A stretch of 64,000 nt of DNA from Lactifluus volemus (lineage: Eukaryota > Basidiomycota > Agaricomycetes > Russulales > Russulaceae): contig WTXI01000016.1 of the NCBI GenBank assembly GCA_022376515.1, forward strand, positions 496,001 through 560,000. The letters run 5' to 3'. Below, piece after piece: positions 1-64,000 of this stretch. The translations under genes were made by a program, and so were the position numbers. The notes under the pieces are model-generated. The model was not told the DNA's origin. It saw nothing but the letters and a program-made list of their open reading frames with translations, and did not search any database. Numbering within the stretch: position 1 is the stretch's first letter; each line of letters starts with the position of its first letter.

Positions 1-371
1 AGAAGGCTCGATATCAGACAGCCAACTACACGCCCGAATCTGACCCGACTCCTTTGCGCTGGTCACAACACCGTGCCACCATGAAAGCGAAATTCCCCAA
101 CGGATGGGCGCCCCCGCACAAGCTTTCTCGTGCCGCGATGGACGGTTTGCGCGCGTTGCATGCGCACGATCCCAATACCTTCACCACACCCATTCTTTCC
201 GAAAAATTTCGCATCAGCCCCGAGGCCGTGCGTCGCATCCTTCGAAGCAAATGGCAACCGACGAAAGAGCAACACGCTCGCTTGCTACAGCGCGAAAGAC
301 GACATCGGTACAACCGCACTTCAGGAATATTGACGGAGAGAAAGCAGGAGAAGGTTGGTCACCAGAGATAG
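1..371 (+). CDS. RRG9: RRG9/neugrin-like mitochondrial protein, 3' part
   Basis: The frame is open from the left window edge to TAG at 369-371, so the true start lies outside. The visible part holds the family core: a Gly-Trp-Ala-Pro-Pro lead, then LSRAAMDGLRALHAHDP, then a helix-turn-helix-like segment ending SPEAVRRILRSKW (about positions 130-258), and a basic tail. Known family: Required for Respiratory Growth protein 9 is a mitochondrial matrix protein needed for mitochondrial genome maintenance or expression. The N-terminal targeting region is not in the window. An internal Met at position 81 could also serve as a start. The family call rests on motif recognition only. Confidence 0.75.
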   Translation, partial: KARYQTANYTPESDPTPLRWSQHRATMKAKFPNGWAPPHKLSRAAMDGLRALHAHDPNTFTTPILSEKFRISPEAVRRILRSKWQPTKEQHARLLQRERRHRYNRTSGILTERKQEKVGHQR

Positions 372-2195
372 GTGTCGAACCACAAGGTGCCTCACTTTTG
401 TTCGTTAGCATTCAGCCCATAGAACAAGCTACTTTTTTGTATGAATTAATTATGCATTCATGCAGGTACCTTACGATGTCGTGGCGACCTGGCTCTTTGC
501 TGAGAAGATGAGGCAATAATACGAAGGGGGTCAACTATGAGCTCGCCGTGATGAGCCCCCCCCATCCCCTCGATTTGTGAACGTCAGAGCCTTTTAGTGT
601 GCTTGCCAAAATGAAAAGAGAGTGCTCCACTCTGCTCCCACTTGGTGCATCTCCCAACCTTTCTTGATAACAAGGGCAAAACTCTAAAGCGGCGGCGGCG
701 GCGGAGGGTAAATTCATCGAAACCGGATGTGGACAGAAGATCTCCCTCCCCAATTTCCCGCGGCGTTTTGCCACAGCCACGGCCTCTTGACCTTCCGCGT
801 CTACCCTGGATATAGTACGAGACCAAGTATTTTTTGTATGTGTCGATGCTCATGCCATATCTAATTACAGCATAACGGTAATTGTTGTTCATAGATTGGC
901 TAAATATAGTAACTGAAGCTTAATGTTCACACAGGGATCATCGACTTAACATTGTTTTGTCCCAAAATACCCAAGACGCAAGTCGTTCTACGATTAGCAG
1001 TCGCCATGAGGCTAACTGAAACTTAGCGGTCAAGACGGAGTGGAACGGAAGTGTCGAGATGCCCCGGCCTTAACTGAATGAAGTATCTCTTTCCTTGTCT
1101 CATCGATTGCCACCGCGCCGCGGGAACAGAAAAGTTCGGCTTACCCTGGGGTAAATTCGAACACTGACGCTGAACGATTATGGACCGTCCTGGCCCGATT
1201 GTTCATCTCTGTGGTCATGCACAGCAGCAAAAACAATATCTTACGCCCGTGGAGGAGATCTAGCCCAAAAAAAATTAATTGCATGATATGATGACGAAAA
1301 CGTCTGACGCTGACCCAACGGGCTATAATTGCGAAATGCAGTGTTCCTCGCATAACGCGTAACGCTAAATTAGCCTATCCCCTCCACATAAAACGCGCGC
1401 GCATAAGCCGACCAAGATTCTTGCTCTGTAACAAGGCGCCTCCACAGCGACGATCATTGACACGATACGATTTAACGCGATTACATACTGCACAGTATTG
1501 ACCTTCCGTCCGCCCGTGGAATATTACCGGTATCTGTAAAAAAAATAAAACCAACATTCCCACTTACATACATACCCCTAGCAACCCTTCAGGTTTGATC
1601 CGTGTCGGATACCATCATTCTGACAATCGAAGTCGTTGAGGTTATGGCCACAAAGTGATATTTCCGAGACGTACTCTATAGCTGGCACTCCAAAAAAATA
1701 AAAAGGGAAAGGGAAGAAATAGAAATCGCTCATACTACTTTGAAAAAAAAAACGTTCATTGGATGATAGGCCAATTTGAGCTCGTAAACATAATTTACCG
1801 TATGTCCAATCCATCGGAGGTTTTTCCGCATTGACTTTTTATTTTTCAGGTTGTCCGTGTACCGTGACGCACAGAGCGATCCCCGGCCACTGGTAGAAGG
1901 GAGACGGCATCTACGGTCCCGGGGTGGTGGCTTAAGAAGATTGCGGTACTGCCAGCGCTTCATCCTACGATACACTTCCAATATCGCTCAGGGAGATGGT
2001 TACGCAAAGGTAAACTTCGAACACTCTCCTACGGTCCCAGACCCAAGTCCGCCCTGTCGGCCATGACAGTGTTTTTGAAACAACAACGATAACAGCAATT
2101 ACAAGGAATTTCGAGGGGCTGATATAATTTACTCTATTGCGCACAGCAGCAACGTGATGATGAAACGTGGTGGTAAGGCATAGAACCAAACCCGA
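372..2195. other. Intergenic, no supported gene
   Basis: The stretch between the RRG9-like stop and the end of the convergent P450 gene holds only short ORFs with no recognisable domain. A short (GGC)n-type run lies near 692-706. Nothing else is supportable. Confidence 0.5.
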
Positions 2196-4307
2196 CTACA
2201 GCGGACGAATCTCCGATGACCAGTAAGAGGAATCCAGTCTCTTGTACTTGAGGAAAAACTGGCCCTGAGCTGGCCGGCACGCAAAGGCGTCGTTCCAGTT
2301 GGGTATGGGTTGCGGGTCGGCGATCCGACCGCTTGCATCTACGGTATCAAAGTCGAAGTCCACCAGTAGCAGCGCGGCGACGAGTTTAATCGTGAGTCTG
2401 GCCAGGCGCGCCCCGAGGCAGGTCACCCTCCCTGCCCGTGCGACAATCATCGGTCAACTTTTTTTTTTTTTGAGCCTGGGCCTGGCTCTCGTCCATTGGG
2501 ACGAGAGAACGCTTGGAAAAAAAAAGACCAACGCACCTCCACCCCATCCCAAATACGTAAGGTCGGCTTTCGGTTGCGACCGCGCGGGATCGAATTTCCA
2601 TGGCTCGGGATACAACGCCGGGTTGAGGTGGACGCTCGAAAATGGGTACACCACGAGCGTGCCTGTCGGTATCACTTTGCCGTCGATGTACATTGTCGGG
2701 CCGACATTCCGCCGCATTGCAACGTGCGGCTGGGCTATGCGGAGCGCCTCACGGATGAGTAGGTCAAGGACGGGTGTCTCACTCTCCCACGCGCCGAGGG
2801 GGATAGAGGATAATGCGGTAGACTTGGAATCGCGCGGTGAATTGGATTCGGAGATGGTCTCCAGGGTGTGCGACATGATCAAGTTCTTGACTTCTGAGCG
2901 TGCTTCGTTGCGCCATTTCGGATGACAACCAAGAAATAGGACCAGCCAGGAAGCTGAGATAAGGTAAGCGGCTTCTCTCGGTAGCGGCAAACCCGTCACA
3001 TGCCTGTGGTACCAGTGGACCGCGAGCCGGCCGTTACGAGACCCATCATGAACTAAGTAATGAACATTAGTTTGAACGACCAGCAGAATTTGGAAAACGC
3101 CATGCATACCCCCACAATTGCTGACAACTCATCTCCCTCGTCCAGGAAGATTTGGAGAGTGTCATTAAAAGGTACACCACTCTGATTCCTGACTTTGATT
3201 GCATTGACAATGATATCATATATCTGTTTCGTCGCTCGCGCTTTCGAGAGCATGGCAGGACTTGGGAACCATGGGAATAACACAGTCGCGGGAGTCGTTC
3301 CGCGATCAACTTTCTCGTAAAGCTGTCTGAGACGAGCCACAATTTCGGGGTCGCCAGCTATTTCCGTACAAGTGAGACAGCGCAGGGTTGCTTGAAATAC
3401 GATCTGAAATAGGAAAGTTTGTCAACATCCATTTATCATGTTAAGGAGCGCGCAAGCATCACGCTACCCCCGAACGACCACCCTTTTTCGACAAAGTGCC
3501 ATCTCCGGGGGTAGAGGGTAGTAGCTGTAGAGGGAGTAGCCAACTTACTCCGTATATCTTGTCAAAGGGATCAAGGGACCCGGCCTTTTCCCATGAATGT
3601 AAGAGCCGTCGGCCGTCATTCAAAATTTCGGGAATCACTGTGCGGAAATAAGGTGAGGTGGTTCGTTCGATGTTGGCCATACCACGTACATTCCGTCAGG
3701 CGTTCGTTCCGTTGGACGTTCGCCAGGCGCTTATATATTCTAGCAACCCGCTGTTGACGAAGTTCTACTGTCACGCCATGGATGAGAGGGAGCTAGGGCG
3801 GGAAATTTCTCTGATGGGTGAAGCGCCTTGGTGAGTTATCTAGTATTGCTCACCGCCCCCGAAAGGATTCTGAAGCCTTCCTGGAGATCCAGCCCTTTCG
3901 CGTTCAAAAATTCTCTGCGTCCGCGTTCTCCAGAGACGACAACAACGTTATTCTGTTTCCACAGGAGAAGGCGAGCCGGCGTCAACGCAAATTCGATAGC
4001 CTCAGACCGGGGGGGGGGGGGGGGGATCAACAAGGGTTTGACGTACGTGCAGAAGTCTGAATTGAAACAGCCGCTGATCTGTTACTCTAAAGCCCCAGGC
4101 GAGGAAGTCGTGGCGCCGCTGAAAGAAGGACAGAGTGTTGAAGAGGGGGAAACGGGGAAGGTTCGGAGGAGTATCTTGCTGGCGTTTGTTGCAGCGAAAG
4201 TGAGACACAACTAACAGAAGCAAGCTAAGAGTCACTAGGACGAGCATCGAAGGAAGTTCATGTTCCCAAAGGAATTGCAAGAGCGTGGCTACTCCGACCG
4301 GATACAT
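2196..4307 (-). CDS. Cytochrome P450 monooxygenase
   Basis: The product is a microsomal P450 that should oxidise a small molecule with NADPH-P450 reductase. ATG at 4305-4307 opens an N-terminal membrane helix ([13 protein letters not shown]) and a Pro-rich hinge. Further exons carry SGERGRREF (about 3920), VQRNERLTE (about 3690), [19 protein letters not shown] (about 3560-3640) and the segment ending DEGDEL (about 3130). The I-helix [15 protein letters not shown] (about 3000-3040) is followed by an intron and [14 protein letters not shown]. The K-helix, with its ExxR as EALR, is near 2745, and a [14 protein letters not shown] meander follows near 2600. The haem region YLGWGGG is joined across an intron at about 2461-2535 to [13 protein letters not shown], with Cys as thiolate ligand. 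The stop is at 2196. Substrate unknown. The 16-base G run at about 4009-4025 lies in intron 1, so no break in the protein is needed. Confidence 0.85.
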
Positions 4308-5375
4308 GGTAGCAGGCAGGTCGGGTCGCAAAAATGAAACTAGCAGAGTAGAAGCGGTGGGTATAAATACCGCAGGGACCTGGAGGTACGCAGTGAGAAG
4401 GTTGTAAACGGTCACGCCGGAAGTTTGAAAACTACCGGAAGGGATATATATACTAGAAGACGGCCGGAAACCGATGGAGAGATTCAATACAAATGTGCAT
4501 CGTCACGAAACGGTCCCGACAAGTCCAGTGTGTATGACGCCGTCTTTAGGAACAAATGATCAACCCAGATTGCACCGCGGCAGTTCCGGGGAGGGCCGTT
4601 GGGGGGGAACTTGGCGATGCCGTGTGTGACGGAAAAGGTGAATTGCGTGTGCAGAAATCTAGCGTTGCGGCTCCGCGATGCAAGCTTCCATCATAAGACT
4701 CGGAGTAGCTGCCGTGCTACGATGTCATCTCGCTAACTTCGTGAGGCACCAGTGGATTACTACTGAAACTGAGCGAAAATAGATCCGAAGGGAGCTGGAC
4801 AAAGACCCCAGGGCTGAGGACGGTGTTTGGTGTTTGGAGGATGGTCTCTATTTTGAAAAAGAGTTGATCGTGCGGCACGTGTGGAGTCGTGACCTAATCC
4901 GCGGATCAACGGATATGCCGGATTATATCTCGGACCTCGCATGCTCACATTAGGAATTGAGGACTCGGAATTGTGCAAAGCATGTCTAATTGTCCTACCT
5001 GGTAGAATGAGAGACGACAGATAAACGCCATCACCAAAATCTTCCACTCGCTCGCGAATAATCGTCCAAGCCTGGTCCGATCATGTGATGTGCGAACCTT
5101 CGCAGTCGTTGTCTTTATTTCTTCGGCCTCTTACTGTACTATCACGAGTTTTGATTTGTTTCCAGTTCCCAGATTCTTTCGTTGTTTCTTACTTTAAAAA
5201 ATGGTGTATGAAACAAATTGCAAATTGTATTAAATACAAGAAAAGTAAAGCCCAAAGAATGTAACGACTTTTCCTCGTTCTGTGCCTGCTTCCCTCGCCT
5301 TGTTAAAATCCTCCAAGTCCCACACCTGTTTTCAGATTGGTCAAATGGTATATCTCCCAGGGCCCATCCCACGAA
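4308..5375. other. Intergenic between P450 and IZH genes
   Basis: This is 5' flank of the P450 gene and 3' flank of the IZH gene. A TATAAATA string at 4362-4369 lies 55 bases upstream of the P450 ATG, but it reads TATTTATA on the gene's strand and is a weak TATA candidate. No supportable ORF. Confidence 0.4.
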
Positions 5376-6646
5376 TTATTCAGGACACATGCCCTCCAAA
5401 CTGTGGTGATAATCAAAGGCTGCTAGCACACCAATATATGTAGAAAGAGCAGCAAGCACAACAAAGATGTGAAAGATTTGGTGAGATGAGAAGAAAATGT
5501 CAAATCTGCCAGGGCAGAGGCTTTCGGGAACCCTATTTGAGCTAGTACAGATCAAGATGAGTGAGCCAGCTGTAATTGGCGGAATTGGCTTACTATATAA
5601 TAGTCCCAATGATATATATGGCAATAGCAGTTAAGAACCAGAAAAAACCCATATCTCGAGTGGCGGTGTGTATTCCATGAAACCACATTGAGTGACACAT
5701 GGGTACAAAGCCAGCCAGACCCAAGCTGACAAAAAATCTAGTTCTTACATGCCTGTAGACTGGATTTATATATTTAGGGTTTAAAACAGTGTATGCTGAA
5801 GCTACAGGAGAGTCAAAACACTGAGTGTGATTGAGAATTGGTCACGTACTGAGGCCGGCAAAAGTAAGAAGCAGAGAGTAACCAATCCTATAGTGTGGTT
5901 TGCAGTAGAATCCATAATGTATAATAGGATAGAAGGAGCCCAATATGAGGACTAGGTAGAAAAGTCATCATGATGTATCAAGGAATCTAGTGTTGAAAGG
6001 CTTGCCTATGATCCCGGAAAAATCAAATGCAAGGCATCTAGCAGCTACCTTTGGGAGCAGACGTTGTGTAGCTCATTCATAGCGCGATGAAGGGAAAGAC
6101 ACTTACTTGCTTTGAACGTGCTTTGAACGTGTGGAAGACCGCACTACAGGACAAACAGAATATTGCTGACAAGATAAAGATTGAAATCATGAAACGATCG
6201 GCCCAGGACACGTCGTAACGAGCCTTATCATCGACGGTGCATAGCAAGAAAACAAAGAAAATGGCTGCGTGAAAGTGGCTATGAATGTTTACTAGTTCGG
6301 CACCGTGAGGTCAATGCACAGTGCGCGTGGCTTTGGACTGGCGTACCAGTTTCATTGTGCAGGTCTAAGAAGAAAAGATTCAGCAACAGAAAAAAAATCG
6401 ATGATCTTGCACGCACATCCGAAGACCGATTCCAAACATTTCAGCCAACTATCCAGCTCCCTGAATGCAGGAAGAAAGATCAACATAAACGTCGCTGACG
6501 AGAAGGTAAACTCACCCTCTGTATCCCGTTAAAATAAATTCATTGTGTCTCGACCATTCCGGTGACTCCGCATATGAAAGCGTACGGTATTTGCGAACAG
6601 ATGGCTTTGCCAAGAGAGGAGAATCTGGCTCAAGTTCAGCGCGCAT
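5376..6646 (-). CDS. PAQR/IZH family seven-helix membrane protein
   Basis: The product is a progestin/adipoQ-receptor-type membrane protein; yeast Izh proteins affect zinc and sterol homeostasis. I read eight exons: 6516-6646, 6417-6460, 6347-6364, 6107-6291, 6006-6048, 5850-5951, 5594-5801 and 5376-5541. They sum to 897 nt (298 aa plus stop) and every junction is in phase. Landmarks in order: PEWSRHNEFILTGYR, FGYLHNETVNIHSH, SAVFHT, FDFSGIIVLILGSFYP, then GFVPMCHSMWFHG, and C-terminal RFDIFFSSHQIFH. These supply the family's conserved His and Asp residues. Exon 3 is an 18-nt micro-exon. The intron at 5952-6005 has a GC donor. Exon 4 contains an in-frame 11-bp tandem duplication (6110-6131). 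The start is the first Met in the frame leading into the conserved core. Its 5' flank is cut about 360 bp upstream by the transposon. Confidence 0.9.
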
Positions 6647-7006
6647 GGACTGAGCACTGGCAGCGCGTTGCTGAACAATGATGGCAGGCATGCCAGTGGT
6701 AGGAGTATGCAGTTGTGAAAGACAGATAAGCTCCCATTTTGTCGCCGGGTTTCATGGCCACGAAGGGTTGTCGTGTGCGAGCCGAGCTCAGTCCCTTTCT
6801 TGAGTACGTCTGTGTCATCACTGTAAGCCCGCTTCCCGCGATGTCGCGTTGTCTTTGTTCTGGGCCTGAGGGTTGGCCTCCCTACCTTTTGGATCCCCTG
6901 TTTGTGAGCTGTTGTAGTTAGGTCTGGGCGATTAGTGGGCACAAATACTAGCTGTGTAGTTTGCGAACCGAGCTCAGTCCCTTGATTACGTCATTAACCA
7001 TGCAAG
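6647..7006. other. IZH upstream flank up to the transposon
   Basis: No gene seen. It holds the presumed IZH promoter and ends in the left copy of the 9-bp target duplication at 6998-7006. Confidence 0.5.
6998..7006. repeat. Left 9-bp target-site duplication
   Basis: CCATGCAAG is repeated directly at 17899-17907. The bases flanking the two copies differ on both sides, so the repeat is exactly 9 bp. Confidence 0.85.
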
Positions 7007-7049
7007 GGCTTGTCCCCTGTAACAAAGAATTACATCATTTTCACGTGAT
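7007..7049 (+). repeat. Left terminal inverted repeat of the MULE
   Basis: 43 bp, with positions 7019-7049 identical to the reverse complement of 17856-17886. It starts GGCTTGTCCCCT and the inner part contains a CACGTG E-box-like core at 7042-7047. Confidence 0.88.
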
Positions 7050-7212
7050 TTACCTACTTAATATAGTAACATTACATAACATCACGCTGTCACACAGACA
7101 TTGCCCCTTTCTCATAAGCGCCTATAAACCAATTAAGGGAATCTTACACATCGTCACGGTTGTAACACCCCCCCCCCCGCCCCAGTAGCCTAAATAGGAA
7201 ACACGTCGGGAT

Positions 7213-7258
7213 GAGCGCGATCCTTAGCGAAATACGAGCGCGATCTATAGCGAAACAC
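7213..7258 (+). repeat. Two 23-bp tandem repeats near the left transposon end
   Basis: Units 7213-7235 and 7236-7258 both begin GAGCGCGATC and contain TAGCGAAA. A third, partial AGCGCC follows. Subterminal arrays of this kind often bind transposase in other DNA transposons; here that is inference. Confidence 0.75.
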
Positions 7259-7632
7259 AAGCGCCATATGCAGCAGGAATATATTAGACTTACGGATATG
7301 TAGCAACCCGCATGTTAGATATCAGGCACTGTTTCATCAGACCAAGGAGGGCACAAATGAGTAGCCCATTCACGCTGATGATGCCGACACAACAGCAATG
7401 TACCTTACAATAAAAGCGGGATTCTTGAGCATTGAAGTCACACGGTTGACAAGGAGTATTCAGATTGTGCAAATAGTACGCGCATGCTATTCCAGAACTG
7501 GTGTTCTGTCCGGTGCAGAGGAGTTTAATGCGGATAAAATTACATCCCGGTTAGTGGGATCAAGATTTACGAGTCCAACTATGCTACAGAGTCAGACACC
7601 ACGCGTCGGTGTCTTTACCTACTAATCGTCCT

Positions 7633-10600
7633 ATGGCGGCACCATCCCACATGTCTCTGATCAGCCCCACAGCTGTGGGTATTATTCCTTATCGACAGGA
7701 TCTAAGACAAGATGGGGTCAAGGTATGCACATTAGAGTTACTAAGTCACCTGCTAATGATCTACATAGGTATCAACTCGAAGCTTGTGGTGCGATGAAAT
7801 GCAAGCCCAACAAATTGAAACACGCCATCGCGAAGGGCTAGTTATCCGGCAGACCTTCACCAGCTCCCCATCTTCACAGGCATCAGCCAACGCTCTGCTT
7901 TCACAAAATAAGCTAGACTTACCCAGCCTGGAGCAACTTGAGAGCCGATGGATGACGGTGTGGTCATCCACATGGCGGTCTAAGAAATCCCAAATTGATG
8001 TTAAACGGCTATTACTTCAATGGTACTCAGTGTCCTTTCATGTACTCATCAGAATTTAATAAACATACCATCCTTTAAGCAAATGTGGGTACAACAACAA
8101 AGCGCGTCGAGATGCTACATGTCAATACACAAATGGAGATACAGGAAAACGACACGCACCTTACGATTTTACAGGATGCTTGGCTCATGCCGACATCACA
8201 TACGAAAAGGAACCCCTCAGTATACGTCGCATCGTTGGCATCCTAGAGCATAACCAGGAATGTCAACTTAGTGTTATGACACGAATGCCATCCATCCCAC
8301 TGCATCCTCATGTGATTGAAGTTGCGTTAGCACAACTAAGGGAAGGAGCTAGGCACGTACCGAGAATGGATGTGCCCCGAATTGAGCTGACTATATTGTG
8401 AACACAGTATCACCTCTATTCAGATGCGCAATCTGGAAATGTACCATCAGATGGCATATCGGCAACAGTCGTCCACTCACCCAGACCAGGCAAATTTCCG
8501 GTACAATATACAGCGCTCCGATCTTTATCGAATCTACACACGGCATCACCAATCCCAAGGGATCGATATCAAAAAGCGTCCAGAGGATAACGTTCATGGC
8601 TGGATGAATCCAGACTCACCTCATTTCTCTAAAGAGATAGCCGATTGCATCTTTCATTATAGCGCTAGAGCGACGCGCGGTGATCGCTTCGAGATCTTTA
8701 TATCCACCAAGGATATGGAGGACGCAGCATGGTCCTATGTCCACGAATCTCAGCTTATTCTTGACGGAACATTTGGTGTCTGTTCTTCAAGACTGTTACT
8801 TTGGATTGCGATGGGTGTAGATCCCCAACGAAAAGGCATACCTGTCGCATTGTTCCTATTTTCCGCACCTTCAGGGACCCTTGCAACACATGCCGGATAT
8901 GACATAGCGGTTCTTACCCACATACTGAGTACCTGGAAGAACTGGTTGTCTTCTCGTAAATCAGCCAATAACCGAATATTCGCCCCATGTGTCGCCATTA
9001 CCGATACCGACACCAAAGAGCGAGGCGCATTGATAGCTACATGGCCTTCCATCATTCTCTTACTCTGCAGATTCCACGTGCGGCAGTGCTGGACTAGCAG
9101 GCGCCAGACTACTCTAACGAAGCGAGGCAGTCACCTGCAGTTTCAGGTCCTTGAGCGCATTCAGAATCTAGAGTTATCGTAAGTCACTCATATATACTTA
9201 CCGAGACGTAGACACTTACCATACCCACAAGATTGCTCGCCGGCACCAGCTATCAAGGTGCATTAGTCCTCATTGACACTGAAAGAAGGTACCTGGAAAG
9301 TCTCGTTAACGATGAGGCTAGTAAGCAATGCGTCAAGGGGGGTATTGCATTCATTACATACCTGTCAAACTTCTGGATGCAAGAAGATCTATGGCGATCC
9401 TGGTCTGGCTACGGACGGAACCAGGCTGCATCACGACTGGGTATTCCTATCGAAGGGGTGCTCCCGACAACGAACCACCTTGAGGCTTTTAACAGGGTGA
9501 TCAAGAAAAAACACTTATCTTACTGGCAGCATTCGGGCTACCGGCTTCGATTCGACGTGCTCATCTTCCATATTGTTCGACACATCCTACCTTTCGTATT
9601 TGCCCAGGTCCGTCAACGAGACCAGGAATCTGCATGGCGAGTGACCCGATTTGCTGCCGCTGCCGGAGGGGGGACGTTACTACCGAGGAAACACGCATCT
9701 GGGGATGGACTCATCCAAGCGTCAGAGCCATTGGCATGGTATGAAAAAGATACTCGCCGGGAAGCAATGGCCATAGGAATCCTTCAAGAGCGACGTCTTT
9801 TGCCAATTGCTAGCGGACACCCATCCGAACTCTGGGCAACCTGTGCGACATCTTTATCGAATCCTATTTTTCAATTTCATGAGCGATACTGGCTCACGTA
9901 CAACATAAAGGGCACGGGTACATGTACCTGTCTTGACTGGCTGCAGCGTGGAGGGGCATGCAAGCACCTGCGTGCATTCCGATTACATATACTGCATCGG
10001 GTCCACATAGGGCAGCTGTCCAGCGTTGGCGATTTCCCTCTGTCATTGCTCGAGGCACAGGATAAGCGTGCTTCCCTCGAACAGGAGATGAATCCACCTA
10101 CCGTCCCCATATTACTGCACATATATCCTAATGGCTACACAAAACCGATACCGCCACCTACAATGGTACCATCAGCTTTCCCCGAAATTCCACCCGTTAA
10201 GGAAATGACGGACGTACCAACCCTTATTGATATGGAGCTCGAGAATGCGGTCCATATGGGATTGAATAGCGATGACGAGGGTAGTGATTCCGGAGATGAT
10301 TCGGATCAGGATAGATCACTGGTATGATCAATCTAATTTGGCCACGTCTGTCACTGATCTAAAGATGGGTTAGTATGGAAGTAATTCCCGTGCCATTTCT
10401 GTCCAGCTAGATCAGCGCATCGACTTTGACCTCAAGATGATCTTACCCAAATTATTTGACCTATGGGGAAACCTCCGTGATTCGACAACCTTCCGTCATA
10501 CCGAGAGGATCGAAGACCTCCAAACGGCCTTATACGGCATACAAGAGGAGATCAACTCCAAGTCACAAAAAAGCTCCGAAGATCTGGAGACTCACCATAG

Positions 10601-10733
10601 CATGCCTTCTGGTTCCTCGACTTCCAAAAAGCGTAAACTTGACTTCCTCAGTACCCCACCAACGATGACGAGGCCACTTCCTCCCTCTCCAGAGGAGAGG
10701 CAGATACGGCAACCGTCTCGCAAGATATTTTGA
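7633..10733 (+). CDS. Mutator-like (MULE) transposase with SWIM zinc finger
   Basis: The enzyme should cut and join the ends of the surrounding element. I read six exons: 7633-7722, 7769-8022, 8080-8356, 8424-9178, 9232-10321 and 10407-10733. They total 2793 nt, giving 930 aa with all phases consistent. A Cys/His-rich N-terminal DNA-binding region (CKCGYNNKARRDATC and onward, about residues 114-165) precedes the catalytic core. Candidate acidic residues are D321 in ILDGTFG, D401 in AITDTDTKE and E543 in PTTNHLEAFN, with CRFHVRQCW just after the second. The SWIM finger is C690-x-C692 to C702-K-H704. The C-terminus has a charged helical stretch and a KKRKLD nuclear signal. All three acidic positions are present and I see no stop, so it looks autonomous. 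The N-terminal exons are less certain than the core. Confidence 0.87.
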
Positions 10734-10904
10734 GCTACCTGTGGGCAACAGCTTGTGAGGGCAGGGGTAGAGAAGGACGACGACGACGAATGACTTAATT
10801 AGTACAATATCACATTAAATACATGGAATATCTAACTATATGGTCCAGCTATGAAGGTATTGATATCTACCTGTCCAAAAAATGTACGTTGTGCGATTGG
10901 TCCG

Positions 10905-12300
10905 TTAGGAGGTGGGGGGGGATTTTTCCAGCAGTCGCTGGACAATCTCTTGAATCGTGTCAGCGTTAAGCGGACGGCGCCGAGTGAAACTGTACCCACG
11001 ACGATGAGTTGCACCTTCAGAGGTGACGGAGGTCTTGAGCTGACCCCACCTCTGCTGGAGTTTATGAATAGTCCAGTAGTCCCATTTCTCGTCCGGAAGG
11101 GAATACCATTCAATGTCCTCTTCCCTGTCAAGATCTAACGACGCGATTCTGCAAACTAAGTAAGTTTGAATAGATAGGAGTTGCCCTAGCACTTACTTGT
11201 GTACGAGAATGAAGGTGTCAGCGACACTCCAGCGACGCGTTTTGCCGTCATTTAGCATCGCTGGCACCATGTAATCATACCTGTGAATATAAAATAGAAT
11301 ATATAGCAGGGCATTGGGTTTGCGCATACCATTTGTTGCGGCACTGGGTGGCCGTCCGCTTGTGATCCATCAGCCTCGCTACCTCAGTCCAGGGAATACG
11401 TGGTGGCAGGGATGAGGAGCCCACCCATCCCAGGCTTTTGACGATCTCTGTAAGACGTGATTCCTCCTCAGCGGTCCATTTACCTGCACCTCGATAAGCC
11501 CCGTTTCACAAACTAAGCAAAAAATATTTACCTTTTCGTCGAGTGTCCTTATGTTCAATGCATTTCTGGAACCGGTTCAGACATTCCTTTTTGGGTCGTT
11601 CCAGGGCTTCCGAGACCTTGTCCCAGTCCCGCCCGTACATTTCGACCACCCTAGGAGTGGCGTACAAGTCAATAGTACAACCCATACACATGTAGATCAC
11701 TTACTGCGCCAGTGTTGCATCATCCTCAATTGACCATTTCCCCCCACTTTTCAGGGGCTGGTAGATGCGTCGTACATAGCCAAAAACGGACCCGACGCGC
11801 CTCTGAGGAAGAGCGCGCGCTAAACCGGATCAGCGGATCAGCGAACAGATATGGCTTGAGATAAGGTGCAGGTGCACGACTTACTGATATGCGCCCAAAA
11901 GCCTAATTGCCTATTGGCCCCGAACAAGAGATCACCTTCAGACATATTATGTCGCTGTTGAGGGTAAATGTAATGCCGTATAAGCAGAACGCGTCACTTA
12001 CCTCCATGTATTCGCTGATCACACCGCGTATGCATTCCGTTTCGGACTCCGTGTACTTACCCTCACGACAGAGAATGCCTGATTATCATTTAAGCGATAC
12101 GACCGGGTGCAAAGGAGATAAACAATACCTTTGCTCCGGAATTCCTCCGCCGTCCACCACTTTGTAGCGAGCTGTTCCCTATGCTCTTCAGAGCTCGGTG
12201 ACGGGTCAGCGACATTTCGGGGACTCGGGTGGGCTACCGTGAACGTAGCGGGGCGATCAATGTCCGGATGCGGAAGCGGTTGCGGTTGGGACTGTGGCAT
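10905..12300 (-). CDS. Multi-repeat Myb/SANT DNA-binding protein
   Basis: This resembles fungal Reb1/DMTF-type Myb proteins. ATG at 12298-12300 leads a Pro/Ser-rich N-terminus ending WWTAEEFRSKG. At least four Myb-like units follow across small introns: KYTESETECIRGVISEYM with FWAHIS and ALPQRRVGSVFGYVRRIY (11760-12090); GKWSIEDDATLAQ with VEMYGRDWDKVSEAL (11550-11760); GKWTAEEESRLTEIV with TATQCRNKW (11330-11490); and RRWSVADTFILVHK with a final QQRWGQLK (11010-11280). The stop is at 10905-10907. It is convergent with the transposase gene and divergent from the Spt5-like gene. Known for the family: sequence-specific DNA binding. Inferred: it may bind the element's ends or the nearby palindrome. 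Ordinary chromosomal origin is possible but the flanking ends place it inside the transposon. Confidence 0.8.
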
Positions 12301-13130
12301 CGTTTAGATTTTTTTTTTGTTTCCTTTCTTACGGTTTTGTTGATTATAATAATTAAAAATATAAACTATCTGACCTACGATCGTACGCTAAAGACTATGT
12401 GCTAGCTATAAGGGAGGAAGATGGTGGTGCGAGAAAGAGAGAACAATGCGCTTGAGTAAATGAATAAATACGCGCCTACTGCGGCCCCGTACAATTTGGC
12501 GCACGTGTCAACCGCTGGCGGACCGGTCGGTGAAAACTTTACCGGTTGCTTTACCGGATTCCGAAATTCCCATCTCCCGGGCTGGGACCGGTCCGCCAGT
12601 GGTCAACACGTGCGCCAAATTGTACGGGGCCGCAGTAGGCTCATATTTATTCATTAACTCAGGCGCGTCGTTTTCTCTTTTCGCCCCACCATCTTCCTCT
12701 TCCCTCATTCATCACATCTGCCCATATTAGACTTAGAATAGATTAGAACAGGATCTGCGTAGAATAGAGTTAAATTATTTCTATATAATAAACCAAAAAA
12801 ACAGTTCGTAAGATCCGAAAGGGTAGTTGGACACTTCAGCGTCGCTGCGAGGAGTACACACCTAATAGAAGGCATGCCGAATCCACGGGGCTGTTCGGTA
12901 CGTAACTTTCGGTACGCGTCTTATCGCGGTTGGTGCAAGTGGAGCTGATCCCGCACCTGATATCGCCTATTCTCAATACTTTCAGTGGAGCACGGGTGCG
13001 TGGAGCGGCCGAGGTGAGTCCACGCGTTCTCGGGAATGATACATGCATCTGATGTGGTAAAAGCTCAGTCCTTATATCAAAGGCCTTACACCCAGCCTCC
13101 AACGCCCTCTTCTCTCAACGTCCTTCACCC
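12301..13130. other. Divergent intergenic region with large palindrome
   Basis: It lies between the ATGs of the Myb gene (-) and the Spt5-like gene (+). It is AT-rich at both sides and has the palindrome at 12411-12706 in its left half. No gene is supported. Confidence 0.6.
12411..12706. repeat. ~300-bp imperfect palindrome inside the transposon
   Basis: The core arms 12474-12528 and 12586-12640 are reverse complements at 52 of 55 positions. The 57-nt centre repeats ACCGG-type motifs. Weaker symmetry continues outward to GAAGATGG near 12416 and its complement near 12698. It could be a nested MITE-like element, a shared regulatory hairpin for the two flanking divergent genes, or a cruciform. 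Confidence 0.85.
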
Positions 13131-15728
13131 ATGACAGACATCTCGGTGTGTGAGTTCCAGACAATATGGACCGTGCTTAAGGACCGTGCTAATATTTTGC
13201 TTTATTTAGCTCTACGACTTACTTGATCTTGAAGCGATCGTAGCTGATGAAGACGAAGAAGATGTGGAGTATGAGGAGGAACTAGGAAAGTAAATTCTGT
13301 ATCAGTTTGTACATCAATTAACTATCCTACTAGACGATTTTTTGGCCGATGATCTGGAGGAAAGCGTCACAGATCCGAGCGAACGTCCTGCCTTCCTACC
13401 GGACGATCGGGTTTCGGCTACAGAGGCCTCGGAATGGGAAGCACGGGTGAAAGACTTTGCTAAGGACTCTGCCGAAGCATATCGGTACGATGTGGATGTT
13501 GTCCCGCAGCATTTACTCGTCCCGACGGACTCCGATCCTGGTATATGGGCTGTCCGGGTCAAGGTAAGTCATCGCACCGTGCATAAGTATTCATTTGACA
13601 ATTTCTAGCTCGGATTCGAGAGGAGTCTGGTTCTTCAAATCTTCCGCCGGTGCACAGGAGGATTAGAGCAACTGGACGTCACCTCCGTTTTTTCCCGAGA
13701 TGGGATCCCAGGCTATGTGTTCCTGGAAGGCAGTCTCCCGTCCGTGGGACGGGCCCTCAGTGGGCTGGTAACCGTCTTGGCCCATCACAGTCCACGGCTC
13801 GTCCCCATTGAGCAGCGTATTGCGTTGCTCAGTAGCCGCAACCCATTGGCCGGTTCCATCCAGGAAGGTCAATGGGTGCAGATAACCTATGGACTTTATC
13901 GCAACGATATTGGGTTTGTATGTGAATGCCGTGACTCATCGGACTTAGACATAGTCGTTGCGCTCGTCCCTCGGATTCCCACCAAGACCGATCTGCGTAG
14001 TGCGGGTCACATCGGTAAGAGGAAGCGGTCTTTCAGACCTCACCCGCGTACTTGGTCCGAAGCCCAAGTTGCACATGAATGGACCGCTGCGAAAGTGCGG
14101 AACATCTCGTCTCACGCGTTCATATTCCGGAATGAAACATACGAATCCGGCTTGCTCATGAAAGGCTATTCGTCGACCAGTCTCGTCATCGTCCGCTCAC
14201 CCTCCCCTTCTACCTTCCTGATGTTTCTCTCTGCCTCAAACTTCAGTGAGCGGCCCTTATTCCGCCAGTGTCGACATCACTTTGTCCAAGATTCACTACA
14301 GCCCCAGCAAAGGGTTAAGGTGGAATCGGGGACCTCGTCGGCCTCGTCGGCCGTATAAATGAAATCATTGATGGCGTTGCCTCTATCATACCGGAGAAAG
14401 AAGATGACTTTCAGGTGATGCCCCTAGTCGCTCTCCGTGATTTAGCGCTGCGTTATGTTCCAGGAGACAAAGTCAAGGCCCGCTGTGGCGACTCATCTGG
14501 GATTGTCGAATCGGTCAACGATGCCGATCAAAGATTGGTTTATGTCCGATCTAACCCGATCCAAGAGGTAAGTGATTAGATTTCACAGCGATAACTGTTA
14601 CTGACAATTAGAAGATTACAACTTTAACAGATTTTGTCGAGTTCTACGATCCTCCCCTTCAGCGGTCACAACAACGGGTAGGGACTTGGGTTGAGTTCCA
14701 TGCGGATCGCGAAGGTCAACAGGGGAAGCGGCGTGGGTTCATCAAGGAGATCGATGGTGGTATCGCACGCATAGTGGATGAACATTCTTTCCGCGAGGTA
14801 AGTATCAGTATCTTGAAGAAACATTTCTGACGTCCTTGTATAGTTTATGATCAATGAGCATCAGTTCAACGTCTGCGCTGTACAGGGTCCTTCTTTGCCA
14901 CGGAACGATCCAGTCCATCCCTTTGTTGATCGGCGAGTCGTGATCACGCGCGGCCGCTTCAAGTCTTATCGTGCCCTTATCAAGGATGTCGGCCCATCTG
15001 GGGTGATAGTGGAACCCCAAGCTCTCCTGGTTTCCAGGAGCTCGCCAAGGCAGCTCATATCATGGTGCGACTTCATACTCGCGTAAGTGTGTGTGTGTGT
15101 GTTTTTGCATAGGATCTCACATGTGAATTTGCGGAGATAAGACCCGCGAAAGAACGTGCAAGGCCACCCCCCCCTCGCCCTATCACTCCACCGTCCGGTG
15201 CACCCGTTGACTTTGAGAGGCTCACACCGGAACCGGAGGGCTCTCAGAGAGGTAGGTGTATCTTATCGCCATCTCAGTGAAAGATAACATATGTCCTTAG
15301 ATCATTGGCTGTTTTTCCCCGCAATACGTACGCTTCTCCAGACCAAGAGGATACCGTTCACCATCCGTGGAGTGGACTCCAACCAAGATTTGGTGATGTA
15401 TAAAAACAAGACGGCCAGGTCAGTACCTGACGTTCAGTGGGACTCTCCGCCGGGAGAGGGCGAAGTCATCATCAGCATGGTTAGAGGCGTCAACATTGTT
15501 CAAAAGAGTATAGATCCCAAGTACCTCTTCCCATGGGAGCCAAAGGCAGGTGGTGACGTCGTAGTCATAAGTAGGAACTGCCAGCTATTTGGCTGTTCAG
15601 GTACTATAGTTGACAGGAAGGATGACGGTCAGTTCATTGTACGATTCGCAACCCCAAGTGCTTCACTGGATATGCATCTCCCTAGTGAGCACCTCGCCGT
15701 GTTAGAGCCAATTAGAGTACGTTCCTGA
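13131..15728 (+). CDS. Spt5-like NGN/KOW transcription elongation protein, possibly frameshifted
   Basis: True Spt5 travels with RNA polymerase II. The first exons give MTDIS, then an acidic stretch (DEDEEDVEYEEE). An NGN-like domain follows: GIWAVRVK joined across the intron at 13564-13608 to LGFERSLVLQIFRRC, then GIPGYVFLEG. KOW-type segments follow: GQWVQITYGLYRNDIGFVC (about 13870), VPGDKVKARCGDSSGIVESV (about 14460), RVGTWVEFHADREG (about 14680), RRVVITRGRFKSYRALIKDV (about 14930), and GGDVVVISRNCQLFGCSGTIV (about 15550). Two points argue for decay. Near 14320-14335 the open frame (QQRVKVES) must shift to continue as IGDLVGLVGRINEI, and no workable intron was found. The exon end near 13290 also leaves the wrong phase with a GT donor. 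It may be a recently broken gene or a sequence error. Confidence 0.72.
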
Positions 15729-15982
15729 CAATTGTTTGTGTTCTATACCATCGTAATCTATGGACAATGTATCGCACAGTGAGAAGAGGGACTGTAAGAG
15801 GACCCAAAAGACTATGCGACATGGTACGTCTTTTATTTCTTTGCCTGGACGGAAACACTACATGTAATTCAAGACTTATGAGATAAGATAAGTGGTATTT
15901 CGCTTATCTGTATGAGCCAACACTGATATATGACATAGATATCTTCACTATCTACAACGCTGGCGCAATCTCTGGGTATCAA

Positions 15983-17449
15983 TCAGTCATCATCCGAAGA
16001 GATCTCGATTACGACAACTGGCTCCGGAGAAGGTTCGATCACCGGCTTTGGCTCTGGAGAGAAGAAGGCTACAGGATTTCGTGTCGGTTTAGTGCCACTT
16101 CCTCCAGCACTGTTTCGCTGTGCCATGGCAATCGCACTGGACGCGGGGCCTCCTATCTTACGGCGCTTACGGATGGTACCGCTGGCCTCATACTGCCTGG
16201 CGTTAAGTTGCTCACCGGAGCCACTAGGAGATGGACAACGATGCATGTGCATCAAACTGGAAGATGTCAACAGCTTGCACAGTGGGCACTGTTTGACGAC
16301 GCGTATGAACTCGGACATTGAAATCCCCGGGCAGTTGGGGTCGAACATCGTCAGGAGCAATGCCCGGGAGCCCTCAACTCCTAGAGGGGCCATCGCCGCT
16401 TCGAGTTCCTGTTGGAACTGAAAGTTTGTACCAAAAATATCTGGGATACCTAGTGAGTGTAAGCATCTTTCGACAGTTCTGTAGGTCAACTTGAACTCAC
16501 GAGGGGCCCCATAGTCCAACAGCTCTGTGTCAGTCCTACGGATCGCAGAGGGGGAACTAGGTCTGGCCTGAGACGGTGGCAGTGTCTCAGCTTCGACCTG
16601 GGGCAGCTGGGAGCTGGCCATAGTCGGCGTCGTTTGGACCTTAGGTGTGACTGCACAAGGGTAATTAGAGGATTCATTGCAAGCATAACCATTACTGACC
16701 ACTCTTTCTGGTAGGTGTTTCAAATGGGCTGGGGTGTTTCCCATCCTGATCGGGTGACCCCATTAGTTGGCTTGCGGTCAAGCGCAGTGCTGAAACGATG
16801 ATCTGGTGAGGTACTTGGTAGGTGGCGCTGGTACTTACCATCTCGAAGAGGATAGATGCGTCGTGGCACGTCGGGATTTGCTGTGATGAAGTCCTGTAAA
16901 TCAACTGTTCGGAGAGCCTGTAAGTGACCTACTCATATAGCTTGTACAATCACTCACCCCAGTACGAGCACTTCATGATAGAGCACATGATGATAGGGCG
17001 TCCATAGTTGGGGCTTCGAAGAGACCGCGGCACATGGAACAGGGCAGGATGGTCCATACCATCCATAAGTCCACAGAAGCACATGGGCATCTCCCAGCAC
17101 CGCTTCTTGTAGTAGTCTTCAAGACCAGACACTCGCCACTGGGCATCTCAGGGCTGCAGTCACGAACTGTGAGTAGTATGCACATAACCAATGTGGGAGA
17201 GATGACTTACTATGGGACTGGCTTCAGTGGTTGATCTTTGCCAACAAAAGACCCGATGAAAGTCGCAAATTGGAGTTTTTGCTTCCATGGACAGAATACG
17301 GGGTCATACTTGGGAGTGTTGGGAGTCTGGGGAGTGCCAGGGTTCGCGACAACGTTCGGCATAGTGGGGGGAACAACAGGTGAAGAAGACAGAGAGGTGA
17401 GAGGTGAGAGGGGGCTTGGAGGCACGGAGTCGGGGAGTGGTGCAGGCAT
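15983..17449 (-). CDS. GRF-type zinc-finger protein with C-terminal SUMO-interacting motif
   Basis: The first exon (17210-17449) is Pro/Ser-rich. A second exon (about 16977-17130) has the GRF pattern: MCFCG, then SPNYGRPIIMC, then KCSYW, matching C-x-C, N-x-GR, C and C-x-x-W of zf-GRF. Short exons follow (LQDFITANPDVPRRIYP near 16870). A long last exon contains a conserved-looking helical block and CPLCKLLTSSSLMHMHRC, a probable second C2HC/C2H2 finger (about 16240-16310). The protein ends PVVVIEISSDDD, a textbook hydrophobic-acidic SUMO-interacting motif. GRF fingers bind single-stranded nucleic acid in enzymes such as APE2 and TOP3A. I recognise no catalytic domain. It is convergent with the Spt5-like gene, 254 bp apart. 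The exact joins between the middle exons are uncertain. Confidence 0.65.
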
Positions 17450-17898
17450 TGCCTGTTGGCTTCGCTGAACAAAAAATCATGTATTTATACCACTTCTGAA
17501 TTCATAATTTCATTCCGTTGCGAGCTTGTTGCGACTCTGCATTCTGAGTACCAACTGCCAGGTAAATGGCCTGCATTCAGTGGACAAAATTTCATTTTAC
17601 CATTCTCCGTGCAGGGTCGAATGTGTAGGTCTAAATTTTTTACATGCCGTAGATATACACAATTTCATGACAATCAAAGGTCTAGCTACAACTGGTAATT
17701 CCGGGGGCGGGAAGGACTAACTATATCTAAGGAGGTGGGCGCACATAGCTAATTTGGGAGGAGGCGCGTCGGGGCGTTATGGTGACAGTCACGTCCGTGA
17801 GTGGGTGACACTCGGGGTTGTCCGAAGCGTGCGAAGTGAAAATGTGACTGTTACCATCACGTGAAAATGATGTAATTCTTTGTTACGGCGCACTTTTC
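17450..17898. other. Right subterminal region of the transposon
   Basis: Presumed promoter of the GRF gene plus the right end. A hairpin is formed by 17779-17792 and 17844-17857, which match at 13 of 14 positions. No gene is seen. Confidence 0.6.
17856..17898 (-). repeat. Right terminal inverted repeat of the MULE
   Basis: Reverse complement of the left end over 31 consecutive identical bases, followed by 12 more diverged outer bases. It is preceded by a separate hairpin formed by 17779-17792 and 17844-17857. Confidence 0.88.
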
Positions 17899-17907
17899 CC
17901 ATGCAAG
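17899..17907. repeat. Right 9-bp target-site duplication
   Basis: Direct repeat of 6998-7006, placed immediately outside the right inverted end of the transposon. Confidence 0.85.
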
Positions 17908-18105
17908 CGGCTTGCGGGCTGTGAACTGATTGATAGCTCGTTCCTCTCTTCCACACCACACACTCTCTTACCGCCGCACGCGTCAGTTCAAAGTACCGTT
18001 TTTTACACAGCTTACTTTAAAAGTATATTGTTACTGTGAGTTACACATCTCATTATCTTCGTGCGTGACGTTGACTCGCGACACGTAGTCCTATACACTA
18101 CATCT

Positions 18106-19058
18106 ATGTCCACCACTGAGCAGCAGCAGAAAGCACCTCAGGATTTACGGAATGTCGTTAACTTTCTCCGTAGTAGTAAAGCGGGGCTCAAGAACAGAGT
18201 GGGGGTTTTGAATGGCAAGCGCGTGGATTATTTCAAAGGTGGGCGATCAACGGCTTTGGAATTCCATCGCTTTTGTGTGCATTTATTCACCTCGTTGCTA
18301 GGCAAGTCAGCTATAAAGGCAGTCCTGTCACCCGCGTACGCCAAAGTCAAGAATGCACCCAAAGTCACTTCAGAAGCCGAGGCGCAGGAACTCCTTCATA
18401 AAATCATCCCATTTGCTTTCTTTCTACGAGTCAACCGCGGCCAGCCAGTGGGCTCTGCATCATCTCCAAAGACAGTAGAGGTCAACCCGATGCAGGTATT
18501 CAATCCTGACGAATATTATGCTTGGTTCTACGAAGGATCACAATGGACAAACTATGTCGGTGGTATCGCAATGGTCGCTCTTACCCTAGCTGGCGTCATG
18601 TTCCCTCTCTGGCCCCCTATCCTGCGTCAAGGCGTCTGGTACCTCCTCATGGCTCTGTTGGGTCTCATTGGACTACTTCTCGTCATCGCCGTGATACGAT
18701 TGATATTCTACATCATCACCGTAATCGTGGCAAGTCCAGGCATATGGATATTTCCGCGTTTGTTCGCAGATGTCGGATTCGTACGTCCCCATACTCATGG
18801 ACTACTTTTTGGCATTAATCTCGTATCCAGGTTGACTCCTTCATCCCCCTCTGGGAGTGGGACCTCCCGAAAAAGAAATCAAAGAAGAAGAAATCTGCCG
18901 AAAAATCAGACAAGACCAAGAATGTGGATAGCGGCGCCGCCACACCCGAAGTTGTGGAGGCAGAGGCAGATGATTCCGGAGTTTCGGTTCCAAATTCACG
19001 TTCGGGAAGTCGTGCGGCAACAGTCACGGTGGAGGAGGTCCCTGACGAGAATTCATGA
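18106..19058 (+). CDS. SEC62: SEC62, protein translocation component
   Basis: Sec62 is a subunit of the ER Sec62/63 complex for post-translational import. ATG at 18106 (MSTTEQQQKAP) is preferred to an upstream non-ATG extension. Exon 1 runs to 18780, the intron is 18781-18830 (GTACGT to CCAG), and exon 2 ends at TGA 19056-19058. The N-terminal cytosolic domain has the GKRVDYFKG and LLHKIIPFAFFLRV blocks. FNPDEYYAWFYEGS leads into two membrane helices around GVMFPLWPPILRQGVWYL and FYIITVIVASPGIWIFP. FADVGF then joins VDSFIPLWEWDLP, and the tail is Lys- then acid-rich. Length (about 300 aa) and order fit the family. The MULE right end is only about 200 bp upstream of the ATG, so the promoter is next to or partly replaced by transposon DNA. 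Confidence 0.95.
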
Positions 19059-19120
19059 TAGATATATTGACTTTGTCTGCTTGTGGATATTGCCTCTGTA
19101 GCCGCTACATCCGACTATAT

Positions 19121-20684
19121 CTATTCACTCGACACAGAACCTGCCTCGACATCTGACCGCGTTGATGTGTGCAGCGGCGCATCAAATTGTTTTCTGTCCA
19201 ACCTCCGAATCGCGTTTCGGACTTGTATTACACCTTCCTGCCATTTAAGCCTCTTGGATTGCTCCAAAGACTGTTCGAACCACTTCCGGGCAGATTTTGA
19301 GTCATCGTTCATCTTTGAAAAGAAGAAAATGAGTCCCGCACCCCCCAAACGTCAGAGAAACGTGGACAAGGTACGTACCTCACGGAGAGAACCGAGGTTA
19401 AATAAAACGACTGCCAGCGCTTCTTCGCATACGCGGGCACTGCCCCCCGTCTTCTGTAATAAGGAGAGGGCTTGCCGGGCCCAAGCCTCGGACTGTTCCA
19501 ATACAACGGGAGTGGGTGTGCTCCGCATGAACAGTTCCGAGAGGTTGTTCATCAACTGCGCCCCTGGAGACGACAATTTTTGATCCGTCACAAAGCCAAC
19601 ACATCAAGGATAAGCAGTGCAAACCTCGGCAGAGTTCCTCGGGAGTGGTTTTCCTCGGAGAGGTGACCGGAGGAACCAACAAAGATATGGTGTGGAGATA
19701 GAGTGGCACGGCAAATCTAAAAACAAGGGAAGACAGTACGGATAGGGTCAATCAACCTTTTTAAAAACAAGAGGCGAAGTTCCTCACGTTAATTTACCCG
19801 TCCGCGCGTAGAAGGCCCCAAGCGTTTCCAACGGGGCTCCGATGTCGGTCACGCTGACCCATTTTGGTAACTCCAGGTCAGCAAGAATGCTCTCTTCACT
19901 CTTTCCCCCTGGTTTGACGTTTCCAACGTCTTTTGCGAGCTTCAGCACTTCCTCGACTGACCAGGTCAACCACCGCTCCTCCTCCTCTTCGCCCAGTTGA
20001 TATGTTTCCGCCATTTTACCAAGTTTCTGTCCTAGAGATATCGCACGCAGCCTCTCCTCGTTGGTGAGAGTAGACCAATGCCTCCGTAGGTGCTCTAGCG
20101 CAGCGAGATATGTTTCGTAAGCCTTCTTCGGCTGGTCGTCTTCTTCGAGAACTTCGCCGAGCGTGATCGCTATTCCCGAAAGTTTCAAGTAAGGTGACGG
20201 AGAAAACCGATCAGGGGGCATCGATAGAGCTGTTTCAAGAGCTCTGGATCCCTCGAATAAGTTGCAAAGGAAATGTTACACCGTGAAACACGCACCGTGC
20301 TATTAGCTTACGGCTGAGAGCAAGGTTCCCTTGTTGCTTAGCCTTTACGCCTGTCCTTAAATCCGGGCGAACTTCCTGAGGCCAAATAGCGAAAGAAGAA
20401 TAAAATTCATATCTGCCAGAATTATTCTCAGGATATCACAGCAAAGCTGAGGAGAGGAGACATACGGACACCCCAATCAATGTTGAGACAAAGCCCAGAC
20501 CTATCAGGCCGAGAAAGATGGTTCCAACGCGATTGAATTCTGCAGGCAACGCCGCTCGGGATCGAAATATTGTCCTGCGGGGGTATCCAAGGTATCGTGA
20601 AGTAAGTAAATTTCCATGGTGAGCACCGAGACGTGGAAGACCAGCAGCAGAGGAGCGAGTAAAGCGTAACGATAGTGATGTCAT
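19121..20684 (-). CDS. Mitochondrial inner-membrane TPR protein (TTC19/Mgr3-like)
   Basis: The N-terminus (ATG at 20682-20684) is a classic mitochondrial presequence rich in Arg and Ser, followed by a membrane helix (TIFLGLIGLGFVSTLIG). TPR-type helices follow, including YLKLSGIAITLGEVLEEDDQPKKAYETYLAALEHLR in two halves (20030-20195), EERLRAISLGQKLGKMAETY, a last TPR near 19400-19590 (SEAWARQALSLLQKTG), and ARKWFEQSLEQSKRL near the end (stop at 19121-19123). Known relatives act in complex III assembly (TTC19) or as i-AAA protease adaptors (Mgr3); I cannot separate the two. It diverges from VPS16 with only 80 bp between start codons and converges with SEC62. Confidence 0.72.
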
Positions 20685-20764
20685 CTGGCCAACAATGACA
20701 AGGAGAGATTACGTGATACTTCAAGTTCACGTCCCCACGACTGACTGCGAGCTCAAAGTCGAAC
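20685..20764. promoter_or_regulatory. 80-bp bidirectional promoter
   Basis: The start codons of the TPR gene (-) and VPS16 (+) are 80 bp apart, so both must use this very short shared upstream region or elements inside each other's 5' ends. Confidence 0.5.
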
Positions 20765-23700
20765 ATGGCAGAGCACCCTACGACATCATGGCAGGCTATG
20801 CAAGATGGAAATGTCTTCTATAGACAACAGCGATTCTATACCCTGGATGGAAAACTGCCTAGTATTGGTGATTGCGTCGTCGCCGGTTGCCGCAACGGTG
20901 GTCCTTTGGGTGAGTGTAGCCATAACTCGAGATTTACCCAGAGATTCAGAGTGGATCCAACAGCATTCATGAGAGACACTTCAAAAATGATTGCCATCGC
21001 AACTGCGACACCAATGTTCGCGAAATCACAAGTGCAGGTGTATTCATCCGCTGGAGAGGGTTTGCTGCTGCTCAGTGTGCGTACCGAGCATTATCTGGCT
21101 GCTTATGGGCTCATATATATTTTTAGTGGGATCAAGCTAAGATTATTCGGTTTGGTTGGACAGGTGACGAGAGACTGGTGATTCTAAATGAGGAGGGCGT
21201 ATATCGTCTCTACGACCTACAAGGCGACTACGTTCAATTCTCTTTGGGAACAGATGCGGGAGAGGTTGGAATCACAGACGCCCGTATACACGAGAACGGC
21301 CTTGTAGCGATGACAGGCTCATTACAACTGTTGGAGGTCAAGGGATGGGAAGGCGGTAAACCATTGGTCTTAGCCAACCCGAGTGAGTCAATTTCGACTA
21401 GATTCGCGGGTCCTTTAATCGACCAGATAGGTAGATCTTTCCGAGCCACCCACCGTTTGGACCCTCATTCCGCCCGATCTCACGATATCTCGTCACGTTG
21501 AGGTTCTACTTGCTGTCGAGACGAGCGTACTCTCTGTGGACAACCTTGAGGCAGCTGACCAACGTCTTTCTCGAGGGCCATTTACACACATGGCCCCATC
21601 TCCTAATGGAAAGTCACTTGCCCTGTTAACGATGACTGGCATACTTTGGGTTATCTTGGCCAACTTTCAGCGAAACCTGGCTGAGTTTGATACCACGACC
21701 GTCGCCGGTGCCGAGAGTCCCGTTAGACAGGTTGAGTGGTGCGGTAATGACGCCATTCTTGTCACTTGGGATACATTTGTGCTGTTGGTGGGCCCATTTG
21801 GTGATACATTACAGTGTGTTCTATCTTGGCGACCTCCATGCATAACTAAGACCAAACTCCAGTTTTTTCTATGCCGGACCCACGTTTGCTGTCACAGAGG
21901 TTGATGGCGTCAGAGTGCTCGGTGCCGACACATGCGACTTCATTCAGAAAGTTCCTGGTAGTCTTGACGTTCTAAATAACTGGGTGCTTCGCTGACTGCC
22001 ATTTAAGAATCTAGTGTGTCCGTTTTTCGACCAGGGTCTACATCACCCTCCGCTATTCTATTCGACGCTTGGGAGAACTTCCATAAACGCTCTCCTAAAG
22101 CCGATGAAAGCATACGCAGTATCAAACCGGACCTCGCCGCAGCTGTCGATGAGGTCATTGCTGCAGCGGCACAGGAGTGGGAACCCACATGGCAGCGGAA
22201 ACTGTTGAGTGTACGACTTCTTTTTGTCTTGTGTTGAACCCCTCGATACAATTCGGGAACTTTGACCTCCTTAGGCCGCAAACTTTGGCAAGTCGTTTTT
22301 GGACTTGTATAACCCAAATGATTTCGTAAACATGGGAAAGACACTCAAGGTCCTTAACGCAGTGCGTCAGTTCGAGGTGGGCATGCCCATCACCCACTTT
22401 CAGTGCGCCCATTTTCCTCGTGCGATACCTTTTCTTTTTACCGATAATGACAAGATACAACTATCTCTCGCCTACGCATCTCATTTCTCGACTGACCTCA
22501 CGGAATCTGCACCTTCTGGCTCTCAACATATCATCTTTCTTGTCTCTCTCACCGGATCATGTTCTTAAACACTGGGCGTCTGCAAAGATCTCAAAGTCAA
22601 AACCGGTCGTCAGTAGCACCGGTCAAGATGCCGAGGTGATAGGCGACGAAGAGGTATCGAGGGCTATTGTGGAGAAATTCGAGAAATTAGGCGGCGCCTC
22701 TGTCAGCTACGCGGAGATCGCAAAGAAGGCCTGGGAGGTCGGCAGAACTCGCCTGGCTACGATGGTGAGCATTGGCTCTCGACGTCGGATGCAATCTAAG
22801 AAAATGTAGCTATTGGACCACGAACCGAGGGCCTCAGATCAGGTACCCTTATTGCTCATGATGATGGAAGATCGATTAGCTCTCCAGAAGGCTGTGGATA
22901 GTGGTGATACCGATCTAGGTATGTTGCCACGACTTCATATAGAAGGAAGGATGTGCTTATTCACTCCTGTTCAGTGTATCACGTCTTGTTGCAGCTATAC
23001 AAGCGCCTACGTTTGGGAGATTTCTTCCGTTTAATCGAGGACGGTGGCTCTAGCCTCGCACCAGCAAGCCGGCTGCTGCAAGTATATGCGAGGGAGCAGA
23101 ACCCAGAGATGCTCCGGGACTTCTATTACTCGGATGATAGACGCGTCGAGAGCGCTGTGCTCAACTTGGAAGAGGCCAGGCGAATGAAGGCAAGTAACCA
23201 ACTCTTTTTTTTGGTCTGTGATTCTACAAAGCCAATGTCCTGCCTCAGGACCCTGCTGCGAAGATCACATCGATCAAAGCCGCACAGAAGTTCTTCTCGG
23301 AGGATAAGGAGCGATCGTTTGAGGCCAAGGTTGGTTTTCTGTCTCATGGTGGAAACTTGGCATGCTTTGCATCGCGACCGTCGCGTCGCGGTCCTGACCC
23401 ATGATTTTTTTTAGATGATGGACGAGTACGGTCGATTATTGACGTTCCAACAAGCGCTTGAGAAGGAAGCGACGGACAGGATAGAGTTTTTCGGGCTAAG
23501 CGTCGATGATACCATCAAGAAATGCCTCCTCAACGGCATGTCCAAACGCGCCGACAAACTCAAATCGGACTTTAAAGTACCCGACAAGAGGTATCAGTTA
23601 TAACCCCCCCCGGGTCATAAATCCTGACCCCCTTATGAACAGGTTCTGGTTCCTGAAACTACACGCATTAACGGCTATGCGAGACTTTGAAGGTCTAGAG

Positions 23701-24030
23701 ACGTTTTCGCGGTCAAAGCGGAGTCCGATCGGGTACGAGGCATTCGTGAGACATCTCGTTGAGAAGGGGCACGCGAAGGAAGCCGTTAGTTTCGTGCAGC
23801 GTTGCGACGCAAACAAGCGCGTTGACCTCTATGTCGAGTGCGGAGAGTGGGTAATGGCCGGGAAGGAGTGCAAGGAGCGCGGAGATCGCGCCAGACTAGA
23901 GTGCGTATATCTTTTCGTTTGTTCTCCCTGTTCAAATTACTAATTGGGGCGATGCAGGAAGTTACGTGCTTCATGTCCCAATTCATTGATCGCCCGGGAG
24001 TTGGATCAAATCGAATCTACGATGAAGTGA
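20765..24030 (+). CDS. VPS16: VPS16, core subunit of HOPS/CORVET
   Basis: VPS16 is the scaffold of the class C core that tethers endosomes and vacuoles. ATG 20765 starts MAEHPTTSW. The N-terminal beta-propeller half is spread over many exons: VVAGCRNGGPLG, LNEEGVYRLYDLQGDY, ITDARIHENGLVAMTGS, DNLEAADQRLSRGPF, SPNGKSLALL and VEWCGNDAILVTWDTFVLLVGPFGDTLQ. The C-terminal alpha-solenoid follows: SPSAILFDAWENFHK, FLDLYNPNDFVNMGKTLKVL, HLLALNISSFLSLSPDHVLKHW, GDFFRLIEDGGSSLAPASRL and KSDFKVPDKRFWFLKLHAL. It ends LIARELDQIESTMK at TGA 24028-24030. No break was seen. Its last 26 bases and the 3' flank are duplicated 8.6 kb downstream at 32608. Confidence 0.93.
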
Positions 24031-24525
24031 ACTTCCTTCCCCAGTCTTGTATTATAGTTCAGAGTAGCTTTTCTTATCGTTAAGCTACTATGGTTTGCTC
24101 ATCCTAAGTAAAGTGTGACATCCCCAACGCCGCATTCGCTTTGGCTCATTATCTATTCCACTCTTTGAAGAATATCGACAGCATGCATACCAAAGAAGAA
24201 CACATCCCACCAAACCCATTGAGGAAAACGACGTACCTCCCGCGTGATGCGACGCTGGTCCATGTTGCCAAGTTGCTCATAGTCTGCCCAGTTCGGACAT
24301 TCCCTCGGAAGGCAAGGCAAGAAAATAGCGTAAAAAAGACGAGAATGGATGTACATACATTCCACTGACAACGTCGCAGTACTTTGAGAAGCGCTACTAT
24401 CCTTGTGTGAAGAGCGAGGCTCGGTCCGCGTTTGGTATGTAAATCACCCAAATGAAATGAATGAGAATGTTGGTGATCTGCACCCGCATTCCTTCTTGAA
24501 ACAAATTTATCCCTTTACGATGGCA
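24005..24525. repeat. Copy 1 of a ~0.5-kb direct repeat
   Basis: Shares long stretches with 32608-33222 in the same orientation, starting at ATCAAATCGAAT and including GACAGCATGCATACCAAA and GAGGAAAACGACGT. Copy 1 lacks about 150 bp present in copy 2 (about 32763-32915), and many point differences show it is not new. Confidence 0.88.
24031..24525 (-). pseudogene. Truncated 3' fragment of an SPX-EXS gene
   Basis: The minus strand matches the 3' exons of the intact EXS gene at 32783-36852, for example [25 protein letters not shown], split here by differences. It lacks the segment coding for the intact gene's acidic C-terminal tail and stop, and it has no upstream exons. It is a relic left by the duplication, not a gene. 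Confidence 0.8.
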
Positions 24526-25182
24526 CACATCCCTAGTTGGGAATTGGAATCCGTGAGGGAGGCATATAACACACCAAACTTCAAAGAGTGTCTTCCTCAT
24601 ACAGTATATTCATTCATGGCATTACATATCATTACCTCTACTCCACATGCCCTTTTCGACTTCTTCTATGTTGGCTTTTCTGAAGGAGCCAACGCGTTTC
24701 TCCGTCGTCTCGCACCCCCCGCACCCCCCGCACCCCCCGCACCACCTGCACCACCTGCACCACCTGCCCCACCCGGACCACCCGGACCACCCGGACCACC
24801 TGGACCGCCTGGCCCACTCGGACCACCTGGACCGCCTGGCCCACCCGGACCACCCGGACCACCTGGACCGCCTGGCCCACCCGGACCACCCGGACCACCT
24901 GGACCGCCTGGCCCACCCGGACCACCCGGATCACCTGCACCACCCGGACTACCCGCTCCGGACGCACCCGCTAGGCGGTCTGAAGTCGAACTTCTCACTT
25001 TAGAAGCAGCTCAGGCGTGGCAGGCGCAGGGAGCGCAACATGGGGGGCAGGAAGCGCAAGTTCCTGCCCAAGGTTTGGGGCAGGGAGGGCAAGACTGGCA
25101 GGGGCAGGGAGGACAAGACGAGCAGGGAAGTGAAGGCACTGAAGGGGACCTTGACGAGGGGGGGTTACCAAATGCGGCCTAG
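24403..25182 (+). CDS. Gly-Pro-Pro (collagen-like) repeat ORF, doubtful gene
   Basis: The long plus-strand ORF has an Ala-Pro-Pro run, then about 20 Gly-Pro-Pro triplets (24712-24960), then a Gln/Gly-rich tail with repeated GQGGQD. The DNA is built of 36-bp units of CCACCCGGACC type, so other frames also stay open, giving His-Pro repeats in a second plus frame and Gly-rich repeats on the minus strand. The 5' third of the ORF overlaps the antisense EXS relic, so a start at 24403 is unlikely. Collagen-like fungal proteins exist, but here the repeat alone could keep the frames open. Confidence 0.3.
24712..24960. repeat. 36-bp tandem repeat array, GC-rich
   Basis: Units combining CCACCCGGACC, CACCTGGACC and GCCTGGC recur at about 24776, 24838, 24874 and 24910, preceded by shorter CACCCCCCG and CACCTGCAC units. 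Strand composition is strongly C-rich on plus. Confidence 0.85.
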
Positions 25183-25229
25183 ATTTTGTCTTCGCAGGCG
25201 CCTTACACCCAAACTAGGCAGCCGCGGTG

Positions 25230-27552
25230 CCGCTTCTTACTGTCGTTCCAGTTCCTACATCCCCTTCGCTGCTGTTCCAGAAAATGGCCGGGAAATAGAC
25301 GACCTTGACGATAAGTCTGAGCTCACACGCCGCATATTGCTTGTGAACCTTCCGTGACTCCGTCCTCGGGGCCATCAAAACCAAAAAGGCAAGCCGTCAA
25401 ATTGTAACTCGTCCGACGCAGGTTGTTCTTTTCCCCTAATCATGGCCTCTTCGGCAAAGATAGTCTCTATTCCGAATCTAAGATCTTTCGAAACGCTTTT
25501 CATCCGTTGGTCTGCAGAAAGGAGTGCCTTGTAGGAGCTGTCATTCGGTGAGTCCGTCTTCCGGCTCCGGCCTGCGATACTAAACAATCCTCCAGCTGGA
25601 CTCGTGGTACTGGTCCCACGGACCAATCCAACATGATCACCCAGCAAGTCGATACGCACTTTCTCTGCCAAGGAAATGGCCTTCAACATTCTCGGACTTA
25701 TCCAATCCTATTCAGCATTACGCAAGTCGAACCAGTCTGGGGAGATTTTAGTGGCTTCGACCGAATCGCGGATCTGGCCGACGTAGCAGCCCGTGTCCGT
25801 GCTGACATCAACAAAAACGCCGACCTTCGTCGTACTATTGCTCGCGACAACGCCGCCGAGTTTAAGATCGTCAATGAGGCTGAGGCCGAGCGGGTTCTTT
25901 AGTTCAATATCACCCCTCGCACCAGCTGTGAATCTCCCGATCTCCCTGAGGCGCATACTCTCAACTCACTCTCTCGATAAAGTCCTCTTGTCTCTGGCTT
26001 CGGTGACGTCGGGCCATGGGGGTCTTCTCGCACGCGATGGGAGATGGTAGCGAAAGGTTGTCTGACCCCCGAGGGTATTGAGATGGCGTGGGTGATGATA
26101 TCAAATATTTCGATGCACGTCTAAAAGATGGCACTCTCCACGTTAGGTTGACGCGAAGACGGGAGAACCTGTCGACGACAAGGACGTCCGGGCCAGGTAC
26201 GACAAAGAAATTATGAACCACGCTTTATCGATGAGCCAAGTTAAATACTGACTCTCACATTTCTGAAAGTTTACATCAAAACCCGAACTCTTCCGTGGTT
26301 ACGATCCCAAGCACAAGATCTTCAACTCGGTCATTCATGATTTAGAGCCGCTCGAGGTCACTGATTCGGACGCCGAAATTTTCAAGGAGCATGGCGATAA
26401 CTGTGACATCTGGGCAGGTGAGGGTGGCCGGTGGTTCGTTAAACTGAAGAAGGGCGCTCGCGTCTCTATCCCGAAGGCGATCTCCTACAATCGACTCGTC
26501 GCTGGCCAACTCCCCACCGTGTGGAACGCTACACGCTACGGCATTCCCGAGGCCATGATCGCACACACTGATCGTGTTTCGCTTTGTTCACTCGTGGCCA
26601 CTGCTGAGGCTCTCAATCATGCTGGTATTACCGATCCACATAGACTTTATCAACACATCCACCCTTCTGAGGTCGGAACCCCAGAGCGACATCACGCAAG
26701 AGACGTACTTCTTTTCCTCTACTGGAAAATTTTAACGTAGCGTTGGACAGTCTCATCAACACCACTGCTGGGGTGGATCAATGTTTTCAAGCGGACCAGT
26801 CAAGATTCCAGTTGGCACTTGGTGAGCAGTGCAGTTAGATCTGATCGACAACTGACTGAATAATTTCGCAATGCGACTGCTCTTCAGTCCATGGAGATCG
26901 TTTCTGATACCATTCTGTCTGAAAAGGCGAAGGTCATGGTGGCTGGTGGCTTCGATGACCTGTGAGGAGGGCTTCTACGGGTTCAGCAACATGAAGGCCA
27001 CTAGCAACTTGGAGACTGAGCTCGCGATGGGCCGTGAGCCTGCAGAGATGTCGCGGCCAACTACAACGACTAGCGTAGGGATGGGTTTTCATCGTTCCTG
27101 GAGACTGGAGTATCATTTGCTAATCGGATGAGTTGCAGTTCATGGAGTCTCAAGGTGTTGGCGTAAACATAGTTATGTCTGTCAAAACCGTTCTAAGAGT
27201 TTCGTTGCCCAATTCGTGGCGTCCTCGCCTTCACTTCCATGTCGACGTAAGTTGTCTTGATCAGCTGTTCCCAATTGCTTTTGCAGTGACAAAGCTGGTC
27301 GCTCCCTGGTCGTGGCGCGCTTAGCATTGCGCGCGAAGTCCACACTAAACATCCCTTCTCATGTCCTTGATATCGGTTACTGTGCTCGTCAGAATTATTT
27401 CCGCCGTAGGCAGATCGGAGACTAGCTCCATAAACAACTCAAAGAGGAGGTGGAGCTCCGCAAGGCCAGGAGGCGAACAAGCAGCAAGGGGCGTGCACGA
27501 TTTCTTTTCAATCTCACTTGCACTGACTCAGAGACATCCAGCATCGCAGTGA
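25230..27552 (+). pseudogene. FAS2: Decayed fragment of fatty acid synthase alpha subunit
   Basis: Pieces of the fungal FAS alpha chain occur in correct order but in shifting frames with stops. From the ketoreductase domain: [21 protein letters not shown] (25258), SPNHGLFGKDSLYSESK (about 25430), WTRGTG (about 25600), FSAKEMAFNILGLIQ (about 25670), and TIARDNAAEFKIVNEAEAERVL (25830-25902). From the ketosynthase domain: PELFRGYDPKHKIF (26290), DNCDIWAGEGGRWFVKLKKGAR (26395), NATRYGIPEAMI, GITDPHRLYQHIHPSEVGT (26620-26680), [26 protein letters not shown] (26980-27055), and a last weak match near 27500. The loading and MPT domains before, and the PPT domain after, are missing. Multiple frameshifts and stops exclude a working enzyme. 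No poly-A or intron-loss evidence settles whether it was retroposed. Confidence 0.85.
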
Positions 27553-28900
27553 ATTGTCATTGGACATGCATACTATTGGCAGCATGTTGTTGTTGAGAGG
27601 CTTCTTTACTTTACAAATTAATGCAACATGTTGCTAATCCGATGGTTGGATTCTGTAGGGACACAATTTCCTGCAGTGCAGGTCGAAGATCCAGATCACG
27701 CGTCCACGTGCGTCATGTGTCTCTTGTAGATCGTGTAGGGGTCATCAGTCTGTTCTGGAGTTGGTGGCGTGGTGTGGTTCCCCCATGTGAGGTGCTGCTA
27801 GAAGGCGCCACATTGACACGCACCGAGACATCGAAGAGAGGATGTCGCGCATGTAGGTTCGATATGCCGCTCAGTTATGTAGGTGGTCCAAGATGAGCGT
27901 GAGCAGTATCTTTCTCCTCTCCACCTTTATCTTTGACTGATAGATCATGCTCTGCTTCGTCGTCATTGACATTGGTGCCTGGAAAAGAAGACGCTGGCAC
28001 CATCTCTACGTCCTTATCATTTGTCGTGGGTGTGGGTGTGGATATGAGGGTTTCTGGTCTACAACGAGGAAATTCCACTCTGTCACGTAGCACACCGCAG
28101 GGCATTGCCCATGTGTCGTCAGAGCCCGGGCTGTCATCAACGCATCTACATTTTATTGCGTTTGTGTGTATACAGCCATATCTGCTTCTTTTTGCCTCTC
28201 CGCGTTTACGACTGTACAACTGCCTATTGCATTTTTTCTCCGCATGTATTACTACCTTTACGAGCTTCCTCTCTTGCTCATTCCGTACATTCCAGTCAGT
28301 GCGCATCGTCTCGTGGTGCATAGTAAATTGAAATTTTGAGGGGCTTATGTCGGCTCTCTGTTCAGACCTACACTCTTGATCATCTAACCTGCCCTCTCAT
28401 TCAGGTAGGGCTAATTAGGTGTGGGTCAAGGAGTGCTAAGAAGGGTTGATACTGCCTAAGAACTTTCAATTTCTCCTGATGCTGTGTGATCCTCCCACAT
28501 GGCAGATCCATGATTTGTTGTTTAGATCCTATAATGTATCATGTATGCTAAGGCCGCACGCTATGGGGGTCTGGATATTCATTCACAGGTAGGGTGCTTG
28601 CGGGTGTTGTATCTGAGGCCCTGTACAGGAGCGCGATTGAAGTTATGTCCGACTCGATAGTACATGTACTTGGTTCCGCCTTCAAATTGTAAAAAGGGGG
28701 TCTGCCCTCATGATGTCCCAAAGCTATCCAGATCGCCCTAAGTGACCTTCAATCACGTTCACACATGCCATTTCTCGCCTTCCTGAAAGTTCCCAGTTGG
28801 TGGTTTACCATTCCCCCCCCCTGATTAAAAGGCTCTGTGAACGTGAACCAAGTCCGAGTCGTGAGTTCCAAACCTTTCAAGTTGTTTCACTGATCTGCTC
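27553..28900. other. No supported gene; one minus ORF of unknown status
   Basis: A 148-codon minus-strand ORF (27875-28321) has an acidic, Ser/Thr/Pro-rich C-terminal half, which could be the tail of a protein, but no domain or upstream exon is recognisable. The rest has only short ORFs. Confidence 0.35.
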
Positions 28901-28910
28901 ACCGACTTGC

Positions 28911-30372
28911 AGAGTCAATAGGGTGCAACAGAAATAGACAACACTCACCTATCCATATCCTCAATGATGACGTGCTTCTAAATATATTTAGTGTCTATCG
29001 ACTGGCCTACCCAGAAGAGTATGAAGCGGAGGAAGGCAGGCCGTACTTTAATCGGTTGCGGCAGCGCTGGTGGTACAAACTGATACATGTTTGTCGACTG
29101 TGGCGAAACCTCACTCTTTCGTCACCATCCCAACTAAAACTCAATCTTGTTTGCACCTATGATGTACCTGTAGCGGACATGCTCGCACTTTCGCCACCTC
29201 TGCCTCTCACCATCTGTTATTACCACAATGAAAAGGAGTTGACGGCAGAAGATGAAACGGGCATACTGCTTGCCCTCTCGCACCGTGATCGCTTGCGCCA
29301 AATTAACCTTTGCATGCCAACCTCAGATCTGAAAAAGTTCATCAGGGTTATGGACAAAGAATTCCCAATTCTGGAAGACATATATATCAATTCTCGGACC
29401 AAACAGCCTGAGGTATATTCTATGCCTACAACATTTCAAGCTCCCAATCTACGCTCCCTTATGCTGTGGGGAGCAGTTATACTTCCCTTTGGATGTCCCT
29501 TGCTCACAAATGCCACGGGTCTCGTCACTCTCGTTCTTGTCAAAATTCAGCAATCTGGTTATTTCCCACCGGATCATTTACTTACCTGGCTTTCATTAAT
29601 GCCTCAGCTGGAGTTACTCATTATTGAGTTTCTTTCCCCTCTCCCCAGCCTTCATTCTGCTAGTGGGCCACAATTGCTCCAGACTCCGAAAATGACGCCA
29701 ATCACACTTACTTACCTTCACCGGTTTATGTTCTTTGGTACGGCCACATACTTGGAGCGTCTTATTTCTCGGATCAGCGCCCCTTTCCTCAGCATCCTTC
29801 AGATCTGTTTTGTTGATGATCAGCCACTCTCCTCTACTGTTCCACACCTCTTGCAGTTCGTGCAATCATCCCAGACGCTCAGATTTAGTGCTGTCAAGCT
29901 CAGCTTCAATGCTGTTTTCATTCGTCTACGAGCAGACCCGTGGACAGGGATCTGTAAACACCCACTACTCTTGCGGATCAAGAGCAGACCCCTGAACCAG
30001 CAGGTAGCATTTGCAGTACAAATCCTCAATACACTTGCACCTGCACTCTCTATTGTGGAGCAAGTCACACTCACTGGCAGGCATTTATTCAGCCAACCTC
30101 ATCTGAGGACTGAACGTGCACAGTGGCGTGAACTTCTCAGGCCATTCAGCAATGTGAAGATACTTCATGTGCAAGACAGTCTTGTCACAGAAATATCTCG
30201 TTCTCTACGATCTGAGGGTGAAGAAGAGCCACTGGAGCTTCTTCCTAACTTGGAGGAGGTTGGGTACTCTGGAGGAAACGATGCTCGAGACGCATTTGCC
30301 GAATTACTTGATGCACGAGAAGTGGCAGGCCACCGTGTGAGCCTGAGCTTGGTGGATCCTTCGAGGTTCTGA
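28911..30372 (+). CDS. F-box-like protein with leucine-rich region
   Basis: After an acceptor ending CTTGCAG at 28912, the frame reads PIHILNDDVLLNIFSVYRL, an F-box-like motif, then WWYKLIHVCRLWRNLTLSSPSQLKLNLVC in two parts, the usual agaricomycete F-box continuation. About 400 residues follow with irregular Leu-rich repeats (APNLRSLMLWGA, LVTLVLVKI, MPQLELLIIEFLSPLPSL, NVKILHVQDSL, LLPNLEEVGYSGG). The stop is TGA 30370-30372. Such proteins recruit substrates to SCF ubiquitin ligases; the target is unknown. The first exon was not identified: a GTGAGT donor at 28861 suggests an upstream exon, but no clear ATG is there, so the 5' end may be incomplete. It lies inside the 8.1-kb insert between the direct repeats. 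Confidence 0.6.
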
Positions 30373-30905
30373 CTGAATCAAGTATCTCAAGGTCTTTTTT
30401 TTTCCCCGGATCTCCATACGCACATCTCTGATGCGATTGGCAGGACGCAGCAGGCAAAAGATACGCGACACCACTGGCAATACGGGAAACAATTTGGCGG
30501 CGAGCCAGTCGGAGTGACACGACTCGACGTCCGTTGGGAACCTCGGCGACAAGGATTTTAGTACTCACACTCACACTAGCTACCATGTTCACCTACTCTT
30601 TCCTAGATTCTCCAAGCATAACTTGAGGCTAGATAACATGTCTGTGATGTATGTGCAAGTACACTACTGACGATGCCTTCTTCCTCATCCTATAATCAGG
30701 GAGTCATGCGTATCTGATTCCTTGAAGCTACTACACCCCAAGCATAGAGAATTGGTCCAAGTCATTAAGCAATGTTCAGTCAGTTTTGGTCGCTGTAAAT
30801 AGTTCATCAATTCTCCCACACGAAGCTGTCGGATCCATTGCCTGGCCGTGACCGCACGTGAGCCGCACCTGTTCAATCACTTTTTCCAGTCACATCGATT
30901 TCCCA
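30373..30905. other. Intergenic, nothing supported
   Basis: Only short ORFs, with no recognisable motif. Confidence 0.4.
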
Positions 30906-32607
30906 GGTAGAGCCTCTCCTCGAAAACGACGGAACACAGGACGTCATCGAGCTCGCAGACAAACAACGGGAAAAGGTTGTAGTTGATCCTGACGTACCAG
31001 AGAACCAGCTTCCAATGCTCTTCCAAGGCGCATATTTCCCCGACCTTCACGGTATGTCGCTCAATGCGAACCCGACGCTTGAGGTCTTCTCAGGGATCGC
31101 CGAGCGTATGTCGCCGTACCACTCGATCGACGATATCAGTACATCCCCTCCCCGTCCCGGCTCCCCCGCGGCTTTCCTCACAACCACAGTGACGCCCCCT
31201 CCCCTCTGCTGGCGGCTAACATGTTAGTCCTGGCCAGCCTAGTTTGAATTATTCAGCGCCGTCCACAGTTGAGCTCCGTCGTCTGCTTGCCAGTGGGATC
31301 GCGGCACACGAGATGCTCGAGGAGTTTCTGCCCAAATGGAGGCGTGTGCGAGGCGATTCAGCACACCGGCCACAAGGGCGGTACGTTGCCCACTCTTTTC
31401 CCTGTCCGATCAAGCCTTCTGACTCGATTGCGTTCACACGTAGATAGTTGACACGGTGTTGGCAAAGTTGTTCGCACGAGGCGAGAAATTGACAGACCTG
31501 TATGCTCTTCTCGAAGAGTCAGAAGTGATCATTCTCCCACAAGTCGAACCGACCTTCCGCGCAGCTGGTCAATACAGTGCGCTTTGCAAAATGTATTTGA
31601 AACGCGGGGACGACGCTGCGCTGCTAGACTTGTGGTCAAGGTGCGCTACATTTCCTTGCTTCGCTTACGATAAACTAATCGTTTCCAGGCCTGTCGAGGG
31701 CGAATGGACAGCTCCGGAGATCTCAGACCCACTCACTGATATGTTCACCCTGCTCACTGCATGACGAAATCGTGCATTGACTCAAAAATGGGGCGTCTGG
31801 TTGGCGGGCAAGGACACGGAACGTGCTTTCAAGGTGAGGCACCCCGCGTGCTTTCTTTTTTTTTTTCTAACCGGCCGACGATAGCTATTGACAGCTCACG
31901 GTTCGGCCAAGTGCGGACAAAAGGCGACAACTCCCGCGCGGACCGCGCTTTTGCTCCACACATCGACGCGTCAGTGGCTCACCTAGCACCACACGCACCG
32001 CTCCTTGCGCCCGAGCTCGCCATCCTTGCCAGCAAGGTGGGCAACCCCCTTCCTTCCCGTCCTACCTACCTTCCTGCATATACGTACCCATACATTCTAT
32101 GCTGACTTTTTGTTTCGGTGCGGCAGTTTGGGCAACGCTCACGAAGCTCTCTCGCTCCTCGTGCGAACTATCCACGGCGACGCATCCGCAGCGGCAATTT
32201 GCACGCCTCACGGTGCGGTAGTGTTTCCACAAGCCACCACTCAGCTCGCAAAGCGCGCGGGGCCCACCGCGTGGGTGCTAGCGTCTCCGTCTACTACCGT
32301 AGTTCCGACGGACAGCGCAGGGGCAAAGTGTGTGCTGCACCTCCTTCTCACCATCGTCCCCTTTTTTCAGTACATCCGTATCACCATCACCATCACCACC
32401 ATTCCCTATCACAACAACAACAGTAACAACGACAACGACGACTGAAGCGGCCACGCCCGCCACGGCACACTTGCTCTCCTCACACGCCACCTTCGATCCG
32501 TCCGCAGTCATCTCAACCCTCCCATCACAATGGCCACTTCGCACACTCTCACTTTACCTTATCCGAACGCTACGTATACGGCACACACGGCACACGAGCG
32601 CGGACTC
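30906..32607 (+). pseudogene. 5'-truncated VPS39/Vps3-family gene fragment
   Basis: Exon-like blocks in order: VVDPDVPENQLPMLFQGAYFP (30970-31040), STVELRRLLASGIAAHEMLEEFLPKW (31265-31340), and a Vps39 domain-1 signature IVDTVLAKLF (31446) with QYSALCKMYLKRGDDAALLDLWSRLVEGEW across an intron (31570-31710). A GVWLAGKDTERAF block (31795) and a domain-2-type GNAHEALSLLVRTIHGDASAAAIC (32135-32205) follow, then QWPLRTLSLYLIRTLR (32528-32575). The N-terminal CNH half is missing. Near 32575-32600 another frame gives AHERGLIKS, a normal family ending, so a frameshift is likely. At 32608 it runs directly into the duplicated last bases of VPS16. Family members bridge Rab and SNARE proteins in HOPS/CORVET. 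The VPS39 versus Vps3 assignment is open. Confidence 0.55.
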
Positions 32608-33222
32608 ATCAAATCGAATCCACGATGAAGTGAACTTCCTTCCCCAGTCTTGCATTATGGTTCAGAGTAGCTTTGACATTATCTCTATTCCCTGCTCTCT
32701 GAAGATCGACAGCATGCATACCAAATAAAAACACACCCCACCAAACCCAACGAGGAAAACAACGTTTATCTTTTGCACCGTCAGTCATCGTTTAGCGATG
32801 CCTGACTATCATTATTCGGCCTGAACAAGTGCACGCTTCCATAGACCTGGGCTCGGTCGTCCTCGTCACCCATATCTGTCTCGAGACTGACGTCATCGAG
32901 CGAATAAGGCAGAGGTACCTCCCGCGTGATGCGATACTGGTCCATGTTGCCAATTTGTTCATTCTCTAAGCGGTCTGCCCCGTTCAGACGGTTGGAAAAG
33001 GCAAGAAAATAGCATAAAAAGACGAGAATGGACGTACAGACGTTCCACTGACAACGTCGCAGTATTTCGAGAAGCGCTACTATCCACGTGCGAAGAGCGA
33101 GGCTCGGTCCACGTTTTGGTATGTAAATCATCCAAATGAAACGAATGAGAACGTTGGTGATCTGCACCCGCATGTCAATTACACATTCCTTCTTGAAAAT
33201 AATGGATCCCTTCACAATGGCA
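32608..33222. repeat. Copy 2 of the ~0.5-kb direct repeat
   Basis: Matches 24005-24525. It begins with the last codons of VPS16 (AAATCGAATCCACGATGAAG then TGA), without the rest of that gene, and continues into the 3' exons of the intact EXS gene. It is therefore the ancestral EXS side of the original VPS16/EXS junction. Confidence 0.88.
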
Positions 33223-36200
33223 AGATAGTAGAACTGTGTGTAGTAGTGTCACTGTGTCAGTGGGGTACATGACTGACGATGTGATGGAACACACTGGAAT
33301 GGAATTCGAATAGAGTAGCTCTTGGCGCAGAAACTTGAAGCGAGCATGTGGACGCAAAAGAGACCAATCCATAAGTAAATCCTAGTATCTAGCAGTCAGC
33401 CATTGATTATCGCCTGAGATGTTGAACCTGCCCATGATGAGGCATATATTGAATAAATGATCCCGAGAAGGCAGAAAAACACGAAACTCGTGCCGCGACC
33501 AGCACCTGGAAAATACGTCAATATTTTCGACAGGGACGACTTGATGAAGAATTGCGCACCCTGATGTCGCCATACATAGTAGCACATGTAATATACGATC
33601 CCCGTGAGGTACTTGCCGCCCTAAGTATGACCTGACTAAGTGGCTCCACAAAGGAAGTGACTGGAACGCACATTGATTAAATGCGTGATCAGTTGAGAAT
33701 CCCACCAACGTCGAATGCTCTGTGCAAAGCGGGCCACAAACGGTAAAATTGCAAGGACTAACGGTATAGCCCAGAGGGCCGGGTTACCGCACTTGCTTAT
33801 CGAGTTGGTGTGGAACCCTTGGGCATAAGAACACGCGACGAAGTAGATATTGCTGAGAGGAAACACCAAGGAGCATAGCTGGTCTCTGGAGTGGTAGAGA
33901 ATATTAACAATCAACAGTTTCATGAGTCACAGAGTGGGCGCACGCGATCCAGAAGCCTGTAAACTGAATCGCACACCACTATCAGAGAGGCGAAGGGGAA
34001 AAAAAAAGTGACAAGTGGCCCACCCCTTCCCGACTGGATCCACTCAGCGGAAGCCGAGCAACTTCACGGAGGAACCACCATCGGCTTGCGCGGGACATGA
34101 CAGGGAGGGGGTTGACCAACAGGAGCACAATAAAGAACAGCCAGATTATAGGCCATGTCCAGGGTTGGATGGTTGGGATCCCTACTCGAGCAAAGGAGAG
34201 CCAGAAAGCCCAGCAAAGGGTGGCGAAAGCAATGCAAGGTATCTACAACAAGCCATCGTTGAGACTCTTATACGCATCAATGAGCCCACTAGTAATGCAC
34301 CTCAAGGTACTCCCGATGATCAAGAAGTGTTCTAGTATCCAACTCTGTGTTTTATCGAGGACGATTAGATATAGAGGCGAAGTTACGGGACTCCTCACCG
34401 AAGATGAAAACGTAGTTGATCCTCGAAGCATTCCAAATAAAGATATTTGAGCCCACAAGGACTGCAAAAAGGGTGGGAACCTGGAAAATCCCATAGATAT
34501 ACAGAAGGGTTTCCCACGATGGTATAGCAGATTGCGTTTGTTGCCGGGAGCCTGAAGGGTTTGAGCAAACGAACATTCCAGAACATTTGGAAACTTACAG
34601 CGCAAGATGCCATCAATGAGTGCAGAAAACCCAAGACCAAGTGCGAGGCCTGCGCGGAAGGTGCTTGAATGGTGTGTCTTGTGAGAGGGCACCGCGCGGA
34701 GGTGGACTAGAGCATGCTTCCTGTCGCCCCTCGCTACGTGAGACATTAGAAGAAATACGACAGTCGTCTTCGAAAGTAGTCTCACCAAACCGAGCTGTGA
34801 ATAGATCTTCCATCTCTTTTAAAAGCACCTGCACCAAATCGTCGGACGTGAAAGCGCATGGATCAACCTGTGTTAACACACAATCAATGACCTCGCGGAA
34901 AGTAAGGCGGGGCTGACCTTTTCCTTCATGTATATATCTTGTACCAGATCCTAGAGCCATGGCCTCAGAATGATCGATATGGCCGAGCTGAATGACTACA
35001 ATATACCCACCCCAGTTACTTTCTCAAACTTCTTGAGCGACTTTCGAAAACCAGTAATATTCAGAATCTGCCTCGTTTTGTCAGCTTTCAGAGAGCCAAC
35101 AGTTGAGAGTAGTCATACACGGTAATTATTGAGGACCTCGAGCGCATGGTAGTGCTCCGTCACAGCACGCTTGAGCTGCTTGCGGGCGGGTAGATACTCA
35201 TCTGGATTAAGCTTTGGCACGCACGAATAACGATTTGTATGTGGCTTCACTGCTGTGTCAGCGATGTGGCCTTCGATCGCACCCAGAGTGTCCATCTGAG
35301 CGAACTTGTGCGGACGACCCCACTTGGGGGCATTTGACCTAGCAAACGCAAGAAAAGCCATAGTAGACGTAGGAAGACGATCCTCTGGGCGAGCTTCCTT
35401 TGTCGAGAACGCCCGCCTGGTCAGTAGGGTATACATGAGATGATTGAAGACTAGTCACATGGAACACACGCTGGTGATTTTTCAATTCCTCGAGTTGCTC
35501 CCGAAGTTCCAAGCTGCGCACGCGGGCTTCAGCCTCCCTCTCGATAAAGAAATGGTCAACCTTGGAAAGCTCTAGATTGAGCTTATCGAAAAATTCGAGC
35601 TCGACAGGTGACATATGCTCAAGAATTTCCGAAAACGTGAGTGGACGCGGACGTGTAGAAGGTGCCAGAGACGGTGCTTTCAGGACTAAATAGAGAAACC
35701 GAAACTGCTCAGACAGGACGTGAGAGTAGAAGGGGGACATAACCACAAAGTCCAGTGACCGAAAGCGTGAGTAGACGCGAACGTGTAGAAGGTGCCAGAG
35801 ACGGTGCTTTTGGGACTAAAAAGAGAAAAAAAAAAAAACAAGAACAATTCAGAAAGGATGTGAGATCAGAAAGAGGACATAACTACATCGTCCAGTGAGG
35901 CGTTTGCGGAGTTCCTGAGGGCGTGGTCCGCGTGGACGGCGCGGCAACAGCGGGGACGGCTGAATCTCTGGCGCCACTGGGGAGACAGTATCCTGTCCAT
36001 TGACCATGGGTGTTCGCGTGGAAGAATGCATGTCGAAAGACGTCAAGCCCGAGGTCGTCGCCTTGAGAAGAAAATTGGAAATATGCACAGAAAAAAAGGT
36101 ATGCCAAGTTTACTTCAAGTCTGCTAGAACGATCCGCGTTTCTGCCTTCTCGAGGGCGCGGCCCGCGTGGATGGTGCAGCGACAGCGGGGACGGCTGTCT

Positions 36201-36852
36201 CTCTGGAACCATTGGGGAGACAGTATCATGTCCATAGACCGTGGGTGTTCGCGTGGCAGAGTCGAGAGACGCCAAGCCTGAGGTCGTCACCTCGAGAAGA
36301 AAATTGAAAACATGGACAGAAAAAGAGGTATGCCAAGTTTACTTCAAGTTTGCTAGCACCACCCGCCTTTGTATTCAAATCCTCGATCTGGTCGTCGCGG
36401 GTGTCTACAACACTCTGTCGTTTCTGCATTTCATATTGCGTGCTAGTGTCGTCGTCGGCTTCATGGCCCCGATCAACAAGGCCTGTCGAGGAACCTGCTC
36501 GGTCTGAAGAAGCATCTGGTACGCCTTCCAATGGCGCGTTTACATATTTTCCAGTAGAACACTCTTTATCCTGTTTAATGGCAGTGACCCGTTTTTTCAG
36601 GCCACGATAGTCGCTGTCACACGATCAACAACGACGCCACGAGACTTAAGTATGAGTTGAGCACGTACATGTATGCTCGTTTCCATTCCGGTGCCTTTTG
36701 GGCAGCAATAGTGTATCAGCAAATCTGATACCACATAACACTGAATAAGTTAATATACCTGCGCGTTGTCTAGATAACTATATGTACAGTCGTATGAGAC
36801 CAGGGGATCACGGACATGAAAAAGGATGGAAGTGATACCTGGCAAATTTCAT
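32783..36852 (-). CDS. SPX-EXS domain protein (SYG1/XPR1-like)
   Basis: Known family: SPX binds inositol pyrophosphates and EXS/XPR1 exports phosphate across a membrane. The first exons are tiny: 36839-36852 (14 nt), 36759-36777 (19 nt) and 36669-36694 (26 nt), giving MKFASYLDNAQAPEWKRAYI, then YRGLKKRVTAI. A long low-complexity SPX linker follows (35900-36550). The second SPX part has VELEFFDKLNLELSKVDHFF (about 35560-35615), LKRAVTEHYHALEVLNNYRV (35120-35175) and the FRKSLKKFEK region (about 35040). The transmembrane and EXS parts include KTHHSSTFRAGLALGLGFSAL (about 34620-34690), CGNPALWAIPLVLAILPFVARFAQSIRRWWDS (about 33700-33790) and THLIN. The C-terminal part has RRCQWNV, NEQIGNMDQYRITREVPLPY (about 32920-32975) and an acidic tail ending at 32783. 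No break was seen. The linker is expanded by tandem duplications at 35630-36368. Confidence 0.88.
35630..35900. repeat. Two ~130-bp tandem units within the SPX-EXS gene
   Basis: Units start CGAAAACGTGAG at 35630 and CGAAAGCGTGAG at 35760 and share AGGTGCCAGAGACGGTGCTTT. Each spans an exon end plus the adjoining intron sequence. The second carries a 13-base A run. Confidence 0.85.
35900..36368. repeat. Two ~230-bp tandem units within the SPX-EXS gene
   Basis: Units start near 35900 and 36135. They share CGGGGACGGCTG, GGGTGTTCGCGTGG, GAGAAGAAAATTG and the run GGTATGCCAAGTTTACTTCA. On the minus strand they code related LEVNLAYLFFC and DTVSP segments. Confidence 0.85.
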
Positions 36853-37579
36853 TGTGAACTTGTGGGGTGATCCACCAGTTACAGTACTGTAACATGGGCC
36901 TTTTAGGTAGAGCTGTAAGGTAACCCTAGTTACTACATCTCTTGCTAGGCTGCTACCTTGTACATCGCTTCACAATTCCATTCAATTGACCCCTATCACG
37001 TGTACAATTGACGAATAAGCGATGGACAGGGCGTCCAGTTCAGTACTTTTTTTTTTTAAATTTGCATTTATATCCGGAACAGGATTGGAACAGGCGGCGT
37101 AGGGAGGAGGCGTAAAGAGTAACAGGGGAACTGAACGGGTGAGTGACTGGTGAAGGACGGTGGGGGGAGTCCAGTTCAGTACAGTACTGTATTTGACGTC
37201 GAAGGCACCATTCACGGGATTCTAATCCGATTTTACCCACGGCCATGGTGAGTCGTGAGTTTGCTTCCATGGCCTCATCCCTGGAAAGATAGTCAGGTAG
37301 GTCTCTAGGAATGCGGAGAATTTAGACTGATGACTATCCAAGTCATTGAATACTTTTTCATGTCTGCAAGCTCAAGAGCATGCCCAATTGCTCCACTACA
37401 ATGCCGACGCCTTCTTGCAACACGGCAACTGTCAGTGGCCTCAAGCATTTTTCACTAGTCCGTAATCTGGCGCCTATAACCCAAGAAACCCCACGCCCAT
37501 CTCCGTTGCCCTAACACTTGCGTGCTGTTGTTGTGCTCCGAGTCCGAGTCCGCCTATTTAGCACGACGTAGCCCAAGCT
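36853..37579. other. Intergenic with palindromic and direct short repeats
   Basis: A perfect 16-bp palindrome GTTACAGTACTGTAAC lies at 36878-36893, a TACAGTACTGTA copy at 37180-37191, and a 14-bp direct repeat GTCCAGTTCAGTAC at 37033-37046 and 37169-37182. No gene is seen. Confidence 0.6.
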
Positions 37580-38640
37580 TCTGCCCCAACATGGAAAGAT
37601 CATCGGCATCCACCCCAAGTTCTACGACCTTCAGTCTTATTGGCTTTGACTGTTCATGTTGTTCAACTCTCAGCCCGCTGTTCATAGTAAGCCAGGAAAC
37701 TCGTATGCAACACATATACCCATGAAACACTCACCTGGTCTGCAATAGTTCACCTCATGTGTTCACCGGAAAGTCTGTTGCCACGGAGAATTGCGTTCTG
37801 AACGACCCATCGGACTCCCGTTGAAGCATCGTGGTCAATTTTATCCAAGACCTAACTTTGCTTTGTATCATGTTCTACGGGGTGCTTCGAAAAAGGAACT
37901 CGACACGCTTTTGGAACATGCTTTTATTGCCAGGCATTGTGGTGGGCTCTCGCCTGGGTAGTCACAGAGGCCCCCTCGATCGTACGTCCTTTCCAGTTAA
38001 GAACCATGTTATCCTTACGACAAGGCGTCTCCTAGGTGCTGAGCTTCCGAGGTATGAATGGTACGTATTTTCTACTGAGGGGACGCATGGTGATATAAAC
38101 TGAGTCAAAACTCGTCCATTGCGCAGAGGATTGGAACCTAGTATGCCTTCATCTGATCTGTGCGTGTTCCTAGAAGCATCATTGATGGCATTCATACAGA
38201 TGTTCGAAATCCGCATAGTTAGCTCAGGCTGCATCTTCGTTGATATGACTGACTATGACCAACTTTTCTTGGTGTGCCAAACAGTGACACTTACGTGTGC
38301 AAGCCCTGCTCTATCAACCTTATATGCCTGACAGTGCGACACAGCGTCATCACATCCTCACGTGCATACCGCGTCCTCTTCCAGTACATCTCGGAGTAAG
38401 TGATATGTTTCTCAATTTCTGGTGCTATGGGACGCTCACAAAATACTAAAGAGACAGAAAGTGTGGCCCTGAGACAGCTGTTCCGCCACAGCCACAACAA
38501 CACGCCGGCCATCTGCTACTACGGGCAGGATCTGCAAGTCACAATCCAACGCACAGTAGAGTGCGTCGTGGAGCTTTTTCTGTCTCCCTCGTGCGGGTTG
38601 CCTAAGCACTCGCTAGCTGCACCTCAATTGAATGCGCGGA
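37580..38640 (+). pseudogene. Degenerate copy of a 7TM membrane-protein family
   Basis: Blocks match the intact relatives at 58903-60570 and 61831-63560: TTFSLIGFD (about 37616), VVNFIQDLTLLCIMFYGVLRKRNSTRFWNML in two parts (37831-37922), WALAWVVTEAPSIVRP (about 37940-37990), SVITSSRAYRVLFQYISE (about 38345-38398) and DLQVTIQRTVECVVEL (38530-38577). The first helices with the TTLDFEW motif are absent, and the usual QLKxDLEI tail was not found. Reading frame changes between blocks may be introns, but the missing 5' end argues for a relic. Function of the family is unknown. Confidence 0.6.
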
Positions 38641-40588
38641 GCACCGTAACCATCGTACTGACACCCATCATGATCAAGTTTCGGGACATCAGCTGCAAGC
38701 TCGAGCTCGACTTTGGAAGGCAGTGGGAGCCGCGCGGTGTTCTAAGGTTTGGGAAGGCTAGACACAAGTAGGAGAGACAATTTTTAGGGGTGTTAATGCA
38801 TTCGTACAGAGTGGCACGCACCGTTTTCCAAATTTCGTATGTAGCATGCAGGGCTGCCACCGCCTCTGTCGGAGCCACTGAGGCACCCAGCGGTCTCACC
38901 AGACCGCCGAGATCATTCATAGACTGTTAGAATCGGAAGTTTTTTTTTTTTTGCATTTCAGGAACAGAACACAAAAATCTCTTCACATGTTTCGAGAAAA
39001 GTCCAGGGCTGGACAAAAATGATGATGATGAGGTCCACCTGACCATTGTCGTCACTCCTTCTATGAAACACAGCAGGATTAGCAGGAAACCTCGGATCCT
39101 ACCCTTTTTGCCTTCATATCACAAGACGGTATCCCTGGATCTTGGTATCGCCACATAAGCGCCCAGCCATCAGTTTTCCAACTTTCCAAATTGGGCATAC
39201 TTGTCCGTGTGCGAGTAGACAGTTCAGGCAAGACTGCTAGTCCTGTTAGTCTGATTGAAGCCCAGGCCGCTTACAAGCATCAAAATAACTTACGCTGTGG
39301 CGTTTTCCAACGTCGAACGCGGCAGGGAGCTGGTAGAATCAAGAACGATATTGGACGACCGCTATTACTACCTCCCATAGTTAACTATGAGTCAGTGTCA
39401 CCGATATGTGATATGTTTCATGGTCCGTGGCCCGTGGGTCGCTATTTCACTGGACCTGGTTAAAGGTCATGCAGACGGTGAATGATTCCGTATGGGGCCA
39501 AGATAGTTCCACGAGGAAATCGCCACCTCTCGTCCGCACAATACGATTTGAGTGTTAAGAATAAAATTTTGGAGAGCTACCCTGGGATTGTGATGCTACG
39601 AATCCGTTCTTGCTCGTGTAACTACAGATGGAGGTGACGGGATCAACGAGAGGGACCCCAGACCCAATCCGCCGGCTATGTTCCACGGGCACGTGAACAG
39701 ATGATAAGATCAGCCAAAGGGACTGTCATATCATGTTTGGACATCTCCGAGCCGCCGAGAGCAAGGCCGAGACTACCCGTCCCCCGAGATGAATACCAAC
39801 TTGGGGTGTGACGAACCGGGGTACTGTAGTACTCAATTCAAATACAGGGTGTCTTCGACATTGGAGACTATACTTCATTGTTCTTTCTATGAAAGAAATC
39901 CGATGGATGGTCTACTCGGGTTGCGGAGAACACCGAAGGTCAGCAGCTAGCAAGATCTGTGGCGCGGAACAAGTTCACTAATGTTCACACATTGGCTTTG
40001 ATCGATTCACGCGGTATGGATGTGTTCTCGCATGGGGGTAGATGAGCGGTTGACTACCAGTCAGCATGATATGTCAGCGTCGAACGTATTATTAGTTTGG
40101 TCGGAACGGTAGCTGCGTTACGTGGCTGGCACCGCACTAGCTCCCTTTATGCCGACACCACAGCCTGTCGTGACGTTCATACCACATCGAATTGATGAAG
40201 GGGTAAATTACGACAGCAGCTCAGCGTGGAGGTGGATGAAGCCAGGGTGGATACTCCGTACTCCGTTTGTGGGAGTATGGTAACATGTTTATACTGAAAC
40301 CACTCAACAAAGAGTAGGCCCGATAGTGGCATGGAACAATTGCCTGGAGCTTTCAAGCAAGTGAAGTAGCGCCGTTGTGCGTGCACGTCATTTAAAGGAC
40401 TGTGGCATCAGTGCTTACAAGAACAGATGAGTGGTGAACAACAATCATGGCATTTCACAAGACCAATGTGAATATCCACACTTAGCTGTGACTGGGGCCG
40501 GAAGCACACAGAATGCTCCACAGCGACACGACATCAAACTAAGACTAGTCATTTCGACGAGGCACAATTGGCTCCAGCTTCAATTCCA
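38641..40588. other. Long stretch without a supported gene
   Basis: A minus-strand ORF at 38624-38920 contains a protein-like stretch (GGLVRPLGASVAPTEAVAAL) with no family I recognise. From 38930 to 40560 there are only short ORFs, a 13-base T run near 38940 and GTACTGTAGTAC at 39824-39835. Confidence 0.4.
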
Positions 40589-41166
40589 TCAATATTGGGA
40601 AGCGGCTGCCTGACACTGAAAAAAGAGAAGATGGGTGAGAATCAATAGAGCTGGATCAAACAACAACACTCACAGCCTTGAGCTGTTCGAGGTACCACGA
40701 GCAGCTGGGCAAGTCTGCCTTTTCAATGCACCTGGAGAAGTCCTTCGCCTGTACCTCACAACTGGGCGCAAACGAGGATGCATTTTGTTGCGACGCCACG
40801 GGCTGGGACTGTTCCACTGGTGCAGACTCGGAGCGTCCGCCAAAGAGCATAGATGAGATGCCATGACCGATGGCCGAACCGACAGCGATGGAGCCAGCGG
40901 TGGCAGCCATCTGCCCAAGCAAACCGGGGCCATTAGAAGCCTGGTTTTGTGCCTGAGCCGGGGCTTGCGCAGGTGGCGCAGGGGCTGGAGGAGCATGCTG
41001 GGTGGGAGCGACCGCTGTGGCGGCGCCACGAGAAGGTGCGCTGGCAGGCTTGGGGGCGGGGCGAGAGGTCGTGGGGCGAGAACGAGACTGACGCTAAAGA
41101 AAAAAAAAAGGTTTTCTCATTCGTACACACATGTACAGACTCGATACTGGAAAGACTCACAGGCAT
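40589..41166 (-). CDS. CHCHD2/CHCHD10-like twin CX9C mitochondrial protein
   Basis: Known family: small intermembrane-space proteins (yeast Mix17) linked to respiration and MICOS. Exon 1 is only ATGCCT (41161-41166). The second exon begins RQSRSRPTTSRPAPKPAS, a basic Ser/Pro-rich presequence. An Ala/Pro/Gln-rich spacer follows, then the conserved helix LLGQMAATAGSIAVGSAIGHGISSMLFGG in two halves. The C-terminus has CEVQAKDFSRC and CSWYLEQLKAC, each exactly C-x9-C, the second interrupted by the last intron. TGA is at 40589-40591. Length about 160 aa fits. Confidence 0.9.
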
Positions 41167-41316
41167 TATGGTCGATATCAACTGTTGAGCGTGAAAAAGC
41201 CGAGCGACGCGACACCTCCGAGCTCGGGTTCAAAACCTCGTGCGAAAATATCACGTGACACAATATTTTCTAACCGACGCGCCCGACAAACTTTCCAGTG
41301 GCAAGTGTCGGGATCC

Positions 41317-42618
41317 ATGGCAGCCAGAGTAACTCAGAACTCTGCTCGAGTCCTCCGCGTACGACAATCAGCACCTCCATTACCTCCTGCGCATCGTGGA
41401 CCGATGCTCTCTTCGTTAATATGGTCATTATCTACCCCTTCTGCTTCTCTGCCTTACCTTAAGCCCCCATGCTCCTCGACAGCCTTTACCCCAGTAATAA
41501 AACGAGGAATAGCCACGGCTCCAAAATCAAAGCATGCGGCGATACAGGAATCCGAGGATGAATCATTGGCCCGATTTCAGCGTGCTGTCCGTGATGAGCA
41601 CAATTTAGGTACGGACATATGGTCTTTACCTATTGAAACACTAGGTGCGTCAACCTCTTCGAACTCTATCTTCTGCCTTCTTGTGCATGGGTGTGGAAAA
41701 AAATCATATTTGTGCAAAAGCCCCCCAGTATCAACTTTCTCTGGAAATCCAGACACTGACATACCGCGTCATGAAAGACGTCCATATTCCATCCTTTCCT
41801 GCAAGAGCCAAGGATGCCACGCTACGTGACCACCTCGCATTGCTTTGGGATAACTTTTTGAATTCTGTGAAAAACATTTCGAGGTGCGCGAATCCCTTCC
41901 GTACTCGTCTTGTCCCCAGTTCCTGGAGCATTGTCACCTCATCACATCGTGCCTTTCCGCACTATCCCAACTTATTGGCACTATCATGCCCTTTCTGATC
42001 TGAACAAATCAGATGCTAACTTGATTCAGTATGCGCAAACTTGCTCAAGAAAACGCATTTCCCGAACGGGACACGCCATCCGCTCGTTCCTTGCAGATCT
42101 TCCGGGCTAGGTCTACGAACGATAGTGCCTGGGTGGCACCTTTACGCGCCATCCTTCTCGAAAATTACAAGCGCGTAAACAATGCGGTTGCCGAGTAAGT
42201 TCCTACCTCCCTTCACCGTCACCATTTCTGTTGACCACAACCTCCCAGAGGTGACTCAAAAGCAATTAAATCGTGGACAGTAGATGAATATTCCAAGTCT
42301 ACGCTTAGGAGGTTGCGGAGTCTTCACCCTGCTGGGCGTTCTGCGGAGTACCGGTGGCGACTCGTTTCTCAACCCTCACCTGTGCAGATCGTCAGTATTC
42401 GTGCAGTCCAGGGGTACCTCGGCTTGCAACCGCCACGAACTGGCAATCCTCTTTATGTGAATGTGCTCGCACGATTCGAAACGATCCAGTCCTTGACCAA
42501 ACGTGGGGTTCCATCAACGGTCGAGCCAAAGCGTATTGTTGAGCACCTGTTGTTCGAGAAGCGGATGTGGTACGATACGCCCTGGGTCATCAAGGAGCAG
42601 CTCTATGTGGACCGGTAG
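41317..42618 (+). CDS. Mitochondrial ribosomal protein L45-like (Tim44/MBA1 domain)
   Basis: ATG 41317 begins MAARVTQNSARVLRVRQSA, an Arg-rich targeting sequence. After several small introns come YQLSLEIQTLTYRVMKDVHI (about 41725-41785), FRARSTNDSAWVAPLRAILLENYKRVNNAVAE (42105-42195) and the Tim44-like end: YRWRLVSQPSPVQIVSIRAVQGYLG, NVLARFETIQSLTKRG, then EHLLFEKRMWYDTPWVIKEQLY with the stop at 42616-42618. In yeast the matching MBA1 fold anchors mitoribosomes to the inner membrane, and in animals it is the ribosomal subunit mL45. Gene symbol left open for that reason. Confidence 0.8.
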
Positions 42619-42756
42619 AGACTACACACACGGATCTGTTTAGCCGTTGCGATCCTCTATACATTCACTGCTTTAGCGAGTCTCAGAACCATACTTTAAA
42701 ATGCCCTATACTCGGAACGTAGCCGTACAAAAAAAAAAAAGTCCACTTCTCTCCAC

Positions 42757-44052
42757 TTACGCCACTTGCTGATCCGTATCAGGCGGAACCCCGCCAGCCA
42801 TGAGTTGCCTCATCCTCTCTACGGCTGTGGCGGGTGCCCCATCACTCAAGAATATATCCATATTCTGCATCGACTGTTCCCATTCACCACTCGCGCGCCC
42901 CTGCATGGCAATCTCATACTCTCGCACGCGTTCTCTCAGCTCGGAGGGGGTCTTCACATTGGCAAGGGCGAGTCCGAGATCCGCGCCGTCTGCCATAGCA
43001 AGGTTCGCGCCAGCGCCAGCAAATGGTACCATCAGATGCGCCGCATCACCGAGCAGCGTCACACGCCCGCCCGGTGCAGGCTCCCACCGGTGTCCAGACG
43101 GCAATACCCACAGCGGGCGGAGAATGAAGTCCGTCGCACTTGGCGCCTCAACGAGCGCGCGTAGCTGTGGCGCCCATCCATCAAAGTGCTGCAACACGGC
43201 TTTGCGGAGCACGTCCGTGTCCTCCTGCTGCGTCGTCTCGACTTCAGAAAATGTCCCGAAAGGCACGCGCAGTGCTGCGTAGATGCGAATCACGCCGCCA
43301 TTGTTGTGCTGCGCTATGAGTCCGCGGCTGTCGCTGAGAGCGAAGAGGCTCCCGTGCCCAACGAGCTTCACTGCTTCTTGAGTTGCAGCGTCATCGTCGC
43401 TGTCTCGTGGTACCAGCCGGATGTCGACGAACGTCACGCCGGTGTAGGTCGGTTGTGCGGGTGACACGAGTGGGCGTACGCGTGACCACGCGCCGTCTGC
43501 GCCGACGACGAGGTCAAACTCGAGTGTGACGAGGCGTGTAAAGGTCAACGTGACTTTGGTATTGTCGTCTGAGAACTGGGCCGATTCGAGATCATGTCCC
43601 CATCTGACTGTGTCTGGCTGTAGTGAATCGAGCAATAGCTGACGCAATTGTCCACGGTCCACCTCTGGACGGCCCCCGAGGCGCGTCGGGTCCACCTCCC
43701 CTTCCAAGGTAATGCTCTCAGCAGCGGGTGGCGGGCCATCCTCATACACCATCGTGCCGTGTTTATCCACGATTTTCATTTCATCATCCTCTGGACGGGC
43801 CACTTTGCGAAATTGCTCCATGAGCTGCGCGGTCTGTAAAGCGTACTGCCCCGATTCAGGGTGCATATCGAGTGAACCCCCCTGTGTGCGAGAAGACGAT
43901 GTTGGCTCGCGCTCAAAGACGGTCACCGCGACACCGTGCAGCTGGAGCACACGTGCGAGAACAAGGCCGCCAAGGCCAGCACCAATGACGGCAATTGAGA
44001 ACGGGGCTTCGGAAGCCATACTCATTGACAAAGAAAACGGGGGAGGGTCCAA
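42757..44052 (-). CDS. Intronless FAD-dependent monooxygenase (TetX-like)
   Basis: This 431-aa aromatic-ring hydroxylase-type flavoprotein should use NAD(P)H and O2 to hydroxylate a small molecule. The Rossmann motif is IAVIGAGLGGLVLARVL (residues ~18-34) with FERE at the end of the second strand. An Arg contact is in the VDRGQLRQLLLDSL block, the GADGAWSRVRPLVS motif is near residue 190, and the second FAD motif is LLGDAAHLMVPFAGAGANLAMADG near 350-372. Met1 is at 44052; Met at about residue 10-12 is an equally good start. It is unbroken in a window where most genes of this length have several introns. Substrate unknown. Confidence 0.88.
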   Translation of the reverse strand: MDPPPFSLSMSMASEAPFSIAVIGAGLGGLVLARVLQLHGVAVTVFEREPTSSSRTQGGSLDMHPESGQYALQTAQLMEQFRKVARPEDDEMKIVDKHGTMVYEDGPPPAAESITLEGEVDPTRLGGRPEVDRGQLRQLLLDSLQPDTVRWGHDLESAQFSDDNTKVTLTFTRLVTLEFDLVVGADGAWSRVRPLVSPAQPTYTGVTFVDIRLVPRDSDDDAATQEAVKLVGHGSLFALSDSRGLIAQHNNGGVIRIYAALRVPFGTFSEVETTQQEDTDVLRKAVLQHFDGWAPQLRALVEAPSATDFILRPLWVLPSGHRWEPAPGGRVTLLGDAAHLMVPFAGAGANLAMADGADLGLALANVKTPSELRERVREYEIAMQGRASGEWEQSMQNMDIFLSDGAPATAVERMRQLMAGGVPPDTDQQVA

Positions 44053-45483
44053 AGAAAAAAATTTCGTGGAGCGCGCTTTATTACCGTCTATTACGGAATT
44101 TTAGAACATTGTGAATGTCATAGTTATCGGAACTTACTGAGATTTGTTAGGCCTCAGCCTACCTCGAGGCGAGGGCAGGAGAGGTGATAAGTTATCGGGA
44201 GCTTCTGACATATCACATGACCTAACTTCCCTCAGGACCGTCCCTGACTCCGAGCGGAGTCCGCCAAGTCCCTGACCGATGGACCCGACCCAGTTCAAGT
44301 TAGTGATCCACACCACACGTTGGCCGGGTACGAACTGTGTCAGGTACAGCACCGTACGGTATGGATCCTGCAGTGGTTACACGGCTAGCCTCGGCTAGAA
44401 CCCGCTTTTCCGATCTTCGTGCGGAACATACCTAATATGCAACCCCTTCTGCAGAAGCTCTCAAAGCGGACACGGGCTCGGGTGCGACAAAAGCACCGAG
44501 TTGTGCTCGCCAGTGATTTGCACCACCGCTGCCATCAAGTCCGATCCGTCATTTAGGCACCAAAAGGGGAAGCGATACCCGGCAGAACAGCGGTTGCTCT
44601 AGCATTTTGGCACTCACCGAACAGCGAGGTTATCAAAAATGAGGGAGCCAAAACCCGAGCGTTTGAATCGATGGCTGGCAGATCCATCTACGGCGCTGTA
44701 GGACCATAGCAAAATCAAAAGGGTCACCGTTGATGTGTATGTGACTGTAACTGTGTAGGGAGTCAAGATACTCCGGATCCCCCACGTTCCCGAAAAGTGA
44801 TCCACAAACTGACGCGTAACTGACGCCCGAGGGCGTCAGCCGAGGCCCACGATTCCCCGCAGGGCCGATCAAAGGTCTCGATGTGGTAGGCAATTTCTTC
44901 CATACTCACGTACAAAGCCTTGGTAGAACCCACCATTCATACCCTCATTTTGCCTTACCATATTCTAGACCCTTCCTTCTAGACAGCGGTCCCCACAAGG
45001 GCCGATTTTTTGCGGGGGTAGCAACCATCGGAAGATGTCATTTGTCCACTGTTTTGCGGGATCTTCAGGCCCTACAGCACCCTGGTTATGTCGGCGCCTA
45101 TTCATACGGGTCTTTCATTCTCTGCACTCGACACAGCCTTGTAAGAACGTCACAACCCCTTTTTCCCAGGGAAACGGCGTTCGCTTGAAGACCGTAGCCG
45201 ACCCCTGCTGACCCCTGGGTTGGATACTTTTTGCCTTCCTCTGGGCCGTGCTTGCCTCTGGGGGCCAATGACCAATTTGCCGTCACCCGGCACCGTAAAG
45301 CCAGTGAGACCTTTCCCGCTTCGAACTGTTCGACGAATCCTTAAGCGTCAATCATGCCGACAGACTAAAGGAAGGATGATGGTCATCACGGCACCCTTGC
45401 TCCGCTCAAATTGATAAATACTGTATCTTGTCCTCCACTGCCTTTCTCACGTCCCTACGTACCCGGCCCTGTAACCAGCGCAT
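44053..45483. other. Intergenic, nothing supported
   Basis: Only short ORFs on both strands. A GTACAGCACCGTAC near-palindrome is at 44343-44356. Confidence 0.4.
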
Positions 45484-47524
45484 ATGACGGAACAAGTATC
45501 CCGTGCCCATGACCTCAACAAAATCCCCGACCCTAGTGTTCGTCGTCATCGGTCGGCCCTCAGCGCTACCTTTCGGCATACCCCTCATGGACCCGATGTG
45601 CCGACACCTGCTCACGACCTATCGAGACAAGCGAGCCTTCAATTGGATTTCTTGATCATTGGCGGTGGTCTGTTCCATGTTCCAGATATTAACCTGCTTC
45701 CCACTGACATGTTTCTTTTTGCCAGGAATCGCTGGGCTTGCTGCAGCGTACGCGCTCGCAGCATCAGGCCACCGGGTTAGAGTGCTTGAACAAGCTCAGG
45801 GCTTGCAATTCCGACCAGGGGGTCTTCGACTGCCTCCCAATGCAACCAGAATTCTGTCATATTGGGGAGTCGAAAAGGAAATTGCGCAAAAAGCCTCAAC
45901 AGCCACGTCGTCTTCAATTATGGATAGTGAGTGTCCCGGCATATGTTACTTCTGTCGGTTACCTGGATATCGTGGACTAAACAATACTGACCAACCGGGG
46001 TTTCTTGTGCTTTGAAAGTAAAGACGGGGAGAACCATTGGTCAATCTACATGGCAAGGTGCCCTTATCGAGGAGGTGGGTTCTCCGTATCTCACGGTGCA
46101 TGTAAGCCCAGGATGCCGGCACGTTCGTCACTTGACACTAATTTTCCACGATGTTCAGCATGCAGACCTCCTTCAAACTCTTCATGGCCTCGCTTCGTCC
46201 GCGGGAGCACGCGTAACATTCGGTGCAATTGTTGAATCGGTAGAACCCGCGCCGGATGCTTCATCCGAAAGTGGTAGAAGCACGCCCATAACCGGACATG
46301 GTCCCTCCACGCTGCGACCCACTGTAAGGCTCAAGACTGGTGAGGTTCTCCAGGCGGATGTCATCGTGGGCGCCGATGGCCTGCGAAGCATCGTACGCCG
46401 CGTGGTCTCGAATGACGAAACAAAACCACCATCGACTGGGTTGAATACGTATATGGGTGGCGTGCCGATGTCTGAAGTTTGCAAGTGCGCCCCGCTAAAG
46501 CAACTTGCGGATGTCGGTTGGATGGTTTGGATGGGGGATGGGCGTGTTGTATCCGGTGCGTCGAGCAAACTCGGGGCGACGATCGCCGCATACTGATTAC
46601 GAGCTTTCCTTGGAGTGTAGGTTTTCCCGTCGTGAGTCCGAATACACTCCGGGCGGCGGAGATAAATAAATAAATTAATGACCCTCGGGCCCTTTATAAC
46701 AGAGACGACAAGAGGAAATGGCCATCCATATATTGTGGGAAGATCGCTGTGGGTCTACAGCCATCTCAAGACGAGGTGAACCTGACAGTTGGGACCCAAC
46801 CGCATCATTAAGCTCGATACAATACAAACAAGGACAGATAGATCCAAGGTAGGCCGGCAACAGCGCAGCGTGGTGACAAAACCCTGATTACCTGAACTCA
46901 CCCAGGCTTCGTTTCTTGCTCGACAAGGCGGGTCCCGTCTCTTGCCAACCATGGATCGTGGTGCCACCGCCAGGTAGTTGGGTAGACGAATCAGAGAGCA
47001 TTGTGCTTATCGGTGATGCGGCGCATCCGCAAGGTGTATGTGCATACAACAATTTTACCCTTACCCACTTCCCATTCCTCTCCCCTTTCTTTTTCGTCTA
47101 ATTTACCCAACTGCACATCTAGCCTGGTACCAACTATGGCTGCAGTCTCGCGCTCGAAGATGCTGCCCTCCTCGGCACGCTCTTCTCCCGCCTTCGAAGT
47201 GTGGAGCAAGTCCCCACGCTTCTATATGCGTATCAGGACTTGCGCAAGGGGCGCGCGGAAGCGGTGGCGGCCCTGGAGTACCAAAATGTGCGGGTGGCAC
47301 TTTCGAGCCCAGCGCGGATCCGCGACGGCCAGGTCCGCTGGACCGCGCTCCCCGCTGACGCCCCAAATCCACCGCCCGGAAGCGGGCCGACCGATGCAGA
47401 ACTCGCGGAGATCGCGGAGGTGTGGAATTACTATGCGGTTGATGCCGCGGATGAGTGGTGGGTGGAGTGGGGCATGCTGCGCGAGCGGTCAATGGTGGGA
47501 AGGGAGAGCCCGGCGGGGCTGTAG
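45484..47524 (+). CDS. FAD-dependent monooxygenase (salicylate hydroxylase-like)
   Basis: ATG 45484 leads a 57-residue N-terminus into LDFLIIGG, then an intron (GTGGTC to TGCCAG, about 45665-45724), then IAGLAAAYALAASGHRVRVLEQA. Further blocks are FRPGGLRLPPNATRILSYWG (45815-45870), an IGQSTWQGALIEE strand (46040-46075), LLQTLHGLASSAGARVTFG (46170-46230), VIVGADGLRSIVRRVVS (46360-46410) and GWMVWMGDGRVLYPVR (46518-46565). The last exons give WIVVPPPGSWVDES and IVLIGDAAHP (46950-47030), an intron, then LALEDAALLGTLFSRL (about 47148-47195) and the stop at 47522-47524. The order fits group A flavin hydroxylases. The stretch 46600-46905 has stops in all frames I read and must be intron or damage, so integrity is not certain. 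Confidence 0.72.
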
Positions 47525-48501
47525 ACAAGAGAGAGACAGGAATCCTGCCAGGCCGACCAGGCCCGACACCATCTATATGATTGAAAGGCGGACTCTCGGG
47601 TGGGTTGGGCCCCGTCCCCGACGTAGAGCCGCACTGGCTAAGTCGGAGGGAGAGAGAGCACGCATTCGTATTTGTGCCTCCAACTTCGTCGAGCAGACAT
47701 TATCGTTCTCCTCTCTCTCTCTCTGCTGGAGATCAATCATCACGTAGAACCTGACATCGGTCGACATGTGTTCATTACTTAGCACATGGACATGCATTGC
47801 ATTCATCATTTGTTCCCCGCGGCAAGGCCCACATCCCATCTCCCGAGTCGACTGTATCAGGTGTAGTGGTTGTCTATTTTGTTCTCTGCTTCCCCCGAGT
47901 CACCCCCAATCGGAAATTTGCGGTGATGGATTCCAATTTTTATTTGTGCAGTTTCACACACATAGCTCGGGGGTACTGTAAATGAAATGATGCGAAACCC
48001 GAGATAGCCTGAGTGTCCAGGATAGGTGAATAACATCAATGAATTGACTGATGCCCTGCGCCCCATGTCATCTATTTATTGCGCAAGGACAGAAGTGCTC
48101 GTTTCATAGTTGTGCACGTGTCTAGTGGCTTTGACGTCTGTCGAACTACGCCAGGCTTAGACAGATAAGCAGGGCTTCCTCAAGAGTGTACAGTACAGCA
48201 CTGTAAGTCGACCACGCGGCCAATTAACCGCCAGTCATTCCCACCTTCATGCATAAGTCTAGTCTAGGCCCATTTGAGACGACATCATCATTAGTTTTTC
48301 CCTTGTCAACTCCCTTCGTGCCTCGTGATGGGACGTCTTCGTTCAAAATGCCGTTGCGGCAAAAACAAAATTGTATGAGTTTAATTTACAAACATGAACT
48401 CTACCGCGAAAAAGCGGCCCAACCACCTCTCCCCAATGTAGCATTTGACGGGGGGACAGTAGAACGGCCTTTCCTTTTCCGCACGAAACGGCTCCGCCAA
48501 T
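47525..48501. other. Intergenic, nothing supported
   Basis: Short ORFs only. A TACAGCACTGTA near-palindrome lies at 48192-48203. Confidence 0.4.
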
Positions 48502-50121
48502 TCATTTACTCCGGAGGTAATCTACCCACCATTCCTCGAACCCAGACGTGCCAAGTCCACCCTCGACACCCAAGGCTTCAGTCTCACCCAGATATAGTTG
48601 CGTGTTGTGAGGGCGAGGCGTAGACCCTTTTCCAAAAAAAGAAATCATTGAACACGTATATTAGATCATAACGAAAACAGAGAGTGATGCTGAGGTGGAC
48701 AGTACCTGGAGGCGGTGGGCCAGCATCCGGCGTGATATGTGCATGCGAGAGCCCAAGGATACGTGCGAAGATGAGACAGATCTCGTACTTTGTGAACGGC
48801 TCTTCAGCTGAGTAGTGAATTACTGGAGGCAATAATGCGCTCTTTGGCCTCTCTGTCTCAAATGGAAAAAAAAAAAAAAATTCTGTGAGAAGACGAAAAA
48901 ATTAATTAATTAAACGTCTTACCCGCGAGGCGAACGAGGAAACTGGCAATGTCGAGCACGTTGGTGGGGAATCGGGTCTGGTAGTGGTCCATCGTGTAAT
49001 GCTTGCCTGACTGGTCCTTTACAACGTCAAGTAGAATGTTAATCGCAGAGTCCGCGTTCGATGGGGCCGGTCCGTATCTGCAATATAATATATCGTGGGC
49101 GTGAGCTCAATGGCGGCTCTTCCATTGCGATTGGGTGAGATGATTGAGACGCACAGAATGGGGATGCGTAACACAACCACACGCGCGCCTTCGACCCCCA
49201 GCACGCCGAGCTCGGCGTCGCGCTTTGTGATGCCGTAGTGATTAACCGGATTCGGTTGTGCTGATGGGACATAAGGCGGTGAGGTACCGTCAAAGACATA
49301 GTCTACAAACAAACCGATTTGATTAAAACAGGGAAGACGGGAAAAAAAAAGGGGGGGGGGGGGCTCTACCAGTGGAGACGAAGATGAGGGTAAATCCAAA
49401 TTCCTTGGCGAGTGTGGCGAGGTGCGTAGGGACGTCGACGTTGAGCTATTCGAAAGGTGAAGAGAGGGAGAGGGATGCGCGTGAGATGATCTGTTGATCA
49501 TTCGTGAAGAGGAGGCGGACAAAACGGAACCTTTCGTGTGCCTTCAGGATCCTGCGTATCGTATCACAATCAGAGTGTTGGACACTTTGGCGCTGGCAGA
49601 AAGATGCCGTCACACCTTCTCAGCAACGTCAGGTTTGCGCTCCGCCGCACAGTGAATCACCCCTGGGAGGAAGGCCCGAAATCAAAAGTTAAGCTCTCTC
49701 ATGAACGGAGGGGCGAGGGGGATACGGGGATTTGTAGGAGAACTGCGGTTCAGGGACTCATAGACACGAACAAGCGTAAGCCGGGGGTGTAGATGTGCCC
49801 ACGACAGGTGCCCGTCACCGTCGTCGTCGCGGATTCCTACAGTAGTGCCTGATTGATGAGAGAGAGACAGAACATCACTCACAATTGGGTTTGGTGTCTC
49901 GGATGAACGTAGACACGTCGTCGGAATTGAGAAGATCGAGTCTAGAAAGATTGTGGATCCCGCCTGAACGTGAATTTGCGAGGCCGATGACGGTGTGGCC
50001 AGCGTCCGCTCGCGCAAATGCATCGTACACGGCAGTTCCGAGGACACCGGACGCTCCTGGACAGTATCGGTTGAGTGAACTACCTTTACAGACAGTACAC
50101 ACCTGTTACAATGACCTTCAT
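48502..50121 (-). CDS. NAD(P)-dependent RmlD/MAT2B-like reductase
   Basis: ATG at 50119-50121 gives MKVIVTGASGVLGTAVYDAF across the first intron, a GxSGxxG-type nucleotide motif. HTVIGLANSR and LDLLNSDDVSTFIRDTKPN follow (49880-49990). The catalytic part is LIFVSTDYVFDGTSPPYVPS, with HYGITKRDAELGVLG supplying the YxxxK pair (about 49195-49400). Later exons give KHYTMDHYQTRFPTNVLDIASFLVRLA (48925-49010), PPVIHYSAEEPFTKYEICLIFARILGL (48750-48830) and the end LYLGETEALGVEGGLGTSGFEEWWVDYLRSK before TGA at 48502-48504. It resembles the regulatory beta subunit of methionine adenosyltransferase and bacterial dTDP-rhamnose reductases; I cannot choose between them. An intron holds a 12-base G run near 49352. 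Confidence 0.82.
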
Positions 50122-50879
50122 TTTACCGTCTGTTTGGGTGACAATCACTGTATGGTACCGGTTATTGGGATAACCTATTTCCACTCACATCCCGCGTCAT
50201 GATGTATTGTCCCTACCTTCACCATCCTCTGACTCTGAGGGGGTTACCCACATACACATCGCTCAATGACATTTCTCGGGGAGCGCATAACATATACAAA
50301 AAGACACAGAACCTCAGGCTATGTTACAATACAGACAAAAACCGAAGAACCGAACATCGGTTACGGTGAGAGATGCCGCTCAGGCACGTATTGCGAAGCA
50401 GACATTTCCTCTCCTCATTTTTTTGAACGGGCGGGAGCGGTCTAAACGAAAGAAGAGCGTAAGCGGCACCAAGACACCAAGCGAGAAGTCAAAAACTCAT
50501 TTCTAGCACGGGCTGCGGGTCGTGCGGCGCAGATTCGAGATGTATCTGCGGCCCACGTACGGTATCTGTGACAGCCGGCATGGTCTGTTCCTGCTCCTGC
50601 TTGGACGGATCAAAGTATTCTAGAAAGAATGATTTTTGATAAGATTTTAGTAGGTACAGTAGCAGTAAAATGTACCGCTACGCTGTTGACGGTCAGGAAT
50701 GCCGCCTACATTTCCGCCCCTTATGGAGCATGCACCCATAGGCTGATGATCTTCGAGTGGGGGTGACTGAGTTCCTCCAGACATATCGTTGTTGTTGAGG
50801 TCCAAAAAGTCGAGCTTTTTAATACGTCATTTTAACCCCTGTGTTCGCCAGTTTGGCTTTGCCTCCGCCTCGTTCCACC
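50122..50879. other. Divergent intergenic region
   Basis: It lies between the RmlD-like gene (-) and the DUF155 gene (+). No ORF is supported. Confidence 0.4.
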
Positions 50880-52869
50880 ATGCAACAGCAACAAAGCCAA
50901 CAACAAACTCGACCACGTCTCGTACCTCCCCGCAGACCTTCCTTCACACTGCAAAAATCAACCTCGGCTGTATCCCCCATCCCGTTAACTTCACCTCAGA
51001 TTGCGGGCGTCAAACCCGCTGCTACACAGCGCAGCTCAAAAACTCACCAAAAGCTTGTCGAGCTCCCGTCCGATCCACAGACTCGCCCACTTCCAATAGA
51101 ACCTGGAGATGATGACCAAGTCCATGGCTACGAGACAGACACGGGCGTGCGCATGCGCGAGCACAAGAGCGCCGTTGAACGCATGACCAAATCCGAGCGC
51201 CGACGGGCAGGTTGCCGCCGCATCACGGCCTACTGTATCGCAGACGCCTTTCGCATGAAGCTTCTCGCAAATTTTGTCAAGCGTGAGCACAACGTTGTGC
51301 CTCGCTCATTTGACGAGGTTCTCTATGTCGTACGTGTGCAAACCACTTGATAACCCTCTGCCTCGAACTCGTGCACGAATTCATTTTTTTTATCCCGGCG
51401 GGGAAAACTCACCATTAGATGTACCACCTCCCATTACTCCCTGGTTACGGTCCCGCGGCCAAAGTACGCTCCTCGGTTCCCGCGCCGTCACACACTCGCC
51501 ATCTCTCCCGCATGTCTCAGGCGGAAGAGGACGGCTACACTGGATCGTACTTTGTCCCGGGCCGCTCTCCGGAAGACGGTTTCTCGCGACGCGATGGTTA
51601 CATCGCCGCGGGCAGCCTCACCAATTCACCCCCCGTGGACAGACGCGTCCGCGATCCGGAGGAAAGCGAATTTGAAGGGTCGCGTGAGCGTGGCCTGCTG
51701 ACGGATACACCTGTGCTGGGACAGGACCCCGCGTTTGCACCTCCACCCGCGCAGTTCAGCGAGCCGGTAACGCCGGTAGTGGCGGGCGACGATACGGCGG
51801 AGATTGTGTTCTTTACGTATGGCGTTGCTGTTTTCTTTGGATTCGATGAGATCCATGAGCGCACTATTCTCGAGGACCTCGATGGCGCCGGTATACTCAA
51901 AAGCGCACGTGCTGAGGCTGAGTGGGAGGTCGAGGAGTGTCATTTCGCCGTAAGCGCTCTCTTCTCTTTGCGTTTCCCTCCTTCAATAACTTTGTCGCAG
52001 TATGACCCAATGATTGCATATCCACGCATATATAATGACTTTTTCAGTGAGTGTTATCTCCAAAGAGGTCGGCGAGGGAAGGACACTCACACTGCAGCGG
52101 CGACAGCATTCAAGTCGCCTTCGCACCTCCTCACGCTCTCTCTCTCGCACGCGATTGCACAGTCAACGTTGCTTGTGCACTATGAATCCCAAGCGAACAC
52201 GATACTCCAACACCCACGCACACAAGCCATGCCACGCATGCTTGCGCGCACGGGCCGCTTAGCACTCTCTCGGCGCGAGGCTATGAGGCTCACGGGAAAA
52301 CTTTTTGCGCTCCGTCGCGACGTTGTGCTGGGACGCAACGTGCTTGATGTGCCCGGTATCTTTTGGGAAGAAGCAAGTCTTTACTCGCTGTACGATGCCG
52401 GCAGGGCGTACTTTGAGATTGGAGAGCGCGTCGAAGCGCTCAACCAGCGTATCAGTGGGGCGAGTGATCTGGTACGTGTTTATTGCCCATATACATATAC
52501 TTGTGCTTGCACTGGTTTCCTCATACCCCTCCTCCACATTTTTTTTGTGTGTTGCAGTTAGATGCGATACACGAGCATTTGAACAATCACGCGATGGAAC
52601 GTATCACTTGGATCATCATCGGGTACGCCGCTCCTTTCATACCTCACTTTGGTTTCCCCATTCACTTAACTGGCGTCACAGCCTTATCGCGGTTGCCATC
52701 CTTGTTGAACTCGTGCGTCCCTCTCCGTTGTACAAATATTTTCTAACACAGTAGCGTCTTATCATTAATTTCACAGGGTGAGATTCTCGCGCGTCTCGTG
52801 GTGCACGCAACCATCCCCGGTGAAAGAAGGATGGCGTTTTCAATGGCAATGTCGGCACTGGTGACGTGA
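50880..52869 (+). CDS. RMD1/RMND1-type DUF155 protein
   Basis: ATG 50880 begins with a Gln-rich stretch, followed by Pro/Ser-rich sequence. The core starts CRRITAYCIADAFRMKLLANFV (51220-51285), then DEVLYVV, a disordered segment, and AEIVFFTYGVAVFFGFDE (51800-51850). DPMIAYPRIYNDFF and LLTLSLSHAIAQSTLLVHYE (52130-52190), RLTGKLFALRRDVVLGRNVLD-type sequence (52285-52350) and FWEEASLYSLYDAGRAYFEIGERV follow. The end is HLNNHAMERITWIIIGLIAVAILVELGEILARL, read across two introns (52612-52674 and 52712-52777), a C-terminal membrane helix. Stop at 52867-52869. Fungal RMD1 is needed for meiotic nuclear division and relatives are mitochondrial; the role here is inferred. Confidence 0.87.
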
Positions 52870-53660
52870 AGAGGATGAATAGAGAAGACGTAAACAGTAC
52901 AGAACGAAGAAAGGAAGTACTGTATCCCAACAGGGTTGAAACGCGTCTCGGGGACGCCGTAGCGCACACACGCCAAGACGCCGCGAAATTTCGGTAGGGA
53001 GGGGGAGGGACCTATTCTATATGTAAACCACGTATTTATCTGTATCACCATCATCTGCATTATACGCCATCATAAGACACGGAGTTTGTGGAACAACGGA
53101 CGCGTGATAACGCGAAGAATCACCATCGATCTCGGAATTGAACGCGTCGAAAGTTCGGCTCTTTGATAACAAGTATCACACTGGCACCTCTTCCGAGCCG
53201 GGGGTCTCAAGTCCCGACACAAATCAAACCCCTGCCACGCTTCCAGCAATAACCCTATCAACAGAAGGGACTTTTTTTTCTTCCATCATTGTTTGAAAGT
53301 TTGACACGCAGGGGTCTCTCGTGTATAGTGTATTTTTCTTGAGCATAAAGAAAAAAAAGGGGGATAAAAATACGCTAACATGGTGAGATTTTGGTATCAA
53401 ATTCTAAACTATCAAACATACGTACGTTGCGAGCACCAATAAAAACGAGCCAATCAAAAGTCCATATTATGTAGGCAGGCTCAGTTTAACTATATATTTC
53501 ACAAATGGCGATGGCTTTGTTGTTGTTGTAGAACAATTTGTTCTATTCAGAGGCCGTGAAGGGTCCTAGGAGGGAATGACAGAAAGTCCGCGGGACACGT
53601 GTGACAAAGAACGCGAAGGGCGTCAACATCGTAAAAGGCTGCCGCGGCGTTGGTCGGCTA
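52870..53660. other. Convergent intergenic region
   Basis: 3' flanks of the DUF155 gene and the transporter gene, with several A or T runs. No gene is seen. Confidence 0.5.
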
Positions 53661-55028
53661 TTATTTGCCACCGGAGGTCTTGAAGAAAATCAGACCGCAC
53701 AAAGCTATGGAGTAGCCTGTATACATAACACGAAAAAAAAAAACTGATGAGGGACAGACAACCCTTGGGATCGAACTGATCGAAGTACGTACCAAAAACT
53801 TGTAGCGGCGTGATTGGCGAACCAAAGATCAATACAGAACCGGTGATAAGGAGAATATCCTGAAGAGAGATCGGAAGAGTTTCAGTATATCTCCGCGAGG
53901 TTGGTCTCTAGCAAGCACGTGCCTTAAACACGCCAGCTAGAGTCAAGATGAGACCCGAGCCGGCACCGACGAGGAAGACGGCGGCGATATTGAGGCAGAA
54001 AGCGACAGCGGCGTTGGAAATGAGCACGAGTGGGCCGACGCGAGCGAGTTCGAGGAATGGCGCAAGACCCTCTGTGAAGGGCAAGATGGCGAGATTGATG
54101 AGGGCACAGACAGGCGCGTAATAGTGCAGCGAGACGAGTGGGTCCATCTTGAGACCGTGTAGGAGGAGTTGGATCATTACGAGACGCGAAGCTTCGAACT
54201 GTGATGCACGCGTTGGAGATAGGAGGATAAGCATTCATGTGGTGAGAGTGAACAGAAGCACGATGTACGTACGCCTACTGCCGCAGCTTGCGTGAGGAAG
54301 CCGATGAGGTTGAAGCGTAGTTCGCCACGTGAAGCGAGAGCAACTCCGGATGAGATCATAAGGACGATGACGGCGAGTTTGCGGTTGGGCTCCTGGATAT
54401 GGAATGCCCAGGAGATAAAGAGGATTGCAACGGGGGTGAATGCCTAAGCGAAGATCGATATCGCCGAGATGAATGGGGAAAGACGATAAAAAAAGGGGAG
54501 AAGGGAAATACCTTGAGCATTTGGATGTAGGCTACACTAAGGTAGAGATAGGCAGTGTTGCTCAGGATGAGGCTTGCACTGAAGAGGAGGCCAATGGGAA
54601 GAATCGAGCGAACAAACATGTCCTTTGAGAGGCGGACATCCTTTGTGCCATCAAGAAGTTTCGTTGTCCGTTGCAATATGCGTGTTCCTATGGCCTGTGA
54701 ACCAAAAAAAAAAGGGATGTGAATGAGATTGGGTGGTGGAAAGGATAAAAGGGGCACGTACGGCAAAGCCAAGATGCCAAGTGACGAGAAATACGGGAAA
54801 CTTGAACTCGAGGGTGTTGTACAGATAATTGTTATAGATGATGACAGTAGAGGAGAGCACGATCCAGACGGGGATGATGAACGCGGTGGTCAATCTCTTT
54901 GGAGAGGAGGGTAAGGAGGCCGAGACGGGAGTGGGTAAGGGAGCGATCACGTCTGAATCTGACTTTGAGTTGAGGAACTGTGCATTCTCAACGTCGAGAG
55001 CATTGTCGATGTACTTTTCAGAGGCCAT
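53661..55028 (-). CDS. TPT/DUF250-type membrane transporter
   Basis: Drug/metabolite-superfamily carrier, probably a Golgi or ER nucleotide-sugar or triose-phosphate type antiporter. ATG at 55026-55028 gives a short cytosolic tail, then helices in order: [190 protein letters not shown] and a final IALCGLIFFKTSGGK. TAA is at 53661-53663. These match all ten expected helices. The substrate cannot be told from sequence. Confidence 0.87.
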
Positions 55029-55151
55029 TGGAGAGTAGTGGAGAGAAAGAAAGAAAGGAATGTAAATGTCATGTCAGACCCTTACTCCCGTAAACGACAT
55101 ATAATACTAACGAGGACCTCTGACACCACTCCCTCGTCACCTCCCATTTTC

Positions 55152-55600
55152 ATGTCAAGTCTACAGGGATACGTTGACCGTCCGTTCTCTCCCTTTCTAT
55201 CTCCCAATCTTTACTCACCTCACCTCACCTCACAGGTCGTGTCCTTCTCGTTCTTCAAGATGGACGTGCCATCATAGTACGTATCCGTATCCTTGTCTAC
55301 CGTCCTCTCAACACACCTTTCAGGGCGTCCTCGCCGGCTATGACCAAAAATCCAACGTTGTCCTCTCAGATTCTAAAGAGCGCATATACAGCATGGACGA
55401 AGGCGTAGAGGAGATCCCCCTCGGTCTCTACCTCGTCAAAGGTGATATGATGTGCGTCCACCATCATCCTATCCACTACCGCGTGCTCACCACGTTCCTC
55501 GCTCTTATAGCATCCTTATCGGCGAGATTGACGAAGAACACGACCGCACGATCGACCTTTCTACCATTCGCGCGGATCCTATCCCACCCATCCGCTACTA
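55152..55600 (+). CDS. LSM8: LSM8, U6 snRNA-associated Sm-like protein
   Basis: LSM8 is a subunit of the nuclear LSm2-8 ring that binds the U6 snRNA 3' end. Exons are 55152-55179, 55236-55276, 55324-55451 and 55511-55600, all phases consistent. The Sm1 motif is RRVLLVLQDGRAIIGVLAGYDQ across two introns, with KSNVVLSDSKERIYS; the Sm2 motif is LGLYLVKGDMIILIGEID. The C-terminus ends STIRADPIPPIRY. The predicted length of about 95 residues equals the family's usual length. It is head-to-head with the transporter gene, whose ATG lies 123 bp upstream. Confidence 0.96.
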
Positions 55601-56060
55601 AGCTACACACTCCCTGGAATCGCGATGACAAACAACGTGGCATCCCAGCTCTACATTTCCTCATCCTAACTTGGCAGCGAACGTCAAAAGACACGACACA
55701 GATTAAATTACACCTCGTTGCGAAGAAAAAGCCCGTACTTGCTATTCATTCGCGGCAATTGCTCTAATGAACAAGGGAATGAGTGAACCATGTGAAAGAA
55801 CTAACGTTACCTTCTCTCAAAATTTCTTGCTCTTGGAATTCACACCTCCACCTCACCAGACGCCGTATTACACCCTTCTTTTTGTAAATTGATCTATTCT
55901 CACGTATCGACGGAGGGTAGAATAATGGCCGAGCATAGTGCACCTGCTAAGTATGCGATAATGATACGGTAATCAGCAATTGTGGCCCAAGAATACAACA
56001 AGTAGAGTCCTAGCATCTAACAGCGTTCGTTAAGAGAGAAAAGACGGAGAATGCAAAAGA
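55601..56060. other. Convergent intergenic region
   Basis: 3' flanks of LSM8 and of the GT61-type gene. No gene is seen. Confidence 0.5.
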
Positions 56061-57919
56061 TCAGTTTGGAGTTTGGCGGTCAATCTCCTCCGTGATGGCG
56101 CGCATGACAGCCTGAGCGTCCAATGCAAAGTCCTCGTATCGCGGCGTTTCAGAGAAAGCAGGCAGACTTCCGCCCGTATATTTTCTATGCGCAGTGAGCA
56201 GATAGGAAAGGAGAAAAAGAAACTGAGACGCACTGGTCGCCCCGCCATGCAAAGTAGCGGATACCCATTGATCGCACGATAGTCTCACAATCCCGATTGA
56301 AAACGTTGGACGGGAAGAACTCCATGACGGTGCTTTGCGGCGTACGCCTCATGAACGCCGCATCTGCGAGGTGTGCACCATAAACGCTCAACACAACCTT
56401 AAAAAAATTCAGGTCAAGTCAGGGCACGTGCCACTCGGAAAAACTCAACTCACCGTCGACTGAATGATCGCATGCATGCGCTCCGACCAGCTCGCATTCT
56501 CGTCTATAACGTGTATCTTGACGCCGTTCGTCCTGGCCAGTTTTTGCAGGGCATCTAGCAGTGCGGCGTGATCAGCGGTGCGCAACCGCTCGCCCTCCAC
56601 ACTACCCTGTCTAGAGAGGTACGTGATGGTATGCGCTCCAGCCCCAGAGGCGCCCACGCTGTCCTCGCACCAAAGTACTCGGCCAACGTGCGCCGTACCG
56701 ACTCGAACCAGTCCTCGCCCGCCCGTAGAGCTGTGAACGGCCGCGCCCACGGCGGAACGCCAGAAATGAGCCCCGCGCGCTGCGAGGCAGTGCGGTCAGC
56801 GATGACGAGGCGATCAAAGATGAACGGCACGCCGATCTTCGCAAAGTCGTCAAAGTCCTCCGCGAACTGCACCCCGACGAGGCTCGGGTAGGCCGCCTTG
56901 AGCATCTGCGGGGATATGCCAATAAGGGACCGCGGCCGCACGACGGGCTCTTCCTCTGGTAGCGGAGTACGGCCCACAAACGTAGGGATTGAGGGAGGAG
57001 TAGGCGGTGCGGGGGGGAAACCCATTGGGGAGAAGAAAGATTGAGCGTGCTATAGAGGCGTTGTAAGGAAAGGAGAGTGTGCGTGTCTGTTGTGGGGATC
57101 CATCGAATGATAAGAATGTGACTCCGTGTATACTGTCGTGAGGGCAGATGTCAGCCGACAACGAAAGGTAAAAGTTGGAGATAAAACGCGTACCGCCCCC
57201 CATAGGGACCAAATTTTTTGAGCGCAGCTTGGGCGGACAAAATCTGCCAATCCTCATCACCCGGCGGCTCATTAGGGTTTGCCATCGAGGACGCAATAGA
57301 TTCGACAGATGGCATGGATGTCGGGTCGTCAGCGACGATATAAAACGTGCGAGATGACAGGGTGACATTGTCGAGAATGGTAAAACCTGAGGCGAATTCG
57401 CGGCGTTGGCGTCAAAGCCGCTTGGCAGGTGAGAGTGGACGTACCAGGAACGTGTTGTCTGAGCACCGTCTGTGGCACTTGTCTGTCCCAGCGGACAAAC
57501 TCATCGTTCACACTAGTCGAACCCAGGCCCTCTCCCACCATGAAACGGCCTTCTCCGACACCTTGGAGCCACATCGACTGTTCACCACTCTTCCCGTCGC
57601 CACGTATATATGCTTCCGGACCGTACGGCATTCCGTTCAAAAGTCGTGACGACTCGACCTCTTTCACGCCTGCGATGTGTCCAGAATCCCAGTCCCACTC
57701 GCCAAAAATTTCGTTTTCTAAGGGATCGCGGTAACCGTCTATCTTACGGCCATCTGTACCTATTGGTGCGGGACGTGCAGAGAAAGGGAGGATGGAGGAA
57801 GAGTCGATGCCAATAAGGCGGAGGGAGGTGCTGACGTTGAAGCCAACGATGAAGACGGTGAGGCAGAAGAGGAGAAGGGTCAGCTCGCGCCTCGTCGGGG
57901 GAGAGGACCAATCAACCAT
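56061..57919 (-). CDS. GT61/DUF563-type glycosyltransferase
   Basis: Type II Golgi or ER membrane enzyme by layout: MVDWSSPPTRRE, then the helix LTLLLFCLTVFIVGFNV (ATG at 57917-57919), then a lumenal stem. Core blocks are QTVLRQHVPG with the joined FTILDNVTLSSRTFYIV (57320-57480), FIFDRLVIADRTASQR (56770-56830), PPWARPFTALRAGEDWFESVRRTLAEYFGA (56670-56765), VKIHVIDENASWSERMHAI (56470-56525) and VVLSVYGAHLADAAFM (56345-56400). The last carries the Gly-Ala-His pattern typical of DUF563. TVMEFFPSNVFNRDCETIVRSMGIRYFAWRGDQ follows, then the tail to TGA at 56061-56063. Relatives include EOGT and xylosyl- or arabinosyltransferases. The acceptor is unknown. Confidence 0.8.
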
Positions 57920-58902
57920 GAAAAGCGCTGGCAGAGGGAGGGTACAGTAGTGTAGATTAGTTTGTTCGGTTCGGTTACAGAGAGAGAGAAAAGAAAAGGC
58001 TGAAAACGGAAATGAATTCTCAGTGGGGAAAGATCGCGTGAGAGAAAGAGTCGGAATGGAGTATATCTCATACTGTAAATAGACAATCCCCGAGGCAAAC
58101 TTATCCATGTAACTGAGCTGACCCACACAGCGTATACCAGCAATGACGTTGGCAAGTCAACCAATATCCCATCTCTCTTTAAAAAAAAAAAATTTTGGAT
58201 ACTGCCGGTCGCTGTCATTGAGCCTTTGTCGGCCGAGCGACGGGATTCGTGATTCATGCTGGAATCCCGAGAAACATGACTGCTTCCATTGTCTTTTATA
58301 CCGCCCCTATTCGCCGATAATATCATCAGACAACCGTCTTTGCTTCCTTGGGGTGCAACGCGTGTTGGTTGTTCCTCGCGGAGGACTTCCCGGTTCACTC
58401 GGACTTTGTCAAATCGTTGGTATCCGTCCTTCTCTCCCTTCCCTTTACGGATAAGATGCGATCTCAATTATTATAATCTCCGTGGACAACCTCGACTCGG
58501 GTGCTCACTTTATCCTCGATTTCAGAAGACTTTGAGAACGGCTTGACTATCTCTTGGGTTCGTGCGGGCTTGCGAATGAATGACTCCTCACAGCGTTATC
58601 TGTCACCCGCTTAAGGCTTAGCATTCAACGGAGGACGGAAGCCGCAAATTATTGAGCGTCTAATAGATATCCGTCCGTTAACGCAAGCGAACCCAAATCT
58701 CATCTGCCCCTTATATGTACAGTACGCTCAATCAATATACAAATCTGGCGATGCTTTGCCGTGTGGTTTTAACAAAGTGCAAGCGGACTCGGATAGGATG
58801 AACACACGAGAATTTGTTCCCTTTTATTCTCCCAACTTCCGCGAAGATTTTTGCCCCCATCTTTTTTTGCCTTTGCTGCTTAAATTTGACTCGTCGTGGA
58901 TC
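57920..58902. other. Divergent intergenic region
   Basis: Holds the presumed promoters of the GT61-type gene (-) and the first intact 7TM gene (+). ORFs here lack recognisable domains. Confidence 0.4.
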
Positions 58903-60570
58903 ATGTCATCCGATCTTGAGACTTACGGTGAGCCTTTTCCTGCTGGCAGCGCACGGCGATCTTATTTAACCTTTCCGCAGTTCACCTTGTCAAGATCACC
59001 CATCTATTCAACGGCATCTACATGTACGTTTGATCTTGCTCCAAACGCTACAAGGCGATCCCTGACAGCTGCTTACCTCAGATGGGAGTTCCTCACTACC
59101 CTCGACTTTGAGTGGGAGGTATTCACTGGCAGACGACCATGGAAATGGTCATTCGTCGTATATCTCGCAGCGCGATTGTTGGCCTTGATGTCCGTTATAC
59201 TCACCTTCATCGGATTCAACCTCACCACCCACTTCAATTGCAATGTCGGTTGATTGTTTGTTCGAGTACCCCTCCTTTGAAGGCTGACCTTATCACAGGC
59301 CTGGTTCCGATTTGTGCTAGTTTCATCGTGGTTCTCTGTCGCTATCGCCTCGTTTTTGCTAGTGCTTCGTGGGTAAGTGATTCGCAAGCGGTCCTTTTCT
59401 TACCATCGTCCCCCCATTGCACTGCTTCATATTTAGGATCGCCATCTGGGGACGAGACACAGCTATCACTGTAATCACGTTATTAACCTGGTCCGCGAAC
59501 ATGGTTATGGCAGTCTACAGTGAGTTTTGTTTTACCTTTCGATTTACTTTTCAAGGCTTGACTGCCATCTAGGCTCCACAAGGCAAGCCTTAGTGCTCGC
59601 AAAACGCTAGACGCTTGAAACTCACCTTACCCTTTCCCTCACTTAGGGTCAGGCCGTGTGGTCCCCTCTCGCAGCAACCTGTGTCATCACTGGGACGAAC
59701 AGGTTTCGTTGGAGCGTGCTTGTCAACCTCATCGTAGACTTGTCTCTGCTCTGCATCATGTTTATGGGCGTGTTACAGAAAAGAATGCGACGTATCTCTG
59801 GCGGATGCTGTACCTTCAGGGAATTTTCTGGATTTTGACCGCCATCGCCACTGAGGTGCCTGCCATGGTGAGTAGATTATCAATGCAACGTCTCTTGTGT
59901 CACTGTTGCGCAACCTGACCTTATCAAGATCCTTCCCTTCATAAATATAAACGGTATGTTGCAGATTATCCCTAGCACGTGATTCGATTTGCTTAGTTTC
60001 GTCCTCTCCACTAGATTCATGGAATTTGGTGAGTGAAACTTGGATGATTCCGCGTGAAGATACCTGATGTTTCTTCAAATAAAGATGTTTCAAGTGCCGC
60101 ACAGTCCGTGTTCTTCTGTCCGCTTCTGATCTTGTCTTGATCGCGAATCTTCATCTTCATTTCGATCACAGTGGTTCTTATGTTCGTTCACATCCTTCCG
60201 CTTGATCTTGATGGGCTGTTGATCGACTTTTGGCTCCTGCAGGGTCACTATGTCAACGCGGCTTTATCGCGACCTATTCCAGTATATCACAAAGTACGCT
60301 CCCCAGTCTGACAAGTCTGGCTGCCTTCTCTCAACTGTCAATTTAAGTGACCACGACCCATTCGCTCGTCGTCGCGCCCCTGTGTTTCCTCAGCAGAACG
60401 TGCAGGTTGCCGTACATAAGACCGTGGAGTACGACGTCGACCTGCGTGTAGATGAAGAGCGAGGAAGACCACCACTGAGTGAGTTAAAGCAGACGATGAC
60501 CGCGCGGTCCCAAACGGACATGGAACTTCATACGGCGGAACTCCAGATGAAGAAGGATTTACAAATCTGA
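58903..60570 (+). CDS. 7TM membrane protein, family copy A
   Basis: Unnamed agaricomycete integral-membrane family. Exon 1 is MSSDLETY; after an intron comes VHLVKITHLFNGIYI, then WEFLTTLDFEWEVFTGRRPWKWSFVVYLAARLLALMSVILTFIGFNLTTHFNCN (59086-59244, helices 1-2). AWFRFVLVSSWFSVAIASFLLVLR (59299-59370), IAIWGRDTAITVITLLTWSANMVMAVYS (59438-59520), FRWSVLVNLIVDLSLLCIMFMGVLQ (59700-59776) and WRMLYLQGIFWILTAIATEVPAM (59800-59868) are the later helices. A cytosolic tail has RLYRDLFQYIT, VQVAVHKTVEYDVDLRVDEE and the end LQMKKDLQI before TGA 60568-60570. Introns interrupt every helix pair. It is paired in tandem with copy B. A receptor-like role is possible but not shown. Confidence 0.72.
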
Positions 60571-61830
60571 GGTGGGTGTTATATTCAAAGTAACGTGGAA
60601 TTGAAATTCACTAGGGGAGGGGATGTGAATTCATCAGGTTATTATGCAATAAATTCATTCATATGGCGATTTCGGGGTGGAAGGTTTCTAGTAAATAGTT
60701 CTCACATCGCCGACTTCGAGTTATGGACTCACTTCAAGCCATATGTAATTATTGAATCTGACATGTCATGGCTGTCTGCAGTGGCAGGTTCCAATTACGC
60801 CTTAACGCATACACATTTCGTCCTTCTCGCTCACCTAGTTTTGATCGACAGCTCAAGTTGTGACGTCAAGCAGGATCTCACACGAACAACTCATGTCAAT
60901 GAAAAGTTCAATGGTATTGAAGGCGGTGATTTGCGTTCGAAGAACCGTGCCGACGCTCGTCTTCTAGAGTCTCAGTCTGACAACTGCGTGGATGTACTGT
61001 TTAGTACTGTACTGTAGGCACTCCATGTGACATTCGAGGGCGGGTGGCGGACTGGTGGCGGGTTCATTGACACTTCGGTCCGCTTCGGCATTCACGACCC
61101 TTTGATTTGTCATTATCATCCGAGTTTTGTGCCTCACAAATTGGTTCCGTTTGATTTTCGTGTGGAGTCCCCGTCGTCGCAACAAAACGGCCTTCTTGAT
61201 ACCTTTTCGCATTGGGGTTGCCATCAGGTTGGTAAGGATACGTCAGGGATCACAGAGCGCCTTAGCTGACACCTGCTTTCAAGTGTCTCCGATGTATGGT
61301 ACCGTGACTTGTGTCGTACGGTACCTTTAAACTACGTGTGCATTCTTGCCAGTGGTCCCATCCCTCAGTGGTGCTGGCTGTACCCAGCTCCAAACAGAGT
61401 AACGGGAATCCCTAACGGCTTAAACCATAAAGCCGGTTCAGTTACCGTTGCATGCTACCACCAACAGCGAATTCCCCCATTGGATTGTTTAGTATTCAAT
61501 GTTTTCGCATGGATGGTCCCCCTTGAGAATTCTCAATTGACTAGTTTAGGTAGTCGGGCGGCAATCTTTGACAGGTCACGTATATGGCAAGTTCCGCGGC
61601 GGGCTTTGGTGCCATACGGCCCAGTTCCTCTGTTTGGGATGCAGATTATGTGTTTACGAGAGAAAGCCGTAAGTTTCCCGCAATTGACCAGTCAACATTG
61701 TTTCAGGGCAAATTTGAGCCAGCGAATCTTGGCGTATGCCGCTTCTTTCATAAACCCCCCCCTCTATGCTTTATTAACCACCCCTTCTGACTTCAGCTCC
61801 TCGGCCCCTCATCGTTAGAGCAATGGTATC
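60571..61830. other. Spacer between two 7TM gene copies
   Basis: Only short or doubtful ORFs. AGTACTGTACTGTA lies at 61003-61016. Confidence 0.4.
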
Positions 61831-63560
61831 TTCCCAGGATTACGCGTTGGAGATCGGCGGTTAGTACCCAGTCTATTTCCTTCCCATATCAGTATGGATT
61901 GAGATATCCTTCGGCAAGGCGACTTCTTGAAGGTGATGCACACTTGCGCGGGGTTGTACATGTGAGTTCCCCTCTGCTATGTAGTGCTCGAGTCTCATAT
62001 GCACCGAGGTAGATGGGAATACGTCACTACTCTTGACTTTGAGTGGGAGGTGTACACGGGAAAACGCGCATGGCGATGGTCATTTGTCGTCTATGTCATC
62101 ACGAGGGCATTAGCCCTTATCGCCATCATTGTCAGCCTTGTGGGATTCAACGTTACAAGGGAATTTAATTGTAATGTACGTCCGCTGATCACATGTCGTT
62201 GATGTTGTGCGGATACTCACCCGAACCCGTGCAGATTTGGTTTCGTACTGTGCTAGTATGAAGTGTTTCAGTTAACCCCCTTCAGCAACGAGGCTGATCG
62301 ATTAATTTTTCCAGTTCGCAGGGTGGTCTGCAGCAGCTTTTTCCACGTTCCTTCTTTTGCTCCGAAGGTACGTCGCTCGCCATCTCATTTTCCTTGAATA
62401 ACATGATCGTCGTCGATCAGCGTTGCAATATGGGGGCGGGACCTCAGGATCATAGCAATTAGTGGATTCTTCTGGACGGTCAACCTAATTGGGACAGCCT
62501 ATGGTAGGCGCTTCCTAGTGACTCTTTTTCGTAGCCAAGAATCTGAACGTTTGGTCCCCAGCCTTAACAAGGGTTATTATTCTCCAAGTTTCTATAGATT
62601 GTCTGCTCCATTAACGCTACGGGTTATTCAGGCTCACGCTAGATGGTCTCCACTATGAAGACTTGCCTTATCACTTCCACGGAAGATTCAAGTGGAGTAT
62701 CACGATCAACTTCATTCAGGATTTTGTTTTGTTAGGGATCATGCTTCTCGGCGTGCTTCACAAACGCAACGCGACGCATCTATGGAATATGTTGTATTTC
62801 CAAGGCTTGTTCTGGATCCTTACCGCTATCTTGACGGAGCTGCCGAATGTGGTATGTTATTCTTATTCTCAATGCTCACACCGGGCTGACCCATCCTTCG
62901 TCTAGGTGTTGCCATTCAGGAACATCAACGGTGAGGAAATTTGGACATGCGTGAAATGTTATTGATTATGTCAAATCCCCGTCAATAGACGCTTGGAATC
63001 TGGTTAGTGGTTTTGGATACTTTTGTTTGCTGTCTGCTGAATTCTTTCCGAATGTAGATGTTCCAATATCCTCATCGTAAGTCTAGGTCGATCTCTTGCT
63101 GGCTCGACTCACTTCACGCTCTACCCGCTTTTCTAGTCACCCTTATGTTCGTTTTTCTTGTTTTCCCTCTTTGCTTCGAAATTCTCACGGACCTGGATAC
63201 AGGGTCATCGCATCATCCCGGGCTTATCGAGATATCTTCCAATATATCACAAGGTAAGGTTTCTGTTTTCATAATATCGGCGGTCTCATCATCAACTCCG
63301 GCAATAGCGATCAGGATTCGCATCCCTCACGTCGTGGGCGTAAGCCCCCACGCATGCACGTTACCCCACGAAATGGGGATGTGCAGGTCACGATAACGAA
63401 GACGATCGAGTTTGACGTAGAGCTTCATATTGGTGAAAGGGGCCCCCCCAAACAATTGAGAGGAGATGAAGAGAGTGTCTTGGAATCACGCGAACTTACT
63501 AAAGAGGAGCAACATATGCGGTCACTGGAACGTCAACTGAAGCACGATTTGGAGATCTAA
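61831..63560 (+). CDS. 7TM membrane protein, family copy B
   Basis: Close relative of copy A in the same order and orientation. ATG 61831 gives MVSSQDYALEIG. After introns come VMHTCAGLYI, then WEYVTTLDFEWEVYTGKRAWRWSFVVYVITRALALIAIIVSLVGFNVTREFNCN (62009-62173). FAGWSAAAFSTFLLLLRS (62316-62370), FKWSITINFIQDFVLLGIMLLGVLHKRNATHLWNMLYFQGLFWILTAILTELPNVV (62688-62851), RVIASSRAYRDIFQYIT (63204-63250) and VQVTITKTIEFDVELHIGE (63381-63437) follow. The end is RQLKHDLEI before TAA 63558-63560. All hallmark blocks of copy A are kept, so the gene looks functional. The 5'-most exon is the least certain part. Confidence 0.7.
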
Positions 63561-64000
63561 GGTGAAGACTTCATGGACTATTTCCCTTTAGGTGTTTCTG
63601 AGGTCGATCTCTGACATTTATCTTGTATCATGTACCTAACACTAGACATCACTCTGATAATCCGGGATTATCATTCGCCGCATCAGCGATTTTACGTTTG
63701 ATCCAAATTATGTATGATAACGTATCATTGTGTCGTTTGTGAGAGGAGAGGAGTATCAAGGGGTGAACCTGCCATCATGAACACATAACTGCTTGTTTGG
63801 TCCTATGGCTTCTAGAAGGCGTAACGCCTGTCTGTTTTGAAGGCATCTACAGGGTCATTTCGGGTGCAATTGAAGGTCACGAGCCCTGGTAGACCAGCGC
63901 AGCGCTGGCGTCCACTGAACTCATCAATATGCATCAATGCTTGGCGTAGCGCTCAGTGCCCTCTATCTATCCAATTGCTGTACTTCAACATATCGTATTT
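63561..64000. other. Right window edge, nothing supported
   Basis: 3' flank of copy B. No ORF of note. Confidence 0.4.

Follow-up and report, generated by a model that had tools for sequence, protein, structure and literature searches.

The stretch of Lactifluus volemus DNA analysed here (the window, 64,000 nt) belongs to an assembly of 628 contigs and 62.4 Mb. Positions 7007–17898 are occupied by a Mutator-like transposon (MULE) of 10,892 bp, which carries genes for a MULE transposase, a Myb protein, a relative of Spt5 and a protein with a GRF-like finger motif (Table 1). The element is bounded by 43-bp terminal inverted repeats with a 31-bp perfect core, and it is in the outer 12 bp of these termini that left and right ends agree poorly. 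A 9-bp target-site duplication flanks the element, which would count as 8 bp if the element end were set at CC rather than C; the length of 9 bp fits all three copies of subfamily 1 (described below) as well as a short relative on contig C326. A SEC62 gene lies about 200 bp past the right end.

Table 1. Features of the Mutator-like element and its insertion site (positions in the window).
Feature	Position	Strand	Evidence and remarks
Left target-site duplication, CCATGCAAG	6998..7006	.	Sequence; single copy in empty allele C337
Left terminal inverted repeat, 31-bp perfect core inside	7007..7049	+	36/43 positions match right end
MULE transposase gene, six predicted exons, ~927 aa, open	7633..10733	+	Pfam, models; start and first exons uncertain
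Myb gene, Reb1-like, several Myb repeats, open	10905..12303	-	Pfam PF00249; homologue P0016; 5' end of model uncertain
Portable module: Myb gene, palindromic spacer, Spt5-like gene	10916..15798 (MULE positions 3910-8792)	.	blastn against the C47 element
Palindrome between divergent Myb and Spt5-like genes	12434..12680	.	Sequence; inverted GGCGGACCGGT and CGCACGTG blocks
Spt5-like gene, acidic N-terminus, NGN, KOW; ~729 aa in C223, frameshifted in window	13131..15782	+	Pfam PF03439; Foldseek
GRF-like gene, ~400 aa in other copies, frameshifted in window	15983..17449	-	Conservation models; protein alignment
Right terminal inverted repeat	17856..17898	-	36/43 positions match left end
Right target-site duplication, CCATGCAAG	17899..17907	.	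Sequence; single copy in empty allele C337

The same assembly contains an empty allele of the insertion site, on contig C337, where 474 of 482 positions are equal (the 5' flank of the window element matches at 98%). Chance or artefact as the source of the ends and of the flanking repeats is excluded, because C337 joins both flanks around one CCATGCAAG. Host SPT5 is also present twice in the assembly (C57 and C78), which suggests that the two nuclei of a dikaryon were assembled as separate contigs.

Copies, subfamilies and relatives

With the 5' 200 bp of the element as query, a search of the L. volemus genome returned 29 matches, and with the 3' 300 bp it returned 41; ends were examined at 13 loci, the window included. 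Distinct 9-bp duplications were present at 11 of the 13 (8 or 9 bp at C317), within the range of 8–11 bp given for Mutator-like elements (PMC6446971). At the other two loci, the 3' end could not be recovered (C12) or lies beyond the end of the contig (C620).

Seven of the copies are full-length, with matching ends, a common four-gene layout and seven different duplications (CCATGCAAG, CTCGAACAG, CCAAAGGTG, GGATATGGT, CAGGTGGTC, CCTTACAAA and GGCCCAAG(G)), and they form two subfamilies. Subfamily 1 consists of the window copy, C223 (99.91% to the window) and C112 (97.65%). Subfamily 2 consists of C1, C22, C384 and C317, which show 87.7–88.1% identity to the window and 99.40–99.98% among themselves, with C1, C22 and C384 being near-identical (99.97–99.98%). 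As the duplication and the flank differ in each of the seven, they are not allelic duplicates; contig C574, where the C1 copy is found again together with its flank at 100% identity, was left out of the count. Empty alleles were looked for at four of the seven (window, C1, C112 and C223). That of the C1 copy is an element-free allele on C456 (97%), and is less clean because at the site it falls 2 bp short of the length expected from the duplication, while no second allele of the C112 and C223 copies was found in the same assembly. The element is recently mobile.

An earlier note, made from the letters of this DNA, had proposed a Mutator-like transposon of about 10.9 kb with visible ends (43-bp termini with a 31-bp perfect core), a perfect 9-bp flanking repeat and three extra genes, and every part of this description is borne out by the copies, their distinct duplications, the empty allele and the selection described below. 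The recurring four-gene copies and the empty site with a single repeat that it had named as support were both found in this assembly, the latter as an allele. Of the two outcomes that it had named as counting against its proposal, one was that the inverted ends would never be found around these genes, and this is contradicted by the copies.

Four further duplications (CCGGGGCCG, GAAAAGTCT, TTTGAAGCC and GCAAAAGAA) were read at loci of a third MULE family (family 3; C446 and C591) and at two short relatives (C61 and C326). Family 3 has a transposase gene and a GRF-like gene (48–64% and 44–62%, respectively, by piece) around another middle gene, which matched no family in Pfam, and no Myb/Spt5-like pair was detected in it. 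With a different gene in this place, family 3 indicates that not all such MULEs need the Myb/Spt5-like pair. The short relatives and family 3 carry other contents between copies of the ends; C61 holds a fragment of a phosphatidylserine decarboxylase gene.

Gene models and reading frames

Gene models were taken from the C223 copy and guided by conservation with C1; their starts are uncertain, and they hold errors, since conservation of the predicted splice sites is incomplete across copies and between subfamilies. Judged by the models, C223, C112 and C1 keep all four frames open. The Myb frame is broken in C22, the transposase frame in C384, and both in C317, which also has two insertions. The window copy retains open transposase and Myb genes, and its other two genes are frameshifted. 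A 1-bp deletion near 14327 leads to a stop at codon 348 of 730 in the Spt5-like frame, and a 10-bp deletion near 17131 leads to a stop at codon 118 of 397 in the GRF-like frame; both gaps are missing from all six of the other full copies. The four-gene set described in the earlier note is upheld by the copies and by selection, but the window copy itself is not intact. Of the gene calls in that note, MULE (just under the cut-off), Myb and Spt5-NGN were recovered by Pfam, and the GRF finger appeared as a motif only.

Transposase and GRF-like protein

The transposase matches the MULE domain PF10551 with 27.1 bits (E 5.8e-06), just under the curated cut-off of 27.6 (25.0 bits in a second search), and carries a SWIM finger (PF04434). 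It also has the motifs DGTFG, ITDTD, CxxH and NHLE..N, which we take to represent the DDE triad and which are retained in C1, C591 and C12. On the near-threshold PF10551 match and these motifs, it belongs to the MULE-family DDE transposases. By our own reading of the matches, 16 of the 21 transposase loci have a GRF-like match nearby.

In the GRF-like protein, the motifs CxCG..GR..C..CxYW, CPxC-x9-H-x3-C and a C-terminal VVVIEISSD[DE]D are found, which we read as GRF-, UBZ- and SUMO-interaction-like, and the C-terminal tail is retained in all seven aligned proteins. Pfam searches with the finger pieces returned no family at E values up to 10, the zf-GRF profile included, and no GRF structure in the PDB matched the protein, the predicted fold of which has a pLDDT of 30.7. 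It is the spacing motif CxCG...GR...C...CxYW by itself that suggests a GRF finger. A protein search gave eight matches, all in L. volemus. One annotated L. volemus protein, P0011, has no finger and contains sequence of the shifted GRF-like frame of the window element, and is likely to be the window copy. The GRF-like protein may be a partner of the transposase, since the two co-occur in all three families.

Myb protein and palindrome

Similarity of the Myb protein to Reb1 was scored on the homologue P0016, which is 91% identical to the Myb search query, rather than on the window protein. P0016 is annotated on a contig equal in length to C22, the copy whose own model has a Myb frameshift. Residues 82–282 (of 295) are co-linear with residues 141–331 of the Myb region of Reb1 (5eyb) at an E value of 8e-17, the best of 26 PDB sequences, followed by SNAPC4 (E 3e-13), and P0016 can be described as Reb1-type on this basis. 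Five Myb relatives were found, two in L. volemus and three in Lactarius (Lactarius akahatsu, Lactarius sanguifluus and Lactarius pseudohatsudake), the Lactarius proteins being 39–43% identical.

The palindrome between the two divergent genes has two 95-nt arms that are 89% complementary and separated by 57 nt. It is retained in all seven aligned MULE copies, with a single change in one block of C317, and is partly common to the Plavaka-type element described below (blocks up to 90%). The window element has two occurrences of the motif CGGACCGGT, both in the palindrome, and the remaining 53 kb of the window have none. No CGGACCGGT was found in the short relatives C61 and C326, which have ends and duplications, or in three family-3 loci, and the palindrome is dispensable in cis for movement, because these move without the motif. 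Repeats of TTTACCGG resemble the yeast Reb1 site, a reading weakened by their absence from C112 and subfamily 2.

A transposon-encoded relative of Spt5

Spt5 is a near-universal elongation factor. The Spt5-like protein of the element contains an NGN domain (PF03439, above cut-off), and KOW5 scored above cut-off in the related proteins P0003 and P0004 and below it in the MULE protein P0001; the NCBIfam Spt5 model scored far below its cut-off. The predicted structure has a pLDDT of 59.5, and its top Foldseek matches are chains of RNA polymerase II elongation complexes (E 7e-30), which are taken to be Spt5. Only single domains match well (NGN, 3h7h, TMt 0.80; KOW1, 4ytk, TMt 0.77), and matches to the full-length fold are weak (TMq up to 0.26). 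Membership of the Spt5 family is indicated by NGN and KOW domains with the Spt5 fold. The C-terminus of host SPT5 has TPNPY repeats; inspection by eye revealed no such C-terminal repeats in the Spt5-like protein, and P0003 has three [ST]P sites after residue 560.

Six transposon-like Spt5 proteins are 37–85% alike and 23–28% identical to host SPT5, and a tree of eight sequences gives full support to the split between them and host SPT5. The proteins on the transposon side of the split come from L. volemus transposons, Lactarius and one other source. Given this identity and this split, the Spt5-like protein is not host SPT5, and its gene was not newly captured from the host. A protein search, in which the best 7994 candidates by shared words were scored, found seven relatives among these, namely three from L. 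volemus, two from Lactarius sanguifluus, one from another source and one distant protein named SPT5.

Selection on the four genes

Between subfamilies 1 and 2, dN/dS is 0.10 for the Myb gene, 0.30 for the Spt5-like gene, 0.24 for the GRF-like gene and 0.32 for the transposase gene, compared with 0.79 for a control of non-coding stretches taken as 375 codons. These values indicate purifying selection on all four genes, each of which was thus kept working while the elements diverged.

The Myb/Spt5-like pair in a Plavaka-type element

The Myb and Spt5-like genes, again transcribed divergently, also occur as a pair in a PlavakaB-type element present on C47, C154 and C166. When the whole MULE was compared with the whole C47 element by blastn, all nine matches (E up to 1e-3) fell inside the module of Table 1, the two long ones being 71% and 73% identical. 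At the protein level, the Plavaka-type and MULE versions of Myb are 30–67% identical by piece, and the Spt5-like protein P0003 (C154) is 56–59% identical overall; the C166 Spt5-like gene has stops. On C47, the pair adjoins a gene for a Plavaka transposase (PF18759) and a DUF6698 gene. The stretch common to the three contigs starts with CATCGCG and ends with CGTGATG, and is flanked by a duplication of CA in C47 and TG in C154. There is none in C166, which has the right flank of C47 and a different left flank. PlavakaB elements have the ends CATCA..TGATG and a 2–3 bp duplication (PMC12730594), and the element agrees with this description except at the fifth base of its left end (CATCG).

By our own reading, 12 of the 19 Spt5-NGN loci of the genome, which include two for host SPT5, have a Myb match nearby. 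All ten of the Myb/Spt5-like pairs that were read lie inside a transposon (the seven MULE copies, C47, C154 and C166); the other two of the 12, at C477 and at C223 near 1.74 Mb, are left out of these ten. The confinement of all nine MULE/C47 matches to the module means either that the pair moved between superfamilies or that the two superfamilies acquired it from a common source. In Lactarius, too, there are relatives of the Myb and Spt5-like proteins, seen at the protein level.

Interpretation

The element can be viewed as a shell and an insert. MULE transposase and GRF-like protein make up the shell, enclosed by the inverted ends, and the insert would be a portable regulatory module, with the Reb1-like Myb and Spt5-like genes leaving one palindromic spacer in opposite directions. 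On balance we favour, with modest confidence, a reading in which this module keeps its own element transcribed. Once expressed, the Reb1-like protein would bind the palindrome as its site and keep nucleosomes and silencing off the shared promoter, which would stay open, and the Spt5-like protein would ride with RNA polymerase II and carry elongation across the element, so that the element may escape silencing. Yeast Reb1 also ends transcription by roadblock (PMC9531808), which, by analogy, would be the opposite of the role proposed for the Reb1-like protein.

The main competing explanation, which we consider unlikely but serious, is that the Myb and Spt5-like proteins are co-factors of transposition that bind the ends or bring the transposase into the nucleus. 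The Myb-like protein of Harbinger gives it a precedent, being required for transposition, binding a 9-bp subterminal motif and co-localising with the transposase (PMC9710019), and purifying selection on all four genes is in keeping with it. Yet the conserved palindrome blocks, which hold both CGGACCGGT motifs of the window element, lie in mid-element rather than at the ends, the same shell has another middle gene in family 3, and the transposases that share the module, MULE and Plavaka, are unrelated.

MULEs capture genes, and the phosphatidylserine decarboxylase fragment in C61 fits that habit, so that the GRF-like, Myb and Spt5-like genes might be passive passengers taken from the host, as in Pack-MULEs. 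We judge this improbable, as their dN/dS values of 0.10–0.30 stand against 0.79 for the non-coding control, the Spt5-like protein is only 23–28% identical to host SPT5 and separates from it together with Lactarius proteins, and the module recurs in a second superfamily. That recurrence in two transposon types, the Myb matches near Spt5-like genes at 12 of 19 NGN loci (two of them host SPT5) and the related Myb and Spt5-like proteins in Lactarius would also suit a module that serves the host, or a detachable selfish regulator using several transposons as vehicles with none of them benefiting; but all ten pairs that were read sit inside transposons, and we give this explanation an equally small chance.

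Within the preferred reading, in which the module keeps its element transcribed, the pair might further be a transcription-control kit (a Reb1-type opener and insulator plus a dedicated Spt5-type elongation factor) that is traded between superfamilies in the manner of TET/JBP genes, an extension that we put forward tentatively and hold less firmly than the reading itself. The Spt5 of such a kit would, to our knowledge, be the first transposon-encoded one. The suggestion in the earlier note of a transposon with its own DNA-binding and transcription factors is strengthened by the Reb1-like Myb, the Spt5 domains and the presence of the pair in a second superfamily.

Relation to known systems

VANDALs are MULEs. 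The VANDAL/VANC system of Arabidopsis resembles the present one in that a Mutator-related element encodes a protein acting on its own chromatin (PMC10398659), but VANC is an anti-silencing protein, whereas the L. volemus element has the Myb and Spt5-like proteins, for which anti-silencing is putative. Other Mutator-like elements (MuDR, Hop and Mutyl among them) are alike in their MULE transposase with SWIM, inverted ends, 9-bp duplication and extra genes. The extra genes include mudrB in MuDR and mutB in Mutyl, and the fungal rows consulted in a table of Mutator-like elements list one or two open reading frames (PMC6446971), whereas the L. volemus element has three extra genes, one of them a relative of Spt5.

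Accessory genes of one type, TET/JBP, occur across fungal DNA-transposon superfamilies in Kyakuja, Zisupton, Plavaka and other elements, and are thought to aid escape from silencing (PMC12730594). The unit shared in L. volemus differs in being a two-gene module of Myb and Spt5-like genes, and in extending to Mutator elements; Mutator, MULE and KOW gave no match in the main text of the TET/JBP study. PIF/Harbinger elements are similar in having a transposon-borne Myb protein (PMC9710019), but the L. volemus Myb is Reb1-like, has several repeats, is paired with an Spt5-like gene and belongs to another superfamily. To the Reb1 and Spt5/NusG families themselves the likeness is in sequence and domain folds, the L. 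volemus versions being transposon-encoded, and the Spt5-like protein departs from host SPT5 in its lack of C-terminal repeats and in its identity of 23–28%.

MULEs with extra genes, transposon Myb proteins and accessory genes that occur across superfamilies are thus already known separately. In the titles and abstract openings of the literature matches listed, a search that had most subscription journals and bioRxiv outside it, there was no description of a transposon-borne Spt5 relative. The matches listed, again by titles and abstract openings, likewise gave no description of the Spt5/Reb1-like pairing or its presence in Mutator-like and Plavaka-type elements, and those on fungal Mutator elements and L. 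volemus transposons none of the L. volemus element.

A transposon-borne relative of Spt5 that is kept by selection would offer a means of studying how mobile DNA maintains its own transcription, and the near-identical copies, the empty allele and the copies with broken accessory genes make that question testable. With one two-gene module present in elements of both the Mutator-like and the Plavaka type, it seems that accessory kits other than TET/JBP are also shared among fungal transposons.

Gene content of related elements

In the third MULE family, the transposase and GRF-like genes lie around a different middle gene, which is unrelated and matched no Pfam family. Further matches to it were found on contigs C207, C589, C599, C607 and C608, and relatives (74–78% identical) are also present at sites where no such MULE transposase was detected.

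The PlavakaB-type element is about 14.6 kb long, and its gene content includes Myb, Spt5-like and DUF6698 genes. The copies on C166 and C47 share their right flank but differ in the left. In Lactarius sanguifluus, Spt5-like and DUF6698 domains are annotated within one protein (P0005); DUF6698 is also the neighbour of the Spt5-like gene in the L. volemus Plavaka-type element.

Element-free allele and short relatives

For the C1 insertion, a full-length subfamily-2 copy, the allele that lacks the element has 2 bp fewer at the site than the duplicated target; either the alleles differ here, or excision left this trace.

Locations of features
Feature	Location	Strand	Remarks
Cytochrome P450 fragment	window 2454-3128	minus	PF00067 profile match; left of MULE
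Family-3 MULE	C591 (L024/L025)		
Family-3 MULE	C446 (L022/L023)		
PlavakaB-type element	C47, C154, C166 (L029, L031, L037)		
Element-free allele	C456:3500-4800 (L035)		
Short MULE relative	C61:65131-72097 (L033)		element ~6.4 kb
Short MULE relative	C326:1239-9267 (L034)		element ~7.4 kb

Both short elements have the same ends as the MULE under study and are flanked by 9-bp duplications; when the two were compared with the four MULE proteins, none matched in either. The C61 element contains a phosphatidylserine decarboxylase fragment (PF02666, 24.0 bits against a cut-off of 22), and the C326 element carries sequence similar to this fragment. These elements possibly represent a fungal Pack-MULE.
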